A DNA stretch of 64,000 nt from Nonlabens ulvanivorans (GTDB lineage: Bacteria > Bacteroidota > Bacteroidia > Flavobacteriales > Flavobacteriaceae). Positions 1 to 64,000 of the stretch are shown here, piece by piece. The stretch covers positions 248,001-312,000 of the forward strand of contig NZ_BBMK01000002.1 in NCBI RefSeq assembly GCF_000755285.1, given 5' to 3'. Below the pieces are notes generated by a model that ran no database searches, was not told the DNA's origin, and saw nothing but the letters and a program-made list of their open reading frames with translations. Both the position numbers and the translations under genes were made by a program. Position 1 is the first letter of the stretch. Every line of letters starts with the position of its first letter.

Positions 1-284
1 ATAAGGAATAAAAACATCGCTTACTTGTGCAGCAAGTTCTCTAGTAGGTACTAAAACTAATGCTGTAATATGTCTGTTTTCAGAAACAGTTCCTTCTAAT
101 CGCTGTAATAGTGGTAGGGCATAGGCCATGGTTTTACCAGAACCGGTTTTTGCAATTCCTAAAACGTCTTTACCAGACAATATCTCAGGAATGGCCATTT
201 TTGAATAGGCGTAGGATTAGAGAATTGGTTTTCTCTTAATTTAAAAAGTAACTGATTAGATAACCCTAAGGATTCAAAAGACAT
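1..284 (-). CDS. DEAD-box RNA helicase, N-terminus (window edge, one frameshift)
   Basis: The first ~95 residues of an ATP-dependent DEAD-box RNA helicase; the rest lies beyond the left edge. The start at 284 gives [13 protein letters not shown], the usual opening for the family. The Q motif (NPTPIQ, residues 23-28), the Walker A motif AKTGSGKT (45-52) and motif Ia PTREL (80-84) are all visible. The frame breaks just after the Q motif near base 200, where one A is missing from an A run; restoring it gives [11 protein letters not shown]. The role (unwinding of structured RNA, perhaps ribosome assembly or cold response) is inferred from the family. Confidence 0.88.
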
Positions 285-303
285 AAGTTGATTTTATACC
301 TTG

Positions 304-311
304 CAAAGATA
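304..311 (-). promoter_or_regulatory. Bacteroidota -7 promoter element for the helicase
   Basis: Reads TATCTTTG on the minus strand, matching the TAnnTTTG element of the Bacteroidota primary sigma factor, 20 bases before the helicase start codon. No convincing -33 TTG box is seen. Confidence 0.5.
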
Positions 312-415
312 GCTCGTTTTTGCAGTAAAATGTTGCAGTCTTGGTTAGTGTAACTGATGAGCGATTTAGTTTTTAAATCTCAAGTTAAGACTATAAAATT
401 TTCAAGTTGATTATT

Positions 416-1255
416 TTAATCATCTTCACGTATTCCGGTGATGTGAATCTCAACTCTACGATCATAAAAATCACCTTTTCCGGTTTTAAAATTAGCCTGT
501 TTTCCTATGGTCGTTAGACGATCAGCAGCGACACCATATTTTACAAGAAAACGTTTTACTTGTTCTGCTCTAGCTTGTGATAGATTCCATTGGCCTGTGT
601 CCATATCACGACCATAAACACCAGCAGATAGACAACATATATGGCCTTGTATCTCGATTTCATACTTTTTATGAAGTAATAAAGAGTTGATTATAGAGTC
701 CATTACAGGAAAAGAAGATTCTCTTAAAACGTGCCTGCCGGGATAAAATATTACATTATTAAAAACTAGTTTATCACCTATTTTAAGACTGTCTTTAAGG
801 ATATCATAAGAACGATATTTTTCAATACTATCATTAACGACTGCTTTAGGGATTTCTATTGTTTTTTTGTAGGTAATACTTATTTCTACTCGTCTATTTC
901 TATATCGTTGTGCTTTTATATTATTACGATTTTTTAATGGAATCTCACCTACAATTTTCTGTTCAAAATCGTCGTCTGAAAATTGTGGTTTTAAATAACT
1001 GATGACTGATTGTACTCTGTTAGTCGCGAGTTGCTGGTTGTAAGAAACACTACCACGATCATCACAGTAACCAATTAGTGAAATTGCAGTTATTTTGGTC
1101 GTTTTATCTACGACTAATCGAGCTTCTAGATTTAAGATTGACTGCTCTGATAATATAGCACTATCGGTTTCAAAGTATATAGAAAATTCTTCAGTCGAAA
1201 CTTGAGAAAATCCTATAGTTGTAATTAGTAGGAAAAAGTATTTTATCATCTTCAT
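416..1255 (-). CDS. Secreted protein with two OmpA C-terminal-like domains
   Basis: About 279 residues. I chose the start at 1255 (MKMIKYFFLLITTIGFSQ) over an ATG seven codons upstream because it puts the signal peptide at the N-terminus. Two OmpA-like peptidoglycan-binding domains follow one another, roughly residues 25-130 and 160-275. Each has the pattern of F..D.a.l, a central LSQARA-type helix (clear in the second) and a closing RRVEI motif. OmpA-like domains bind peptidoglycan non-covalently from the periplasm. There is no beta-barrel or lipobox, so the protein is probably a soluble periplasmic linker or exported. The second domain carries an unusual CC pair in its GHICC segment. It is a single gene, convergent with nothing obvious. 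Confidence 0.8.
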   Translation of the reverse strand: MKMIKYFFLLITTIGFSQVSTEEFSIYFETDSAILSEQSILNLEARLVVDKTTKITAISLIGYCDDRGSVSYNQQLATNRVQSVISYLKPQFSDDDFEQKIVGEIPLKNRNNIKAQRYRNRRVEISITYKKTIEIPKAVVNDSIEKYRSYDILKDSLKIGDKLVFNNVIFYPGRHVLRESSFPVMDSIINSLLLHKKYEIEIQGHICCLSAGVYGRDMDTGQWNLSQARAEQVKRFLVKYGVAADRLTTIGKQANFKTGKGDFYDRRVEIHITGIREDD

Positions 1256-1306
1256 AACAATAGAAAAACGTTGCAAGGTTTAAATTAGTGTTTTCAATCC
1301 ATAACT

Positions 1307-1912
1307 ATGTCTGAGAAGTTAACTATATTATATTATCAACATCACGATGTCGTGGAATTATCTCGAGATTTAATAGGTAAAAAGATTGTGAGTAACATTA
1401 ATGGAGAACTAACAAGCGGCATCATAACTGAAACTGAGGCCTATCGAGGCTATGATGATAAGGCTTGTCACGCACATTTAGGGCGTTTTACAGATCGTAC
1501 TAAAGTGATGTATGAACCAGGTGGCGTTGCTTATGTCTATTTGTGTTATGGTATACATTACTTATTCAATATTATTACTAATACTGATGGCAATGCAGAC
1601 GCTATCTTAATACGTGCAATAGAGCCTGTAAAAGGTATCGATATCATGCTCAAACGTAGAAATAAAGAGAAATTAGATAAAACACTAACATCAGGACCTG
1701 GCAATTTTAGTAAAGCATTTGCTTTAGATAAGTCACATTATGGAGCAGATTTAACCGGTGATGAGGTATGGATCGAGAAGAATGATTTATTACGCTTTCG
1801 CGAAAGCGATATTACATCAACCACTAGAATAGGAATCGATTATGCTGGTGATGATAAGAATTTGCCATGGCGTTTTTACTTGAATACAAGCAAATATGTG
1901 AGTAAACGATAA
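1307..1912 (+). CDS. DNA-3-methyladenine glycosylase, AAG/MPG family
   Basis: A 201-residue base-excision repair glycosylase that flips out and removes alkylated purines such as 3-methyladenine and hypoxanthine. Family signatures are the TETEAYRG segment with the catalytic-type Glu (about residues 41-48), the MYEPGGVAYVYLCYGIHY strand pair, the TSGPGNF loop and a C-terminal RIGIDYAG...LPWRFYL motif. Length is normal. Near the C-terminus (about residues 162-168) the palindromic repeat of this genome is translated as RFRES without breaking the frame, in a loop where the family varies. The gene ends 4 bases before the converging response regulator gene. Confidence 0.93.
   Translation: MSEKLTILYYQHHDVVELSRDLIGKKIVSNINGELTSGIITETEAYRGYDDKACHAHLGRFTDRTKVMYEPGGVAYVYLCYGIHYLFNIITNTDGNADAILIRAIEPVKGIDIMLKRRNKEKLDKTLTSGPGNFSKAFALDKSHYGADLTGDEVWIEKNDLLRFRESDITSTTRIGIDYAGDDKNLPWRFYLNTSKYVSKR
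1793..1808. repeat. Palindromic repeat copy 1 (in glycosylase CDS)
   Basis: Perfect palindrome CGCTTTCGCGAAAGCG, read in frame as R-F-R-E-S. Confidence 0.9.
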
Positions 1913-1915
1913 CAC

Positions 1916-2662
1916 TTAAATACTTCGGAATTTTTCTAAAAACTCTGCCCGTTTTGCTCTTGCTACTGGTATCGTCGTTTCTCCTGTTAAAACAACATAG
2001 CCATCGTTTAAATATTTGATAATATGGTTAGTATTTGCGACATAGGATTTATGAATATGATAAAAATCGGGATGAGATAACAGTTTTTTAAAATGTCCAA
2101 TGCTGCTGGAACTAAGGATGGGTTTGCGATTTGTAAAATGAATTTTGGTATAACCATCCACGCCTTCACAATGTGTAATACTTTTAACTTTTACAAATTC
2201 TAATCCGTCAGTAGATGGAATCACAATTTTCTTTTTTTGAAAATTTTCTTGATTGATATTTTCAAGAAGTTGCGTGTTTTTAACTAGCGCATTTTTTTGC
2301 TCGATATTTGTAGTGGCATTAGTGACCGCTTCTACAAGATCTTCATTATCAATAGGTTTAACTAGATAGCCTATAGCGCATTGTTTAATAGCGTCTAGGG
2401 CATATTGATCAAAAGCTGTGGCAAAGATGATTTCAAATTGTGGTTTTTTAAACTGCTCTAAAACATCAAAACCGCTCATACCAGGCATGGCAATATCAAT
2501 GAATATTAGTTGTGGTTGTAACTCATTGATGATATCAAATGCAAGTGAAGGTTTTTCAATGGTAGCGACGATTTCAAGATCTGGACATAAGCGCTCGATC
2601 TTATTTTTAAGTATGGCGATGGCCTTAGGCTCATCATCTATTAAGATGGTTTTTATACTCAT
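1916..2662 (-). CDS. LytTR-family response regulator
   Basis: A 248-residue regulator with an N-terminal receiver domain (residues 1-120) and a C-terminal LytTR DNA-binding domain (about 145-248). The acidic pair is DD at 9-10, the phospho-acceptor is Asp56 in IFIDIAMPGMSG, the switch Thr lies in FATAF and Lys102 is in LVKPID. LytTR hallmarks include the HIHKSYVAN segment and the closing PVARAKR. It overlaps the histidine kinase gene by 4 bases, so the two are translationally coupled. LytTR regulators bind direct repeats near promoters; its targets are not evident here. Confidence 0.93.
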   Translation of the reverse strand: MSIKTILIDDEPKAIAILKNKIERLCPDLEIVATIEKPSLAFDIINELQPQLIFIDIAMPGMSGFDVLEQFKKPQFEIIFATAFDQYALDAIKQCAIGYLVKPIDNEDLVEAVTNATTNIEQKNALVKNTQLLENINQENFQKKKIVIPSTDGLEFVKVKSITHCEGVDGYTKIHFTNRKPILSSSSIGHFKKLLSHPDFYHIHKSYVANTNHIIKYLNDGYVVLTGETTIPVARAKRAEFLEKFRSI

Positions 2663-3459
2663 AAGTCACTTAAATTTTGAATAGTTAATTGAACGATGGT
2701 ACCTGTCCCGTTACCAATATCAGATCGATCTTTAATCGAGTAAGAGATGCTCCACTCGCCACTGTCGTTTAAAATATCTAATCGCTCTGCAATGACAGCA
2801 CTAGAATGAGCTGTTGCAGTACCTGTGGTTTTTTTATTATGCTTCTTAGTCTTGTTAATACCTATACCATCGTCTTTAATGATGATTTGGTATTGATTAT
2901 CTAGTTCAGTTTTTTTTAAATCTACTTCTATAGTACCAGATGAGGTTTTATGAAAAATGCCATGATTGACAGCGTTCTCTAGCATAGGCTGTATCATCAT
3001 AGTAGGTATGTTTAAATCTGTGGTGTCTAGTGATTTGTCAATGTTAATATGGTAGGATATCTTATCTTCAAACCTTAATTTTTCAATCTCTAGATACTTT
3101 TTAATAAAAGCAATTTCTTCCTTAAGGGTAATAGTTTTGGTCCTAGAGTAATCAAAAAACAGGCGCATTAATTTTGAGAATTTAGTGAGGTAGTCTTCAC
3201 TTATTTCTACTTCGTTGCGCTGTATATAATATTGAATGGCATTCAAACTGTTATGTACAAAATGCGGATTTAACTGACTGCGCAGTGCGTTGAGTTCACT
3301 TTCATATTGTTTCTTTTGTGCTGCGAGCTGATCTTCTAGTTGTTGTTGTAAAAGCTGGTTCTTGCGATTATTAAAAGTGATAAATAGAAATATCATTCCC
3401 AAAATCACTAGCATGATGAGAATGAATAAAAACAGATACGTTATGGCTAAATCATCCAT
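2659..3459 (-). CDS. LytS-type sensor histidine kinase
   Basis: 266 residues. One N-terminal membrane helix (about residues 7-29) is followed by a coiled coil (30-60) and a His_kinase domain (PF06580 type) with the H-box LNPHFVHNSLNAIQYYI. A GHKL ATPase domain follows with the N-box QPMLENAVNHGIF and a G-box DDGIGI. There is no periplasmic sensor domain, so input probably comes from the membrane protein encoded just upstream, whose gene overlaps this one by 8 bases. The cognate regulator gene overlaps by 4 bases at the other end. Confidence 0.92.
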   Translation of the reverse strand: MDDLAITYLFLFILIMLVILGMIFLFITFNNRKNQLLQQQLEDQLAAQKKQYESELNALRSQLNPHFVHNSLNAIQYYIQRNEVEISEDYLTKFSKLMRLFFDYSRTKTITLKEEIAFIKKYLEIEKLRFEDKISYHINIDKSLDTTDLNIPTMMIQPMLENAVNHGIFHKTSSGTIEVDLKKTELDNQYQIIIKDDGIGINKTKKHNKKTTGTATAHSSAVIAERLDILNDSGEWSISYSIKDRSDIGNGTGTIVQLTIQNLSDL

Positions 3460-4084
3460 TGATCTTATTTAATTTAATACCGTACCAGATGCTTCCGTAA
3501 AGTAAGACGCTAACTATTGTAATAATCGTATAATAGATATTTCTATTAAGGGTAACTAAGTCACGTAATAAGAAAAATACGAGTACTAGGTTTAATTGAT
3601 AAATAATCACACCTATGGATATCCAGAATGCTGGAATTTTCTTGTAGTGTAACACATCACTTGTTTTAAGTAATTTATTGAAATAAGCAAATACGTTAAC
3701 TATTAGCATGATGGAAATGGCAAAATTTGCGTAATAGAATATATGGTATAAAAAATCCTGAAAATAAGAATTGATGATAAAACTTATCGCCGCAAGACTA
3801 ATGCTAATGATTAATAGAAGTTTGTTTTTTAGATACTCATAAAACCATAAGAATAAAATAGTATTCGTAATTATGATAACTAGGTTGCTAAACACTAAAA
3901 GATTAGATAATTCTATTCTTTTGTAATAATTAGCAATTATTTCTATGATGACGGTGACCATTAAAAAAAGAACTAACCATTTCTCTGGTTTGTTCTTAAT
4001 GTAACGCCAGTTGATGATAGCATATAAAAATGCTATCATCATGCTGCCATATAAAAATGGTTGCGTTATTTGTATAATATCCAT
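3452..4084 (-). CDS. Seven-helix membrane protein, probable sensor partner of the kinase
   Basis: 210 residues, almost entirely hydrophobic, with about seven predicted membrane helices joined by short basic loops (for example NWRYIKNKPEKW and YEYLKNK). I do not recognise a family. It overlaps the histidine kinase gene by 8 bases and follows a lipoprotein gene by 3 bases. By analogy with 7TM-kinase arrangements it may be the sensory membrane module; this is inferred from position only. Confidence 0.75.
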   Translation of the reverse strand: MDIIQITQPFLYGSMMIAFLYAIINWRYIKNKPEKWLVLFLMVTVIIEIIANYYKRIELSNLLVFSNLVIIITNTILFLWFYEYLKNKLLLIISISLAAISFIINSYFQDFLYHIFYYANFAISIMLIVNVFAYFNKLLKTSDVLHYKKIPAFWISIGVIIYQLNLVLVFFLLRDLVTLNRNIYYTIITIVSVLLYGSIWYGIKLNKING

Positions 4085-4087
4085 TAA

Positions 4088-4618
4088 TTATGGATTGGTA
4101 AGTTCTGTTCCAGATGGTGGCATACCTGCAGTACCATGGTTTAATAGATTAGTTCCTGGAATATTAGGATTGCCCTGTATAGAATCAGAACTATTTTTTA
4201 ACATTGGGTATCCTGTAGGTGCAAATAGAATGGTTGTTTCATAATTACCTTTACCATTATCTTTTGCCGCTAGGTAAGCTCTTATCCCTAGGTTATTATA
4301 ATCACCTTCAAAACTTTCTACATATTCAATAAAGCATTTCATGTCTTCTAGACTAAAATGAACAGTAGGTGAGTGAGAATAATTAATAGTATCTCCTTTA
4401 GTATTGATGTAAGGTAGATCACGTTCTATGATCATATTATTTACTAATAAAAAGTCGTCTACCATTTTGACAGCTTCTTCACGCTCGATCTGACCATTTT
4501 CTCCTTCACAAGCTAGTGGTTGGTCTCCATCGTCATTTGATGCTGCTGGCCAGTTACAGGCAGTAACGAGGATTAAAATCCCAGCAAGAAGTAAATAAGT
4601 TATTTGTTTGGTTTTCAT
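4088..4618 (-). CDS. Hypothetical lipoprotein, first gene of the two-component operon
   Basis: 176 residues with a lipoprotein signal peptide and a lipobox ending ILVTAC (Cys21), followed by an acidic, Asn-rich linker. The globular part contains EEAVKMVDDFL and ENMIIERDLPY-like helices plus a C-terminal Pro/Gly/Asn-rich tail. No family is recognised. Its 3-base spacing to the seven-helix protein and then to the kinase and regulator genes suggests it is the exported member of a four-gene signalling operon, perhaps the ligand-binding or inhibitory component. Confidence 0.75.
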   Translation of the reverse strand: MKTKQITYLLLAGILILVTACNWPAASNDDGDQPLACEGENGQIEREEAVKMVDDFLLVNNMIIERDLPYINTKGDTINYSHSPTVHFSLEDMKCFIEYVESFEGDYNNLGIRAYLAAKDNGKGNYETTILFAPTGYPMLKNSSDSIQGNPNIPGTNLLNHGTAGMPPSGTELTNP

Positions 4619-5010
4619 AATAGTTGGTTTAAGGTTAGGAAATAAAGGTATGAGATTTATGACAATAGTTATAAGGCATTATGTTCTTAATCGTTAAGTA
4701 AAAAGAACCAGCGCTGCAAGATTGCTCCATACCGCGCTGTCCCCTTAAATTGTTTACGCTTTATATCAGTAATATTTTCTTTCTTAAGTAGAGTTCAAAT
4801 ATTGTAATTATAACTACAATGTTTCAGTAACATTTGATAAACGGTAGGTTTCACTCTAGCATTGGTATGAGTTAATGTCTGATTGAATTTCAATATTGCT
4901 GCCACCTTGTCATTATTGTTGATTTGGTATTGCGTTTGAGTGGTAGAGGATAGTAACAACGACGCTTTCGCGAAAGCGTAAAATAATAAACCTAAATAAT
5001 AAAATATATT
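4619..5010. other. Intergenic region between the signalling operon and htpG
   Basis: A divergent spacer of 392 bases. On the minus strand a weak -7-like TACCTTTA lies about 30 bases before the lipoprotein start. On the plus strand I see no clear heat-shock element and no CIRCE repeat. It holds one palindromic repeat copy 30 bases before htpG. Nothing else is supported. Confidence 0.5.
4962..4980. repeat. Palindromic repeat copy 2 (upstream of htpG)
   Basis: ACGCTTTCGCGAAAGCGTA, intergenic, 30 bases before the htpG start codon. Confidence 0.9.
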
Positions 5011-6901
5011 ATGTCACAACAAGGAACCATTAACGTAGCCGTGGAAAATATTTTCCCGCTCATTAAGAAGTTTTTATACAGTGATCACGAGATTTTTCTA
5101 CGTGAGCTTATCTCAAACGCTACAGATGCGACACTTAAATTGCAGCACCTGGCAAGAATCGGGGGAAGCAAAGGTTGAACTGGGCGATCAAAAAATTGAA
5201 GTTAAGATTGATAAAGAAGCAAAGACTCTTCACATTATAGACCAAGGTCTAGGGATGAGTGAGGAAGAAGTGCAAAAATATATTAATGAGGTAGCTTTCT
5301 CTGGTGCCGAAGAATTTTTAGAAAAATATAAAGACACTGCAAAAGATAGTGGAATCATTGGACATTTCGGTTTAGGATTCTACAGTGCTTTTATGGTAGC
5401 AGATAAGGTAGATATTATAACAAAGTCATTTAAAGATGAGCCAGCAGTACACTGGTCATGTGATGGTTCTCCTAACTACACCATTGAGCCGGCAGATAAG
5501 AAAGAATTTGGTACTGAGATTATTTTACACATTTCTGAGGATGAGACAGAGTTTCTTGAAGAGTCTCGTATTAAGGAACTATTAAACAAGTACAATAAGT
5601 TTATGCCAGTTCCTATCAAATTTGGAACTAAGACTGAGACCTTGCCTAAGCCAGAAGATGCAAAAGAGGATGATCCAGCACCTACTCAAGAGGTAGATAA
5701 TATTATTAATAATCCTACTCCAGCATGGACCAAGCAACCAGCAGATCTTGAGGATAAAGATTATAAAGAGTTCTATAGAGAGTTGTATCCTATGCAATTT
5801 GAGGAACCACTATTTAACATCCATTTAAATGTAGATTATCCATTCAATCTTACTGGGATATTATATTTCCCTAAGATGACTCAAGACTTGAATGTGCAAA
5901 AGGATCGCATCCAGCTGTATCAAAACCAAGTTTATGTAACAGATAATGTAGAGGGAATCGTTCCTGAATTCTTGACTATGTTGAGAGGAGTTATAGATTC
6001 TCCAGATATACCACTAAACGTTTCTCGTTCTTACTTACAGGCAGATGGTGCTGTAAAGAAAATATCGAGCTACATTACTCGTAAAGTAGCAGACAAGTTG
6101 AAATCATTATTTAATGATGACCGTGCAGCGTTTGAAGAAAAATGGAACGATATTAAAATCGTGATTGAATACGGAATGCTGAGCGAGGAGAAGTTCTTTG
6201 AAAAGGCAGACAAGTTTGCACTGTATCCTACAGTTGATGGTTCTTATTTCACTTGGGATGAACTTATAGAAAAAGTAAAACCAGCACAGACTGATAAGGA
6301 TGATAAAACGGTGTTACTGTATACTTCAAATCAAGAGGCACAACATAGTTATGTAACTGCAGCAAAAGATAAAGGATATGAAGTATTATTATTAGATTCT
6401 CCTATCGTTTCTCATTTGATGCAAAAATTAGAAACTTCTAAAGAGAATATTTCTTTCGTTAGGGTAGATGCAGACCATGTAGATAATCTTATTAAGAAAG
6501 ATGATGAGCAAATTTCAAAGCTCACTGATGAAGAAAAAGAAACCCTTCAAAAATCAATCACTGAAACCATTGCAGATACTAACTACACCGTCCAAGTAGA
6601 AGCGATGAGTAGTGATGCGGCACCATTTATTATCACTCAACCTGAGTTCATGCGACGTATGAAGGAAATGCAAGCTACTGGTGGTGGTGGTATGATGGGA
6701 TTCGGTAATATGCCAGATATGTACAATCTTGTTGTTAATTCTAATCATGAACTTGTTCAAGAAATCTTTAATTCTAAATCTGATGAAAAGAAAGCGAGTT
6801 TAATAAAACAGTCAGTTGATTTGGCTAAACTTTCTCAAGGTCTTTTAAAAGGAGAAGCTCTTACAGATTTTGTGAATAGAAGTTATGATTTGATCAAATA
6901 A
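5011..6901 (+). CDS. htpG: Chaperone protein HtpG (Hsp90), frameshifted at a G run
   Basis: Bacterial Hsp90, about 629 residues once one extra G is removed. The frame opens at 5011 (MSQQGTINVAVENIFPLIKK), runs through the GHKL motif ELISNATDAT, and breaks at 5161-5165, where five G occur and four give the conserved IGEAKVELGD. After the break come DQGLGMS and GHFGLGFYSAFM of the ATP-binding domain, the middle domain with NVSRSYLQ, and a C-terminal dimerisation region with a Gly/Met-rich GGGGMMGFGNMPDM stretch. Hsp90 remodels client proteins in the cytosol together with DnaK. A lesion in an otherwise intact housekeeping gene points to a sequence error. Confidence 0.93.
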
Positions 6902-6922
6902 CAAAAGTCAAAGTACTTATTT

Positions 6923-6957
6923 AAAGCACTCACTAATTATTTAGTGAGTGCTTTTTT
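6923..6957 (+). terminator. Rho-independent terminator after htpG
   Basis: A 14-bp perfect stem (AAAGCACTCACTAA with TTAGTGAGTGCTTT), loop TTAT, then a T tract, 22 bases after the htpG stop. Confidence 0.92.
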
Positions 6958-7114
6958 ATGCCTATAAATCCCATATTTGGAACATTATATTTCTCCTATT
7001 TAGCATGATAAAATCTGTGTAATGGATAGTATCATTATTAAATTGAATCAATTTTTGTAAGAAAAACAGGTGTAAATTTAGTGATCTGTTGAGCAATTAA
7101 TGTAAATAATTAAA

Positions 7115-7128
7115 CGAAAACGTTTTCG
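7115..7128. promoter_or_regulatory. Perfect palindrome CGAAAACGTTTTCG, operator candidate
   Basis: A 14-bp perfect inverted repeat centred on ACGT, of the style bound by LacI-family repressors, about 150 bases upstream of the predicted curli promoter. No regulator gene lies nearby. Function is inferred. Confidence 0.4.
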
Positions 7129-7260
7129 GACATCTTTGGTTTAAGGTAATTACTTACATCTTTTCGTATTAACATAAAATTAACATAACGTCGAATAGAT
7201 TGATTTCACTATAAAAATTTAGTTTTTTTATGAATTTCATAATATAATGGCTTTCACCAC

Positions 7261-7292
7261 TTGCATAAGTTTAAAATTCGCTGTTATATTTG
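7261..7292 (+). promoter_or_regulatory. Curli operon promoter (TTG ... TATATTTG)
   Basis: A consensus -7 element TATATTTG at 7285-7292 with a TTG at 7261-7263; the 21-base spacing is slightly long. The predicted start near 7299 leaves a leader of about 165 bases. Confidence 0.55.
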
Positions 7293-7464
7293 GCATGTAA
7301 TTAAGTAACAGCTCAAGTTTCTTAAAAGCAAATTGGCAGATATCCCTATCTCCTGTCATAATTAACCCCTTAGATTAATGAACCTTGGTTCGCAAATGAT
7401 TATAGCATGTAAGGCTATTATCATCGCTCACAAATGTGTTTATATTAATTCTAAATATTTAATT

Positions 7465-8746
7465 ATGAAAAGAGTAATCATGAGTGCCGCGGCACTTGCA
7501 ATAGGAGGATTTGTCTTTGCACAAACTCCGCAGACAATCGCACCAATAGTACAGCAGTCATCTCCGACAGCTGCAGCCACAGTAGGTGGTAACTATTCTG
7601 ACATCGACCAAAAAGGTATTGGTAGTGATGCAAAAGTTCAACAACAAGGAACTGCAAACGCTTCATTTATCGAGCAAACGGGTACTGATGTAGCAAATCG
7701 TAACTCAGTAGATGTTCTACAATGGGGGGGTAACGTACAACCTAGTATAAGTGGACACCTTAACTATTCTGATATCAAGCAAAATGGTGCTGGTAACGAT
7801 TTTATGGCTACACAACAAGGTGATGAAAATGAAATTTCAGGTTTACAGATTGGATTAAACAATGCTGCCTTAGTACAACAAGGAGCTAATACTCCACAAC
7901 AAGCTGAAAATAATTTAGCTAAAGTTGATCAAGATGGTAAAGATAACTATGCTGAAGTTCAACAACGTTATGATGATAATGAAGCAAGCATTCTTCAAAG
8001 AAATGATGCTGCAGCTGGTGTAGGTAACCGTTCTTATCAAGACCAAGTTTCAAATCCTAACCAATCTGCAGGTCAAGTTGCAATAGGCGAGCAATGGTGA
8101 TAATAACGAGGCTGTACAAATTCAAGATAGTGGTTCTCCTGCATTAGGTGGTGGAAACCATGCTGAAATCCAGCAAGGTGATGCAACGAAAGACGCAACA
8201 GGTGCTTTTGCACAACAAGTTCAGTCTGGTGCGACTAACGAAGCGTATGCTACACAATTTTTATCTGGTGATGAATCTTACCAAGAGCAATTAGGTACAG
8301 ACAACAAAGCTGTTGTTAATCAAAATACTGCTGGATCTTTAAATGGCGGTGATAACTTAGTTGAGCAATTCCAAGATGGTGATCGTAACGAAGCACGTTC
8401 TACTCAAAACGGTAACAACAATATGGTGAATCAAGAGCAATACGGTATGGATAACTATTCTCGTGTAAGTCAAGGAAATGGACAAGCAGTTGGTAACATG
8501 GCGACTTCTATTCAAGATGGAGCTGATCACAATTCTGTTATCAATCAACGTGCAAACGGTAACGTTTCTACGGTTGATCAAACAGGTAATGGGCAAATGA
8601 GTTTAATCAATCAAAATGCACCACTAGCAGGACAACCAGCATTAACTTCTGGTCAAAACACTGCAACTGTGATTCAAAGAAATGCAAATGTTGCTTTAAC
8701 TCCTCAAGCTAGAAGAGCGGCAGCAACAAAAAGACACACATTTTAA
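7465..8746 (+). CDS. Major curlin-like amyloid subunit 1 (frameshifted)
   Basis: Secreted curli-type amyloid subunit, 427 residues when repaired. The start at 7465 gives the signal peptide MKRVIMSAAALAIGGFVFAQ, nearly identical to curlin 2. The mature part is a long string of curlin half-repeats of about 11 residues (N-x5-Q-x-G pattern, for example NYSDIKQNGAG and NDFMATQQGDE), more than twice the length of E. coli CsgA. It ends with the shared tail NVALTPQARRAAATKRHTF. The frame stops at 8100 because the codons for EQWGD read TGGTGA instead of TGGGGTGA (two G missing); the following frame runs to 8746. A 7-G run at 7724-7730 adds one Gly relative to curlin 2. This is either sequence error or a switchable tract. 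Confidence 0.88.
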
Positions 8747-8757
8747 TATTATTTAAT

Positions 8758-8776
8758 AAACCAGTAGGGACGGTTT
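8758..8776 (+). repeat. Conserved 3' element after curlin 1
   Basis: AAACCAGTAGGGACGGTTT, with AAACC/GGTTT able to pair. The identical element follows curlin 2 at 10167-10185, so it was duplicated with the gene. Confidence 0.7.
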
Positions 8777-8782
8777 AATGTG

Positions 8783-8831
8783 ATTTTAAAGTTGGCTAAG
8801 GTATCTGAGAGCCTTAGTCGACTTTTAAAAT
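8783..8831 (+). terminator. Stem-loop between curlin 1 and curlin 2
   Basis: A long imperfect stem in which ATTTTAAAGTTGGCTAAGG pairs with CCTTAGTCGACTTTTAAAAT, with the loop TATCTGAGAG. No long T tract follows, so it may act as a partial terminator or as a barrier to 3' exonucleases rather than a full stop. Confidence 0.55.
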
Positions 8832-8877
8832 AAGACTTCTAATTTCTCAAACCAATTAAATCTAAATATCAATAATT

Positions 8878-10161
8878 ATGAAAAGAGTAATTTTAAGTGC
8901 TGCGGCACTAGCAATTGGAGGTTTTGCATTTGCACAAACTCCTCAAACAATCACACCAATCGTACAGCAAACGTCTCCGACAGCTGCGGCTACAGTAGGT
9001 GGTAACTATTCTGACATCGACCAAAAAGGTATTGGTAGTGATGCAAAAGTTCAACAACAAGGAACTGCAAATGCTTCATTTATAGAGCAAACAGGTACTG
9101 ATGTAGCAAACCGTAACTCAGTAGATGTTCTACAATGGGGTAACGTACAACCTAGTATAAGTGGGCACCTTAACTATTCTGATATTAAGCAAAATGGTGC
9201 TGGTAATGACTTTATGGCTACACAACAAGGTGATGAAAATGAAATATCAGGTTTACAAAATGGATTAGATAACGCTGCACTTGTACAACAAGGAGCTAAC
9301 ACTCCACAACAAGCCGAAAACAATTTAGCTAAAGTTGATCAAGATGGTAAAGATAACTATGCTGAAGTTCAACAACGTTATGATGATAATGAAGCAAGCA
9401 TTCTTCAAAGAAATGATGCTGTAGCTGGTGTTGGTAACCGTTCTTTCCAAAGTCAAGTTTCAAACCCTAATCAATCTGCAGGTCAAGTTGCGATAGGTGA
9501 ACAATGGGGGGGAGATAATAATGAAGCTGTACAAATTCAAGATAGTGGTTCTCCTGCATTAGGTGGTGGAAACCATGCTGAAATTCAGCAAGGTGACGCT
9601 ACTACTGAAGCGACTGGTGCATTTGCACAACAAGTTCAGTCTGGTGCAACTAACGAAGCATATGCTACTCAATATCTTTCTAGTGATGAGTCTTTCCAAG
9701 AGCAATTAGGTACGGACAACAAAGCAGTTGTTGAACAAAACACTGGTGGAATTTCTTCTGGAGGAAACAACTTAGTTGAGCAATTCCAAGATGGAGATCG
9801 TAACGAGGCTCGTTCTGATCAAAATGGTAACGGTAACACTGTTAACCAAGAGCAATATGGTCAAGATAACTTCTCTAGTGTGAAGCAACGTTATGGACAG
9901 GATGCTGGTAACATGGCAACATCTATACAAGATGGTTCTTTAAACAACTCTGTAATCAACCAACAATCTCATGGAAACATGTCGATGGTAGATCAAACAG
10001 GTGATGGTCAAACAAGTTTAATCAACCAAAATAACCCAACGACTGGTGCAGCTGCAGCAGCAGGTGGTTATAACAATGCAACCGTTATTCAGAGAAATGC
10101 TAACGTAGCATTAACTCCACAAACTAGAAGAATTGCTGCGTCTAAAAGACACACATTTTAA
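8878..10161 (+). CDS. Major curlin-like amyloid subunit 2
   Basis: An intact 427-residue amyloid subunit. The signal peptide is MKRVILSAAALAIGGFAFAQ. About 27 half-repeats of ~11 residues follow, rich in N, Q, G and D and spaced as expected for stacked beta-strand rungs exposing Gln/Asn ladders. The C-terminal tail NVALTPQTRRIAASKRHTF is shared with the other two long curlins. Nucleotide identity to curlin 1 is very high over the first ~530 bases, indicating a recent tandem duplication. A 7-G run at 9506-9512 yields EQWGGD where the paralogues have EQWGD-type sequence. Exported through CsgG and polymerised on the cell surface (family knowledge). Confidence 0.9.
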   Translation: MKRVILSAAALAIGGFAFAQTPQTITPIVQQTSPTAAATVGGNYSDIDQKGIGSDAKVQQQGTANASFIEQTGTDVANRNSVDVLQWGNVQPSISGHLNYSDIKQNGAGNDFMATQQGDENEISGLQNGLDNAALVQQGANTPQQAENNLAKVDQDGKDNYAEVQQRYDDNEASILQRNDAVAGVGNRSFQSQVSNPNQSAGQVAIGEQWGGDNNEAVQIQDSGSPALGGGNHAEIQQGDATTEATGAFAQQVQSGATNEAYATQYLSSDESFQEQLGTDNKAVVEQNTGGISSGGNNLVEQFQDGDRNEARSDQNGNGNTVNQEQYGQDNFSSVKQRYGQDAGNMATSIQDGSLNNSVINQQSHGNMSMVDQTGDGQTSLINQNNPTTGAAAAAGGYNNATVIQRNANVALTPQTRRIAASKRHTF

Positions 10162-10166
10162 TTATT

Positions 10167-10185
10167 AAACCAGTAGGGACGGTTT
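10167..10185 (+). repeat. Conserved 3' element after curlin 2
   Basis: Identical 19-base copy of the element at 8758-8776. Confidence 0.7.
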
Positions 10186-10202
10186 AATTTAAATAAGTAC
10201 TT

Positions 10203-10241
10203 AAGGATGGTAGTAGTGTCACACCATTACCATCCTTTTTT
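10203..10241 (+). terminator. Terminator-like hairpin between curlin 2 and curlin 3
   Basis: AAGGATGGTA pairs with TACCATCCTT around a 15-base loop and is followed by six T. Being inside the operon, it probably acts as an attenuator that lowers downstream transcript. Confidence 0.75.
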
Positions 10242-10261
10242 AATATTTCTAAATATTTTAT

Positions 10262-11536
10262 ATGAAAAGCTCAATAATATGCGGATTATCACTGCTCATT
10301 AGTGGTATCGCAATCGCTCAAACATCACAGACACAACAGAATATTGTGGCGCCTGCACAACAAGTATCTCCGACAGCTGGTGCAACAGTAGGAGGAAATT
10401 ATTCTAACATCAATCAAAAGGGAATCGGTAGTGATGCATTAGTTCAACAACAAGGAACGGCTAATGCTTCTTTCATCGAACAAACTGGTACAGATGCTGG
10501 TAATCGTAATTCAGTTGATGTCCTGCAATGGGGAAATGTATCTGCATTAAGTGGTGAAGAAAATTATTCTGATATCAATCAAAATGGTGCAGGAAATAAC
10601 TTCACGGTAACTCAACAAGGAGACATGAATCAAGTTTTTGGTACTCAGACAGGTTTGGACATTACAGCAATTGTTCAACAAGGTGCTGATCTAGCTCAAC
10701 AAGCTCAAGACAATCTTGCTTTAGTAAATCAAGATGGTAAAGGTAACTTTGCCGAGGTACAACAAAGATATGACAACAATGAATCTACTATTACCCAGAA
10801 TAATGATGCTGTAAATGGAGTAGGAAATAGATCTTATCAAAGTCAAATCTCTGATGGGAACCAAACACCAGGCCATAAAGCTATAGGTACTCAATATGGA
10901 GATGACAATGAGATTATTCAAAGTCAAGATAGTGAATATCAACCGTTTGGTGGTAATAATTATGCTGAGGCTAATCAAGGAGATGCAGCGATAACAGCAG
11001 AGAGAGCATTCTCGCAACAAGTACAATCTGGTGGTTATAATAATGCATATTCTACACAATATGGATCAGACAATACTTCTTTCCAAGAACAAAATGGCTT
11101 AGTGAATACGGCAGAAGTACACCAAAACACAGCTTCTACAGGTGGAGATAATTATGCTGACCAATATCAAATAGGTGGATTAAATGAAGCATTTATAGAT
11201 CAAAATGGTCAGAATCATTCTGCATCACAAGAACAATATGGTGTTTTAAACGAAACGATTGTTATACAAAGTGGTGGGCAAATGGTAGGAAACCAAGCGT
11301 TAACTATCCAAAATGGAATGAATAACGATTCTTACGTGAATCAGATGGCAAATGGAAATATCGCAGATGTTGATCAATTAGGAATGAATCATGTATCTGT
11401 TATTAATCAAAATAGTCTAGGAACTGCGGCAGGTACAGGTGGTAGTAATACAGCCACAGTTACTCAAAGAAATGCAAATGTTTCTTTAACTCGTCAAACT
11501 CAACGTGCTGCAGCTACCAAAGCTCACACATTTTAA
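10262..11536 (+). CDS. Major curlin-like amyloid subunit 3
   Basis: 424 residues with a signal peptide ending SGIAIAQ and the same architecture as curlins 1 and 2: the N-terminal block NYSNINQKGIGSDALVQQQ, repeated 11-residue N/Q/G units and the tail QRAAATKAHTF. It is more diverged than the first pair in both DNA and protein. In it the WGN codons keep an intact four-G run (TGGGGAAAT at about 10530), unlike curlin 1. Likely co-assembles with curlins 1 and 2; the division of labour is unknown. Confidence 0.9.
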   Translation: MKSSIICGLSLLISGIAIAQTSQTQQNIVAPAQQVSPTAGATVGGNYSNINQKGIGSDALVQQQGTANASFIEQTGTDAGNRNSVDVLQWGNVSALSGEENYSDINQNGAGNNFTVTQQGDMNQVFGTQTGLDITAIVQQGADLAQQAQDNLALVNQDGKGNFAEVQQRYDNNESTITQNNDAVNGVGNRSYQSQISDGNQTPGHKAIGTQYGDDNEIIQSQDSEYQPFGGNNYAEANQGDAAITAERAFSQQVQSGGYNNAYSTQYGSDNTSFQEQNGLVNTAEVHQNTASTGGDNYADQYQIGGLNEAFIDQNGQNHSASQEQYGVLNETIVIQSGGQMVGNQALTIQNGMNNDSYVNQMANGNIADVDQLGMNHVSVINQNSLGTAAGTGGSNTATVTQRNANVSLTRQTQRAAATKAHTF

Positions 11537-11557
11537 TATTGCTTAATTACTTGAACT

Positions 11558-11583
11558 GAGAAGCCCGAATGGCTTTTCGGTTT
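11558..11583 (+). terminator. Weak hairpin after curlin 3
   Basis: GAGAAGCC can pair with GGCTTTTC around CGAAT, followed by a short T-containing stretch. It is a third intercistronic structure in the curlin array, weaker than the other two. Confidence 0.45.
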
Positions 11584-11599
11584 CATTAAAACTATCATT

Positions 11600-12106
11600 A
11601 TGAAAAAAATACTTTTCTTACTCGTTTTCACCGCATTTACAGCTTTTGGTCAGACTTATGTAGATGATAGTCAGGTAATCAATACAGCAAATTTACAGAC
11701 AGCAAATGCGCAGCTCAATTTAGCATCTGATCAAAATTCATCAGCAACGACGACGACTCAATTTGTCAATCAAAATAGTGTTTTTATTGAACAAGTAGGT
11801 ACTAGCAATAATGCTACTGTAAGTGTTTCATCAGATGATAGTCAGATCAATATTTATCAAAATGGAACTCTTAATAATACTGTTTTGAATCACACAGCAG
11901 ATCGAATCAGACAAAACATTGTGCAAATTGGAAATTCTAATGCTGTTTATGATTATAGTACCATTGGTGCAGCAAATCATTCTTTAGATATTATACAGAA
12001 TGGAAATTACAATACATCGATTACTGCAGGTTCAAATGGCATATCTGAAAATATGCGAATTAATCAAACAGGGAACGGTAGATCTGTTTTTGTAATTAAC
12101 TTTTAA
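11600..12106 (+). CDS. Short curlin-repeat protein, CsgB-like nucleator candidate
   Basis: 168 residues with a signal peptide (MKKILFLLVFTAFTAFGQ) and several curlin-type strands, for example NSVFIEQVGTSNNATVS, SQINIYQNGTLNNTV and NYNTS. It is much shorter than the three major subunits and lacks their HTF tail. It lies directly before csgE, csgF and csgG. By size and position it may be the minor subunit that nucleates fibres on the surface, as CsgB does; that role is inferred. Confidence 0.78.
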   Translation: MKKILFLLVFTAFTAFGQTYVDDSQVINTANLQTANAQLNLASDQNSSATTTTQFVNQNSVFIEQVGTSNNATVSVSSDDSQINIYQNGTLNNTVLNHTADRIRQNIVQIGNSNAVYDYSTIGAANHSLDIIQNGNYNTSITAGSNGISENMRINQTGNGRSVFVINF

Positions 12107-12112
12107 GGTATC

Positions 12113-12841
12113 ATGAAAACTGCCTTAAACATTTTTGCTCTATTCATCTTTTGCTCATTGCACGCTCAAGCGCAAGAGCAAAAGTCTTATTATAATCAAG
12201 AGATAAGTGGTGAATTATTTTTAGAACAAAAAGGAGATTATGTATCTATTCAAGGTGTTGCTTTAAATCTTACAGATGTATCAGCAAGTATTAGGTACGA
12301 ATTAACAGTTTTTAAAAAAGATAGTCTTAATAATACATCAAAAAATAAGCAAGAAGGACGCGGTGTTTTAAATGCACAGACTAAAGCCATCCTATCCACA
12401 ACTACAGTAAATATTAATAGTCCCTCAAAAATAACGATCATGTTGCTTATCTATGATTTAGATAATAAGCTGGTAGGTAAGGCTGTTCAAGTATTAAAAG
12501 AAAATTCTCTGCAATTAGAAAAAGAAGAAATAGTAACTAATGATGGTGTAGAAATAAGAGGAATTGTTATTGAAAAAACAAGAACTAAACCGGCTAGAGA
12601 TTTTTATGATTATTTCTATGGAGAATATCATAAATATAAAATTAATGGTAATCGAATTGTTACCGTAGAAGAGGAATTTGGTCAAGGAAGAAATTCACTT
12701 ATCAAAGTTACCGTTGGAAGAGAAGTTGTTTATCAATTCTTTGTAACACCTAAAAAGAAGTACATGAAACAGATGGCAGATAATGCCATACGCTCTGTTT
12801 TTCAAAAGTTTTTACAATTAAAAAAAGAAGAAACTAATTAA
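12113..12841 (+). CDS. csgE: CsgE curli chaperone with CsgH-like N-terminal domain
   Basis: 242 residues, signal peptide ending SLHAQAQ. The C-terminal half (about residues 150-240) matches CsgE: a DFYDYFYGEY helix, then RIVTVEEEFGQGRNSLIKVTVGREVVYQFFVTPKKKYMK and a final helix. CsgE caps CsgG from the periplasm and delivers subunits. The N-terminal half (about 25-130) is not part of E. coli CsgE; its pattern (SIRYELTVFKKDS, a G-rich turn, LSTTTVNINSPSKITIMLLIYD) resembles the small curli chaperone CsgH of Alphaproteobacteria. That resemblance is my reading of the pattern and needs a profile search. It starts 6 bases after the CsgB-like gene and precedes csgF by 11 bases. Confidence 0.85.
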   Translation: MKTALNIFALFIFCSLHAQAQEQKSYYNQEISGELFLEQKGDYVSIQGVALNLTDVSASIRYELTVFKKDSLNNTSKNKQEGRGVLNAQTKAILSTTTVNINSPSKITIMLLIYDLDNKLVGKAVQVLKENSLQLEKEEIVTNDGVEIRGIVIEKTRTKPARDFYDYFYGEYHKYKINGNRIVTVEEEFGQGRNSLIKVTVGREVVYQFFVTPKKKYMKQMADNAIRSVFQKFLQLKKEETN

Positions 12842-12852
12842 ATAAATATATC

Positions 12853-13272
12853 ATGCTCACAAAATCTACAACATTGCTCTCGTTGTTATTTTTAGTTCTA
12901 GCTTATACAGCTTGTAACGCACAACAATTTACTTACAAACCTATCAATCCTGCTTTTGGCGGTGATACTTTCAATTATCAATGGTTAATACAAAGTGCTG
13001 AGGCACAAAATAGATTCACAGATCCAGCAGAATCTGCAATAGATGATACCTCTGAACTGGATGCTTTTACTGACGGTTTAAATAGGCAACTACTTAGTGG
13101 CTTTTCACGTCAGATTTTAAATCTACAATTAGGTGAAGAAGAATTAAGACCAGGTGTTTTTACGATAGGTTCTTATGAAGTAGAGGTTTTGGAATCTTTG
13201 GAAGGTTTAGTAGTCAATCTATTAGACACTAATACAGGAGATCAAACCCAAATTATTATTCCTAATAATTAG
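12853..13272 (+). CDS. csgF: Curli assembly protein CsgF
   Basis: 139 residues with a signal peptide ending ACNAQQ. The mature N-terminus QQFTYKPINPAFGG matches the CsgF segment that plugs into the CsgG pore, followed by NYQWLIQSAEAQNR. The C-terminal strand region contains GSYEVEVLESLEGLVVNLLDTNTG. CsgF sits outside the CsgG channel and couples secretion to nucleation. Length is close to the E. coli protein. Confidence 0.9.
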   Translation: MLTKSTTLLSLLFLVLAYTACNAQQFTYKPINPAFGGDTFNYQWLIQSAEAQNRFTDPAESAIDDTSELDAFTDGLNRQLLSGFSRQILNLQLGEEELRPGVFTIGSYEVEVLESLEGLVVNLLDTNTGDQTQIIIPNN

Positions 13273-13289
13273 GGCCAAAGAACTCTACT

Positions 13290-14775
13290 ATGAAATCTTA
13301 TAAAAACATCATGATTCTCATGATGCTTACCATGCTATTATCGGCTTGTGGAGCATACATGAATCAACCTATGGGAACTCAACCAGCCCGTATAGGAGAA
13401 GCGACAGAAGTCTCTAAGAGATTAATCGCTCTACCAGAGCCAGTGCACCAGCAGTGGTTGGTGTCTATGAATTTGAAGATCAAACTGGTCAATTCAAACA
13501 ATCAGAAAATGGAAGTACCTTCAGTAACGCTGTTACCCAAGGTGGAACAACCATATTAGTAAAAGCGCTAGAGGATTCAAAATGGTTCACACCTATTGAA
13601 AGAGAGAATCTAGGGAACTTACTTCAAGAACGTAATATTATACTCAATACCAGAAAAGATTATGCAGCGCGCAGTAATACACAAGTTAAAGAATTAGATC
13701 CATTACTATATGCAGGCGTGCTTATAGAAGGAGGAATTGTTTCTTATGACACCAATGTTTTAACGGGTGGTGCAGGTGCTCGATATTTTGGCGCTGGTGG
13801 TTCTACAAAGTATAGACAGGATCGAGTGACCGTTTATCTAAGGGCGGTTTCTACAAAAACGGGTAAAATAATGAAGACCGTTTATGTGTCAAAAACAATC
13901 TACTCTCAAGCGGTAGATGCGAGTTTATTTAGATACGTAAGTTTTAAAAGACTATTAGAAGCAGAAACTGGTTTTACAAGAAATGAACCAGGACAACTAG
14001 CCGTTAAAGAGGCTATAGAAAAAGCAGTTGAGGCACTGATTATTGAGGGAATCGATGCACAATTATGGTATCCTAAAGGAGGAAAGCCTGTGGCTGATCA
14101 AATGGTTGCCGCTTATAAAGAAGAAAAATCAGTTGCAGAAAACACAGATGTCTATCAACGTAATATGGTTAATAGACGCAGTAAATGGCGAGTAGATGCA
14201 GGTGCAGGTGTACATTGGTTAATGGTGATTACCCTAACGCTTACTATGAATATGCAGCAACTTTAGGCGCACAATATAATTTTTCACCTTATGTAGGTAT
14301 TCATGCCTCTGTGCATAAGTTTAGATTAAAAAATACTGATTTATTTAATCGAGAATTTGCAGCATCAGAACTTAATGTGCACTTAACCATGCTACCTTAT
14401 GATAAATTTACTCCTTATGTATATGGTGGTGGTGGTTTAAATCATGCAAACTGGTTTGAACAAAATGACTTAAAGGTTCAAGCAGGATTAGGTCTTGAAT
14501 ATACCTTATCGCCATCTATAGGTGTTAAAATATATGCTGACTATAATGCAGTTTTATCTGATGAACTAGACTATGTGGTCGCTGGGCAGCGTGATGATCA
14601 TTATCTCAAATTTGGGCTAGGTGTTAACATCTATCTAGGCGGTAATGAGGCAAAGGATAATGATGAGAAACGTAAAATGAGAAAATACCGTCGTACTCAA
14701 AGACGTATAGAAAATGAAATTAAGAGTTCAGGCAGAGCAAGAGGTTGTTGGCGATACGCTTTCGCGAAAGCGTAA
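13290..14775 (+). CDS. csgG: CsgG curli secretion channel with C-terminal beta-barrel extension (two frameshifts)
   Basis: Outer-membrane lipoprotein that forms the curli export pore, about 495 residues when repaired against ~277 in E. coli. Lipobox LLSACG near residue 20. The CsgG core is clear: VYEFEDQTGQFK, TTILVKALEDSKWFTPIER, NLLQERNII, GGAGARYFG and FRYVSFKRLLEAETGFTRNEP. After about residue 290 comes an added ~180-residue region with alternating strands (YNFSPYVGIHASVHKF, FTPYVYGGGGLNH, LGLEYTLSPSIGVKIYADYN) like a small OmpX/OmpA-type barrel. One base is missing near 13445 and one A near 14220. The last residues AFAKA and the stop are supplied by a palindromic repeat. Confidence 0.9.
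14755..14774. repeat. Palindromic repeat copy 3 (forms the csgG 3' end)
   Basis: Full 20-bp palindrome TACGCTTTCGCGAAAGCGTA, translated as YAFAKA and including the first two bases of the stop codon. Confidence 0.92.
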
Positions 14776-14816
14776 TAACTCAAACTTCCCTAATCCATAA
14801 TTAAAAGATAGAAAAA

Positions 14817-16289
14817 ATGAAATTACTGCAATATATAGCTGGAATTAGCATCCTACTTTTAGTATCAGGATGTAGCGAGGATAAATTACAAATTAACGGT
14901 AAAGGAATATTGAAAGGCCGTGTAGTAGCTGCCGAGACTTTTTTACCACAAGAAAATGTCAAAATATCAACTAATCCCAATACGAATACGGTGTTTACGG
15001 ATGCCGATGGATTGTTTGAATTTGAATTAGATAATGGTCAATATTCTGTACAAGCTGAAAAAGATGGTTTTTTAACAGACTTTGAGAGCGCTACTGTCGA
15101 GGTAGATGAAACAGTAGAGATCGTATTTGAGTTGCTGGTTGAGACGGCAAATAACAGAGCTCCAGATACGCCTGTACTTGTATCGCCAGCAGATAATGAG
15201 GTCGATGTGTCATCAAATGTAACTCTAGAATGGCTAGCTACTGATCCTGAAGAGGATGAGCTTACTTTTACTATAGAGCTGAGAAATACATCTGACAATA
15301 CGGTTGAATTATTTGAAGATCTTACAGAGCCTATGCTGGACATGACTCTTGATTTTGGCACTACCTATCTATGGCAGGTAAGAGCAAGTGATGGTATCAA
15401 TCAGATTATTAATAGTGCTTTGTATTCCTTCAGTACTTCTGATTTCCCGACCAATAGGTTTCTATACGTACGTAAGGTGAACGGTAATAATGTTATTTAT
15501 AGTAGTGATGAAAATGGTACAGAAGTAGCATTGACTACAACGACTACTAATAGCTGGCGACCTAGAGTAAATCGACAGGCTAATAAGATAGCATTTTTAA
15601 GAAGTGTAGGAGCACAGGTGCATGTATTTACTATGGATCTAGATGGGTCACAAGTACAGCAAGTCACATCTACTGTGGCAGTAGCAGGATTTAACTTAGA
15701 TGAAGTTGACATATCATGGGCGACTAACGGCTCTTTAATTTATTATCCATCACTAGATAAATTATATTCAATACAACCTAGCGGTGCAGGTTTGACACAA
15801 TTTTATCAAACTTCTAATGGTAACGTCATTACAGATGTGGATGTTAATGAGCCTAGAGTAGCCGTAAAAACTAATGATTTTGCAGGTTATAATGTTGAAA
15901 TTCTAGTGTTAGATATGCAGGCTGTATTAGTTCAAACTGTTTTAACGGGTATGCCTGGTGCTGCTGGTAGTGTGGACTTAAGTGCAGATAATTCTACCAT
16001 ATTGTATTCTAGAGATGTCACCGGATTTGAAAATATTGCATATAGACAGCTAGACTCTAGACTCTTTGTTTATAATTTAAACACTTTACTAGAATTAGAA
16101 GTGTCATTTAATAAACCTGCGGGAACAAATGATCTAGATGCTCGTTTCTCTCCTACTGAAGGTTTAGTGATATGTAAAAATCAGGATAATGATGGAAATT
16201 CAGCTCCAGTAATACAAACTCTAGAATTAACTATAGCAGATACTAGAGAAGATTTATTTACAAATGCTATAATGCCAGATTGGGAATAG
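14817..16289 (+). CDS. Lipoprotein with carboxypeptidase-regulatory-like, FnIII-like and propeller-like domains
   Basis: 490 residues with lipobox LLLVSGC (Cys19). The domain order is a CarboxypepD_reg-like sandwich (about 30-110, ILKGRVVAAETFLPQENVKIST ... FTDADGLFEFEL ... YSVQAEKDGF), an FnIII-like region (about 118-205, PDTPVLVSPADNEVDVSSNVTLEW ... TYLWQVRASDG) and a C-terminal half with repeats like PD40/TolB propeller blades (NKIAFLRSVGAQVHVFTMDLDGSQVQQVTS). It lies 41 bases after csgG on the same strand and is followed by a terminator, so it is probably the last gene of the curli operon. A surface accessory or fibre-docking role is inferred. Its family is not otherwise recognised. Confidence 0.8.
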   Translation: MKLLQYIAGISILLLVSGCSEDKLQINGKGILKGRVVAAETFLPQENVKISTNPNTNTVFTDADGLFEFELDNGQYSVQAEKDGFLTDFESATVEVDETVEIVFELLVETANNRAPDTPVLVSPADNEVDVSSNVTLEWLATDPEEDELTFTIELRNTSDNTVELFEDLTEPMLDMTLDFGTTYLWQVRASDGINQIINSALYSFSTSDFPTNRFLYVRKVNGNNVIYSSDENGTEVALTTTTTNSWRPRVNRQANKIAFLRSVGAQVHVFTMDLDGSQVQQVTSTVAVAGFNLDEVDISWATNGSLIYYPSLDKLYSIQPSGAGLTQFYQTSNGNVITDVDVNEPRVAVKTNDFAGYNVEILVLDMQAVLVQTVLTGMPGAAGSVDLSADNSTILYSRDVTGFENIAYRQLDSRLFVYNLNTLLELEVSFNKPAGTNDLDARFSPTEGLVICKNQDNDGNSAPVIQTLELTIADTREDLFTNAIMPDWE

Positions 16290-16652
16290 GCGCTCTTTAT
16301 CCTTATGTAGTAAATGCGTTATCTACATAGTGGACTTGAGTCCCTGAGCAAGATTCAAATATGTCTAGGTTAACTAACTATGATACTTACGCAATTATCA
16401 ATAGTTCTGTGCCTATTCCGTTTTGGTATTTATTTTTAAAAGGTAATGCCCAGTAAGAATGTAGGGATTCTTTACTGGGCATTTATCATTTCTAAATATC
16501 TTGAAAAGAATTATATTCTTGTTTAAGATGAGACAAACATATACTTTAATCTGTTGTCTCGCAACTATTTTAAGAGATTTTGACGTTAAAAGGTCGTATT
16601 TAACAGATTTTTGGTAGTATAAGTCCTTTTTATCGATGTTTTGGTAGGCGGT
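16290..16652. other. Convergent intergenic region with several hairpins
   Basis: 363 bases between convergent genes. It holds a TATGTAG/CTACATA hairpin (16304-16329), a strong terminator (16445-16482) and a GAGACAA/TTGTCTC hairpin (16530-16560). I see no open frame with coding character. Confidence 0.6.
16445..16482. terminator. Strong bidirectional terminator between convergent genes
   Basis: AATGCCCAGTAA pairs with TTACTGGGCATT and the stem extends through GAAT/ATTC. It lies between the curli operon end and the minus-strand operon ending at 16653. Confidence 0.85.
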
Positions 16653-18194
16653 TTATCCTGCGCTTAGATCGGTAGATTCATAAGCACCTGCGTCAGGAGC
16701 AGAGCTTCTAGAATTACCTAAGATATCATTAACAGTCGTATTAGCTGGATTTGCAATTCCATTTGCTCCGCCTGTAGTATCGATCTGTAACTGATTATTA
16801 TCCTCATCTTTAAAAATAGGGTCGACATTAAAGAAACTTTGATTGTATAAACTAGCATTATTAAAATCATAATTTGCAAACCCTACAAAATCATCAAAGC
16901 GATCATTAAATTTAATTAACGAATTCTCAAAGCTGAAATTGAATTGTGACACGCCATCATCTGCCAGTATAAATTCTATATCTCGATCACCATAAATAAT
17001 GCAATTAGTAAATCGAGCTTGTACTAAATCCTCTGTTAAATCCGTATTAGGGATAATGTTAGAAATAAATAGAGTAGGATCTTGTCTAAAACTATTATTC
17101 CAATAATTTGCTATTGTACAATTGTTAAAGGTGTATTCACCACCTAAACGTAATACCAAAGAAGATTGACCAGAATTATTAATGACAAGATTTTCTGCTT
17201 CTATATTTGCACCAGTTGCTATTAAACCAGAGTTTGAACTATTATAAATTTGTGTATTACTAAGTTTTAAAGTTGCACCTGTAGAAGTTGTATTAACACT
17301 ATCCATGATAATACCTACACTCGCATTTTTAATAGTAGCGTTATTGAAAATATTATTTTTACTGCCAGCGGTAAGCCATATAGCGCCCCCCCATTGACCA
17401 GCTATGTCTGCATAAGTAGGCTCTAATCTGTCGCCTTCAAAAATCACTTCGTTTTCTAGATCATCAGTCATTGAAGATAAGCCGTTAACTTGAAGACTAC
17501 CTTCATTTGCTACAATAATACCACTTCCACTATGGAAATGTAGTCTTGCTCCAGCTTCAATCATTAATGTTTTATTGGGCGGTACACCAGCATATCCATA
17601 TATAACATAGGGCTTTGCTGCTGTTAATGTTAATTCAGTATCATCTAGAAAGAAACCGCTAATCCTTATTTCCTCACCGTCATCTGTAGTGCCCAATAAT
17701 AGCGTTTCTTCTATACCTTGTGCATCTCTTTCTGGGAATAGAAATATGGCATCTTGGACCAGTGTTACTAGCTCAACTACTTGCTGGTTAGGTCCATTAT
17801 CAAACTCTATAGTATCGGTATATAAAAATTCATCTCCAGAAGAGAAGTCATTGATATCAATTGTGGTCTCTACAAATACAAAAAGAGAATCTTTGGCAAG
17901 TAATTCTACATTTTCAAATATGCGGCCTGGTATACCATCTACAGCCAGTCTGTATTTTGAGTTTTCGCCTTGAGCGAGAGCAACACGAGGAATAACAATA
18001 TCATTACTACTGTTATTATAAACTTTAAATGTACGAGTACTCGATCCTATATTAGTAAATACAGTATCTAAGAAAACGGTGTCTTGAGAAAAGCCTAAAT
18101 CTCCCGTACTGTTTGAAAAAGCAAAATCATCTCTACAAGAAGCAAAGATGATACATAGGATAAGAGACGGAATGATTATAAAGTATTTCTTCAT
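16653..18194 (-). CDS. Lipoprotein with right-handed parallel beta-helix
   Basis: 513 residues, lipobox IIFASC (Cys20). After an N-terminal sandwich with NIGSSTRTFKVYNNSSNDIVIP, the central region (about 190-400) has repeated short strands and Asn ladders typical of a parallel beta-helix (GQWGGAIWLTAGSKNNIFNNATIKN, TLKLSNTQIYNSSNSGLIA). The C-terminus has the RSSAPDAGAYEST motif common in such proteins. A 7-C run on the plus strand (17386-17392) encodes WGGA here and looks natural, since WGG is usual at this place. It probably sits on the outer membrane surface; the ligand is unknown. It overlaps the thioesterase gene by 4 bases. Confidence 0.85.
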   Translation of the reverse strand: MKKYFIIIPSLILCIIFASCRDDFAFSNSTGDLGFSQDTVFLDTVFTNIGSSTRTFKVYNNSSNDIVIPRVALAQGENSKYRLAVDGIPGRIFENVELLAKDSLFVFVETTIDINDFSSGDEFLYTDTIEFDNGPNQQVVELVTLVQDAIFLFPERDAQGIEETLLLGTTDDGEEIRISGFFLDDTELTLTAAKPYVIYGYAGVPPNKTLMIEAGARLHFHSGSGIIVANEGSLQVNGLSSMTDDLENEVIFEGDRLEPTYADIAGQWGGAIWLTAGSKNNIFNNATIKNASVGIIMDSVNTTSTGATLKLSNTQIYNSSNSGLIATGANIEAENLVINNSGQSSLVLRLGGEYTFNNCTIANYWNNSFRQDPTLFISNIIPNTDLTEDLVQARFTNCIIYGDRDIEFILADDGVSQFNFSFENSLIKFNDRFDDFVGFANYDFNNASLYNQSFFNVDPIFKDEDNNQLQIDTTGGANGIANPANTTVNDILGNSRSSAPDAGAYESTDLSAG

Positions 18195-18601
18195 GTAAGT
18201 GTTTCAAAAAGGTCTCTTAACTCTTGAGATATTTTTACAGGTTTCCCTTTTTTATTAATAGCACACCAGACAGATTTAGTCTTGACTAATAGCTGTTCTG
18301 TTGTGGCGTTATATATCTCTATAAAACGCTCGTATTTAACATTTGTTGCCTGACCTACTTGAGTCTTAATCAATATAGTATCGCCTAAAAATGCAGCAGC
18401 TTTATATTCTAGATTATGCTTAATCATTACCCAGTCAAATTGCTTTTTTAAAGCCTCTGTACCTACGTTTAACCAGTGCTCTATTGCAATTTCATTTGCC
18501 CACTGATTATAAACCACGTTATTAACATGGTTAAGATCATCAATTTCTGCATCTGTAACTTTTCTAGTTACTGTATATGTTGGTAAATCTGCACTTATCA
18601 C
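18191..18601 (-). CDS. Acyl-CoA thioesterase, 4HBT hot-dog fold
   Basis: 136 residues. The hot-dog signature is DLNHVNNVVYNQWANEIAIEHW with the conserved Asp/His/Asn around residue 22-27, then KAAAFLGDTILIKTQV and a second strand set ending KSVWCAINKKGKPVKI. This is the YbgC/FadM-like class that hydrolyses acyl-CoA thioesters; the exact acyl chain cannot be read from sequence. It is coupled by overlap to the flanking genes on both sides (4 bases and 1 base). Confidence 0.87.
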   Translation of the reverse strand: MISADLPTYTVTRKVTDAEIDDLNHVNNVVYNQWANEIAIEHWLNVGTEALKKQFDWVMIKHNLEYKAAAFLGDTILIKTQVGQATNVKYERFIEIYNATTEQLLVKTKSVWCAINKKGKPVKISQELRDLFETLT

Positions 18602-19648
18602 TATTTCTTAATTTTAATTTCAAACATTTTATCCCATCTCTTACCAGTCACAAAAATAGTACCGTTCTTAGGATTAAAAGCAATACCATTTAGAACATTA
18701 TCATCCTTATTTGCATTAGAGATTTGAGCCGTTAATGATTTTAAATCGACAATACCTTCTACGACACCAGTTTGTGGGTTGATAATGGTAATACCATTTG
18801 TTTGATACACATTTGCATAGATTTTACCGTCGATCCATTCTAGTTCATTAATCTTTGTAATACTATTTTTAGTGGATACGACTTGTACATAACTTAATTC
18901 TTCAAAAGTTATTGGGTCTATCTTCCATATTTTATCAGTTCCATCGCTCTTATAGAGGTATTGACCATCGTTACAAAGTCCCCAACCTTCTTTACTGCGC
19001 CCATATTTAAATTCGTCAATACGGTTAAGAGATAAATCATAAACATAACCATAACCAGCTTGCCATGATAATTGATAAACTTTATTATCTAGAATAGTCA
19101 TTCCTTCTGCAAATATGTGGTCTGGTAATTCAAACTTCTTTAAAGCCTCTCCAGTATTTACATCTGTAATTCTTAGGTCACTTTCTTTAAACTGTCCGGT
19201 ACTCTCATAAAGTGAGTCGCCATAAAACTCAAGCCCTTGCGTATACGATTCTTTTTTATGAGGATAAGTAGCAATTTCTTCTATTTGATAAACCTTTACA
19301 TTAATAGGAGAAAGTCTTGTGATGTGCGCAGACTTAGTTATCATTTTGCCGTCCTTATATATAGACGCTTCAAATGTTAATTTCCCATAGTTGAGTATTT
19401 AGCTTTCGCGAAAGCATAACACCATTTTCTCCTTCAACTTTACCAGCATTTATGTGCCAGATGATGCTGTCATTTCCTATTTCTGACGCATCAATCACGG
19501 ATAAATTGATAGAATCTGAGTTAGTGTATGAATTTTTAGGATTAGTTATCTCTAAACTATAATTGTCTTTAAAGGTATCGATATCATTCTTACAGGCTGT
19601 TAACGAGATGATTGCAAGTAAGATTGTAGCGGCATTTTTCCAGTTCAT
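18601..19648 (-). CDS. Glutaminyl-peptide cyclotransferase-like lipoprotein (frameshifted)
   Basis: A lipoprotein glutamine cyclotransferase that converts N-terminal Gln to pyroglutamate, about 349 residues when joined. Lipobox IISLTAC at Cys19, then an N-terminal Ig-like sandwich. The propeller domain starts near VYQIEEIATYPHKKESYTQGLEF and carries STGQFKESDLRI, NELEWIDGKIYANVY and NGIAFNPKNGTIFVTGKRW, all family signatures. The two open parts (19370-19648 and 18601-19344) join by removing one base near 19387 to read QLGKLTFEASIYKDGK. Fifteen bases upstream of the break a palindromic repeat is translated in a third phase as LSRKL. Confidence 0.86.
19401..19416. repeat. Palindromic repeat copy 4 (in cyclotransferase CDS)
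   Basis: AGCTTTCGCGAAAGCA, a 14-bp perfect core with diverged outer bases, read as LSRKL. Confidence 0.85.
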
Positions 19649-19700
19649 ATATGGTTTTTAAGAGGTCGAAATATAACGATAAAATTGCTTGCTTAAAATC

Positions 19701-19731
19701 TTTGCAGAGTATAAACAAGGTATTATATTTG
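19701..19731 (+). promoter_or_regulatory. Promoter of the SRP RNA
   Basis: TTTG at 19701-19704 and TATATTTG at 19724-19731, spacer 19 bases. It is a close match to the Bacteroidota consensus, and the RNA start follows about 6 bases later. Confidence 0.8.
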
Positions 19732-19736
19732 CAGCT

Positions 19737-19837
19737 GGCAAGTCCTACACAACTAGCTCCTGTTGAACTCCTCCAGGGCGGGAACGCAGCAAAGGTAAGC
19801 GGTCGTAGCAGTGTGATGTAGGTAGCTTGCCTTTTTT
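19737..19837 (+). ncRNA. ffs: Signal recognition particle RNA (4.5S-like)
   Basis: Small bacterial SRP RNA. The ends GGCAAG and CTTGCC pair, the long stem contains TCCTACA/TGTAGG-type pairing, and the apical domain GGGCGGGAACGCAGCAAAGG carries the GGAA tetraloop-like and AGCA features that bind Ffh. A T tract at 19832-19837 ends the transcript. It pairs with Ffh to target nascent membrane proteins. Confidence 0.92.
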
Positions 19838-19880
19838 TGTGTCCAATACTCAAATATAATCATCTCAATAATAGGTTTTT

Positions 19881-20684
19881 ATGAATAAAGTTGTTCTTGT
19901 AACCGGCGGTTCTAGCGGTATAGGAAAGTCTATTTCTATTTATCTTAAAAGTAAAGGTTATACCGTTTATGGAACGAGTAGAAATCCTAATCGGTATCCA
20001 GACAGTCCTATAAATCTAGTTGCTATGGATGTTAAAGATCCTATCTCTATTAAGGAGGCTGTTGTTGAGATTATTGATAAAGAAAGTAAAATAGATATCC
20101 TTATTAATAACGCTGGAGTAGGTATTACCGGTCCCGTAGAGGAAACGCCTATTGAAGAAATACATGGCGCGATGGATACAAATTTCTATGGTCCATTGCG
20201 TGTGCTGCAAGCTGTATTACCATATATGAGGAAACAACAGTCTGGTAGAGTTATTAATATTACCAGTATCGCTGGTTATATGGGATTACCTTATCGAGGA
20301 ATTTACAGCGCTAGTAAAGGAGCTTTAGAAATCGTTACCGAGGCGTATCGTATGGAGTGTGCTCATTTAAATATACATTTTAGCAATGTAGCGCCGGGAG
20401 ATTTTGCTACTAATATTGCAGCAGGTCGTTTTCATGCGCCAGTTATAGAAGGTAGTGATTATGCTATTGGATATTCTAAAACTTTAAAGCTTATTGATGA
20501 GCATGTCGATGATGGTAGTGACCCTATGGAAGTCGCCTATAAGATTTATGATATCCTACAAGAAAAAAATCCTGGAATACACTATAAGGTAGGTAGTTTT
20601 TTACAGAAATTTTCAATTGTTCTCAAAAAAATATTGCCTGAAAAGCGTTATGAAAAAATGCTCAAGAAACATTACAAGCTTTAA
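19881..20684 (+). CDS. SDR-family oxidoreductase
   Basis: 267 residues of the classical short-chain dehydrogenase fold. The cofactor motif is TGGSSGIG (residues 8-15), the NNAG motif is at INNAGVG, catalytic Ser is in NITSIAGYMG and Tyr-Lys in YRGIYSASKGAL. A C-terminal extension with KFSIVLKKILPEKRYEKMLKKHY looks amphipathic and may touch the membrane. The substrate is not evident. It starts 43 bases after the SRP RNA T tract and its last 4 bases overlap the converging regulator gene. Confidence 0.9.
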   Translation: MNKVVLVTGGSSGIGKSISIYLKSKGYTVYGTSRNPNRYPDSPINLVAMDVKDPISIKEAVVEIIDKESKIDILINNAGVGITGPVEETPIEEIHGAMDTNFYGPLRVLQAVLPYMRKQQSGRVINITSIAGYMGLPYRGIYSASKGALEIVTEAYRMECAHLNIHFSNVAPGDFATNIAAGRFHAPVIEGSDYAIGYSKTLKLIDEHVDDGSDPMEVAYKIYDILQEKNPGIHYKVGSFLQKFSIVLKKILPEKRYEKMLKKHYKL

Positions 20685-21373
20685 AAGTCTTTAGTCAACT
20701 CTTCTAGAGCGTCAAGTTGTATAATTTTGATGTTTTTTCCTTGTGTTGTAATGTAACCTTTCTTTTTAAAGTCAGATAATAGCCTAATGCATGATTCTGT
20801 TGCAGTGCCTATAGCTGCGGCGAGATCTTCTCTAGATAATACCAAGGTTAAATCACCTGTAGCTGGATCCTCACCAAATTGTTTTTTAAGATATAATAAT
20901 GATTGAGCCAGACGTTGTTTTACAGTTTTCTCAGATAAATTTACAATCATATCGTCTGCATTCTTTAATTCTGTAGCCATATTTACCAATAACTCTTTTA
21001 CAAAAAGTGGGTTATGGGCGATTCTATTTTTTATGGCAGATTTAGGTATAAAACAAACTTCCATATCGTTGAGTGCCGTTGCGCTTAAATTTGCGTTTTC
21101 ATCACACACTATAGAGCGTTGACCTAATATCTCACCTTTAGATGCAATTTTCACAATTTGGTCGCGACCTGAAGCCGTTATTTTTGACAACTTTGTAGCG
21201 CCATTGCGCACACAATATATACCACTTAAACGTTGTCCTTCTTTAAAGATGATTTCACCTTTTGAAATGGTTTGAAGTTCTTTCGTGGCATTGATTTCCA
21301 CAAGATCTTCTGTATTCAATACTCGTAAAGCGTTGTATTGTCTAATGACGCAGTTTTCACATTTTGTACTCAT
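20681..21373 (-). CDS. Crp/Fnr-family regulator, probable oxygen-responsive FNR
   Basis: 230 residues from the ATG at 21373; the longer frame to 21451 is ignored because MSTKCENC is the natural N-terminus. A cyclic-nucleotide-type sensor domain (about 25-140), a long dimer helix and a C-terminal HTH with SREDLAAAIGTATESCIRLLSDF follow. The recognition helix keeps the Glu and Arg that FNR uses on TGAT half-sites. Cysteines are at 5, 8, 54, 90 and 107; the N-terminal C-x2-C recalls FNR iron-sulfur ligands but the set is not canonical. It is divergent from the cbb3 maturation gene ccoI with an FNR-type palindrome between them, which supports a role in microaerobic control. Confidence 0.87.
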   Translation of the reverse strand: MSTKCENCVIRQYNALRVLNTEDLVEINATKELQTISKGEIIFKEGQRLSGIYCVRNGATKLSKITASGRDQIVKIASKGEILGQRSIVCDENANLSATALNDMEVCFIPKSAIKNRIAHNPLFVKELLVNMATELKNADDMIVNLSEKTVKQRLAQSLLYLKKQFGEDPATGDLTLVLSREDLAAAIGTATESCIRLLSDFKKKGYITTQGKNIKIIQLDALEELTKDF

Positions 21374-21438
21374 GGTATTATTAGATTGTGCTACTACAAA
21401 ATTAAAGGATGTAGGTAAGTGATGCTCATTTATTAATG

Positions 21439-21450
21439 TGATAATTATCA
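21439..21450. promoter_or_regulatory. FNR-type box TGATAATTATCA upstream of ccoI
   Basis: A perfect palindrome TGAT-N4-ATCA. Its centre lies about 43 bases before the start predicted from the weak -7 element GAAATTTG at 21474-21481. It may also serve the divergent regulator gene. Confidence 0.65.
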
Positions 21451-21511
21451 TGTTTTAGGTCTTCTTTTAGAATGAAATTTGCATTAGGTATAATGAGCAA
21501 ATAAATAAATT

Positions 21512-23914
21512 ATGGATAATTGCTTCCATTGTGGAGATCCATGCATAGAACAAACTATCATACATGATGATAAGAAGTTTTGTTGTAATGGTTGTAAACT
21601 GGTTTATGAAATATTAAGTGATAATGATCTAGGCAATTATTATGACATAGAACATAACCCAGGAACATCTCCATCTTTTACAAGAGATAAATTCAACTTT
21701 CTTGAGAATGATGAAATTGTTCAAAAGCTATTAGAGTTTAATGAGCAAGAGGTACAGGTAGTGCAACTATCCATACCATCAATTCATTGTAGCTCTTGTA
21801 TATGGGTATTAGAGAATTTACAGCGCATACATAAAGGTGTTAAATCTTCTCAGGTTGATTTCCCTAAAAAAACAGTAAGAGTCACTTTCAATTCTAACGA
21901 GTTAGATCTCAAGTCTCTAGCAATACTGTTGGCTTCGATAGGTTATGAACCATATATATCACTTGAAGATTATGAAAAAAAGGATAATAATGTCGACCGT
22001 TCTTTAATCTATAAATTAGGTGTCGCAGGATTTGCTTTTGGTAACGTCATGTTTTTATCGTTTCCAGAATATTTTGAGGTTGAAGAGTTCTGGTTAGATC
22101 AATTTAAGGGATTATTCCGTTGGATGATGTTTGCGTTTTCATTACCAGTAGTATTCTATGCAGGTATAGATTATCTTAAATCTGCTTATAAAGGGATTAC
22201 ATCTGGTGTTTTGAATATTGATATCCCTATAGCGTTAGGTATAGTTGTATTGTTTGTGCGCAGTACGATTGAAATTGTTTTTGACTTTGGGACAGGATTT
22301 TTAGATAGTCTTACAGGCTTAGTATTTTTTCTGTTATTAGGTCGGTTTTTCCAACAACGTACCTATGCATACCTATCTTTTGATAGAGATTTTAAATCTT
22401 ATTTTCCAATAGCCGTAACTAGACTACTTAAAAAATATGGTCAAGTAGAAGAAGATCAAGTACCTATTTATAAAATCGAAAAAGGAGATAGGTTGTTAAT
22501 TAGGTCTGGCGAGATTTTACCGGTAGATGCTGTTTTGTTAAGTGATAAAGCATCGATGGATTATAGTTTTGTAACGGGTGAGTCTGATCATATTACTAAA
22601 TATTTAGGCGAGGTACTATATGCTGGTGGCAGACAGCAATCCGGACTTATCGAGGTGGAAGCTATCAAAAATGTAGAGCAAAGTTATTTGACCAGTCTGT
22701 GGAGTAATGACGTTTTTAAGAAAAAACGTCATTCTAGTTTTCAAACACTGGTAGATCGTATCTCAAAAAAATTCACAATTACCATTATCACCGTAGCGGT
22801 AATAGGTGCTTTAATATGGTTATTTATTAATCCACTTACAGCTATTAATGTATTTACTGCAGTCTTAATTGTTGCTTGTCCTTGTGCTATTGCTTTATCT
22901 ACTCCATTTACGATGGGTAATATGTTGCGCATCTATGGCAATATGGGATTATATCTTAAAGAATCTGTCATAATAGAGCGCATGGCTCAAATAGATACTA
23001 TCGTATTTGATAAAACAGGAACGATAACAACCAGTTCTACCTCGCAAATAGAATATCAAGGTGAACCACTTAACGAGGTTCAAGAAAAAAACCTAGCCAG
23101 TACTTTGCGCGGTTCAAATCATCCATTAAGTAGAGCACTTTATAATGAACTTAAAAAAATGATATCCTACCAGCTCTCGATGATTTTAAAGAGGTGGCAG
23201 GTAAAGGTCTTATTTCTAGAATTGATAAAGAGGTCATTAAAGTAGGGTCTCCATCATTTACATCATCCTTATCGGCTCAAGAAGAACATGTGGAGACAGC
23301 TGTTCATATAAACTATAATCAACAGTACAAGGGGGAAATTTACTTTTAAGAATAAGTATAGAACAGGTGTGGATACTTTATTTGAACGCTTGTCAAAGGA
23401 CTATAAATTGCATGTGGTATCTGGTGATAATGCCGGAGAAAAAGAGCATTTAGAAAACCTATTACCATCTGGTGTAGTTCTTAAGTTTAACCAGCAACCA
23501 GAAGAAAAACTCAACTATATTAAAGAGTTACAATCTCAGGGAGCTAGAGTAATGATGGTAGGTGATGGTTTAAATGATGCAGGTGCATTAGCACAGTCTG
23601 ATGTAGGTATTTCAATAGCCGAAAATGTGAACGTGTTCACACCAGCCTGTGATGGCATCATGGACGCAAGTATTTTAGATCGCATGGATGAGGTGATTAC
23701 GCTTTCGCGTAAAGCGGTAAGCATTATCAACTGGTGTTTTACCTTATCATTATTTTATAATTTAATTGGTATATCTATAGCACTAAGCGGGAACTTAACA
23801 CCTGTGATGGCAGCTATTTTAATGCCATTAAGTTCATTGAGTGTTGTGGCATTTACAACGATTATGACTAATTACATGGGAAGAAAATTTTCTAATAAAA
23901 CTTCTCAAAACTGA
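21512..23914 (+). CDS. ccoI: Copper-transporting P-type ATPase CcoI (two frameshifts)
   Basis: CcoI/FixI-type Cu P1B-ATPase needed to build the cbb3 oxidase. It has an N-terminal Cys-rich domain (CFHCGDPC ... FCCNGCKLVYE), a heavy-metal-associated domain with CSSCIWVLENL, eight membrane helices, the ion-site CPC in VACPCAIALSTPF, the phosphorylation site DKTGT, the HP motif in GSNHPLSRAL and GDGLNDAGAL. The frame is lost at the A run 23153-23159 (one A short) and regained at 23331-23335 (five G instead of four), where QYKGKFTFKNKYRTGVDTLF is restored. The two shifts cancel, which supports a single intact gene with sequence errors. Confidence 0.92.
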
Positions 23915-23923
23915 TAATTGTCA
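23912..23923. promoter_or_regulatory. FNR-type box TGATAATTGTCA upstream of ccoS-ccoNO
   Basis: TGAT-N4-GTCA, overlapping the ccoI stop codon. A -7 element TATTTTTG at 23947-23954 predicts a start near 23961, which places the box centre at about -43, the class II FNR activation position. Confidence 0.7.
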
Positions 23924-23974
23924 TGTTTTAAGGAAGGCTATAGAAATATTTTTGTAACGATAATTCAAAGAGGT

Positions 23975-24157
23975 ATGAGTATCATATATATGTTATTAGC
24001 AGTGAGCGTTGTGGTAGCGCTACTATTTTTTATTCTATTTATAGTTTCTGTAAAAGACGGGCAGTATGATGATACGTACACGCCTAGTGTACGCATGCTA
24101 TTTGATGACGAAGTCGTTAAAACTAAAGAAGAAAACAACCAAATTAATTCAAAATAA
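23975..24157 (+). CDS. ccoS: cbb3 oxidase assembly protein CcoS
   Basis: 60 residues; the start at 23975 gives MSIIYMLLAVSVVVALLFF, a single membrane helix at the N-terminus as in CcoS, followed by a short charged tail (YDDTYTPSVRMLFDD). CcoS is required for cofactor insertion into cbb3 oxidase. The longer frame from 23918 is rejected because it places the helix internally. The gene lies 2 bases before ccoNO. Confidence 0.88.
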   Translation: MSIIYMLLAVSVVVALLFFILFIVSVKDGQYDDTYTPSVRMLFDDEVVKTKEENNQINSK

Positions 24158-24159
24158 TT

Positions 24160-26365
24160 ATGCAATTAGAACAATTCCATTACGATAATAAGATCGTTAA
24201 GAATTTCCTTTATGCTACCATACTTTGGGGTGTAGTAGGGATGACAGTCGGTTTATTACTGGCGTTTATGTTTCTTTTTCCTAACCTGACAGATGGCATC
24301 TCATGGCTTAGTTTGGTAGATTAAGACCTCTCCATACTAATGCAGTAATATTTGCCTTTGTAGGTAATGCTATTTTTGCAGGTGTTTATTACTCTACACA
24401 GCGTTTGCTTAAAGCACGTATGTGGAGTGACTTTTATCAAAAGTTAACTTTTGGGGGGGATGGCAATTAATTATAGTTGCTGCCGCGATTACCTTACCAT
24501 TAGGAATGACCTCTTCAAAAGAATATGCAGAGCTTGAATGGCCTATCGATATTGCAATAGCATTAATTTGGGTAGCATTTGGAGTTAACTTAATTGGGAC
24601 ATTAATAAAGAGGAGACAACGCCATTTATATGTAGCTATCTGGTTTTATATAGCAACCTTTGTTACTGTTGCTGTTCTACATATATTTAATAGTATGGCC
24701 TTACCAGTTAATATGTTTAAGAGTTACTCTGCATACGCTGGTGTACAGGATGCGCTGGTACAATGGTGGTATGGTCACAATGCGGTAGCATTTTTCTTAA
24801 CGACACCTTTCTTAGGATTGATGTATTATTTTGTTCCTAAAGCAGCAAATAGACCTGTTTATTCTTATAGGTTATCTATTATTCACTTCTGGTCATTAAT
24901 ATTTATATATATCTGGGCTGGTCCTCACCACTTGTTATATAGTGCTTTACCAGATTGGGCTCAAAATTTAGGTGTTGCATTTTCGATTATGTTATTAGCG
25001 CCTTCTTGGGGTGGAATGATCAATGGATTATTGACACTACGCGGTGCGTGGGATAAAGTACGTACAAGTCCAGTTTTAAAGTTTATGGTAGTAGCTATAA
25101 CTGGTTATGGTATGGCGACTTTTGAAGGTCCATTATTATCACTTAAAAATGTAAATGCAATTGCTCACTTTTCTGACTGGATTATTGCACACGTTCATGT
25201 TGGTGCACTAGCATGGAATGGTTTTATGACATTTGGTATCATATATTATTTAGTTCCTATACTTTTCAAAACAAAGTTAGCTTCTACTAAATTGGCAAAT
25301 TTCCACTTCTGGATTGGGACGTTAGGTATTATTCTATATGCACTACCTATGTATGTAGCAGGATTTGTTCAAGCATTTATGTGGAAACAGTTTAATCCAG
25401 ATGGGACATTGGCTTATGGTAACTTCTTAGAGACTGTAAATGAAATTATGCCTATGTACTGGATGCGTGCTATAGGTGGAACTCTATATATCGCTGGTAT
25501 GCTTGTACTAGTGTATAATGTAATAATGACTATAAGACAAGGTAGCGCAGTGACTGATGAGCTTGTAGAAGCTGCTCCATTAACTCGAGTGTCTAAAAAG
25601 AGAACAGCAAGTGAAGGATGGCATACCTGGTTAGAAAGAAAGCCATTAAAAATGACCTTGTATGCAACGGTAGCTATATTAATAGGTGGATTAGTGCAAA
25701 TTGTACCATCGTTGATGGTAGATGATTACATCCCTGTAATTTCTAGTGTGAAACCTTATTCTCCATTAGAATTAGAAGGTAGAGATATCTATATACGAGA
25801 AGGTTGTGTTGGATGTCACTCGCAAATGATAAGACCTTTCCGTAGCGAGGTAGAACGATATGGAGAATATTCTAAAGCTGGAGAATATGTTTATGATCAC
25901 CCATTCTTATTTGGTTCTAAAAGAACTGGACCGGATTTAATGAGGATAGGTGGTAAGTATAATGATAACTGGCATTTGAATCATTTTTATGATCCTCAAA
26001 CAACCAGTTCAGGTTCTATAATGCCATCTTATAAATGGTTAATTGAAAACGAACATGATCGCAGCGAGACTCAAGATAAGATGGAAGTAATGGTAAGTCT
26101 AGGAGTTCCTTACTCACCAGCAGATATAGAAAACGCACCAGAAACCATGGCGGCTCAAGCTTTAAAAATTGAATTGAGCTTGATGAATGATCCTGATTTT
26201 GCAAAAATCTATAATGCTGATAAGAAGTATGCTCAAGAAAATGGAGAAGAATTTGTAGAAATGAGAGATAGAGAAGTGGTGTCTATTATCGCATATCTAC
26301 AACGACTAGGGACTGATATAAAGGTTAAAAATGCTGATGATTTAAGTATTAATCTAAACGACTAA
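24160..26365 (+). CDS. ccoNO: cbb3 cytochrome oxidase fused subunits CcoN-CcoO (two lesions)
   Basis: Catalytic heme-copper subunit I fused to the c-type cytochrome subunit II, about 734 residues, the usual Bacteroidota arrangement. Start at 24160 ([14 protein letters not shown]). CcoN motifs include [23 protein letters not shown] and the histidine-rich [12 protein letters not shown]. The CcoO part starts near residue 540 after a helix and has one heme site CVGCH followed by SQMIRPF. One base is missing near 24313 ([10 protein letters not shown]) and the T/G tract ending at 24459 carries seven G where family sequence FWGWQL expects four. It reduces oxygen at low tension in the inner membrane. 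Confidence 0.93.
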
Positions 26366-26368
26366 ACC

Positions 26369-26560
26369 ATGCTCAAATTTATAAAAGGAAACCTAGAAGC
26401 AATAGATGGCGTGTCCATTTATCCAATTATATCACTCATTATCTTTTTTACATTCTTCACTTTGCTTTTTGTTTATGTGTTTACTGCAAAAAAAGATCAT
26501 ATCAACTCACTAAGCGAGATGCCGTTTAACGAACCAACTAAAAAACAAGAAGATGAATAA
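26369..26560 (+). CDS. ccoQ: CcoQ-like small cbb3 subunit
   Basis: 63 residues with one membrane helix (YPIISLIIFFTFFTLLFVYVF) and a polar C-terminus. It sits 3 bases after ccoNO and overlaps ccoP by 8 bases, the normal position of CcoQ, which stabilises the complex. Confidence 0.85.
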   Translation: MLKFIKGNLEAIDGVSIYPIISLIIFFTFFTLLFVYVFTAKKDHINSLSEMPFNEPTKKQEDE

Positions 26561-27506
26561 ATCAGCACTTTTTAGAATAATCATTTTTATGATTTTAGCT
26601 TTAGTTCTATTTGAACTAGTAGCTGGTAAGGAAGGAACTTGGGCTGTACAAGAATATCCACTAATATGGTTAATCCTTGGAGTATTATTTCTTTGCGCTT
26701 ACTTATTAGAGACTAGTGTAAAAACTCTTGAAAGAGTTCTTTACAACACCTTAAGTGATGAAGCAAAAGAGCGTTATGATGCAGCAACAATCGCTCGCAA
26801 AGAACAAGAGTTTTCTGGTATTAAAAGTACTTATGCAAAAATGTTAGGTAGTAAGCCTATTGAAGATGAAGGTGAGATAGAATTAGATCATAATTATGAT
26901 GGCATACGTGAGTTAGATAACAACTTACCGCCATGGTGGGTTTATTTATTTTATGCGTCAATTGTTTTTGGGGGGGTTGTATACCTTGCTAAATACCATG
27001 TATTTGATATCGCACCAGATCAAGCCGAAGAATACCTACAAGAGGTAGCTATAGCCGAAAAGGAAATAGAAGAATACAAAAAAACTGCAAAAAATTTAAT
27101 AGACGTCAATACAGTAACCTTACTTACTGATGCATCAGATCTTAAAGCTGGTCAAGGTATTTTTCAAGACAATTGTATAGCATGTCACAAAGCCGATGGT
27201 GGTGGTGGTATAGGACCTAATCTTACAGACAGACACTGGATTCTAGGTGGTGGTATTAAAAATGTTTTTAATACCATAAGTGAAGGTGGACGTGATGGTA
27301 AAGGAATGGTGTCCTGGAAAGCAGATTTATCACCTAGCGAAATGGCGCAAGTAGCAAGTTATGTAATGTCATTTCAAGGAACCACACCTGCAGAGCCTAA
27401 AGAGGCAGAAGGTGAAATTTGGGAAGATCCAGATGCACCTAAAGACGTTGCACCAGCAGCACCAGAAACTCAAGTAGATTCTACAGCAGTAACTTTTAAC
27501 GATTAA
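26553..27506 (+). CDS. ccoP: cbb3 oxidase cytochrome c subunit CcoP
   Basis: 317 residues with two N-terminal membrane helices, the cytoplasmic linker typical of Bacteroidota CcoP, and a third helix near LPPWWVYLFYASIVFG. A single c-type heme domain (about residues 195-290) has CIACH and distal Met in GKGMVSW. Proteobacterial CcoP carries two hemes; only one CxxCH is seen here. The run of seven G at 26970-26976 gives FGGVVY where FGVVY would be usual, another four-to-seven G change but in frame. Confidence 0.92.
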   Translation: MNKSALFRIIIFMILALVLFELVAGKEGTWAVQEYPLIWLILGVLFLCAYLLETSVKTLERVLYNTLSDEAKERYDAATIARKEQEFSGIKSTYAKMLGSKPIEDEGEIELDHNYDGIRELDNNLPPWWVYLFYASIVFGGVVYLAKYHVFDIAPDQAEEYLQEVAIAEKEIEEYKKTAKNLIDVNTVTLLTDASDLKAGQGIFQDNCIACHKADGGGGIGPNLTDRHWILGGGIKNVFNTISEGGRDGKGMVSWKADLSPSEMAQVASYVMSFQGTTPAEPKEAEGEIWEDPDAPKDVAPAAPETQVDSTAVTFND

Positions 27507-27523
27507 GTTTAAAGAACGGTAAA

Positions 27524-28945
27524 ATGGAGACACCAGAAAATGAAGTTTTTAGAGACAGTATCGGTACCATTAATGAAGATGGTAAGCGTAACTGGTTGTA
27601 TCCTAAAAAACCAACAGGTAAATTTTATGACTACCGTAAATGGGTGAGTTATGGATTACTTGCATTTTTACTGGCCGCTCCGTTTATTAAAATAAATGGC
27701 AACCAGTTCATTATGATGAATGTGCTGGAAAGGAGATTTAACATTTTCGGATTTCCATTCTGGCCACAAGACTTTCATCTATTTGTTATAATGATGATTA
27801 TCGGCGTTGTGTTTGTCATCTTTTTTACAGTTGCATTTGGTAGAATATTTTGTGGCTGGATGTGTCCGCAGACTATTTTTATGGAAATGGTCTTCCGTAG
27901 AATTGAGTATTGGATAGAAGGTGATCGAGGAAAACAAATCAGATTAGATAAACAAAAATGGGATGCCGAAAAAATTCGTAAAAAAGGAACTAAATGGTTC
28001 ATATTTGCAGTCATCTCCTTTATTATCGCAAACGTATTTCTTGCCTATTTAATTGGTAGTGATCAGCTATTTAAATACATTAAAGATGGACCATTTGCTC
28101 ACTTAAGCACGTTGTTCTCTTTAATAATTTTCACATCAGTATTTTATTTTGTGTTTGCCTGGTTTAGAGAGCAAGTATGTATCATCGCCTGTCCTTATGG
28201 TAGGTTACAAGGTGTTTTGCTCGATGATAAATCTATTATCGTTGCTTATGATCATAAAAGAGGTGAGAAGGAAGAAGGTCGTGCTCTATTTAAAAAGAAT
28301 GAAGATCGAGCTGCAACAGGAAAAGGAGATTGTATCGATTGTGGACAATGCGTTCAAGTATGTCCTACAGGAATAGATATTAGAAACGGAACTCAGTTAG
28401 AATGTGTTAATTGTACAGCCTGTATTGACGCTTGTGATCATATAATGGAAAAAGTGGATCTTCCTAAAGGCTTGATACGTTATGCAAGTGAAGATAATAT
28501 TACTAAAGGTATCAAGTTTGAATGGACGCCTAGATTAAAAGGGTACATCGCTGTACTAGCAATTTTACTAGGTATTTTTTCTGGTATGATGTTACTGCGC
28601 AACGATGTTGAGGCGCGTGTTTTAAGATTGCCAGGATCATTATACGAGCATAAAGGCGAGGACGTGATCAGTAATGTTTATACATATAAACTAGTTAATA
28701 AGACCATTGTGCCTGTAGAGGATATACACTTTAAATTATTATCCCATAAAGGAAATATTAACCTAGTTAAAAATCAAGGTTTTAATATAGCAAAAGAAGG
28801 CCTTGCAGAAGGAACCTTATTTATTGAATTAAAAACTGGAGCTATTAAAGGCGATAAAGAACGTGTAGAAATAGGAATTTACAGTGGTGATGATTTGATT
28901 GAAACAACGACCACATCATTTTTAGGACCTAGAAGTTATAAATAG
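27524..28945 (+). CDS. ccoG: cbb3 maturation ferredoxin-like protein CcoG
   Basis: 473 residues with five to six membrane helices and two 4Fe-4S motifs, CIDCGQCVQVCP and CVNCTACIDACD, in the RdxA/CcoG pattern. GRIFCGWMCPQTIFMEMVF is the polyferredoxin membrane signature. A C-terminal Ig-like periplasmic domain (about 370-473) is present as in the family. CcoG acts in copper delivery or reduction for cbb3. It is followed by a palindromic repeat and ccoH. Confidence 0.93.
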   Translation: METPENEVFRDSIGTINEDGKRNWLYPKKPTGKFYDYRKWVSYGLLAFLLAAPFIKINGNQFIMMNVLERRFNIFGFPFWPQDFHLFVIMMIIGVVFVIFFTVAFGRIFCGWMCPQTIFMEMVFRRIEYWIEGDRGKQIRLDKQKWDAEKIRKKGTKWFIFAVISFIIANVFLAYLIGSDQLFKYIKDGPFAHLSTLFSLIIFTSVFYFVFAWFREQVCIIACPYGRLQGVLLDDKSIIVAYDHKRGEKEEGRALFKKNEDRAATGKGDCIDCGQCVQVCPTGIDIRNGTQLECVNCTACIDACDHIMEKVDLPKGLIRYASEDNITKGIKFEWTPRLKGYIAVLAILLGIFSGMMLLRNDVEARVLRLPGSLYEHKGEDVISNVYTYKLVNKTIVPVEDIHFKLLSHKGNINLVKNQGFNIAKEGLAEGTLFIELKTGAIKGDKERVEIGIYSGDDLIETTTTSFLGPRSYK

Positions 28946-28965
28946 AATATTATTGATTTAAAGTT

Positions 28966-28981
28966 CGCTTTCGCGAAAGCG
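28966..28981. repeat. Palindromic repeat copy 5 (between ccoG and ccoH)
   Basis: CGCTTTCGCGAAAGCG, 20 bases after the ccoG stop codon. Confidence 0.9.
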
Positions 28982-29004
28982 TATTGACAACAAATATTAA
29001 CATT

Positions 29005-29451
29005 ATGAAATTAAATTGGGGGGGAACCAGCATAGCGATTGCAATTACACTATTTATAGGTTTTATAATGATGATGGTTGTAACGATGCTTACAGATAAA
29101 GGTTTTGATCACGATATGGTCACGACTGAATATTATAAAAAGGAATTGTTATTTCAACAAGAAATTGATGCAGAACAGAATGCAAAGAATCTAGGTGAGA
29201 TAAAAGGTTTGAAAACTACTACTGGATGGGCTATTGAGTTTCCAGAAAGTATAAAAGAGACTGATTTTAAAGGAAAAGTGTCCCTATATAGACCGTCAGA
29301 TAAGCAACTAGATTTTGACTTGCCTATTGTCTTATCTGGTAAATATTTGCTCATACCTGACAATCGCTTAACAGACGGTCGATGGGACATTCTTATAACG
29401 GGTACCGTAGATGGTCAACCGTTTAAATATAAAGAATCTATAATCTATTAA
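29005..29451 (+). CDS. ccoH: FixH/CcoH-family cbb3 assembly protein
   Basis: 148 residues; the start at 29005 gives MKLNWGG followed by one membrane helix (SIAIAITLFIGFIMMMVVTML) and a periplasmic domain with DMVTTEYYKKELLFQQEID, the FixH signature. FixH works with CcoI during assembly. Seven G at 29018-29024 read NWGGTS; four G would give NWGTS. It precedes the TauE/SafE gene by 1 base. Confidence 0.9.
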   Translation: MKLNWGGTSIAIAITLFIGFIMMMVVTMLTDKGFDHDMVTTEYYKKELLFQQEIDAEQNAKNLGEIKGLKTTTGWAIEFPESIKETDFKGKVSLYRPSDKQLDFDLPIVLSGKYLLIPDNRLTDGRWDILITGTVDGQPFKYKESIIY

Positions 29452-29452
29452 T

Positions 29453-30184
29453 ATGTTGTGGTCTGGTTTTATATTAGGTTTATTGGGCAGTTTCCATTGT
29501 ATGGGAATGTGTGGTCCTATAGCCTTTTTATTACCTGTAAATCACAAGAACCCAACTCAAAAGGCCTTTCAAGTTAGTATATATCATGCGGGCAGATTGT
29601 TTGCATATGGTTTAATAGGTTTTTTACTAGGCCTACTAGGTAAAAGTTTTGATCTTTTTGGATGGCAACAACAGTTGAGCATTGCAGTAGGAGTAGCGAT
29701 GATTGTAATGGTGATAACAACCTATTTCATAGGTATGAATTTTACAGTTACTAAACCTTTATATAGACTGGTAGGTAAGTTGAAAAGTGCGATGGGTAAG
29801 GAGCTTAAAAAGAAAACTTATGATGCTTTTTTTACCATGGGTTTTTTAAATGGTCTATTGCCATGTGGTCTCGTTTATATGGCTGTGATAGGAGCAGTAG
29901 GATCTGGAAATGCACTGGAAGGAGCTGCTTATATGATGTTTTTTGGATTAGGTACGGTGCCATTAATGACAGCTGCCGTTTATCTAGGTAACGTTATATC
30001 AATAAAGGTAAAAACGTTTATGAAAAAAGCAGTTCCTGTTTTTGTTATTCTAATCGGATTGCTTTTTATCGTGAGAGGATTAGGACTAGGTATACCATAT
30101 CTATCGCCTAAAAATATGAAGAATCAACAGTCTGCGCAGCAGTCTTGTCATACACCTATAGTTTTAAATACAAATCAAAAATAA
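29453..30184 (+). CDS. TauE/SafE-like (UreH-type) membrane protein of the cbb3 locus
   Basis: 243 residues, about six helices. The N-terminus LGSFHCMGMCGPIAFLLPV has the HCxGMCGP motif of the UreH-like/DsbD-like membrane domain family often found beside cbb3 genes. A second NGLLPCGLVYMAV half repeat is seen. A role in copper handling or cytochrome assembly is suggested by context only; it is not proven to move sulfite. It is 1 base after ccoH. Confidence 0.82.
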   Translation: MLWSGFILGLLGSFHCMGMCGPIAFLLPVNHKNPTQKAFQVSIYHAGRLFAYGLIGFLLGLLGKSFDLFGWQQQLSIAVGVAMIVMVITTYFIGMNFTVTKPLYRLVGKLKSAMGKELKKKTYDAFFTMGFLNGLLPCGLVYMAVIGAVGSGNALEGAAYMMFFGLGTVPLMTAAVYLGNVISIKVKTFMKKAVPVFVILIGLLFIVRGLGLGIPYLSPKNMKNQQSAQQSCHTPIVLNTNQK

Positions 30185-30189
30185 AAGTT

Positions 30190-30333
30190 ATGAATATGTT
30201 ACCTCTAGTAGATTGGACCATGGGAGCAATTTTAATAGGTGTGTTTGCACTGGTATGCATCGCACTGGTCGCGATAGTTATGAATATGATGAAAACAGAT
30301 AAGAAAAAGGATGAAAGTACTAGGACTGAATAA
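30190..30333 (+). CDS. Small single-helix membrane protein at the end of the cbb3 locus
   Basis: 47 residues, start at 30190 after the upstream stop by 5 bases. One membrane helix (WTMGAILIGVFALVCIALVAIV) and a Lys/Asp-rich tail. I do not recognise a family. It may be an accessory subunit of the oxidase; the position in the operon is the only evidence. Confidence 0.65.
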   Translation: MNMLPLVDWTMGAILIGVFALVCIALVAIVMNMMKTDKKKDESTRTE

Positions 30334-30399
30334 GTCCATAGTGAGAATGTTTCAGGGCGAGCTGTAAGGCCCGTCATGATTTATTTTGGTTAATTGGTT

Positions 30400-30435
30400 G
30401 AAAGAGGTATTCTGTATAGAGTACCTCTTTCTTTG
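30400..30435 (+). terminator. Terminator of the cbb3 operon
   Basis: GAAAGAGGTA pairs with TACCTCTTTC around a 12-base loop and is followed by TTTG; about 65 bases after the last cbb3-locus stop. Confidence 0.8.
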
Positions 30436-30483
30436 TAATGAGCTTAAATATTTTAACAAGAAACTATCGACTTTAAAGCAAAA

Positions 30484-30509
30484 AAATCTCCTAGTTAAAG
30501 GAGATTTTT
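30484..30509. terminator. Terminator hairpin facing hemN
   Basis: AAATCTCCT pairs with AGGAGATTT, with A and T runs on either side, so it can act in both directions; 26 bases past the hemN stop. Confidence 0.75.
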
Positions 30510-30534
30510 GAGATCATTGAAATTATTTGCCACA

Positions 30535-31899
30535 TTAAATCGTCATAGAAAATAATTGCGTGTTAGGTTTTTTACTTATTAACCTTAGGTCAAAAGCCAT
30601 ACAAATATTGCGTACAAATGGTCTGCCTTTTTCAGTAACAGTTATACCATTAGATTCTAGAATAAGCAATCCATCTTCTTCCATCTCTTTAAGACTGATC
30701 AATATATCTGGAATCTCTTCAATATACAATTCTCCATTCTTTTCCCATTGGGTTTCAAAATGACACATTAAATTTAGAATGTGTTTTCTGATGATTAAAT
30801 CTTCATTATTTAATAAATGTCCTCTGTAAACTGGAATTTGATCTTGATCCAATAACTTTTTATACTCTGTAATACTTTTTACATTTTGAGAAAACCCGTA
30901 CCAGCTGTCACTGATAGAAGAAACTCCTAGACCTATCATAGCTTGTGTACTACTAGAACTATATCCCATAAAATTGCGATGTAACTTTTTTGTCTCCATA
31001 GCTATGTTCAACTCATCACTAGCCAGTGCAAAGTGATCCATGCCTATCTCAATATAACCAGCATCTTCTAGCATTTTCTTACCTATTTCATATTGAGCTC
31101 TTTTTTCATCTGGACTAGGTAAGTCATCCTGACTAAAACCACGTTGCCCGTTACCTTTTATCCATGGCACAAATGCATAACTATAAAAGGCTATACGATC
31201 TGGCTTGAGTGCTATCGTTTGTTTAATAGTATGAATAACATGTTCTTCCTTTTGAAAAGGAAGGCCGTAAATTAAATCATGTCCGACAGAGGTGTAACCT
31301 ATTTCTCTTGCGTTAAGTGTAGCGTTTAGAACATTCTCAAAAGGTTGTACTCTATGAATGGCCTTTTGTACTTCTAGGTTATAATCTTGTACACCATAGC
31401 TCACACGATTAAAACCTAATTCAAATAAAGTCTTTAAGTGTTCTTTTGTAGTATTATTAGGATGCCCTTCAAAACTAAGAGCCGCATTTTTTGATTTATG
31501 AGCATTTCTAAATATACCGTCAATGAGCACTTTTAAGTTTTCTGGAGAGAAAAAGGTTGGTGTTCCTCCACCTAAGTGTAATTCACTGATGATAGGAGTC
31601 TCATCTAATAGTGCTAAGTATAATGACCACTCTTTAAGCACGTGTGTTATATAAGGTAGCTCTACATTATGATTTACTGTTATTCTTTTATTACAGCCAC
31701 AAAATGTACACATCGCTTCACAAAATGGTAAATGAATGTATAAGCTGATCCCTTCTTTTTGATTAGATTCTTTAATACTTTTTATAACAGAACTTTCCCA
31801 ATCTGATTTAGTAAAAGAATTTTCTTCCCAGTAAGGTACTGTAGGGTAACTAGTGTAACGTGGTCCAGCCACATTGTATTTTTGGACGAGTGAAGACAT
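30535..31899 (-). CDS. hemN: Oxygen-independent coproporphyrinogen III oxidase HemN
   Basis: 454 residues, normal length. Radical-SAM cluster CEAMCTFCGCNKRI (C-x3-C-x2-C-x-C, near residue 60), the GGGTPTFFSPENL motif, YGVQDYN and the family C-terminal domain. It converts coproporphyrinogen III to protoporphyrinogen IX without oxygen, so it supports heme supply when oxygen is low. The FNR-type box at 31991-32002 and a -7 element lie upstream in the spacing seen for the cbb3 genes. Confidence 0.95.
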   Translation of the reverse strand: MSSLVQKYNVAGPRYTSYPTVPYWEENSFTKSDWESSVIKSIKESNQKEGISLYIHLPFCEAMCTFCGCNKRITVNHNVELPYITHVLKEWSLYLALLDETPIISELHLGGGTPTFFSPENLKVLIDGIFRNAHKSKNAALSFEGHPNNTTKEHLKTLFELGFNRVSYGVQDYNLEVQKAIHRVQPFENVLNATLNAREIGYTSVGHDLIYGLPFQKEEHVIHTIKQTIALKPDRIAFYSYAFVPWIKGNGQRGFSQDDLPSPDEKRAQYEIGKKMLEDAGYIEIGMDHFALASDELNIAMETKKLHRNFMGYSSSSTQAMIGLGVSSISDSWYGFSQNVKSITEYKKLLDQDQIPVYRGHLLNNEDLIIRKHILNLMCHFETQWEKNGELYIEEIPDILISLKEMEEDGLLILESNGITVTEKGRPFVRNICMAFDLRLISKKPNTQLFSMTI

Positions 31900-31959
31900 A
31901 CCTGATTTTTAATAAACACACCTCTTAAATGAGTCCTATGTGTGCATCGTTTAAGGATT

Positions 31960-31967
31960 CAAAACTA
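31960..31967 (-). promoter_or_regulatory. -7 promoter element of hemN
   Basis: TAGTTTTG on the minus strand, 61 bases before the start codon; it sits about 30 bases from the centre of the FNR box. Confidence 0.6.
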
Positions 31968-31990
31968 GCGGTATACCTATTTTAAAAAAA

Positions 31991-32002
31991 TGATAATTGT
32001 CA
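31991..32002. promoter_or_regulatory. FNR-type box TGATAATTGTCA upstream of hemN
   Basis: Same 12-base sequence as the box before ccoS, in the hemN-hemJ spacer, at about -43 relative to the predicted hemN start of transcription. Confidence 0.7.
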
Positions 32003-32091
32003 GCTCTTAAGTTCTTACAAAAGAATTTTAATGTTTAGTGATATACTGGTATTGATTTAATATTTTTACGACAATTCATAAAAGAGAATCA

Positions 32092-32634
32092 TTGGAAGAG
32101 TACTATCTATATTTCAAGTCTTTACACCTTATTTTTATTGTAACATGGTTTGCAGGTCTTTTTTATATTCCTAGGTTATTCGTTTATCAAATTGAGGCTC
32201 ATCAAGAACAAGAACCAGCAAAATCAATCTTGTTAAAACAACTTCAATTAATGACTCGTAGATTATGGTATATCATTTCATGGCCTAGTGCTGTTCTAGC
32301 AACTTTATTTGCAATTTGCTTGATTTATATCAATCCATCAATAATTGAAGCACAATGGATGCAGGTTAAGTTGGGTTTTGTGGTGTTACTTTTTATATAT
32401 CATATTAAAACCCATTATATTTTTAAAGAATTAGAGAATAATATAGTGAAGTGGACCTCAAATGGCATGAGATTGTATAATGAAGGAGCTACACTTATTT
32501 TATTTGCAGTTGTTTTCTTAGTGATACTCAAAAGTGCTATTAATTGGATTTATGGAGTAGTTGGGATTTTCTTACTAGCGGCTATTTTAATGATTTTATT
32601 TAAGATCTATAAAAGATATAGAGAGAAAGTTTAG
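32092..32634 (+). CDS. hemJ: HemJ-type protoporphyrinogen IX oxidase (CopD/UPF0093-like)
   Basis: 180 residues with four to five membrane helices. HemJ signatures are the first-helix HLIFIVTWFAGLFYIPRLFVY (conserved His and Arg) and the ending region with NEGATLILFAVVFLVIL. It oxidises protoporphyrinogen IX. The frame opens at a TTG (32092) with no upstream ATG; one extra T in ATCATTGG would restore an ATG, so the start may be damaged. Divergent from hemN, so heme genes share this spacer. Confidence 0.82.
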   Translation: MEEYYLYFKSLHLIFIVTWFAGLFYIPRLFVYQIEAHQEQEPAKSILLKQLQLMTRRLWYIISWPSAVLATLFAICLIYINPSIIEAQWMQVKLGFVVLLFIYHIKTHYIFKELENNIVKWTSNGMRLYNEGATLILFAVVFLVILKSAINWIYGVVGIFLLAAILMILFKIYKRYREKV

Positions 32635-32769
32635 TTGTATTGATGTTGTAAATCAGTTGTTTATGGTGTTTGTTTAATATGAAGTTGTTGTTAAACGTCA
32701 ATTTAGTATTCTTTAACGAAAACCGATTTCTTTTATCAAAAGTTAATATATCAACCTATCTTAACGAGA

Positions 32770-32777
32770 TACCTTTG
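32770..32777 (+). promoter_or_regulatory. -7 element TACCTTTG before the first secreted paralogue
   Basis: Matches TAnnTTTG, 24 bases before the start codon at 32802. Confidence 0.55.
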
Positions 32778-32801
32778 CGGCGTTAAAAAAATAACTCCCA
32801 A

Positions 32802-34103
32802 ATGAAAAACGTATTATTCGTTTTGTTAATTCTATTCAGTATTCAATCTATCGGTCAGGTTGGAATCAATACAGACACACCTGCTCCAGACGCTGCTTTA
32901 GATATAGAAGGAACTGATAAAGGTATATTGATACCACGATTAGATCTGTCAGATTTATCTACTATAGCACCTGTTACTGGTGGTGCTACAGAAAGTCTAC
33001 TGGTTTATAATACAAACACCACTACTGGTAAAGGATTCTATTTTTGGTCTGGTATCGAATGGGTTCCTGTAGGTAAAGGTTTGTACTGGGAAAAAGACGG
33101 TAATACTGGAACAACACCTGGCACATCAGTTGGTGAGAATTACTTAGGAACTAAGGACGCACAAGATTTAGTTATAGCTACTAATAGCACAGAGGTGATG
33201 CGAGTTACTAGTAATGGACAAGTTTTGGCCTCTAACGCAGGATCTGCAGCAGCACCTACTTTTTCTTTCCATTCAGACAGTGATACAGGTATCTATTCTG
33301 AAGGAACAGATAAATTAAATATGAGTGCAGCAGGTACTAATATGGTAGAATTTGATGGAGGATCTAGTCCTCAAACAATTTTAAATCCTACTAATGCAGA
33401 TGCTGATACTCGCATCGCATCACAAGGAGAATCTCATATGCTTTTTGTAGACGCTGGTACAAACCGTATAGGAATTGCAAATAGCAACCCACAAGCAACA
33501 CTTCATGTTGGAGGTGCTACTAGTACTATTAGAATAGATGCTCTTAATTCTACTAATAATGTTAATAATAAAGGATCTGTTTCTACACCAGTATTTGTAG
33601 ATGCAAATGGTGAGTTAAGTATTCAAGGTTCAAACGTTATTACTCAACTAGTAGAAGATAATACAGCGTTTTTATCAACACCTGTAATTGTAGACAATAC
33701 ATCAAGTGGTAGAACAATTACAGAGCTTTATGCGACAACGGTTACTTTAACTAGAGACGCACTTATTGAAGTGGTTTATCAGGCAGGTGTAACGATAACA
33801 GATACATCAAATGCTTTTATTTATGATGGAAGACCTAGAATCTATAGAATATTTGTAGAAATAGATGGAAGAAAAGTGGCTTATAAAGGAGATGCTTACA
33901 CCAGTAGAAGTACGACAGGAACGACTATAGTGAATGGACCATTTTACCTTAATGGTAATGGTTATGTTCAATTACCTGGATCTACTACGGGAACGACACA
34001 TGAAATTAAAGTATTTGCAGAGGTTTATGGAAACACTGCTTCTACTAGGTGTTCTTATGGTGGTAATGGAGATGACATTTTTCAAGTTCTAGTAAGATAT
34101 TAA
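32802..34103 (+). CDS. Secreted protein with a tail-fibre-like repeat body, paralogue A
   Basis: 433 residues, signal peptide ending SIQSIGQ. The body has a flavobacterial surface-protein opening (GINTDTPAPDAALDIEGTDKGILIPRL), low-complexity short strands and repeats such as DAGTNRIGIANSNPQATLHVGG, which recall phage tail-fibre shafts. The C-terminal ~140 residues (from VITQLVEDNTAFLSTP) form a globular domain with FVEIDGRKVAYKG. No catalytic motif is seen. The next gene is a paralogue with the same layout. Surface or matrix role inferred. Confidence 0.75.
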   Translation: MKNVLFVLLILFSIQSIGQVGINTDTPAPDAALDIEGTDKGILIPRLDLSDLSTIAPVTGGATESLLVYNTNTTTGKGFYFWSGIEWVPVGKGLYWEKDGNTGTTPGTSVGENYLGTKDAQDLVIATNSTEVMRVTSNGQVLASNAGSAAAPTFSFHSDSDTGIYSEGTDKLNMSAAGTNMVEFDGGSSPQTILNPTNADADTRIASQGESHMLFVDAGTNRIGIANSNPQATLHVGGATSTIRIDALNSTNNVNNKGSVSTPVFVDANGELSIQGSNVITQLVEDNTAFLSTPVIVDNTSSGRTITELYATTVTLTRDALIEVVYQAGVTITDTSNAFIYDGRPRIYRIFVEIDGRKVAYKGDAYTSRSTTGTTIVNGPFYLNGNGYVQLPGSTTGTTHEIKVFAEVYGNTASTRCSYGGNGDDIFQVLVRY

Positions 34104-34107
34104 TATT

Positions 34108-35390
34108 ATGAGCTTGAAAATATATATACAATCTTATTGTTTTCAATGAGCTTTCTATCTGCTACGGCTCAAATAGGATTTGGTACCAGTGCTCCTCAAC
34201 CAGAAACATTGATGGACGTATACTCTGTTGATAAAGGTTTGTTATTACCACGTATCTCGATTAATGATTTTGATAGTTTTAATTTGCCTGTAGGTTCGCA
34301 AACAGAATCTCTCTTACTTTATAATACTAATGCTACTTTAGGTAAAGGTTTTACTTATTGGAATGGTAGCTCTTGGAATCATGTTAATAATAACTTTTTT
34401 TGGAGTACTTATGGCGATGATAACTTGTCTAGTTCTAATTTTTTAGGCACAGCAGATAATAACTCCTTCATTATAGGTACAGCAGGTTTACCTCGCCTAC
34501 ACTTTACAACTGGGCAACAATTAGTTGCTCATAATAATGGTACGATATCTAATCCGTCATGGTCTATGATTAATACGGGAATAGGTGCATATAGTTTGGG
34601 AAATGATTTAAGAATAGGTCTTGACGGTAAAGACTATATATCTGCCGCTGCGACTAATGCTGTAGTTATAAATCCGTCTCAAGAAAATATTGATTTATCT
34701 ATTCAAGGGAACACAACGCCAGTGCTACAAATGGATGCTAGTTCAAACAGTTTAGGGATAGCGTCAACATCACCGATTGAAGCTTCAATGCATGTTCAAG
34801 GAGTAACTAGCAATGTCCGTATTCACAGTCTAGGAGCGACGCATAGTAATAATAACGGTGTCGATCAATCATTACTATACGTAAATCAAGAAGGAGAATT
34901 AATTTTAGAAGCGACACCGCACATTACTCAATTACCACAATTTGAATTTGAATCTGCTTATTTATCATCTGGTGTCACATTAAGTGATGCGGCTCAAGGT
35001 GAAAGTACCGTAGTGCTTCATACGACTTCAGAACAGTTATTCGATGACGGATTGTTAGAAGTGGTTTACCAGACTTCTTTCTCGGTGAGGAGACATACAG
35101 GTACTGCTATAACAGATGGTAAACCTAGAAAATATGGGATAAGAGTTAAAGTCGATGGTCGTGTTATAGGTCAGACCTCAAAGATGTATACATCTGCAGC
35201 AACTGGTGGTAGCATTGCTTCAGGATTCATGTATTTGAACGGTAAAGGATATAAACCTCTTACGGGAAACTCTTCAGGAACAACTTACACTATTGAAGTA
35301 GAGTTGTTTGTGGATGGTGGTGGTAATTCAACAGAATATACGGTAGGTTCTTCTTCAAATGACTTTTTTGAAGTTATTGTCCATTATTAG
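34108..35390 (+). CDS. Secreted protein, paralogue B (frameshift in signal peptide)
   Basis: About 427 residues when joined. ATG at 34108 opens MSLKIYIQ; one missing base near 34131 breaks the frame, and the rest runs from LLFSMSFLSATAQIGFGTSAPQ. Layout matches paralogue A: GVDKGLLLPRI-type opening (VDKGLLLPRISINDF), tail-fibre-like middle (SSNSLGIASTSPIEASMHVQG) and the same C-terminal domain with RVKVDGRVIGQTSK and FFEVIVHY. A TTG at 34137 is the alternative start, but it would shorten the signal peptide. It lies 4 bases after paralogue A, so they form one unit. Confidence 0.72.
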
Positions 35391-35392
35391 TG

Positions 35393-35408
35393 CGCTTCCG
35401 CGAAAGCG
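35393..35408. repeat. Palindromic repeat copy 6 (C variant)
   Basis: CGCTTCCGCGAAAGCG, one mismatch from the perfect palindrome, directly after the stop of paralogue B. The same variant is at 45289. Confidence 0.85.
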
Positions 35409-35422
35409 TAATTAAAAACAAT

Positions 35423-36291
35423 TTACTTTTTAAAAGGTTCAACCAGTTGTTTCCCAAAACTATCTGGATAGTGTTCATCACCGTGAAACCCTAATTCTAG
35501 ATGAGCATCGTGGTAGGGTACGTGAGCAGTGCCAAAAAGGTAATCCCAGATACTTAAGGATAACCCATAATTAACACCGTACTTATGGTCAGCAGGTAAA
35601 TCTCTTGCATGATGCCATAAATGCATTTTAGGATTATTGATAATGTATTTTAAAGGACCATAATCCCAATTCAAATTTGCATGGTTTAAATGCCCGATGA
35701 AAACACTGAGCATATGGACTATAAAGAATTGTTCAATGCCAAAACCTAACATTGCTAATGGTAAGTATTGAAGACTTTTATAAATAATAGTTTCCATAAA
35801 ATGAAATCTAAACTGCGCAGCAAATCCCATCTCTTTAATACTATGGTGTACCTTATGGAATTCCCATAATCTAGGTACACGATGTAATAAACGATGGATG
35901 TTCCATTGTATAAAATCTGCAATAATAAACATGATAAGCAACTGGCTCCATACGGGAAGGCTACCCAATTCGATGGCAACTAGATTTTCAATTCCTATAC
36001 TTTTAAGACCGTTATTAAATGCGGCAACAGCAACATTTGATATAGAATTGTAACCTACTAAAGAGAATAAGAAAAAATTAAAGAACAAGTAAAATAAATC
36101 TAACCAAAAATCACGACGTAATACTTTCTGATCCTTGCGCCACGGCTTTATAATTTCTAAAGTAAATACTAATAATGAAAGTCCCACTAGCCAATAAAAA
36201 TAATTGGTCCATGATGCGTGGTGATTTCTTTAACGAGATAATTCCAGTAATCAGAAAAGGAATTAATAAATAGATCTATATAATCTTGCAT
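35423..36291 (-). CDS. Sterol desaturase / fatty acid hydroxylase family protein (frameshifted)
   Basis: About 289 residues. The start at 36291 gives MQDYIDLFINSFSDYWNYLVKEIT; a missing C near 36218 breaks the frame before HASWTNYFYWLVGLSLLVF. The His-rich iron-binding set is clear: HRLLHRVPRLWEFHKVHH, HLNHANL and MHLWHH. Four or more membrane helices. The family inserts hydroxyl groups or double bonds into lipids with a di-iron centre; in flavobacteria similar proteins act on carotenoid or lipid tails, but the substrate is not known here. Confidence 0.86.
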
Positions 36292-36424
36292 GTATATAAT
36301 GTCGTTTTATAAGTTATAAAATTACTACTTGTTGCACTTACTACAACGTTATCTCAATATTAGAAATCTATTCTAGTATAAAGTACTGTCTATCCTTTAT
36401 TTTTGAGCAAGTAAAAATAAGTTC

Positions 36425-38096
36425 ATGAAAAACTCCATTCTCTTTCTATTTTTAATATTAGTAATTTATTCCTGTAAGACCGAGGTTGAAAGTAAAACCA
36501 TACCACTAGAAAAAGAGCAGGCTCATTTTGACTGGAGTGCAGCAAACGTATATTTTCTACTGACAGATCGTTTTAAGAACGGTGATGCTTCAAACGATAC
36601 CATCATCAACAGAAATAAAGAGACAGGTAAATTACGTGGATTTAAAGGTGGAGATTTTGCCGGTATCATTGAAAAAATAGACGATGATTACTTTACAGAT
36701 TTAGGGGGTTAATGCCATTTGGTTAACACCTATCTGGGAACAAATTCACGATGGTGTTGATGAAGGAACTGGATATTCTTATGCCTTTCACGGCTATTGG
36801 GCAAAAGACTGGACTGCAGTAGAACCTAGTTATGGCAAACAGGCAGAATTTGAATCATTAGTTCAAAAAGGCTCATGATAAAAATATAAGGATTTTGCTA
36901 GATGTCGTTATCAATCATACGGGACCTGTGACAGATATGGATCCTGTATGGCCAGCAGATTGGGTGCGTACAGGACCTGCTTGTACATACCAGGATCAAG
37001 AAACTGCTGTAAGTTGTACCTTGACTAATAATTTGCCAGATATTAGAACGGATAGTAAAGAAGAGGTAGAGTTACCAGAACATTTGGTTCAAAAATGGAA
37101 ACAAGAAGGTCGCCTTGAAGTAGAACTTAAAGAGTTAGATGACTTCTTTAATCGCACAGGATTACCACGCACGCCTGTGAATTATATTATTAAATGGGTT
37201 ACTGATTATGCTCGTGAAACTGGTGTCGATGGATTTAGATTGATACGGTGAAGCATGTAGAAGAAGAGGTTTGGAAAGTCTTTAATGAACAAGCCACAAT
37301 AGCTTATGAAGATTGGAAGAAAACCAATCCTGAAAAGAAAATCCACGACGATGCATTCTTCATTCTAGGAGAATTATACGGTTATGAGACGAGTGGTGGT
37401 AGAAAATATTATTTTAATGATAACCCAGTAGATTATTTTGATTATGGCTATGACGCGATGATTAATTTTGGTTTCAAGAGACATGCTATAGCGCCTTATA
37501 AAGAGCTATTTAAAAGATATGATGGCTTTAGAGATAGCTTACTTCTAGATACCCCCCCTAAAGATCCTGCTTATTTTATGAATTATATCAGCAGTCATGA
37601 TGATGGTCAACCATTTGATGCAGCTAGAGAACGCACATTTGAGAGCGCTACTAAGCTATTGCTTTCACCAGGAATGGCTCAAATCTACTATGGCGATGAG
37701 GTAGCGAGACCTCTTATCATTGAAGGAACTAAAGGCGATGCCACATTAAGATCCGTTATGGACTGGGATACTAGTGATACAGATCTATTGAGTCACTGGC
37801 AAAAATTAGGTAAGTACCGTAACAACCATCCTGCGGTAGGAGCAGGCAGCCATCATTCCCTAGAACATGATGGATCAGGAACCATTTTTGCTAGATGGTA
37901 TGATAAAAACGGTTTTAAAGATCAAATAATCGCAGGAGCAGGATTAAAAGATGGTAATATGACTATAGAGGTTACTCGCGTTTTCAAAGAAGCGACTCAA
38001 TTACGTAATGCTTATACAGGTGCTGTTCTAGACGTGGTAAATGGTAAGGTAACGGTTCAAGTTAATCGTGGTGTTGTACTTCTTGAAGCTATATAA
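36425..38096 (+). CDS. Alpha-amylase family lipoprotein (three frameshifts)
   Basis: A GH13 glycoside hydrolase, about 556 residues after repair, with a lipoprotein signal (lipobox VIYSC). The four GH13 regions appear in order: DVVINH (region I, about 36901), GFRLDTVKH with the nucleophile Asp (region II), GELYGY with the acid Glu (region III) and NYISSHDD with the third Asp (region IV). Breaks are an extra G in the run 36704-36708 (LGVNAIWL), an extra G at 36870 (QKAHDKNIRILLDVV) and a missing G near 37242 inside GFRLDTV. All catalytic residues survive repair, so the gene is probably functional. It hydrolyses alpha-1,4-glucans at the cell surface. Confidence 0.9.
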
Positions 38097-38197
38097 TATC
38101 ATGTTGTAATTTATACTTTCTTAATTTTATGGCATTTTGTTAACGCATTGTCTCATTATTGATTCAGAATTTTGCAATAACAATAGATGCTACTGTT

Positions 38198-39550
38198 ATG
38201 GACAAGCTTAAAATTTGGAAAAATCGATACACTAAGTTCAAATTAAAGTTAAGTCCTCAGCAAAATCTCCTTTATGGCTTCTTTACCTATGTCATAGCAG
38301 GATTTATATTACTGTCTTTTCCATGGTTGCAAAAAACTGATGTAGCATTTATAGATAACTTATTTACCGCTACTAGTGCAGTGTCTACTACAGGTCTAGT
38401 AACAGTAAGTATATATGATTCTTATAATTTTGCAGGTCAATTAGTGATCATGTCATTATTTCAACTAGGTGGTATAGGTTACCTAACCTTTACAACTTTT
38501 ATGCTATTATCCACCACCAGACGTATTACTCACTGGCATAAAAAGTTGTTGAATTGTGAGTTTACCTTACCGGTAACCATTAAAATTAAAGACTTTTTAA
38601 AATCCGTTATTCTCTTTACAGTTGTTATGGAAACGATAGGAGCTATTTTATTTTTTATAGCCTTTTATCATAATGGTATGCCCATAGGCGAGGCAATTTG
38701 GAACTCTATTTTTCATAGTGTTAGTGCATTCTGTACGGCTGGTTTCAGCCTTTTTAACAGTGGATTTACTAACTATGTAGATGATGGCTTTGTAAACTTT
38801 ATTATTGCTTTTCTGGCAATCGCAGGCTCGTTAGGCTTTATAGTTGTGACGGATCTAGTGCTATGGATTAAAGATCGTACTCATCAATTAAGTTTTACGT
38901 CACGCATTATATTTATAGGCTTTGCATTTTTGTTGAGTTTTGGATTTATATTTATGTACTTCTTTGAGCCTACTATTACGGCATTGGATGGAAGTGCTCG
39001 ATTATATGCAGCATTTTTTCAAACCATGTCTGCAATGACCACAGTAGGATTTAATACTGTTGATTATGGATCCTATTCTATACCTATCATACTCGTCACC
39101 ATATTTTTAATGTATGTAGGTGCCTCGCCATCTGGTACTGCTGGAGGAATAAAAATAACAACACTATCTGCCGTATTTGCTATCATGAAAAGTAGACTTA
39201 GAGGCTCAAAAGAAATTACTTTTCTAGGTCGTAAGATTCCTTTTGAAAGATTATATATCGCTACATCGTCCTTTATTTTTTATACTAGTTTAATCTTTAT
39301 GTTCACTCTAGCACTTACGTTTACTGGTGACTTCACTCTAGAAAAATCACTGTTTGAGGTTAGCTCTGCATTAGGTACAGTAGGATTAAGTATGGGAATA
39401 ACAGGCGATTTATCTAGCATAGGTAAAATGTTAATCATTATGATTATGTTCATAGGTAGGCTAGGAGTATTGACCTTTGGCCTTGCGATTTGGTCTAAGT
39501 CTATACAAACTGAGGAATCTGTTTTTATAGAAGATGATATCGCTGTGTAG
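38198..39550 (+). CDS. TrkH/KtrB-type potassium uptake subunit
   Basis: 450 residues from the ATG at 38198 (MDKLKIWKNRYTK); a TTG at 38159 in the same frame is an unlikely start. Eight to ten helices with four pore-loop motifs of the SKT family: TSAVSTTGLV, VSAFCTAGFS, MSAMTTVGFN and SSALGTVGLS. This is the K+ channel-like subunit that needs a TrkA/KtrA ring, which is not in this window. Followed by a 26-bp palindrome. Confidence 0.93.
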   Translation: MDKLKIWKNRYTKFKLKLSPQQNLLYGFFTYVIAGFILLSFPWLQKTDVAFIDNLFTATSAVSTTGLVTVSIYDSYNFAGQLVIMSLFQLGGIGYLTFTTFMLLSTTRRITHWHKKLLNCEFTLPVTIKIKDFLKSVILFTVVMETIGAILFFIAFYHNGMPIGEAIWNSIFHSVSAFCTAGFSLFNSGFTNYVDDGFVNFIIAFLAIAGSLGFIVVTDLVLWIKDRTHQLSFTSRIIFIGFAFLLSFGFIFMYFFEPTITALDGSARLYAAFFQTMSAMTTVGFNTVDYGSYSIPIILVTIFLMYVGASPSGTAGGIKITTLSAVFAIMKSRLRGSKEITFLGRKIPFERLYIATSSFIFYTSLIFMFTLALTFTGDFTLEKSLFEVSSALGTVGLSMGITGDLSSIGKMLIIMIMFIGRLGVLTFGLAIWSKSIQTEESVFIEDDIAV

Positions 39551-39565
39551 GAATTGAGGTTTGAG

Positions 39566-39591
39566 AATTACGCTTTCGCGAAAGCGTAATT
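39566..39591. repeat. Palindromic repeat copy 7 (longest, 26 bp)
   Basis: Perfect over 26 bases, the core extended by AATTA/TAATT on both sides; 16 bases after the potassium-transporter stop. The symmetric hairpin may also act as a terminator. Confidence 0.92.
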
Positions 39592-39644
39592 ATTATAATC
39601 CATCAAGGATGCTTTATCTTTAGAATCTTAACTAAGATTTAAAG

Positions 39645-40764
39645 ATGAGGCATTTATTTTATTCGCTCATAGTATTGAGCTTAATAGCTTGTAAAAATGA
39701 AATTGAAGATCAAACAGTAGTGATTGTAGATCATATCGCGACACCGCAACTTCTTCTAGATCAGGCTAACAATCTTGCGGAACTACCTTTACATTGTATT
39801 GAGACAGAGTATCCTAATAAAATGGGGGCATGTTACCGCAGCACCAGAAGATCAAAAAAGACCAACAGACCAGCATCCGGTATTTTATGGTTGTTTTGAC
39901 TGGCACAGTGCAGTACACGGCTACTGGAGCGCTGTGACTTTAATAAAGCAGTTTTCAGAACTTGAGGCTAGAGAAGAATTGCTAGCAAAAATAGAACGCA
40001 ATCTTACCACAGAGAATATCGCGGTCGAAATAGCGTACTTAAATACGGAGAATAATAAAACATTTGAACGCACTTACGGATGGGCATGGTTGCTTAAACT
40101 ACAACAAGAACTGGACACCTGGGAAGATCCTCAAGGACAAGAACTAGCTCAAATTCTTAAACCTTTAAGTGATGTCGTTATAGAGCGATATACAGACTAC
40201 TTACCTAAACTTAATTATGCCATAAGAGTAGGTGAGCATTCAAACACAGCATTTGGGATGGTATTTGCCTGGGATTATGCCACACATGCCGGTGAACTAG
40301 AATTGAAAGCAGTCATAGAGTCTAAGGCCAAAGAATTTTATATGAATGATACCGATTGTCCATTATCGTGGGAACCTAGCGGCTATGACTTCTTATCACC
40401 ATGTCTTGAAGAAATTGATATCATGAGGCGCATTTTACCAGCTGCAGATTTTCATCAATGGGTTGCTGCGTTTATACCTAATATTCAAAATGGAAATTTA
40501 GATATTGAAATAGGACGTGTATCAGACCGCAGTGATGGTAAACTAGTACATATCGATGGATTAAACTTAAGTCGTGCATGGGTGCTTTATGGCTTGATCA
40601 GTCAGTATCCACAGCAATATGCTTCATTACAAGAAACTGCAGATGCACATTTGACCAATACGTTACCTAATCTGGTAGCAGACGACTATGCCGGCGGACA
40701 CTGGTTGGGTAGTTTTGCTATTTATGCTTTACAAAATGCATCGCATGTTCCAGAAAATCTTTAA
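39645..40764 (+). CDS. DUF2891 lipoprotein (frameshifted)
   Basis: About 372 residues. Lipobox LSLIAC at the N-terminus, then a frame break at 39824-39828 where five G should be four, giving YPNKMGHVTAAPEDQ. The DUF2891 block includes DQHPVFYGCFDWHSAVHGYWS, YGWAWLLKLQ, EHSNTAFGM, CPLSWEPSGYDFLSPC and ADDYAGGHWLGSFAIYAL. The function of the family is unknown; a helical toroid of the glycoside-hydrolase-like type has been suggested by pattern only. The last 20 bases overlap the transporter gene. Confidence 0.85.
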
Positions 40765-41941
40765 AAATATAGGTCCTGGTACTTTAGTAGCTGCGGCTTT
40801 TATAGGTCCTGGAACGGTTACCGTATGTACTCTTGCAGGTGCAAATTATGGTTATAGCCTGCTTTGGGCGATGCTGCTTTCTGTTTTTGCGACGATTGTA
40901 TTACAAGAGATGGCTGCCCGATTAGGATTGATTACTGGTAAAGGATTACCAGAAATATTGCGTACTACGATTAACCATAAAATCATAAGAGTAACTTTAG
41001 TTATCCTTGTGCTTGCTGCTATCGCAGTCGGTAATGCGGCTTATGAAGCTGGTAATATTTCTGGTGGTGTACTGGGTTTAAATATCATTTTCGGTACACA
41101 ATGGTATTTTCCATTACTACTAGGATTGATTGCTTTTTGTCTACTCATTTATGGAAATTATAAAGTATTAGAACGTGTGTTAATCACGCTAGTCGTTATC
41201 ATGGGAATATCGTTCATAGCAACCGCAATAGCGATAGGACCAGATTTTAATTTGATTTTAAAAGGTCTATTTACTCCATCCATTAATGAAGGTAATTTGT
41301 TAACCATTGTCGGTTTAATAGGTACTACAGTGGTGCCTTATAATCTTTTTTTACATGCGTCATTAGTAAGTGAGAAGTGGAATGAAGCAACAGATTTAAG
41401 TGCCGTTAGAAAAGATACTGTTATAAGCGTCATTTTAGGAGGATTAGTATCTATGTCCATTATTGTAGCAGCAACTGCTTTACAGTCTACAAAAGTCTCT
41501 ACAGGAGCAGATGTAGCCAAAGCTCTTGAACCGATTTACGGTTTGGCGTCAACTTATATATTCTCTATCGGTATTCTAGCAGCCGGAATTACCAGTGCGA
41601 TTACTGCGCCTCTTGCTACCGCATATGTCGTTAAAGGTTGTCTAGGATGGAAAGGAAATATGAAAAGTTGGTCTTTTAGAGCGGTATGGATGATTATACT
41701 AGCGCTAGGTGTGCTGTTTTCTAGTATAGGTTTAAAGCCACTAGACATCATCACATTTGCTCAAATAGCAAATGGATTGTTATTACCTATCATGGCTATT
41801 CTATTATTATGGCTGGTGAATCAAAAGTTTCTAGGTGCTTATCAAAATCGCAGTTGGCAAAACATTATGGCTCTTATCGTTATCGCAATAGCCATTCTGT
41901 TAGGTGCAAAAACACTTTTAAAGGTATTTGAAATTATCTGA
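40745..41941 (+). CDS. Nramp-related transporter with non-canonical metal site
   Basis: 398 residues, about eleven helices. Start at 40745 (MFQKIFKNIGPGTLVAAAF). The fold matches Nramp/MntH, but the first-helix DPGN motif is replaced by GPGT (IGPGTVTVCTLAGANYG), and the sixth-helix motif reads VPYNLFLHAS instead of the usual MPHNLYLHS. Missing metal-ligand Asp and Asn argue against ordinary Mn2+ transport. The gene overlaps DUF2891 and is followed 1 base later by pxpA; B. subtilis YcsG, also Nramp-like, sits in the equivalent 5-oxoprolinase operon. An organic-acid substrate is possible, an inference. Confidence 0.85.
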   Translation: MFQKIFKNIGPGTLVAAAFIGPGTVTVCTLAGANYGYSLLWAMLLSVFATIVLQEMAARLGLITGKGLPEILRTTINHKIIRVTLVILVLAAIAVGNAAYEAGNISGGVLGLNIIFGTQWYFPLLLGLIAFCLLIYGNYKVLERVLITLVVIMGISFIATAIAIGPDFNLILKGLFTPSINEGNLLTIVGLIGTTVVPYNLFLHASLVSEKWNEATDLSAVRKDTVISVILGGLVSMSIIVAATALQSTKVSTGADVAKALEPIYGLASTYIFSIGILAAGITSAITAPLATAYVVKGCLGWKGNMKSWSFRAVWMIILALGVLFSSIGLKPLDIITFAQIANGLLLPIMAILLLWLVNQKFLGAYQNRSWQNIMALIVIAIAILLGAKTLLKVFEII

Positions 41942-41942
41942 T

Positions 41943-42679
41943 ATGGTTACGATTGATGTTAATATGGATTTAGGAGAAGGAATGACTATTGAAAAACAGG
42001 TTATGCCGTTTATAAGCTCCTGTAATGTTGCATGCGGTGGCCATTATGGAAATTACGATTCTATTAAAGAGACCTTGCTTCTAGCTCAAAAATATGGTGT
42101 TAAAACAGGTGCGCATCCTTCTTTTGAAGATCGAGAGAATTTTGGTCGAATTCATTTAGATTGGGATGAAGCACGCTTTCGCGAAAGCGTATCTAAACAA
42201 ATCCAACAGTTCCATGATGTAGCTTTAGAACTAGGAATGACCATGAATCATATTAAGATGCATGGTGCCTTATATCATGCCACAGCACACCTTACTGATT
42301 ATGTAAAATGGACCATTCAATTAATTAAAGATAAATATCCTGAGGTTAAATTATATGTACCACCTGGTAGTCTATTAGAACTAGAATTAAAGAATCATGG
42401 ATTATCCTATGATCGAGAAGCATTTGCAGATAGGCGATATGATTGTAAAGGGAAATTAGTCTCACGTAACGATCCCAATGCTGTTATTGAAGATGTGTCA
42501 AAGCTTGTTAATCAACTATCAATGATGGTTCATGAACATAAAGTGATTTGTATAGATGAGCAGGAAATCCCCCCTTAAATGCACAAACCTATTGTGTGCA
42601 TGGAGATAATCTATCGATAGTTCACAATTTTAATGAGGTAATTACTGCATTGAATTTAAATCGAATTAAAATTGGATAG
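41943..42679 (+). CDS. pxpA: 5-oxoprolinase subunit PxpA (frameshifted)
   Basis: LamB/YcsF-family subunit of ATP-dependent 5-oxoprolinase, about 244 residues. The start at 41943 gives MVTIDVNMDLGEGM, the conserved YcsF N-terminus. Other signatures are SSCNVACGGHYGN, GAHPSFEDRENFGR and HIKMHGALYH. The frame breaks at the C run 42569-42574 (six C, four expected) near the end; the repaired tail is EIPLNAQTYCVHGDN. A palindromic repeat is translated as RFRESV at about residues 78-83 in a helix. It opens ring-closed glutamate (5-oxoproline) to L-glutamate with PxpB and PxpC. Confidence 0.92.
42173..42190. repeat. Palindromic repeat copy 8 (in pxpA)
   Basis: ACGCTTTCGCGAAAGCGT, translated RFRESV. 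Confidence 0.9.
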
Positions 42680-43380
42680 CTTCATTGTATATCATCGATA
42701 TAGTGAGAATAGTTTACTGGTTACTATTGATATAGACACCGATGTACAAGAATACCGTTCATACATTACGAGATTAATTAATGATCAATATGGGCATAGG
42801 GTTGTATTAAATCAAGGATTTAATTCTGTTCTCATATTATGGCGTGAAGAGTCTGTCTCTAGTAAGTTAATCGATGAGGTAAAATTGCTGTTAAAAGGCA
42901 TTACTCCATCACCAATGCGTGTTATCAATAAATGGAAATTACCGGTTTATTATGATCGTCTTTCCGCAGATATACGAGCGGTATCAAAGTATACAGATTT
43001 GGAAGTTGGTGAAATAATTCGTCTACATCAACAAGCAGTTTATACCGTTCATTTTATGGGGGTTTTTGCCTGGCTTTCCGTATCTAAATGGATTGCCTGA
43101 TATATTATCCATTCCTCGTAAGGTGACACCATCATTACAGGTCAAAACAGGATCTGTAGCTATTGCGGCAGGAACTTGTGGAATCTATCCACAAAGTAGT
43201 CCTGGTGGCTGGTATGTATTAGGGAACTGTCCTGTACCACTATTTAATAGAGAACGAGAACAACCTTTTTTACTATCTATCAATGATCAAGTTGAATTTT
43301 ATGAAGTCGATCAATCGATTTTTGAAGATTTAGAACAAAATTTAAATCCTTTAGATATTAATAAATTTAAAAATGGCTAG
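42672..43380 (+). CDS. pxpB: 5-oxoprolinase subunit PxpB (frameshifted)
   Basis: KipI-family subunit, about 235 residues. The frame opens at a TTG at 42672 overlapping the pxpA stop by 8 bases. It breaks at 43058-43062 (five G; four give HFMGFLPGFPYLNGL, the KipI signature). The C-terminal cyclophilin-like half has RKVTPSLQVKTGSVAIAAGTCGIYPQSSPGGW. It overlaps pxpC by 8 bases. PxpB and PxpC form the carboxyl-phosphate step of the reaction. Confidence 0.9.
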
Positions 43381-44212
43381 ACTTACAATTCTTAATCCTG
43401 GATTTAATGCTACTATTCAAGATATGGGTAGACTAGATTATAGAGAATATGGTGTGCCACATAGTGGCGCTATGGATCAAGATAGCTCGCGTCTCGCAAA
43501 TCGATTATTAAATAATAGGGATGATGATGCGGTAATTGAAATGACATTATCAGGTGCAGAAATTATCTTTTCAGAACCTACACAAATTGCAATCACTGGT
43601 GCGTATTGTAAGATAGTAGTTCAACGCATGGGATATGAAAGTCCATGTGTTATAGCAGTAAAAACAGGAGATGTAGTTAAAATAGGCCCAGCGATAAGAG
43701 GTAATTTCATTTATATGAGTATTAAAGAAGGTTTTCAATCTGAAGAATCTCTAGGTAGTCAATCTTACTATCCACATATTTTAGACAACGCATTACTTAA
43801 AAAAGGTGATCACCTTTCTTATCATCGAGCAGAAAAAAGTATAGACCAATTTGATGAAATACCATCAAATTTAAACGCTAGTTTAAAAGCATATGCAGGT
43901 CCAGAATTTCATTTGCTCAATAGAAAACAACAAGAACAATTACTAGGTACCTCTTTTACAATTTCAAAATTATGGAATCGTATGGCTTATCAATTAAATG
44001 AAATTCTGGTTAATGATCTAGAAGCTATTAAAAGTAGTCCTGTATTACCAGGAACGATTCAGTTAACACCAGACGGTAGATTAATTGTTTTAATGAGAGA
44101 TGCACAAACTACAGGTGGTTATCCTAGAGTTCTACAACTTACTGAAGAAGCTGTGAATATCATTAGTCAAAAAAGATTAGGAGAAGCCCTAGATTTTATA
44201 ATTAAAAATTAA
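43373..44212 (+). CDS. pxpC: 5-oxoprolinase subunit PxpC
   Basis: 279 residues, KipA-family, intact. Characteristic N-terminus LTILNPGFNATIQDMGRLDYREYGVPHSGAMD, a central LSGAEIIFSEPTQIAITGA and a C-terminal NEILVNDLEAIKSSPVLPGTIQLTPDGRLIVLMRDAQTTGGYPRV. Normal length. Last gene of the transporter-pxpABC unit. Confidence 0.93.
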   Translation: MARLTILNPGFNATIQDMGRLDYREYGVPHSGAMDQDSSRLANRLLNNRDDDAVIEMTLSGAEIIFSEPTQIAITGAYCKIVVQRMGYESPCVIAVKTGDVVKIGPAIRGNFIYMSIKEGFQSEESLGSQSYYPHILDNALLKKGDHLSYHRAEKSIDQFDEIPSNLNASLKAYAGPEFHLLNRKQQEQLLGTSFTISKLWNRMAYQLNEILVNDLEAIKSSPVLPGTIQLTPDGRLIVLMRDAQTTGGYPRVLQLTEEAVNIISQKRLGEALDFIIKN

Positions 44213-44297
44213 TAGATTTTTAAGTTAAACTATATCTAATGATACTGGAATACTTAAGATTACTTCTTTAATTCGTAGTAACATGCTAAAAAAAACA

Positions 44298-45286
44298 ATG
44301 TCTCAGCAAAAATTTAAATGGCTTCATTTGCCTTCCATATTATGGGAAAGTGCAAAAAATGGAACGATGATGATGTGTGGCAATTAAGTGCTAGTGTCGC
44401 TTATTACACTATACTAGCACTACCAGGATTGCTAGTCATTATGATTAACATCGTAGGAGCGGTATGGGATACTGAAATTGCCACAGGTAGATTAACCTCT
44501 AGCCTTACATCATTAATAGGATATGATAGTGCCGAAAGTATCAATGGAATTTTACAAGCAGCAAGCCGAGATTCAGACAGTTGGTTTGCAAAAATTGTGG
44601 GTATATCGACATTAGTTTTTGCTGCAACAGGTGTCTTTTATCAGCTACAACTTTCTTTAAATAAAATATGGAAGCTTAAGATTAATCCCAAAACACCGTG
44701 GTATAAAATTATTACGGATCGTGTAAAGAGTTTCGGGTTTATTCTCGTTCTTGGGTTTTTAATTTTAATCAGCTTTATGCTGTCTGCAATTATAGGAATT
44801 CTTCAGGATTGGATTCAAATTCACATTGCAGAGTATTTAGGGCAACTAGCTTAATTGTTAATTATATCGTTTCGCTGGCAATCATTTCGTTTTTATTCGG
44901 TTTAATGTTTAGATACTTGCCAGATGCAAGACTTCAATGGCAAATGGTATGGCCTGGAGCCTTATTAACGGGTGTTTTATTTGAAACTGGGAAATTTTTA
45001 TTAGAAATTTATTTCACGCAATCATCGCCAGCTAGTGCTTATGGTGCAGCAGGTCTTATTGTATTATTACTTTTATGGGTGTCTTATTCATCACTGATTC
45101 TTTTCTATGGGGGGGCAGAATTCATTAAAATATATGCTTCTCGTTATGGTAATGGAATTTCCCCCTAGTTCAAAATCTTTAAAGTATAGAGAAGAGCTTA
45201 TTATTACCGATAAAGGAGCAGATGTTACCGAGAAAGAAATTGAAGAATTAATCAAGTCAGATGATAATCCTATTGTAGATCGTTAG
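44298..45286 (+). CDS. YihY/BrkB family membrane protein (three frameshifts)
   Basis: About 328 residues with six helices in the BrkB pattern: SASVAYYTILALPGLLVIMI, FAKIVGISTLVFAATGVFYQLQLSLNKIW and YSSLILFYG. Start at 44298 (MSQQKFKWLHLPSILWESAKKW), possibly 15 bases upstream. Breaks are one A missing near 44358, one G missing near 44849 (YLGATSLIVNYIVS) and one extra C at 45161-45165 (NGISPSSKSLKYREE). Seven G at 45109-45115 give YGGAEF where YGAEF is usual. The family's function is unresolved; envelope export has been proposed for relatives. Confidence 0.86.
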
Positions 45287-45287
45287 C

Positions 45288-45306
45288 ACGCTTCCGCGAA
45301 AGCGTA
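45288..45306. repeat. Palindromic repeat copy 9 (C variant)
   Basis: ACGCTTCCGCGAAAGCGTA, 2 bases after the YihY stop and 7 bases before the converging response regulator stop. Confidence 0.88.
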
Positions 45307-45312
45307 GAATAT

Positions 45313-46050
45313 CTAGCTAAATAACTCCAAAAAAGCTTGTTTATAGGTCTTAGTGATTGGGACACGATAATCATCGCCTATTACCACATATCCTTCATTT
45401 TCAAAAGCTCTAACGGCTTTAATGTTTACTATGTGGGATTTGTGACACTTAAAAAAATAGTCATCGAGATAATCATTAAACTTACCTAAGCTATAGGAAC
45501 TAGTAAGGGTTTTACCATCTGCTAGGTGAATTTTTGTATAACCATCATAACCTTCTAGATGTATAATTTCTTCTTGAGGTATGAATGAGATGCCTTTTTG
45601 AGTAGGTACTTTTAGCTTATGATCACGATCGATAATTTTATTTAATAACTCGACAAGATTTGTATTTTGATCTGCGTTTTCTTTTTCTATATTAAAAATA
45701 GCTTTTTCTAATGCCTCCTTAAGCTCTGTGTTATCTACAGGTTTAAGGATATAATCAACGGCATTTTTTTTAATAGCCTCTAGAGCATATTCTCCATAAG
45801 CGGTCGAGAAAATGACTTGAGATTTTAATTCATCAATACTATTTAATAATTCAAATCCATTGAGTCCCGGCATTTGAATGTCCAAAAATAAAATATCTGT
45901 AGCATGTGAATTGATATAATCTAATGCCATTTTAGAATCTTGAAAAGTAGCAATCACGTACACGTTAGGACATACTTTTTCAATCTTCTTTTTAAGATTT
46001 TGTAAAGCAGAGTGTTCATCATCTACCAGTATCGCTTTATAGGTTTTCAT
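45313..46050 (-). CDS. LytTR-family response regulator of the surface cassette
   Basis: 245 residues. Receiver domain with DD at 10-11, phospho-acceptor in ILFLDIQMPGLNGFELL (about Asp57) and Lys in ILKPVDN; LytTR domain with KVPTQKGISFIPQEEIIHLEGYDGYTKIHL and FFKCHKSHIVNIKA. It is a paralogue of the regulator at 1916-2662. It overlaps the sensor kinase gene by 14 bases and ends the five-gene cassette. Confidence 0.93.
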   Translation of the reverse strand: MKTYKAILVDDEHSALQNLKKKIEKVCPNVYVIATFQDSKMALDYINSHATDILFLDIQMPGLNGFELLNSIDELKSQVIFSTAYGEYALEAIKKNAVDYILKPVDNTELKEALEKAIFNIEKENADQNTNLVELLNKIIDRDHKLKVPTQKGISFIPQEEIIHLEGYDGYTKIHLADGKTLTSSYSLGKFNDYLDDYFFKCHKSHIVNIKAVRAFENEGYVVIGDDYRVPITKTYKQAFLELFS

Positions 46051-48865
46051 TGCTTAATTTTTTCAGTTCAAAGATGACTTCATGTCCTGGATATTCAATG
46101 TCACTAGATGCTGGTCCTCTTTTAAGTTCTATTTCCCATAAGCCAGAGGCTTTTAGGTATTTCAAACGGTCTTCTAGAACAGATGATGATTTATACCTAA
46201 CATCATCCTTCTTGAACATAAACCCTACACCATCATCAATAATATGAATTTGGATTTGTTCTTTATTCAATTTTACAAATTTAACAGTAATCAATCCAGC
46301 AACCGGTTTATTAAAAATACCATGATTGACAGCATTTTCAACAATAGGCTGTAAGAGCATGCTAGGGATAATGTCTTTTAAGTTTAAGTCTGAATCTACC
46401 TCGATGTTATAATTGAGCTTTTTATTAAAACGTAAAGATTCTAAATCTAGATAGTTTTTTAAAAGTTCAATTTCTCGTTCTATAGTGATGTGTTGTTCTT
46501 TACTGAGTTCAAAAAATTCTCTAATTAATCTAGAAAACTTAACTAAATATCGATCTGATGTTTCAAAGTCGTTTTCATTGATATAATACTGTATCGCTGT
46601 TAGAGAGTTGAAAACAAAATGTGGATTCATTTGAGAGCGCAACGCCTTAAGTTGTAATTCTGATAATTTTTGAGATTGTAATAAATCTCTGTTCTTCTTT
46701 TCTTCAGATCTTTTAGTTAATGCCTTTGTTACTAATATGATAAGTGTCACTACGGTCAATAGAGTAATTAAATAGAACCACCAGCTTTGATACCAGCGCG
46801 GTTCTAGTTGAAAATTAAAACTCTTATTAATTCCTTCACTGCGCAGTTCTAAATTATACTCGCCTGGGCTTAAATCTGAGAAGGTCAGGTTAGAAGAATT
46901 TGCAACGGTCCATTTTTTTTGAGTAGGTAATAACCTGAACTCATAGTACATTTTCTTATTTACTCTATAATCAATATTATTAATGACGAGTTGAAGATCA
47001 CTATCTGAAATATAACTGGTGTGGTTGTTAAGTTTTAAATCGTGACTTGCATATAGAGCTTTATCCACATATATATCTATTAAATTTTGAGAAGAAACAT
47101 AATCAATAGGATAGTGGATGATACCTTGATTAGTAGCAACTAACAATTCATTATTGACCTTTTCAATTCCATTAATCTTATCGGTGGGTAACCCATTAGT
47201 ATTATTCCATGAATGCTTAAATTGATATTTACCATTTATGTATTCATAGTTATAAATACCTTTATTTGTAGATAAATAGAGTTGATTCTCTGAGATACAA
47301 GGATTATTAGATTTTAAAAATTCACTTCCTTCTAGTAGTGTAATAGTTTTTAAATCGGTTTGATATACACCATATCCACTAGTAGAGACGATTAAAGTTT
47401 TATCATTAACGCTAGCGATATCAATTACAGGTTTTTTAAAATTAGTTAAAGACTCAATTCCAGTAATTTTATCATTTACTAACTCGTACAGTCCATTAGA
47501 TCCTCCAAAAATTAATCGGTCTTCCATGGTTGTTGAGCATCTCACACCGCTTAAACTATAGGGTTTTATTTTTTCTAAGCTATATGGTGCTATTTTATTT
47601 ATACCTACTGTATAGTGACCATAAATGAAGCCTTTATAAAAAGTCATTGATCGTGCTCTCTCATTAACCAGGTCAAATTTCAGATTGAGAGAATCGTTTT
47701 TTGTGATTGAAAATATGTTCTTTTTTGTTATAAAATGAGAAGTGTTCGTTTCCTTTATATATTCGGCATCATATAAAAAGTCATTACTATCCATATAGGG
47801 TTGAAAAGTATTGGTTTTCTCATTTAATTGATAAAAACCTTTTTCATTTACTAGCGCAATAATTTTGTTATTAACACGCTTTATATCAACAATTTTAAAA
47901 TGTTTTAATTCTTCTTTAATTCTATTTTCATTTATAGAATGTTTATAAATACCATTTGAAAATGTAGCAATCCATACAGTGTTTTCTTTATCAATAAAGG
48001 AGTAATGCGATTTCAAATCAATAGGAATGTGAACAACCTCTTTGGCTTTTAATGAATCATCAAGTATTGCAACAACATGCTCACCAGTTAGCTGTATATG
48101 GTTGTTTGCTAGATGTAAACGAGAGTATTTTAAAAATGGCACGTTTAATTCACTTTCATAGGTATATCTTCTTGTTTCTAAATTATTAAAATTTATAATG
48201 CCATAAGAATATTTGGAGTTACCTACATAAAGTGAGTCTGTTAGTTGACCTCTAGAATGGCTGTCAAATGTAAATAATGAATCCTGTAATGGTTGTAAAT
48301 TATTATCTCTAGTCACTAAATTAAGTCTATCATTATCTAATACGCTTCTTACGATACCTTTATATTTTGTATGGGATAAATAAGATACATTTGAATAATC
48401 CTCATGAATATTATAATTGATTTCTTCCCATTTGAAATCTGAATTAAGTTTATGAGATCTAAAGGTTCCCGATAGTATTAAAGAATCGCCGGTGAATCCA
48501 CTATAGATGGGATCAATACTTACATCCGCCTTTTTATTTACAAAATTATGGACCACGTTATCGAGAATGTATCCCATACTAGTACTTTTTGCGATGTACC
48601 AAAGTTTACCATCCTCAGCAGGAAAAATATTCCATATATCATTAGTAGGCAGGCCTTCTTGAGTAGTAAAAACTTTGAAGTCAGTGCCATTATATTTTAC
48701 GAGACCTTCATCTGTAGCAATCCATATAAAGCCATTTGAATCTTGTGTGATTTTGTAAACATGATTACTAGGTAAACCATCTTTTTCAGAATAATTGGTA
48801 TAAGATTGTGCAGCGCTCCAATTAAAGGCGATAAAAAAAGTAACTAGAATCCACGACTTTATCAT
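46037..48865 (-). CDS. Reg_prop sensor histidine kinase
   Basis: 942 residues. Signal peptide ending FNWSAAQS, then a large periplasmic sensor of Reg_prop-type propeller repeats (KITQDSNGFIWIATDEGLVKYNGTDF, DIWNIFPAEDGKLWYIA, LYLSTNKGIYNYE), a Y_Y_Y-like domain near residues 620-690 (NNIDYRVNKKMYYEFRLLPTQKKW), one helix (WWFYLITLLTVVTLIILV), a coiled coil and a LytS-type His_kinase domain with MNPHFVFNSLTAIQYYI, QPIVENAVNHGIF and DDGVGF. This differs from HTCS proteins in lacking a receiver and AraC domain. It probably senses the state of the surface proteins encoded upstream in the same unit. Confidence 0.93.
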   Translation of the reverse strand: MIKSWILVTFFIAFNWSAAQSYTNYSEKDGLPSNHVYKITQDSNGFIWIATDEGLVKYNGTDFKVFTTQEGLPTNDIWNIFPAEDGKLWYIAKSTSMGYILDNVVHNFVNKKADVSIDPIYSGFTGDSLILSGTFRSHKLNSDFKWEEINYNIHEDYSNVSYLSHTKYKGIVRSVLDNDRLNLVTRDNNLQPLQDSLFTFDSHSRGQLTDSLYVGNSKYSYGIINFNNLETRRYTYESELNVPFLKYSRLHLANNHIQLTGEHVVAILDDSLKAKEVVHIPIDLKSHYSFIDKENTVWIATFSNGIYKHSINENRIKEELKHFKIVDIKRVNNKIIALVNEKGFYQLNEKTNTFQPYMDSNDFLYDAEYIKETNTSHFITKKNIFSITKNDSLNLKFDLVNERARSMTFYKGFIYGHYTVGINKIAPYSLEKIKPYSLSGVRCSTTMEDRLIFGGSNGLYELVNDKITGIESLTNFKKPVIDIASVNDKTLIVSTSGYGVYQTDLKTITLLEGSEFLKSNNPCISENQLYLSTNKGIYNYEYINGKYQFKHSWNNTNGLPTDKINGIEKVNNELLVATNQGIIHYPIDYVSSQNLIDIYVDKALYASHDLKLNNHTSYISDSDLQLVINNIDYRVNKKMYYEFRLLPTQKKWTVANSSNLTFSDLSPGEYNLELRSEGINKSFNFQLEPRWYQSWWFYLITLLTVVTLIILVTKALTKRSEEKKNRDLLQSQKLSELQLKALRSQMNPHFVFNSLTAIQYYINENDFETSDRYLVKFSRLIREFFELSKEQHITIEREIELLKNYLDLESLRFNKKLNYNIEVDSDLNLKDIIPSMLLQPIVENAVNHGIFNKPVAGLITVKFVKLNKEQIQIHIIDDGVGFMFKKDDVRYKSSSVLEDRLKYLKASGLWEIELKRGPASSDIEYPGHEVIFELKKLSNENL

Positions 48866-48884
48866 TCTGTATAAAAATATTATT

Positions 48885-48962
48885 AAATACTTACTTCTTT
48901 ACTTAATTTAGATTGCCCACCGTCAGTTGTAAATACTTTAACAGCATAGGTGCTTTTGTTTT
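48885..48962 (-). pseudogene. Duplicated 3' remnant of the FnIII gene
   Basis: On the minus strand the bases read YAVKVFTTDGGQSKLSKEVSI followed by a stop, which matches the end of the FnIII protein (FAVKVFTKDGGQSKISKIVKV). It lies between that gene's stop and the sensor gene and has no start. A decayed tandem copy of the last ~25 codons fits best. A degraded palindromic repeat lies just beside it at 48967-48987. Confidence 0.6.
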
Positions 48963-49021
48963 TCTCGTTTTCGCTGAAGCGTATTGAAAGAGACTAATTT
49001 CTAATATAAATATATCTGTTT

Positions 49022-51108
49022 TCAAATTTTAACTACTTTCACTATTTTACTGATTTTAGATTGTCCACCATCTTTAGTAAACACCTTTACTGCAAATTCA
49101 TCATTAAGTTTTACTTTTTCACTGAAGATCATTTCAGAAACTGATTTGTATTGGACCAGATTTCCTTTTTGATTTTTTTTATAAATCACAAAATAAGTTT
49201 TATCATCCATTTCTTTATATTCCCAGGTAATGGAAGCTTGGTTTTTCTGATTACTTAATTTAATATTTTGAACTGGCGGTCTGATTCCATCATCATATGG
49301 TTTACCCATAACTGGTACCGAAAATTCAGATAGATTATCGCTATCATCCTTGGCTTGTAAACTATAATAATATTTAACTCCAGTTTTAACTTCCTTATCT
49401 ATAAATTTATTTTCATCATTTTCTATAGTGGCATATTCTTCCCAAGCTTCATTCAAGTCTATTTTACGATATAAGGTTTGGGCTATAACATCATCACTAC
49501 TGCTTAAAACAAATTCTAACTCAATAGTTTCTTTTCCCACTTTTACATTCTTAAAAACTGGAGTTTCAGGTGGTATTAAGTCAGGCCTTTTTACTTTTAA
49601 GACCTCAGAATAAGGAGATTGATTAAAATTATAATCGAGAGCTTGATTTTATAATAAATGTATGGTGTTAAAGATTTTAAAGTTACTGTATCCTTAAAAA
49701 CAGTCATTGCTTTTTTATAGATAGTATCTTTTTCATGGAATCCTTCACTTATAGCCGAAAACTCATGTTCTGGAGCGTTAGATCTAAATAGTCGATACCC
49801 CCCCATGAGATCACGTTCTTTATTCAAGTCTATATCTAAGGTTACAATTCCTAATGAATCAATTTTTCCAGAAATAAATTCAGGCTTTACAGGAGGAATA
49901 GAATCTATAACAGTTACAAAATAAGGACTGGAAGAACTTATGTTACCAGTAGTGTCTATGGCTTGTACTACATAATAATTATCTTTTTCTTTACTATAGG
50001 TTTTATCAGTATAGCTAGTGGTGGTTTTAGGTAACAAGTTAGAATGTAAAATTTGATATCTACCTTTATTTTTAGTAGATCGCGCCACGATAAATCCTTT
50101 TAAATCAGTTTCCATTATAGGCATTTTCCATGTGATATTTACTTCTTCTGGTTGATCATTTTTACCACTAACAATTGATGGATTTACTGGTGGTGTTAAA
50201 TCTTTAGGCATTCCTTTTGCCGTTCCAAAATAGGCCTTTTCTCCAAATGGGTTTATTCCATAAAAACGGTACTCATAGTTGATGTAGTTGGTGAGATTTT
50301 CATCTGTGTAACTATTTCTAGTAGAAGTAGGGTCTGATTTTAAAACTGGTTTTTTATTTAGTAATTCAAATTCTCCTGTGATATTATTTTTACGTTCTAC
50401 ATATGCTCCTGTAATCATGTCATTCTCTTCCCAAATAAATGTGAGTTTTTTATCCCAAGTTTTTACATAAATATCACGTTCAACTTTATCACTTCCTTTA
50501 ATTGTTTCTATTAGGTAAATACCATCGCCTACAGTATAATCCTGTAAATCTTCTTTAAGTGTTACACGGTAGACGTATTCCTTATTCTCTTCGGTGTTAT
50601 TATCAGTATAGGAAAGAGCTAGTGCACGAGCAACAGAATTGTTTTTTATAGCATTCATAACAAAAATGATGTACTCAAAATCTTCTTTAAACTTTTGTTC
50701 TTGCATTTCTTTGATTCCTTTATCAAAGGAAAACTTACCACCGCTTTGTCGATCCCTATTATCATAAAACTCTTTAGCAAGTGTGATATCCTTTTTAGTT
50801 TCTTCCTTACTGCTATCCATTAAAGTACTCCAGGCGCTCTCTTCATAAGGAAATACTTCGGCTATTTGTTTATAGGATAGTGAGTCACTATGTGCTGTAA
50901 ATTCTGCTCGTTCAATTATAAAACCTTTTTTAAGACCTTGATAGAGCGCTTTGTTTTTATCAGGGAAATAGATAAGTTCTACGGCGTTATCGGTATATCT
51001 TCCTATTACATTTATGGTGCTAGAAGGTTTTATACCATCAGTGAATTGCGCCTGGCAGGGAACCATTGTAAATAGGGAAAGTATGATTAAGATTATATAT
51101 TTATTCAT
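49022..51108 (-). CDS. Secreted FnIII-repeat protein (frameshifted)
   Basis: About 695 residues when joined, signal peptide ending VPCQAQ. At least four fibronectin type III-like domains are visible from about residue 200, with patterns such as PPVNPSIVSGKNDQPEEVNITWKMP and DSIPPVKPEFISGKIDS, and a final one ending FAVKVFTKDGGQSKIS. The frame breaks near 49653, where one G is missing; repair reads YYKIKALDYNFNQSPYSEVLKV. Seven C at 49798-49804 give LMGGYRLF where one Gly may be surplus. It follows the giant gene by 43 bases. No T9SS sorting domain is seen. It may be a partner or scaffold of the giant protein. Confidence 0.84.
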
Positions 51109-51151
51109 TTTCTTTGCTTTAATTGTTGGACAGTTTTCTGCTTTTTAATTA

Positions 51152-54100
51152 CTAGTTACTGCTGCGCATGGCTCTATTCCCGGCAAGTACATTTCTGTTA
51201 GTCGCTGTTGCTCTAGATCCTGTAAACACACTAGGTGGTGGAGTAGGATTATTGCCATTACTAGCACTAGACGGCGCAACGTTATTAAACCTGGAATTAA
51301 CAGCAGTAGACGATACGTTTACGGCTTGCATAGGTCCAGTTCGTACGGTTTTTTCTTTAGTTTCTGTAACAGCATTCCCATTAGAATCTGTGGCATTTAC
51401 CCAATTGTTGTTGATCTTTTCCTTTAATGTTGCTACGACTACTATTTTATAAGTTTTATTTATTTGAAGATCATTTACTACTGGTGGAGCTGCTGGTGGT
51501 AAAGTTCCATAATTTGCTGGTCCAGAACTTCCACCTGGTGTTGGAGGCGGCGTTACTGCTGGACCTGATGTGATGGTGGCGCAGGAAACATAACTGCTGG
51601 ACCAGCCGCCACAGTTGATAACATATTATTAGTATATGCGCCTGTATTTAATCCAGCACCTGTCATAGTTGCCATAGGCATGTTAGCTACTAGTGCAGTG
51701 CTGTTTGGAGAAAATCCATTATTTGAAGAACCTGTGTTATTCCCTAAATCAGGTAACAAAGCTATATTTTGATTTGCTGCGCCATTTAAATTTTGCATGG
51801 ACATTGTTCCTATTACATAAAGCTCCTCTCCAAGGTTATTGTCGTGTTTCATTAATCCTGTTGTATTAAAGTTACCTCCAAACATACTTGCCTTAGGGAC
51901 TTGTACCAGTGTACCATCATCTTGAGCATCTATAAATAACTTTACTTCTCTTTCTAGTTTAAATGTTCTGTTAATAACAGCTCCAGTATCCTGTTGTTCT
52001 CCTACATCAAATTCATCTTCAGGAGTTAATCCAAATTTAATCGCAATAGGTTGATCAACTGGGAAATTGTAAGTTACGGTAGGTGGATCAGGATGAATGT
52101 AAGTGATCAATCGTTGTGCTTGATCTGCTGCTGCATCTTCTTGATCAAAGGTTTGTGTAGGCGTAGGAGCAGAACCATTACAATCCGTTCCCCATTCAAA
52201 ATTAGATTGAAAACTTCTGTTTACAAGATAAATGGTTTCCCAATGTTGACAGGTTAAGGGTTGTCTAGGCCATCCTCCATGTGATCCACTATGAAGTGTC
52301 TTTACATGATTACCATTATCTCTACATTTATTACAATCACCTTGTACATTGTGCACTCTTTTTGTGATACCACCTATTTTAACATCTGCTCTTACTTCAC
52401 CTATTACGTAAGTAGGACCAGGGAATTTACCATCTAACCAGCCACCTGCTTTTATGTTTAATAAATCCCATCTTTCAGTTCCTTTAGAAACATAAGCATC
52501 TATTGCAGCATAAAAACCAAGCGAGCCTCTTGCTCTCCATCCATTAAGACCAAACTCTTTACTAGAGTCTGCACAATTAACGCCTAGCTTTTTCATCATA
52601 CTTAGGTTGATTTCAGCACCTGCGGCTAGATCAAGGTTGATATCGTAATTTCCAATAACATTTTTATTGATGTTTTTTTCAAATTGAAAGCTATCCCAAA
52701 AGCAAATCCTTTTCCTAACGCTGAGTTTCCATCTACACCACTTGTGACAGGAATGCCAGGTTGATCTCCATTAAAAACTCCAGCCCATCCATTTTTAAAA
52801 ATAGGAGTAAAGCCATCTGGAGATTCTATGTTATTTCCAAAGGTTAGATATTCATAAAGCGAGATCCCAAAGACATTCACTGTATTCAAAGCAGATGGCT
52901 GTCCGAATTTGAAATGCCATAGGTTTGTAGTACCATTAATATCTACATTTAGATTTGCTGGATATGGTGTATAAATTTTTTCAGTATTCACATTTGCATC
53001 TACATTAAGTGTAAAATGTTTATCAGGAAAATTATAATCTGCTATCACACTTCCTTTTACCTGTGCTTCATCTCTTTCAGATTGTGGAGTTAGTGGTCCA
53101 CCTATATAAAAATCTCCCGTGAACCCAATGTTTATCAAGCCTTGAGATTGTGAGAATTGACCATTCAATCCTACATCTGCATTAAAAGAATCTGGACTAG
53201 CAGAATTTGCGATGGTTGCTTCTACCATAAAACCCAGATTCCCAGGCTTAGGCGAGAACGTGTAATGTGCAGGAACAGCGCCGCTTGTAGCTACTAATGA
53301 GCTTTCCATATTCTTATATGCGCCACCACCAAAACCATTAAAAGAAAGACCTGGTAAGAACGGTAATCCTGGAGAAAATTTTGCTGCTGCTTCAACACGC
53401 CAGTATCTATAGGTTGTACCGTTGTTTTGATAACTTGTATTACCAAATTCAGCTAAAGCAGAGATACCAATACTAGGAGTTTAAAAGAAGCTTCTAACGT
53501 TCCTTTAAAACCGTTGCCATAAACAGGATGATCGTTTCTAAACTGAAGAGTCCCATCAATTGAAACCGCTGGTAAATGTGCATAAATGGAAATATCGTTA
53601 ATTCCAGTACTCAAATATTTAGGTTTAAACTTTCCTGTACCAGTTACACCTGGATTATCCTCAATTGCCAGTTCTACTGCCATATTAGTTTGTCCACCAA
53701 TATCTTCAGTTAAGTTAAAAATAACATCAAATGTCAAATCACCGTGAATCAATTGATTTCCAGAGTTTGATTTGGTTTCAAAATCAATATTCGAAATGGT
53801 TACTGGAAAATTGGATAACATTTTTTGGGGACTAGCAAAAGCCCAAGTACCTGGCTCAAATGCAAATTTATTGTTGGATAAACTGGAATCATAATTCATT
53901 TCAATCCCTTGAAACCCTAATTCCATATTCACGTTTTTCACAGGACCTAACTCTACATCATCCCAGACAAATGTTCCATTAAGATCGATATCAAAGGTCT
54001 TTTTATTTTTATCCACCCAAGCCATTATATTTGAAGTAGGAGTTAACTCCATTGTACTTTTAAAGGTTAGCATTTATTGGTCCGGTAGGCTCTATAGTAA

Positions 54101-57100
54101 GCTGAAAAGATGATGGAGTAGTGGCTGTAGTAAATAAAGCTTTATACGCTAATGGATTTTGAATGGAGTCAGCTTTACTAACCGGTAATCCTATTCTTCC
54201 TTTTACATAAGCATCATGAAAAGAACTACTTCTTATATCCACTCTCACTGTATCAATACTTGCAATTAAATCTGCTACGTTAGCACCTCTAAAACCAGCT
54301 ACATTCTCAGCTTCGGCGACCATAGTAATACCGGTATCATTGATAATCATATCATAGATAGAAAGTTGAGGAACTCCATTGTTATTGGTTTGCCATGAGG
54401 TAGGCATTCCTACCGTTAGTTGTTCCATGTGGAAACCTCTAAATAGTACCGTGTTTTCTCCTGTATAATTGGATGGGAAATCACTTGCAGCTTGGAGATT
54501 ATTAGGATTTAAAGTATCCGACATATCAAAAGAAATATTTCCTGCAGAAATGGTCATCCCTTGTGAATCCACAATTTCACACTCGTCTAGATTACCTGTT
54601 AAAACCATATCATTCCAGTCTTGAACTATAGCTTGAAACGTTGCAGTTGTTCTAGAGGAACCATTGTCAGGCACAGGTACTAACCAGTCTCTAGTAAAAG
54701 TGCTCTCTAATTCAATTCCAAACTGAGAAAATCCGTTTTCATCCCATTCTATATAACAACCACCTTGTGGATTGCTTGATGGACTAATAAATTCAAAGGT
54801 GATTTTGTTATTCATGTTACCTACTGTAACATTTTCTAATAATTCTAATCGTTCTGGTGGAGTTTCTACGCTAGATGGATGGAATTTTATATTTTTTGCT
54901 ATAAATCCTATAAGCTGTGGATCTTCTCCAGGACCTTGCCAGCTAGGTGGAGTATTTTTTGCAGCTACTAGATTGAACTCAGATAAATTAGGTCTGAATA
55001 CCATTTCAGTAATGGCAAACTGATCACCATTGGCATAATTCACACCTAATGGTAATTTAACAGGTGTAGTTTGTTCATTTACCTGTGGTGTATTGCCTAT
55101 TTGTGGTGCATTTATAGTAGTGCCGGCGGTACTATTTACCCAATCTACAGCATCTCCTGATGTGCTATTTACCCATTCTACTACATCTGCAACCTTAGGA
55201 TTTACCCAATCTTCAACAGCTCCTGCAGCAGTGTTACCTCCTAATCCATTTCCTAGAACTTCCATTCCCCCCCATTCTGTTGGGTATACCGGTGCAGGTG
55301 CTTCATAAATTTGTCCTAGTATCTTTCCAGTTAATAAATTATTGTTGGAGTCAATCGTGATTTCAGTAAATTCAACAGCAACACGAGATCCCAACCATCC
55401 TACTTCTACAAATCCTTTACCAGTAAGTTGATTTGTAGAATCAACAGCAACTTCTGTAACTTCTACCTCAAATTCGTGCGTATAACCTGCATTTATTGTT
55501 TCTCCTACAGCGATAGAATTAGTTGCAGTATCACTAGTGTTTAAATCTTGGAAACTACTCGGTACATCTATACAATATTCTTTTACACACGGTTCACCAT
55601 CAATACCTTCTATAGGACTTATGGTGTAAGTGATACAAATTTCTTCAGGAATCTCGTGAGAGCCAGCGCCGTATTGATGTTCAAATGCGTTATTTCCTTG
55701 GATAGCAGCATCATCATGGTCGCTGTCCCAGTTTATAGTGGTTTCTATAGTGTAATTCCCTGGATTTGAATTATATGAAGACTTACATCCCATTAAATAA
55801 TCTCTCAGTTCTGTTATGTTTGTTAAGCTCAGTTTTCTAGGATAATTGTCAGGCTCTAATTGTTCAATAGTAATAATAGGTTCTACTAGTGGTGTAAGAT
55901 CACATTCACAATCTTCTTCGTCTTCAGTATCTTCTGTAGCAGTTCCATCTGGCATATTAAGATCATCGGTAGGTAAGGGAACGTCTTTTGTAAACGTACA
56001 ATTGATTCCAGCATTAGGATTTACAATAGTAAAGGTAACGGTTACAAATTGTGGAAGTGTAGAGATATCGTTTACTGCTGTGTTATAGGTATGAATATAA
56101 TCAGTATCGATCAGATCATTAGGGTCATCCCAGTCATGGGTTACTGTACCTGTGAAAAATTGTGATTGATGATTAAATTCTGGATCATTATTGACATTCT
56201 CAGTGCTATCAAATGTTTTTGTTGTGGTCATACAGTTTATGATCTTCTGAAGTTCCACATCAGAATCTACTATGTACAGAGTTTGTTCATCTCCTGCATC
56301 GTTGATACTGTATCTCATTTCTAGCTCAGGAATAGTAACAGTACTATCATCTAAACAAGCACATTCTTCTTCACCAGATTTATCATTTGTGTCAGCAGCA
56401 TCTTCGTTTTTAGTATATAGGTCAATTAAAGCCTCAATGGTCTCATCTGGTAATGGTATACAATAGGTTTTCTGACAAATAATGATTTCACCATCTATCT
56501 TACGTTCTGTTACATAGGTCAGACATATCTCCGTTTGAATGTCTGTTCCATCCATACAATCTAGAGAATAATTATGAGATAAGAATTGCATAGTGCCATC
56601 ATCACCAAAGGGATAAGGTGATACAGCTCCATTGTACCTAGGGCTGCCATCTATAATAGGTTCTTCTTCATGCTCACTGTCATAGCTTATAAATAATTCT
56701 ATATTCGGTCTTTTATTAGTATTTCTGGAATCATATACATAGCTATCTAATTCTTCTGTAAAATCGCTAATTCCATCTAGATATACGTTAAGAGGATAAT
56801 TTTCTTGATCTGGATCCATAACAAATTCTACAGTGTCTTCAAAATCATCTTGTGAAGGGAAATCACAACCAGTTAATTTTTTAGATACTTGAACGTCACA
56901 GCTTTCTCCGGTTTGTTTATTAATTAATTTAAAATGAACTGTTACCTCATCAGGTGTAGAGATATCATGGCGTTCAGGAGTCTGTTGATGATCGTTAGTG
57001 TTATAATCATGCCTTACACTTGATGTATTAGGAGCTATCATTTCCATATTATGGGCGTCACAACCCCCCCAATCGATGTAAGTAATTAATTGATGCTGAC

Positions 57101-58192
57101 TTAGAGAAATAGCACCAGGATATTGTGATAAAAATTGATTTTGAACTTGCATTAATCCGTTTAACTCTAAATCAGCTCCATTATCCTTATTGTCGTAGGA
57201 GAAAAATAAGTCATTGCCATCTGTGAATGGATTTGGTTCACATTCCCATGTAATAGGAACTTTAGGATTTTTATTATCGCCACTTAAATCATCATTGCTA
57301 CGTTGATCTTTATTATTACTTGTATAATCATTGTTATTGCTTTTTTCATCACCGCTTTTATTATTGCCGCGTACGGTAAACACTCCATAATCTACAAAAC
57401 CATTATTTTTTTCTCGATAAGTATTTCCTTCTCGAGTCATAGGTTTAATTCCCCCCCATACGTACTGTTGATCCTCATCTGGTGCTGGGATATCTAGTGG
57501 CCATATGAACTGCGTTCCGATGGTTACTTCTTCTTCTATAATCGGGTAATTCACACTGAAAGCTTGACTAGGTGTTTGTCCAGGCTGCACTTCACTTACG
57601 GCAATTAGGTAAGTGATACCAGTCATAGCATCTGGTACTGGAACTAGTGGTGTCCATTGAAACATGAGACTGTTAATCAATAAAGGATCGATTACTTTAT
57701 CATCTACAGGTGATAGTAGTTCTGGCATTTGATAATCCGTAATGATCATAGGTCTACAGATTTGTTCTGGTTGCGTTAAACTGCGACCTTCTTGATCTAA
57801 TAATTCTACACAAAAACTGTAGGAGCCAGGTGGTAACATACCAGTACGAGACACTTTGTCTTTAAACTTAGCATCTATAAACTGTACCGCAGTATATGGG
57901 ATCAACTCATCTGCAAGAAATGTTTCTGTACCTAGATCAGCGGTCATATATGGTACAGATCTATCGGTAGTTAATTTTACATCACCATCTAATAGTAGAC
58001 TAACTTTAATTTGGTAATCTATAGTCAGACCAGCAACAGGATTGGTCACCGTTAAAATGGCGAGATTATTACGATTTACCCATTCACTTAATTCTGGAGT
58101 AGGATTTGAATCTACATTAAGTGTGGCTTGTAATTGTGCTTGAGCCAGTGGCAGCAGCATGCAAAAACTAATATTAATAATATCTTTTTCAT
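51152..58192 (-). CDS. Giant secreted protein, ~2,350 residues (five frameshifts)
   Basis: Start at 58192 (MKKILLILVFAC then LLPLAQAQLQ; one base missing near 58160). The N-terminal ~300 residues (NVDSNPTPELSEWVNRNNLAILTVTNP ... FQWTPLVPVPDAMTGITYLIAVSE) resemble Bacteroidota proteins annotated as TANFOR-type; I am not certain of that name. Then come at least three ~130-residue modules with CxC-like pairs (ECACLDD, DCECDLTP) and CITYTISP/CLTYVTE strands, a long beta-rich region with repeated VEFTEITIDSNN-like strands, and a Pro/Thr-rich C-terminus with AMRSSN. Further breaks lie near 54066, 53480, 52683 and 51583; each restores a continuous frame. Seven-C runs at 55267, 57064 and 57451 all fall on WGG codons. 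No catalytic motif is seen. Confidence 0.85.
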
Positions 58193-58203
58193 AATCCAGT
58201 GTA

Positions 58204-59923
58204 TTAAAATCGTTGTTGAATAGAGAATTGTACTCTATTTTGATCCAGTGCGGCACCAGGTTTAGAATTACCGTATCTGAAATTTGTATAGCGATACTGC
58301 AGTTTACATTGCAGTTTTTTAGTCAGTTTATAACCCAATCTTAGGTTTAAGTTTTTTCTATAATCTGTAGTGAATCCAGGAACGTCTACATGAGCAAAGT
58401 TGAATCCTATGGAAGGTGTCAATTTTTTATCTAGCATTTTGTAGCTGGCTATAAGACCATAATTCAACATGGTAAAATCTCCAGTAGGTAATTCGTTTTC
58501 TAGATAGATACCTTGTAAACCGATGCTCAGAGGCTTTTCTAAGAAAGAGATATTATAATTGATAGAGTAGGTGGCGTTTTCCGCTTTCGCGAAAGCGTTA
58601 CTAACGACATCAAATTGCTCAAAACTGGTCAGCGCCACATTACCTGTAATAAAGTGCATGTACTTTTCTGTTTTAAACGTGTAGGAAGGAGATACCGTGA
58701 TGGAATTATTGACTAGTTCTATGCGTTGATTCAATATGTTAGCATCGTTTTTGAATCCAAAGTTGCTGTAGTTGAGGTTGACAGAGAAAGATTCTGTCAC
58801 TTGTGCAAATAGGTTTGCGTTAGAAATAATACGTTCTGAAGACGATAATTTTGTATTGTTTAAATTATTAGTTCTGATACCAAAACTACCTGTAAAGTTT
58901 ACTTTGTTGTCAAATAGTTTCATACCTGTATTGACCTTATAGTCTAGTATATCGCGTTCTACAAATCGATATCCCACGGGTAAAAATCCTGGACCTATAT
59001 ATTGTACTTCACCACCTAATTGAAATTTATCTCCTTTCCAGTCTATGCGTGTGTTATGAGAGAAGTCTGCAGTAGTACTTGCATTAACGGTGATAAAATC
59101 TTCTACTGCGGTAATATAATCTTCATCAATGACTCCATTATTAAAGAGATCTTTGGTAAATATAGATCCAGCAGTCTCTGTACGGATGTTTAGTTTTTTA
59201 AACACCTTAAATTCTGCATATGGTGAAATGGTCAAACCTTCAATAGGTTCTATTCCTATAGGATTAGCAAATACAGAATTTTTATGATCTCTTACACGTA
59301 CTACGTTAATCGTGAATTTAGAGCCTTCTATTTTTCCTACTCCTATACGTGCCGTGATAATACTTTGTTCATAGGCACCAGGTATGTTTAACAATATATC
59401 TGGTTCGATAGCACGTTGAGATTTTCCTACTGCTGCAGATAGAATAAATTTACCTGGGTTTATTTCTAGACCAACTCCAAAGATGGGTATGTCACCAGTA
59501 GTTAGTGGTGTATACATAGGTGTTTGCGTACCAAAAAAGCCTTGAGCCCATTTATACTTAGGATTGATGCTTATGTTGTTCGCTGGGTTTTGAATATAAT
59601 CTAGAGCGCTTTCTTCTGGAACACTAGGCAAATTATAAATAACGTCTTGATTAGTAACGTTGACACTTATAGGTATACTAAAGTGCTTGCCAAAGTTGAT
59701 GCTCATTTGAGCGTTAAGTCTTAGCAGGTTTTCCGGATATCGAGGTCTAAAGCTCGCATAATTTTCTTGAGTGTAGGAGTAGTAGTCATAGTAAAAACCT
59801 AAACTACCGGTCACCTGAACAGGTGACTTTTTATCTTCTTTTTCATCTTGTGCTTTACTAACATGAAAACCCATCAATAAACACAATAATAATGTAAAAA
59901 CGATTTGAACATTCTTCCCCCAT
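58204..59923 (-). CDS. Outer-membrane beta-barrel protein of the surface cassette (start damaged)
   Basis: About 573 residues. Five G at the start (59917-59921) should be four; ATGGGGAAGAATGTT then gives MGKNVQIVFTLLLCLLMGF, a proper signal peptide ending VSKAQ. The mature protein is rich in amphipathic strands (GSLGFYYDYYSYTQ, RLNAQMSINFGKHFSIPISVNVTNQ) and ends YRYTNFRYGNSKPGAALDQNRVQFSIQQRF with the terminal aromatic residue of outer-membrane barrels. No TonB plug is seen. It ends 12 bases before the giant gene, so it likely begins the five-gene operon. It may anchor or export the giant protein. A palindromic repeat is read as AFAKA at 58582-58597. Confidence 0.82.
58582..58597. repeat. 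Palindromic repeat copy 10 (in barrel protein)
   Basis: CGCTTTCGCGAAAGCG, read as NAFAKAEN inside a barrel strand or turn. Confidence 0.9.
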
Positions 59924-60257
59924 AATGTTTTAGTCTTGATAAAAAGTCACCTTCAATTGAATAATTAATTCAGGCTTCTTCAATTTAACAAGAACAATTA
60001 GAGACTTATATTAAGAAAAGACAATGGTGATTTATTCAATGGTTGGTTTCATTCCATGAAATGCTGATTTGGTTCCTTAACATATTTTAACATTTTTAAA
60101 GCTTTATAGGTAGAGGATAAATTGTTTGTAATTATTAAAGTGTCTGTAAATAACTATTTTAAGTATTAATATGATTATCGATACTTCTAAAAAACGAGTT
60201 AATTCGTAATTAATTAAGAGTATTCTAAATGACACCTCTGTATATTGAAAATAAAAA
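59924..60257. other. Divergent intergenic region
   Basis: 334 AT-rich bases between the surface cassette and the PNPOx-like gene. No consensus TAnnTTTG element, terminator or repeat is convincing. Only short low-complexity stretches are seen. Confidence 0.5.
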
Positions 60258-60758
60258 ATGAGTTCAGAAAACCTATACCAAAGAGAAGCTTTAGAGAAAT
60301 ACTTAGAATTATCCAGATCGATTGAGACCAGTATGATGCTTACTAATCTAGGATCAAAGCCAGTTGACAGTATACCGATGACGCCTAAGAGAATTAATGA
60401 TAATGGATCAATCTTATTTTTCAGTAAAAGCACGAGTGATCACAATAAAAACATTGAAAAAGATGCAGATACTCAATTGATTTTTAGTGATGTGAAGTCT
60501 AAAGAGTTTTTGAGCGTTTATGGAGCTACTAGTATTAGTAAGGATCCAATTTTAATTGAGGAACTTTATGGAAATCTTGATAATAATTGGTTTGATGGAA
60601 AAGATGACCCAACAATCACAGTGTTGACCTTCACACCAGAGCAGGCTCAATATTGGGATACTAAAACAAATTCAATTCTAACCTTAGCAAAATTAGCCTA
60701 CACTGCTATTACCGGTGATGAAACAGAAATAGGAACTAGTGGAAGTTTAAAATTATAA
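60258..60758 (+). CDS. Pyridoxamine 5'-phosphate oxidase-like stress protein
   Basis: 166 residues, PNPOx split-barrel fold of the general stress protein 26 kind: KYLELSRSIETSMMLTNLGSKPVDSIPMTPKR, ILFFSKSTSDHNKNIEKDADTQLIF and FLSVYGATSISKD. A flavin-binding protein is likely; the substrate is unknown. The hemerythrin gene starts 10 bases after it, which suggests a shared role in redox or stress response. Confidence 0.88.
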   Translation: MSSENLYQREALEKYLELSRSIETSMMLTNLGSKPVDSIPMTPKRINDNGSILFFSKSTSDHNKNIEKDADTQLIFSDVKSKEFLSVYGATSISKDPILIEELYGNLDNNWFDGKDDPTITVLTFTPEQAQYWDTKTNSILTLAKLAYTAITGDETEIGTSGSLKL

Positions 60759-60768
60759 AACCAACGAT

Positions 60769-61203
60769 ATGAATATTTTTGAAGCCCTTAGAAAAGATCA
60801 TGAAATCCAAAGAGAACTTTGTGATCAACTAGTCCATACATCTGGTGATACAGCATTGAGAAAAAACATGTTTAAAAAATTAAAACATGAACTAGCTATT
60901 CATGCAGATGCTGAGGAAAGACATTTTTATGTTCCCTTAATTGAATCTGATCTTACTCAAGAAAAAGCTAGACATAGTATTGCCGAGCATCACGAAATGG
61001 ATGAGTTAGTTGAAAAACTAGAAGAAACAGACATGGATAGCAGTGCATGGCTCAAGTACATGAAAGAGTTGGCACATCAAGTAGAACATCATCTTGATGA
61101 AGAAGAACAAGAGGTTTTTCAACTTGCAGGTAAAGCACTTAACGAAAAAGAAAAAACTAGTCTAGCAAAAGATTATCAAGAATTTATGGAGCAAAACAGA
61201 TAG
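60769..61203 (+). CDS. Hemerythrin-domain protein
   Basis: 144 residues, four-helix bundle with di-iron ligands visible as His in LRKDHEIQRE, ELAIHADAEERHFYVPL, AEHHEMDEL and HQVEHHLDEEEQEVF. It binds oxygen, nitric oxide or acts in iron-sulfur repair in relatives. Cytoplasmic, as no signal peptide is seen. It is followed by a strong terminator. Confidence 0.91.
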   Translation: MNIFEALRKDHEIQRELCDQLVHTSGDTALRKNMFKKLKHELAIHADAEERHFYVPLIESDLTQEKARHSIAEHHEMDELVEKLEETDMDSSAWLKYMKELAHQVEHHLDEEEQEVFQLAGKALNEKEKTSLAKDYQEFMEQNR

Positions 61204-61221
61204 TAATATCTGAATATCATG

Positions 61222-61256
61222 AAAAAAAATCCGATCAGCTGATCGGATTTTTTTTA
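61222..61256. terminator. Bidirectional terminator after hemerythrin
   Basis: Perfect self-complementary stem AAAATCCGATCAG/CTGATCGGATTTT with A and T runs on the two sides. It also forms the end of the small minus-strand gene. Confidence 0.9.
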
Positions 61257-61382
61257 TAAATAGCTTTCAAAGCGTGAAGATGATGGTGTAATATTCATGT
61301 CTTCGTCATCATAATTTTCATGATCATCAATAGTCTTACGCTTGTAATCGCTATAGCCGTTAGGTGAAAATGTGTGATCCAT
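61254..61382 (-). CDS. Small acidic hypothetical protein
   Basis: 42 residues (MDHTFSPNGYSDYKRKTIDD then a DDED stretch, ending RFESYL). Its stop codon lies in the T run of the terminator. Codon use and the Tyr/Asp-rich composition look coding, but no family is recognised and no ribosome binding site is clear. Confidence 0.5.
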   Translation of the reverse strand: MDHTFSPNGYSDYKRKTIDDHENYDDEDMNITPSSSRFESYL

Positions 61383-61484
61383 AGTTTTTTTTATAAATTT
61401 AGAAGAAATGTCTATTTCAGGTTTTTAATAAATTCTTAATTGATATTGTATTAACATAAATAATAAGTTGGCTAAACAATCCAT

Positions 61485-62888
61485 TTACAATTCAACAGCA
61501 ACCTCTTCATGAATCACATTTTGCTCACCATATTTTTTAAGGTAAGCTCTGATAATTTGATTGGTATGAAAGTTTGCAGCCTTGCGATCTATGAAATCTT
61601 CACAGTCTGATAAGGAGTTGATCGTTGCATAACGATCAACATAACCATAACCTTGATATTCACCATCTTTTACGAGAATAAAACAGGATTCTTCATGGGT
61701 TCTGCCAGGCTGTTTGATGATATAATTAGGATTCTGATTATGTAAAGATTCTATCGCCTGTTGTGCGCGCAAATTGTATAAAGAAACAAGCTCTTCTTTT
61801 TTACACACTCCTTTACAGTTCTTTAATTTATAATGTGATGTACAATCCTCTTTAGTTTTAAAGCTACAATATCGAGGACACAAATTATAATCTGCACAAA
61901 GCTGTTCTAGTTGCTCCACTGCATGAGCGCGGTTATAATGTGTCACTACAGAATAATCATAGGACTTAACCAATCCTACTGCAAATTGAACAATCCCTAG
62001 CTGATTTTTATAATGCAGGATTTGATAGGCTGGTTTAGGCTTTTTTTGAACCACATTAAACCGAGGATAATGTTTTTTAATCAAGTCAGATTCTTGCAAT
62101 AAAGCAACCAGCTCATTACCCGTCACGATATGATCGATATGAAAAATCTCTTGACACATCAAGTAAGACTTAGACGTTTTAGAATAGAAATGAGATAATA
62201 CACGTTTACGTATATTAATAGCCTTACCTATGTAAATGATTTTATGACCTTTATCTTTAAAAATATAAACGCCAGCGGTTTCAGGTAATTCATCAAATTG
62301 TGAACGTTCCAGATGTGGCGGAAAAGTTCCTTCTTTAAATGTATCTTTAACAAATTTGTCAAACGTCACACCATCATCATCTATTGCGAGTAACTTTTTA
62401 AAAAGGATGACCGTCGCATCGGTATCACCTTCGGCGCGATGTCTATTGATTAATGGAATGTCTATCGCATCACATAATTTACCTAAACTATACGACCTCA
62501 TTCCTGGTATTAACTCTCTAGATAATCTTACTGTGCATAATTTTTTACGATTAAAATCGTGATGTAGTCTTTTAAACTCGTTGCGCAATACATTGTAGTC
62601 AAAGTTGACATTATGTGCTACAAAAATGCAATCCTTGGTAAAGCTCAAGATCTCTTCGGCAACATCTGCAAATACTGGTGCACTGGCTACCATAGCATTA
62701 TCAATACCGGTTAAAGTCGTAATGTAATCTGGGATTAAAACTTCTGGATCTATTAAAGAGCTGTATTTATCCAGTATGGTATCGCCGCGCATGCGTACTA
62801 TGCAAATCTCGGTCATACGATTACCGCTCATACGGTTACCAGTAGTCTCTATGTCAACGACACAATATAAATTTTCAAGATGATTCAA
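61485..62888 (-). CDS. Exonuclease plus GIY-YIG endonuclease fusion
   Basis: 467 residues. The N-terminal DnaQ-like DEDDh exonuclease (about 1-170) has CVVDIETTGN, HNVNFDYNVLRNEF and HRAEGDTDATVILF. A GIY-YIG domain like that of UvrC follows (about 200-285: GVYIFKDKGHKIIYIGKAINIRKRV). The C-terminal half has Cys-containing CPRYCSFKTKEDC and a UvrC-like region. Such Cho-like fusions are thought to act in DNA repair; the partner is unknown. Single gene with 100 bases of spacer to the small ORF. Confidence 0.9.
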   Translation of the reverse strand: MNHLENLYCVVDIETTGNRMSGNRMTEICIVRMRGDTILDKYSSLIDPEVLIPDYITTLTGIDNAMVASAPVFADVAEEILSFTKDCIFVAHNVNFDYNVLRNEFKRLHHDFNRKKLCTVRLSRELIPGMRSYSLGKLCDAIDIPLINRHRAEGDTDATVILFKKLLAIDDDGVTFDKFVKDTFKEGTFPPHLERSQFDELPETAGVYIFKDKGHKIIYIGKAINIRKRVLSHFYSKTSKSYLMCQEIFHIDHIVTGNELVALLQESDLIKKHYPRFNVVQKKPKPAYQILHYKNQLGIVQFAVGLVKSYDYSVVTHYNRAHAVEQLEQLCADYNLCPRYCSFKTKEDCTSHYKLKNCKGVCKKEELVSLYNLRAQQAIESLHNQNPNYIIKQPGRTHEESCFILVKDGEYQGYGYVDRYATINSLSDCEDFIDRKAANFHTNQIIRAYLKKYGEQNVIHEEVAVEL

Positions 62889-63015
62889 ATGATGTAGTTT
62901 GGAAATGTTCCAAAATTATGGAATAATTCCAATTAACATAGCTTAAATTGGATTTTTAACATACTTAAGATATCATCAAGCTATGACTCAAATATTAAAA
63001 TCTCACTAATAAAAA

Positions 63016-64000
63016 TTAACTACTACAGCTCAACATACTACAACCAACTTTGTTGCGAGCCCAATCAGGTCGCAGATCATACCATTTGTCAAATTCTGGT
63101 TGTTCGTCATACGGTCGCTGCAACATTCGGTAGACCTCATTTAATAAGGTATAATCACCTTTATCGGCATCATCGATGACCAGTTGTGCGATGTAATTTC
63201 TAAGTACGTATTTAGGATTTATAGCATTCATTTGTTGTTGTTTCGCTTTCGCGAAAGCGATACCATCCATACCCAACGCATCCTGTTCTAGCTGTAATCG
63301 TTGTAAATAACGCTCTAACCATTCTAGCCAGCTCCATTGATGAGGCTCGCTGATGTTCTCCAGATCATAGAAAGCCATTGATATAGTTACAAAAGCTTTA
63401 TCGGCATCCATTTGTGGTTCAATCAAAGCTAGTTCTCTGAAGAACAAGGTCATGTCGGTCTCGTGTAACTGTAGATGATGTTCTAAAGTAGCGATAAGCT
63501 CTTGATCATTTTCTTGCGATGTTTGAAGACCCAATTTACTTTGCATCATCGTGAGATACTGCGACTGATAATTTGCTTTATAATCGTTTAAAATGGCTTC
63601 TAATGCAGGACCATCATTAATTAATTCATACAATGCATTTGCCAGTTGTAATAGGTTCCATAAACTATCTCTGGTTGTGCACCATAGCGGTATCTCTTGT
63701 TTTGTCGGTCTGTCGTGTTAGGTGTCCATCCATGATCATAAGGCTCTAACCAGCCATAAGGTCCATAATCTATGGTGAGACCTAGAATAGACATATTATC
63801 GGTGTTCATAACACCATGTACAAACCCGACACGTTGCCAGTGAATGATGGTATCGAGTGTGCGAGCGGTAACTTCTTTAAAGAATTGTAAGTAGGCCTCT
63901 TTACCGGTCGTGGTAATATGACTATAAAATGTTTTAATGGTATAATCTGTAAGCTGCTTCAAATACTCTGGATTACCTTGCGCTGCCGCCCATTCAAAAT
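63016..64000 (-). CDS. selO: Protein adenylyltransferase SelO, C-terminal part (frameshifted, window edge)
   Basis: About the last 329 residues of SelO (YdiU), a pseudokinase-fold enzyme that AMPylates proteins. The visible part starts in the FEWAAAQGNPEYLKQLTDY region, includes GFVHGVMNTDNMSILGLTIDYGPYGWLEPY with the catalytic-loop Asp/Asn, and RYRYGAQPEIVYWNLLQLANAL. One T is missing near 63655. The C-terminus ends CSMLSCSS; the Cys at the antepenultimate position is where eukaryotic SelO carries selenocysteine. A palindromic repeat is read as AFAKA at 63244-63259. Confidence 0.92.
63244..63259. repeat. Palindromic repeat copy 11 (in selO)
   Basis: CGCTTTCGCGAAAGCG, read as IAFAKAKQQ just before the conserved NPKYVLRNY motif. 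Confidence 0.9.

Follow-up and report, generated by a model that had tools for sequence, protein, structure and literature searches.

A curli operon lies on the forward strand of the window, by which is meant the whole 64,000-nucleotide stretch of DNA that was analysed. The operon runs through three curlin genes, for proteins of 427 (8878–10161), 424 (10262–11536) and 168 amino acids (11600–12106), into a fusion gene, followed by csgF, csgG and a lipoprotein-like gene. The fusion gene (12113–12841), which has the short curlin gene immediately on its 5' side, is an open frame of 242 amino acids, and the other ORFs of at least 30 amino acids that overlap it reach only 34–63. The two long curlins were named from NCBIfam CsgB/CsgA matches and the short one from a CsgA match, all below the model cut-offs; a relative of the 424-residue protein in locus L121 passes the Pfam curlin repeat model. 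Likewise, csgF (12853–13272) was recognized by NF007469 (E = 5e-12, below the cut-off of that model), and its L121 relative passes Pfam CsgF. The CsgE-encoding end of the fusion gene lies with csgF at 12853 and the csgG region, which begins at 13290 and extends to 14775. In this assembly the csgG region is open in three different frames (13290–13559, 13454–14266 and 14185–14775), while close relatives have one, namely a single frame of 504 amino acids in L120, L121 and L122. This reflects either an assembly error or gene decay (the genome is 86.9% complete). Two partial curlin frames upstream (7378–8100 and 8423–8746) resemble, by eye, the N- and C-terminal ends of the 8878 curlin and look like one interrupted curlin gene. 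The first residues of an htpG-like ORF (5081–6901, named by eye) also seem out of frame, a hint of further frame errors in the assembly. As a separate observation, the C-terminal stretch of the 504-residue CsgG of L120–L122 (L121:9174–10688) resembles an outer-membrane beta-barrel, with a PF13505 score of 27 bits against a cut-off of 28.7; CsgG in the Flavobacterium locus L104 has 453 amino acids. Among named relatives, N. ulvanivorans PLR is nearest at 95% identity, followed by Flavobacteria bacterium BBFL7 at 90%; 18 of 59 relatives' genomes, its own included, have a match, 16 of them from the genus (out of 23 genomes) and two from the rest of the family.

The fusion protein was divided into four parts. 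Residues 1–20 (12113–12172) resemble a signal peptide, as judged by eye from the sequence and from a modelled helix at residues 2–19 rather than by a signal-peptide predictor. A seven-stranded Ig-like domain follows at about residues 31–129 (12203–12499), delimited by NF041112, the model strands, the fold search and profiles against the PDB, and a flexible linker at residues 134–147 (12512–12553), delimited by pLDDT values below 50 and the scan for A-runs described below. The remainder, residues 148–240 (12554–12832), is covered by Pfam CsgE (PF10627) with an E-value of 3.1e-13 and 50.4 bits against a cut-off of 25. A profile built from 30 fusion proteins found the solved CsgE structure 2na4 in the PDB at E = 4.6e-9 and, in addition, CsgC at E = 4e-4. 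The assignment of the C-terminal half to CsgE, made earlier in a sequence-only reading, is upheld by two routes. The half shares with E. coli CsgE (PDB 2NA4; PF10627) both its family and its csgF and csgG neighbours; however, the solved E. coli chain has 114 residues, whereas the protein described here carries a second domain in front.

The same reading had likened the N-terminal half, by eye, to the curli chaperone CsgH. The NCBIfam CsgH model NF041112 aligned to residues 35–115 of the whole protein (E = 1.6e-8) with 34.4 bits, just below its cut-off of 35; a genome search gave 35.7 bits and residues 22–132 alone 36.1, so that the match is borderline. It is the sole CsgH match in the 86.9%-complete Nonlabens genome. 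Pfam CsgH (PF21112) gave no match on the window; this model matched one free Bacteroidota CsgH above its cut-off and 6 of 44 rows of an N-domain alignment at E up to 0.1. Pfam CsgC matched 17 of the 44 rows, and NF041112 40 at E up to 0.01. Searched against the PDB, the 44-row profile retrieved CsgC (E = 1e-4) and CsgH (E = 0.006), with nothing else below 0.1. This profile is not fully independent, because six of its rows are free CsgH proteins; the 30-protein fusion profile contains none. In profile–profile alignment with hhalign, the fused domain joined 6/6 free Bacteroidota CsgH proteins with E-values from 4e-8 to 2e-19, while the controls (nine shuffles, and N-termini taken from 16 other CsgE proteins) remained at background. 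The six had been picked because our own HMM found them, and NF041112 also finds all six independently. The profiles align with CsgC around an NTSKNxQxG stretch and the strands after it, and the CsgC sequence match spans chain residues 35–87. A CsgH-like N-terminus considered for two f19 proteins (L097 and L116) was dropped, as hhalign scored them no better than shuffles.

Structure prediction of the whole chain gave two confident halves separated by a disordered linker at 134–147 (mean pLDDT 83.4, pTM 0.45), and a pTM this low gives no prediction of how the halves are arranged relative to each other. Modelled alone, the N domain reached a pLDDT of 91.8 and a pTM of 0.84, with seven strands. 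Foldseek ranked Rhodopseudomonas palustris CsgH (2n59) first among PDB matches of the isolated domain (E = 2.3e-5, TM 0.59 on the query and 0.64 on the target), with E. coli CsgC (2xsk) at rank 6 (TM on target 0.75, rmsd 3.1). The ranks between and behind these two went, at E-values similar to that of CsgH, to Ig-like domains from GH2 enzymes, transglutaminases and a Bacillus proteinase inhibitor, and in the whole-chain search the Ig domain of a GH2 beta-glucuronidase ranked first, CsgH second and CsgC tenth. The Ig-like fold is right but common, and it is the sequence evidence that decides. The outcome that would have refuted the by-eye assignment, in which only an unrelated fold is matched with confidence, did not appear, yet unrelated Ig domains score near CsgH and one of them tops the whole-chain search. 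In combination, the curated model, the six hhalign pairings, the PDB profiles and the first rank in the fold search agree with one another and support, on sequence comparison and a predicted model, placing the N-terminal half in the CsgC/CsgH family.

The cysteine pattern tells CsgH from CsgC, according to those sections of Taylor et al. (2016, PMC4838910) that were available. The only cysteine of the protein, Cys14, falls inside the signal-peptide-like start, and of 157 scanned N domains (some genomes counted twice) 153 have no cysteine and four have one. Neither the disulphide of CsgH, that is, the two distant cysteines used as a criterion by Taylor et al., was present in the window domain or in the 157 scanned domains, nor was the CxC motif of CsgC in the window domain; the domain is by that criterion neither CsgC nor CsgH, and the exact claim is consequently membership of the CsgC/CsgH family. 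With R. palustris CsgH (PDB 2N59; NF041112, PF21112) it shares the seven-stranded Ig-like fold, the setting in a curli operon and a sequence match over model positions 4–81 of 91. It differs in lacking the cysteine pair and in being fused to CsgE, whereas CsgH is described, in the part of PMC3521004 consulted, as a separate gene adjoining csgA/B. The likeness to E. coli CsgC (PDB 2XSK/2Y2T; NF007507, PF10610) lies in the fold and in the sequence match over residues 35–87; that protein, unlike the fused domain without CxC, is a small free one (110-residue chain) bearing the CxC motif.

Charge contrast is given as central to inhibition in the available text of Taylor et al. (PMC4838910). In the window the calculated pI is 8.8 for the N domain and 9.8 for CsgE, against 4.1–4.3 for the three intact curlins; the broken curlin piece at 8423 has a pI of 9.7. 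Over the relatives, curlins were found at 78 of 80 loci, which hold 83 N domains; 34 of these lay more than 2 pI units above their neighbouring curlins, and 8 lay below them. The charge gap between N domain and curlins is not general. The earlier suggestion that the fusion suits very long curlins held for their presence, at 427 and 424 amino acids, but the link is dispensable. Fusions also stand beside shorter curlins (272 and 132 amino acids in L106; median curlin frame of 209 amino acids over 78 of the 80 loci), and very long curlins were set aside as its cause.

The occurrence of the fusion in other Bacteroidota was followed in an even sample of 395 genomes from this phylum, 41 of which have CsgE. 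A CsgH-like domain is linked to CsgE in all 16 CsgE-bearing Flavobacteriales genomes (12 from the same family as the window, four from other families), in one frame in 14 and across a frame change, the slip site treated below, in two. None of the other 25 CsgE-bearing genomes has such a domain in the CsgE frame, and six of them have a free CsgH by NCBIfam. The description of CsgH as a separate protein of Alphaproteobacteria, from which the sequence-only reading had started, needs amending. Separate genes exist, the six free CsgH of this sample among them, yet they are not exclusive to that class, and Taylor et al. (PMC4838910), so far as the text was accessible, already placed CsgH sub-families in Bacteroidetes. 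In a search for relatives of the window protein both domains shared one frame at 80/80 loci, a search biased toward full-length relatives. A quick CsgE tree (61 rows, 98 columns) placed 34 fused rows, some of them closely related to the window protein (itself not in the set), on one side of a branch with an SH-aLRT of 96.7; as far as such an alignment can tell, this fits one putative fusion event. At 5 of the 80 loci a single frame of about 400 amino acids holds two tandem CsgH-like domains ahead of CsgE, four from Olleya and one from a Lutibacter MAG (L149, L152, L160, L167 and L171). Salegentibacter salinarum carries a free CsgH-like gene (L178:1618–2028, 38.9 bits) as well as its fused one, and one Nonlabens MAG has a partial second copy of the CsgH-like domain at a contig edge.

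Among 249 Flavobacterium genomes, 60 have the CsgH-like domain, and in 27 of these 60 genes the CsgH and CsgE halves lie in different frames, with CsgE always in the −1 frame (27 among loci L217–L276; an example of the arrangement is L104:7573–8306). In every one of the 27 the CsgH frame ends on (G or C)AA AAA AAA AAG, an A10-G run with an in-phase A_AAA_AAG heptamer, and a stop follows 0 to 30 bases behind the run. A quick tree gathered 26 of the split genes in one clade, the early branches of which (L232, L233 and L236) are in frame and retain A10 or A11. The 27th, L269, stands apart beside an in-frame sister, which suggests a second origin of the slip site, or else one lone copy in decay. 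No run of seven or more A occurs around the linker in the window, which has no slip site.

From these observations we infer, without experiment, a probable function for the gene. It would encode a periplasmic two-domain curli chaperone, in which an Ig-like CsgC/CsgH-family domain is joined by a linker to CsgE and acts as a tethered inhibitor at the secretion pore, a free form being made by slippage in Flavobacterium; escort and anti-aggregation would be combined in one protein. Published work (PMC5135000, consulted in part) has CsgE capping the CsgG channel in a 9:9 complex and inhibiting CsgA at a ratio of about 1:1; CsgC is effective down to 1:1000, with CsgH of about the same potency, through brief electrostatic contacts. 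By analogy with E. coli, the CsgE ring may assemble under the CsgG pore. With the flexible linker of about 18 residues, such a ring would carry about nine inhibitor domains on tethers at the entrance of the pore, and there the tethered N domains might keep arriving curlins unfolded until CsgE passes them on. Conservation leads us to infer, for a large clade of Flavobacterium, a −1 slip in the linker that would give free CsgH and CsgH–CsgE from one gene and would restore a free CsgH pool. One gene yielding both free and fused CsgH would suggest that the balance between free and tethered inhibitor is important. With somewhat less assurance, we favour a wider reading in which Flavobacteriales merged the two anti-aggregation factors of the curli system in a single dosage-controlled machine. 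Fusion would have set up a ring of tethered inhibitor at the pore, with the inhibitor domain present twice in Olleya and one Lutibacter, and a programmed −1 slip in a clade of Flavobacterium, apparently gained twice, would set the ratio of free to pore-bound inhibitor.

The main alternative to an inhibitor is that the domain descends from CsgC/CsgH and no longer inhibits amyloid, serving instead as an adaptor for the CsgE ring, in docking or in spacing, much as a LysM domain might elsewhere. Such a role would accommodate the missing disulphide and the uneven charge contrast with the curlins, and LysM indeed occupies the same place in other Bacteroidota CsgE proteins (9 of 18 scanned). The stretch over which the profiles align with CsgC is, however, the one around NTSKNxQxG and the strands that follow, and the large Flavobacterium clade retains the domain as a complete, stop-terminated unit, which is hard to explain for a pure spacer. 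We regard the adaptor as unlikely, while keeping it in play.

The reading of the Flavobacterium genes as recoded, on which the free inhibitor depends, must be set against the possibility that sequencing errors or gene decay produced the split. Slips in sequencing and in replication readily occur at A10 runs, no recoding product was observed in this analysis, and L251, which lies inside the split clade, is in frame without the run. Moreover, an A-run alone proves nothing, because runs of at least seven A near the linker occur at 22 of 97 loci outside the Flavobacterium sample (the window included), with a frame change in 0/97; among 14 other Nonlabens loci, five have runs of 7 or 8 A there, three with an in-phase heptamer, and all are in one frame. 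Seven of the 33 in-frame Flavobacterium genes likewise retain a run of 9–11 A at which a −1 slip would meet a stop within 1–7 codons; as stops of this kind are frequent in AT-rich DNA, the finding is no more than suggestive. Against error or decay, 27 genomes agree in run length, phase and direction of shift, with a stop close behind. Third bases are invariant at 4/4 slip codons and at 1/35 flanking codons across the split genes, and both halves are under purifying selection, with a median dN/dS of 0.161 for CsgE (285 of 351 pairs) and 0.155 for CsgH (216 of 351 pairs) when pairs with saturated synonymous sites are left out. The split gene is, furthermore, the only CsgE match in genomes G371 and G379, a csgF-like frame is present in the same stretch in 27/27, and the curlin, csgF, csgG and lipoprotein frames around it are open at the four loci examined (4/4). 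Error or decay thus appears very improbable as a general account, and the split genes are interpreted as putative programmed −1 recoding into free CsgH and CsgH–CsgE, with either the ribosome or RNA polymerase slipping, an inference from conservation with the products not seen.

Separate, translationally coupled csgH and csgE genes were also considered and rejected, given that in 21 of the 27 genes the CsgE frame has no ATG, GTG or TTG before the CsgE domain (six do have one) and that no signal-peptide-like start was seen in the CsgE frame by a rough hydropathy count and by eye. The nearest known parallel is dnaX, whose −1 frameshift in E. coli uses A_AAA_AAG (PMC5009743 and PMC3711429, seen in part). 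The Flavobacterium site has the same in-phase heptamer and would give two products with a common N-terminus. The gene differs in that its default reading stops and the slip gives the longer product, in that it encodes a curli chaperone, and in that no convincing stem-loop, such as the one in E. coli dnaX, was found. The consensus behind the slip site has only six pairs, with a long loop and −1.5 kcal/mol, and a conserved stem-loop was rejected as slip stimulator; ribosomal slipping is therefore not claimed over RNA-polymerase slippage. In Thermus dnaX, slippage takes place at nine A, according to the accessible portions of PMC5009743 and PMC3711429. That the N-terminal half might be an unrelated Ig-like domain, resembling CsgH in general fold only, is strongly disfavoured: the near-equal Foldseek E-values of GH2 and transglutaminase domains and the absent PF21112 match on the window would allow it, but three sequence routes (curated HMM, profile–profile alignment and PDB profiles) lead to CsgH or CsgC, the gene sits in a curli operon, and a generic fold without kinship is ruled against by these routes.

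All Bacteroidetes genera were reported to lack csgC in the portion of Dueholm et al. (2012, PMC3521004) at hand, which leaves open how periplasmic curlins stay soluble there; an inhibitor built into CsgE is the answer proposed here for Flavobacteriales. CsgE and CsgC/CsgH are known families, and the fusion, its tandem form, LysM–CsgE and the slip site are, as far as searched, apparently new. The Bacteroidetes CsgH set of Taylor et al. (PMC4838910) may have included the fused domain, the words 'fusion' and 'fused' being absent from the available text, and no fusion is named in the part obtained of a survey from 2025 that covers 4723 clusters of curli genes (PMC12822426). None of these forms was found in the accessible parts of PMC5135000, PMC10192328, PMC5009743, PMC3711429 and PMC5745457 either, or elsewhere in the literature searched, a scope that leaves out subscription papers, preprints and supplements, so that an earlier mention is possible. 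If the slip site is read correctly, recoding would here be described for the first time in a system for amyloid export, as far as literature searches show. The natural fusion offers a tool for testing CsgC/CsgH action in the bulk periplasm versus at the pore, and the Flavobacterium site would make the ratio of free to tethered inhibitor measurable and tunable.

A different N-terminal extension of CsgE was noted outside Flavobacteriales, where nine of 18 scanned proteins (of 27 such proteins) carry a LysM domain above the Pfam cut-off (L078, L081, L082, L084, L090, L091, L092, L095 and L096). A literature search for LysM and CsgE together found no paper. The combination suggests, from domain content, a putative peptidoglycan-binding curli escort.
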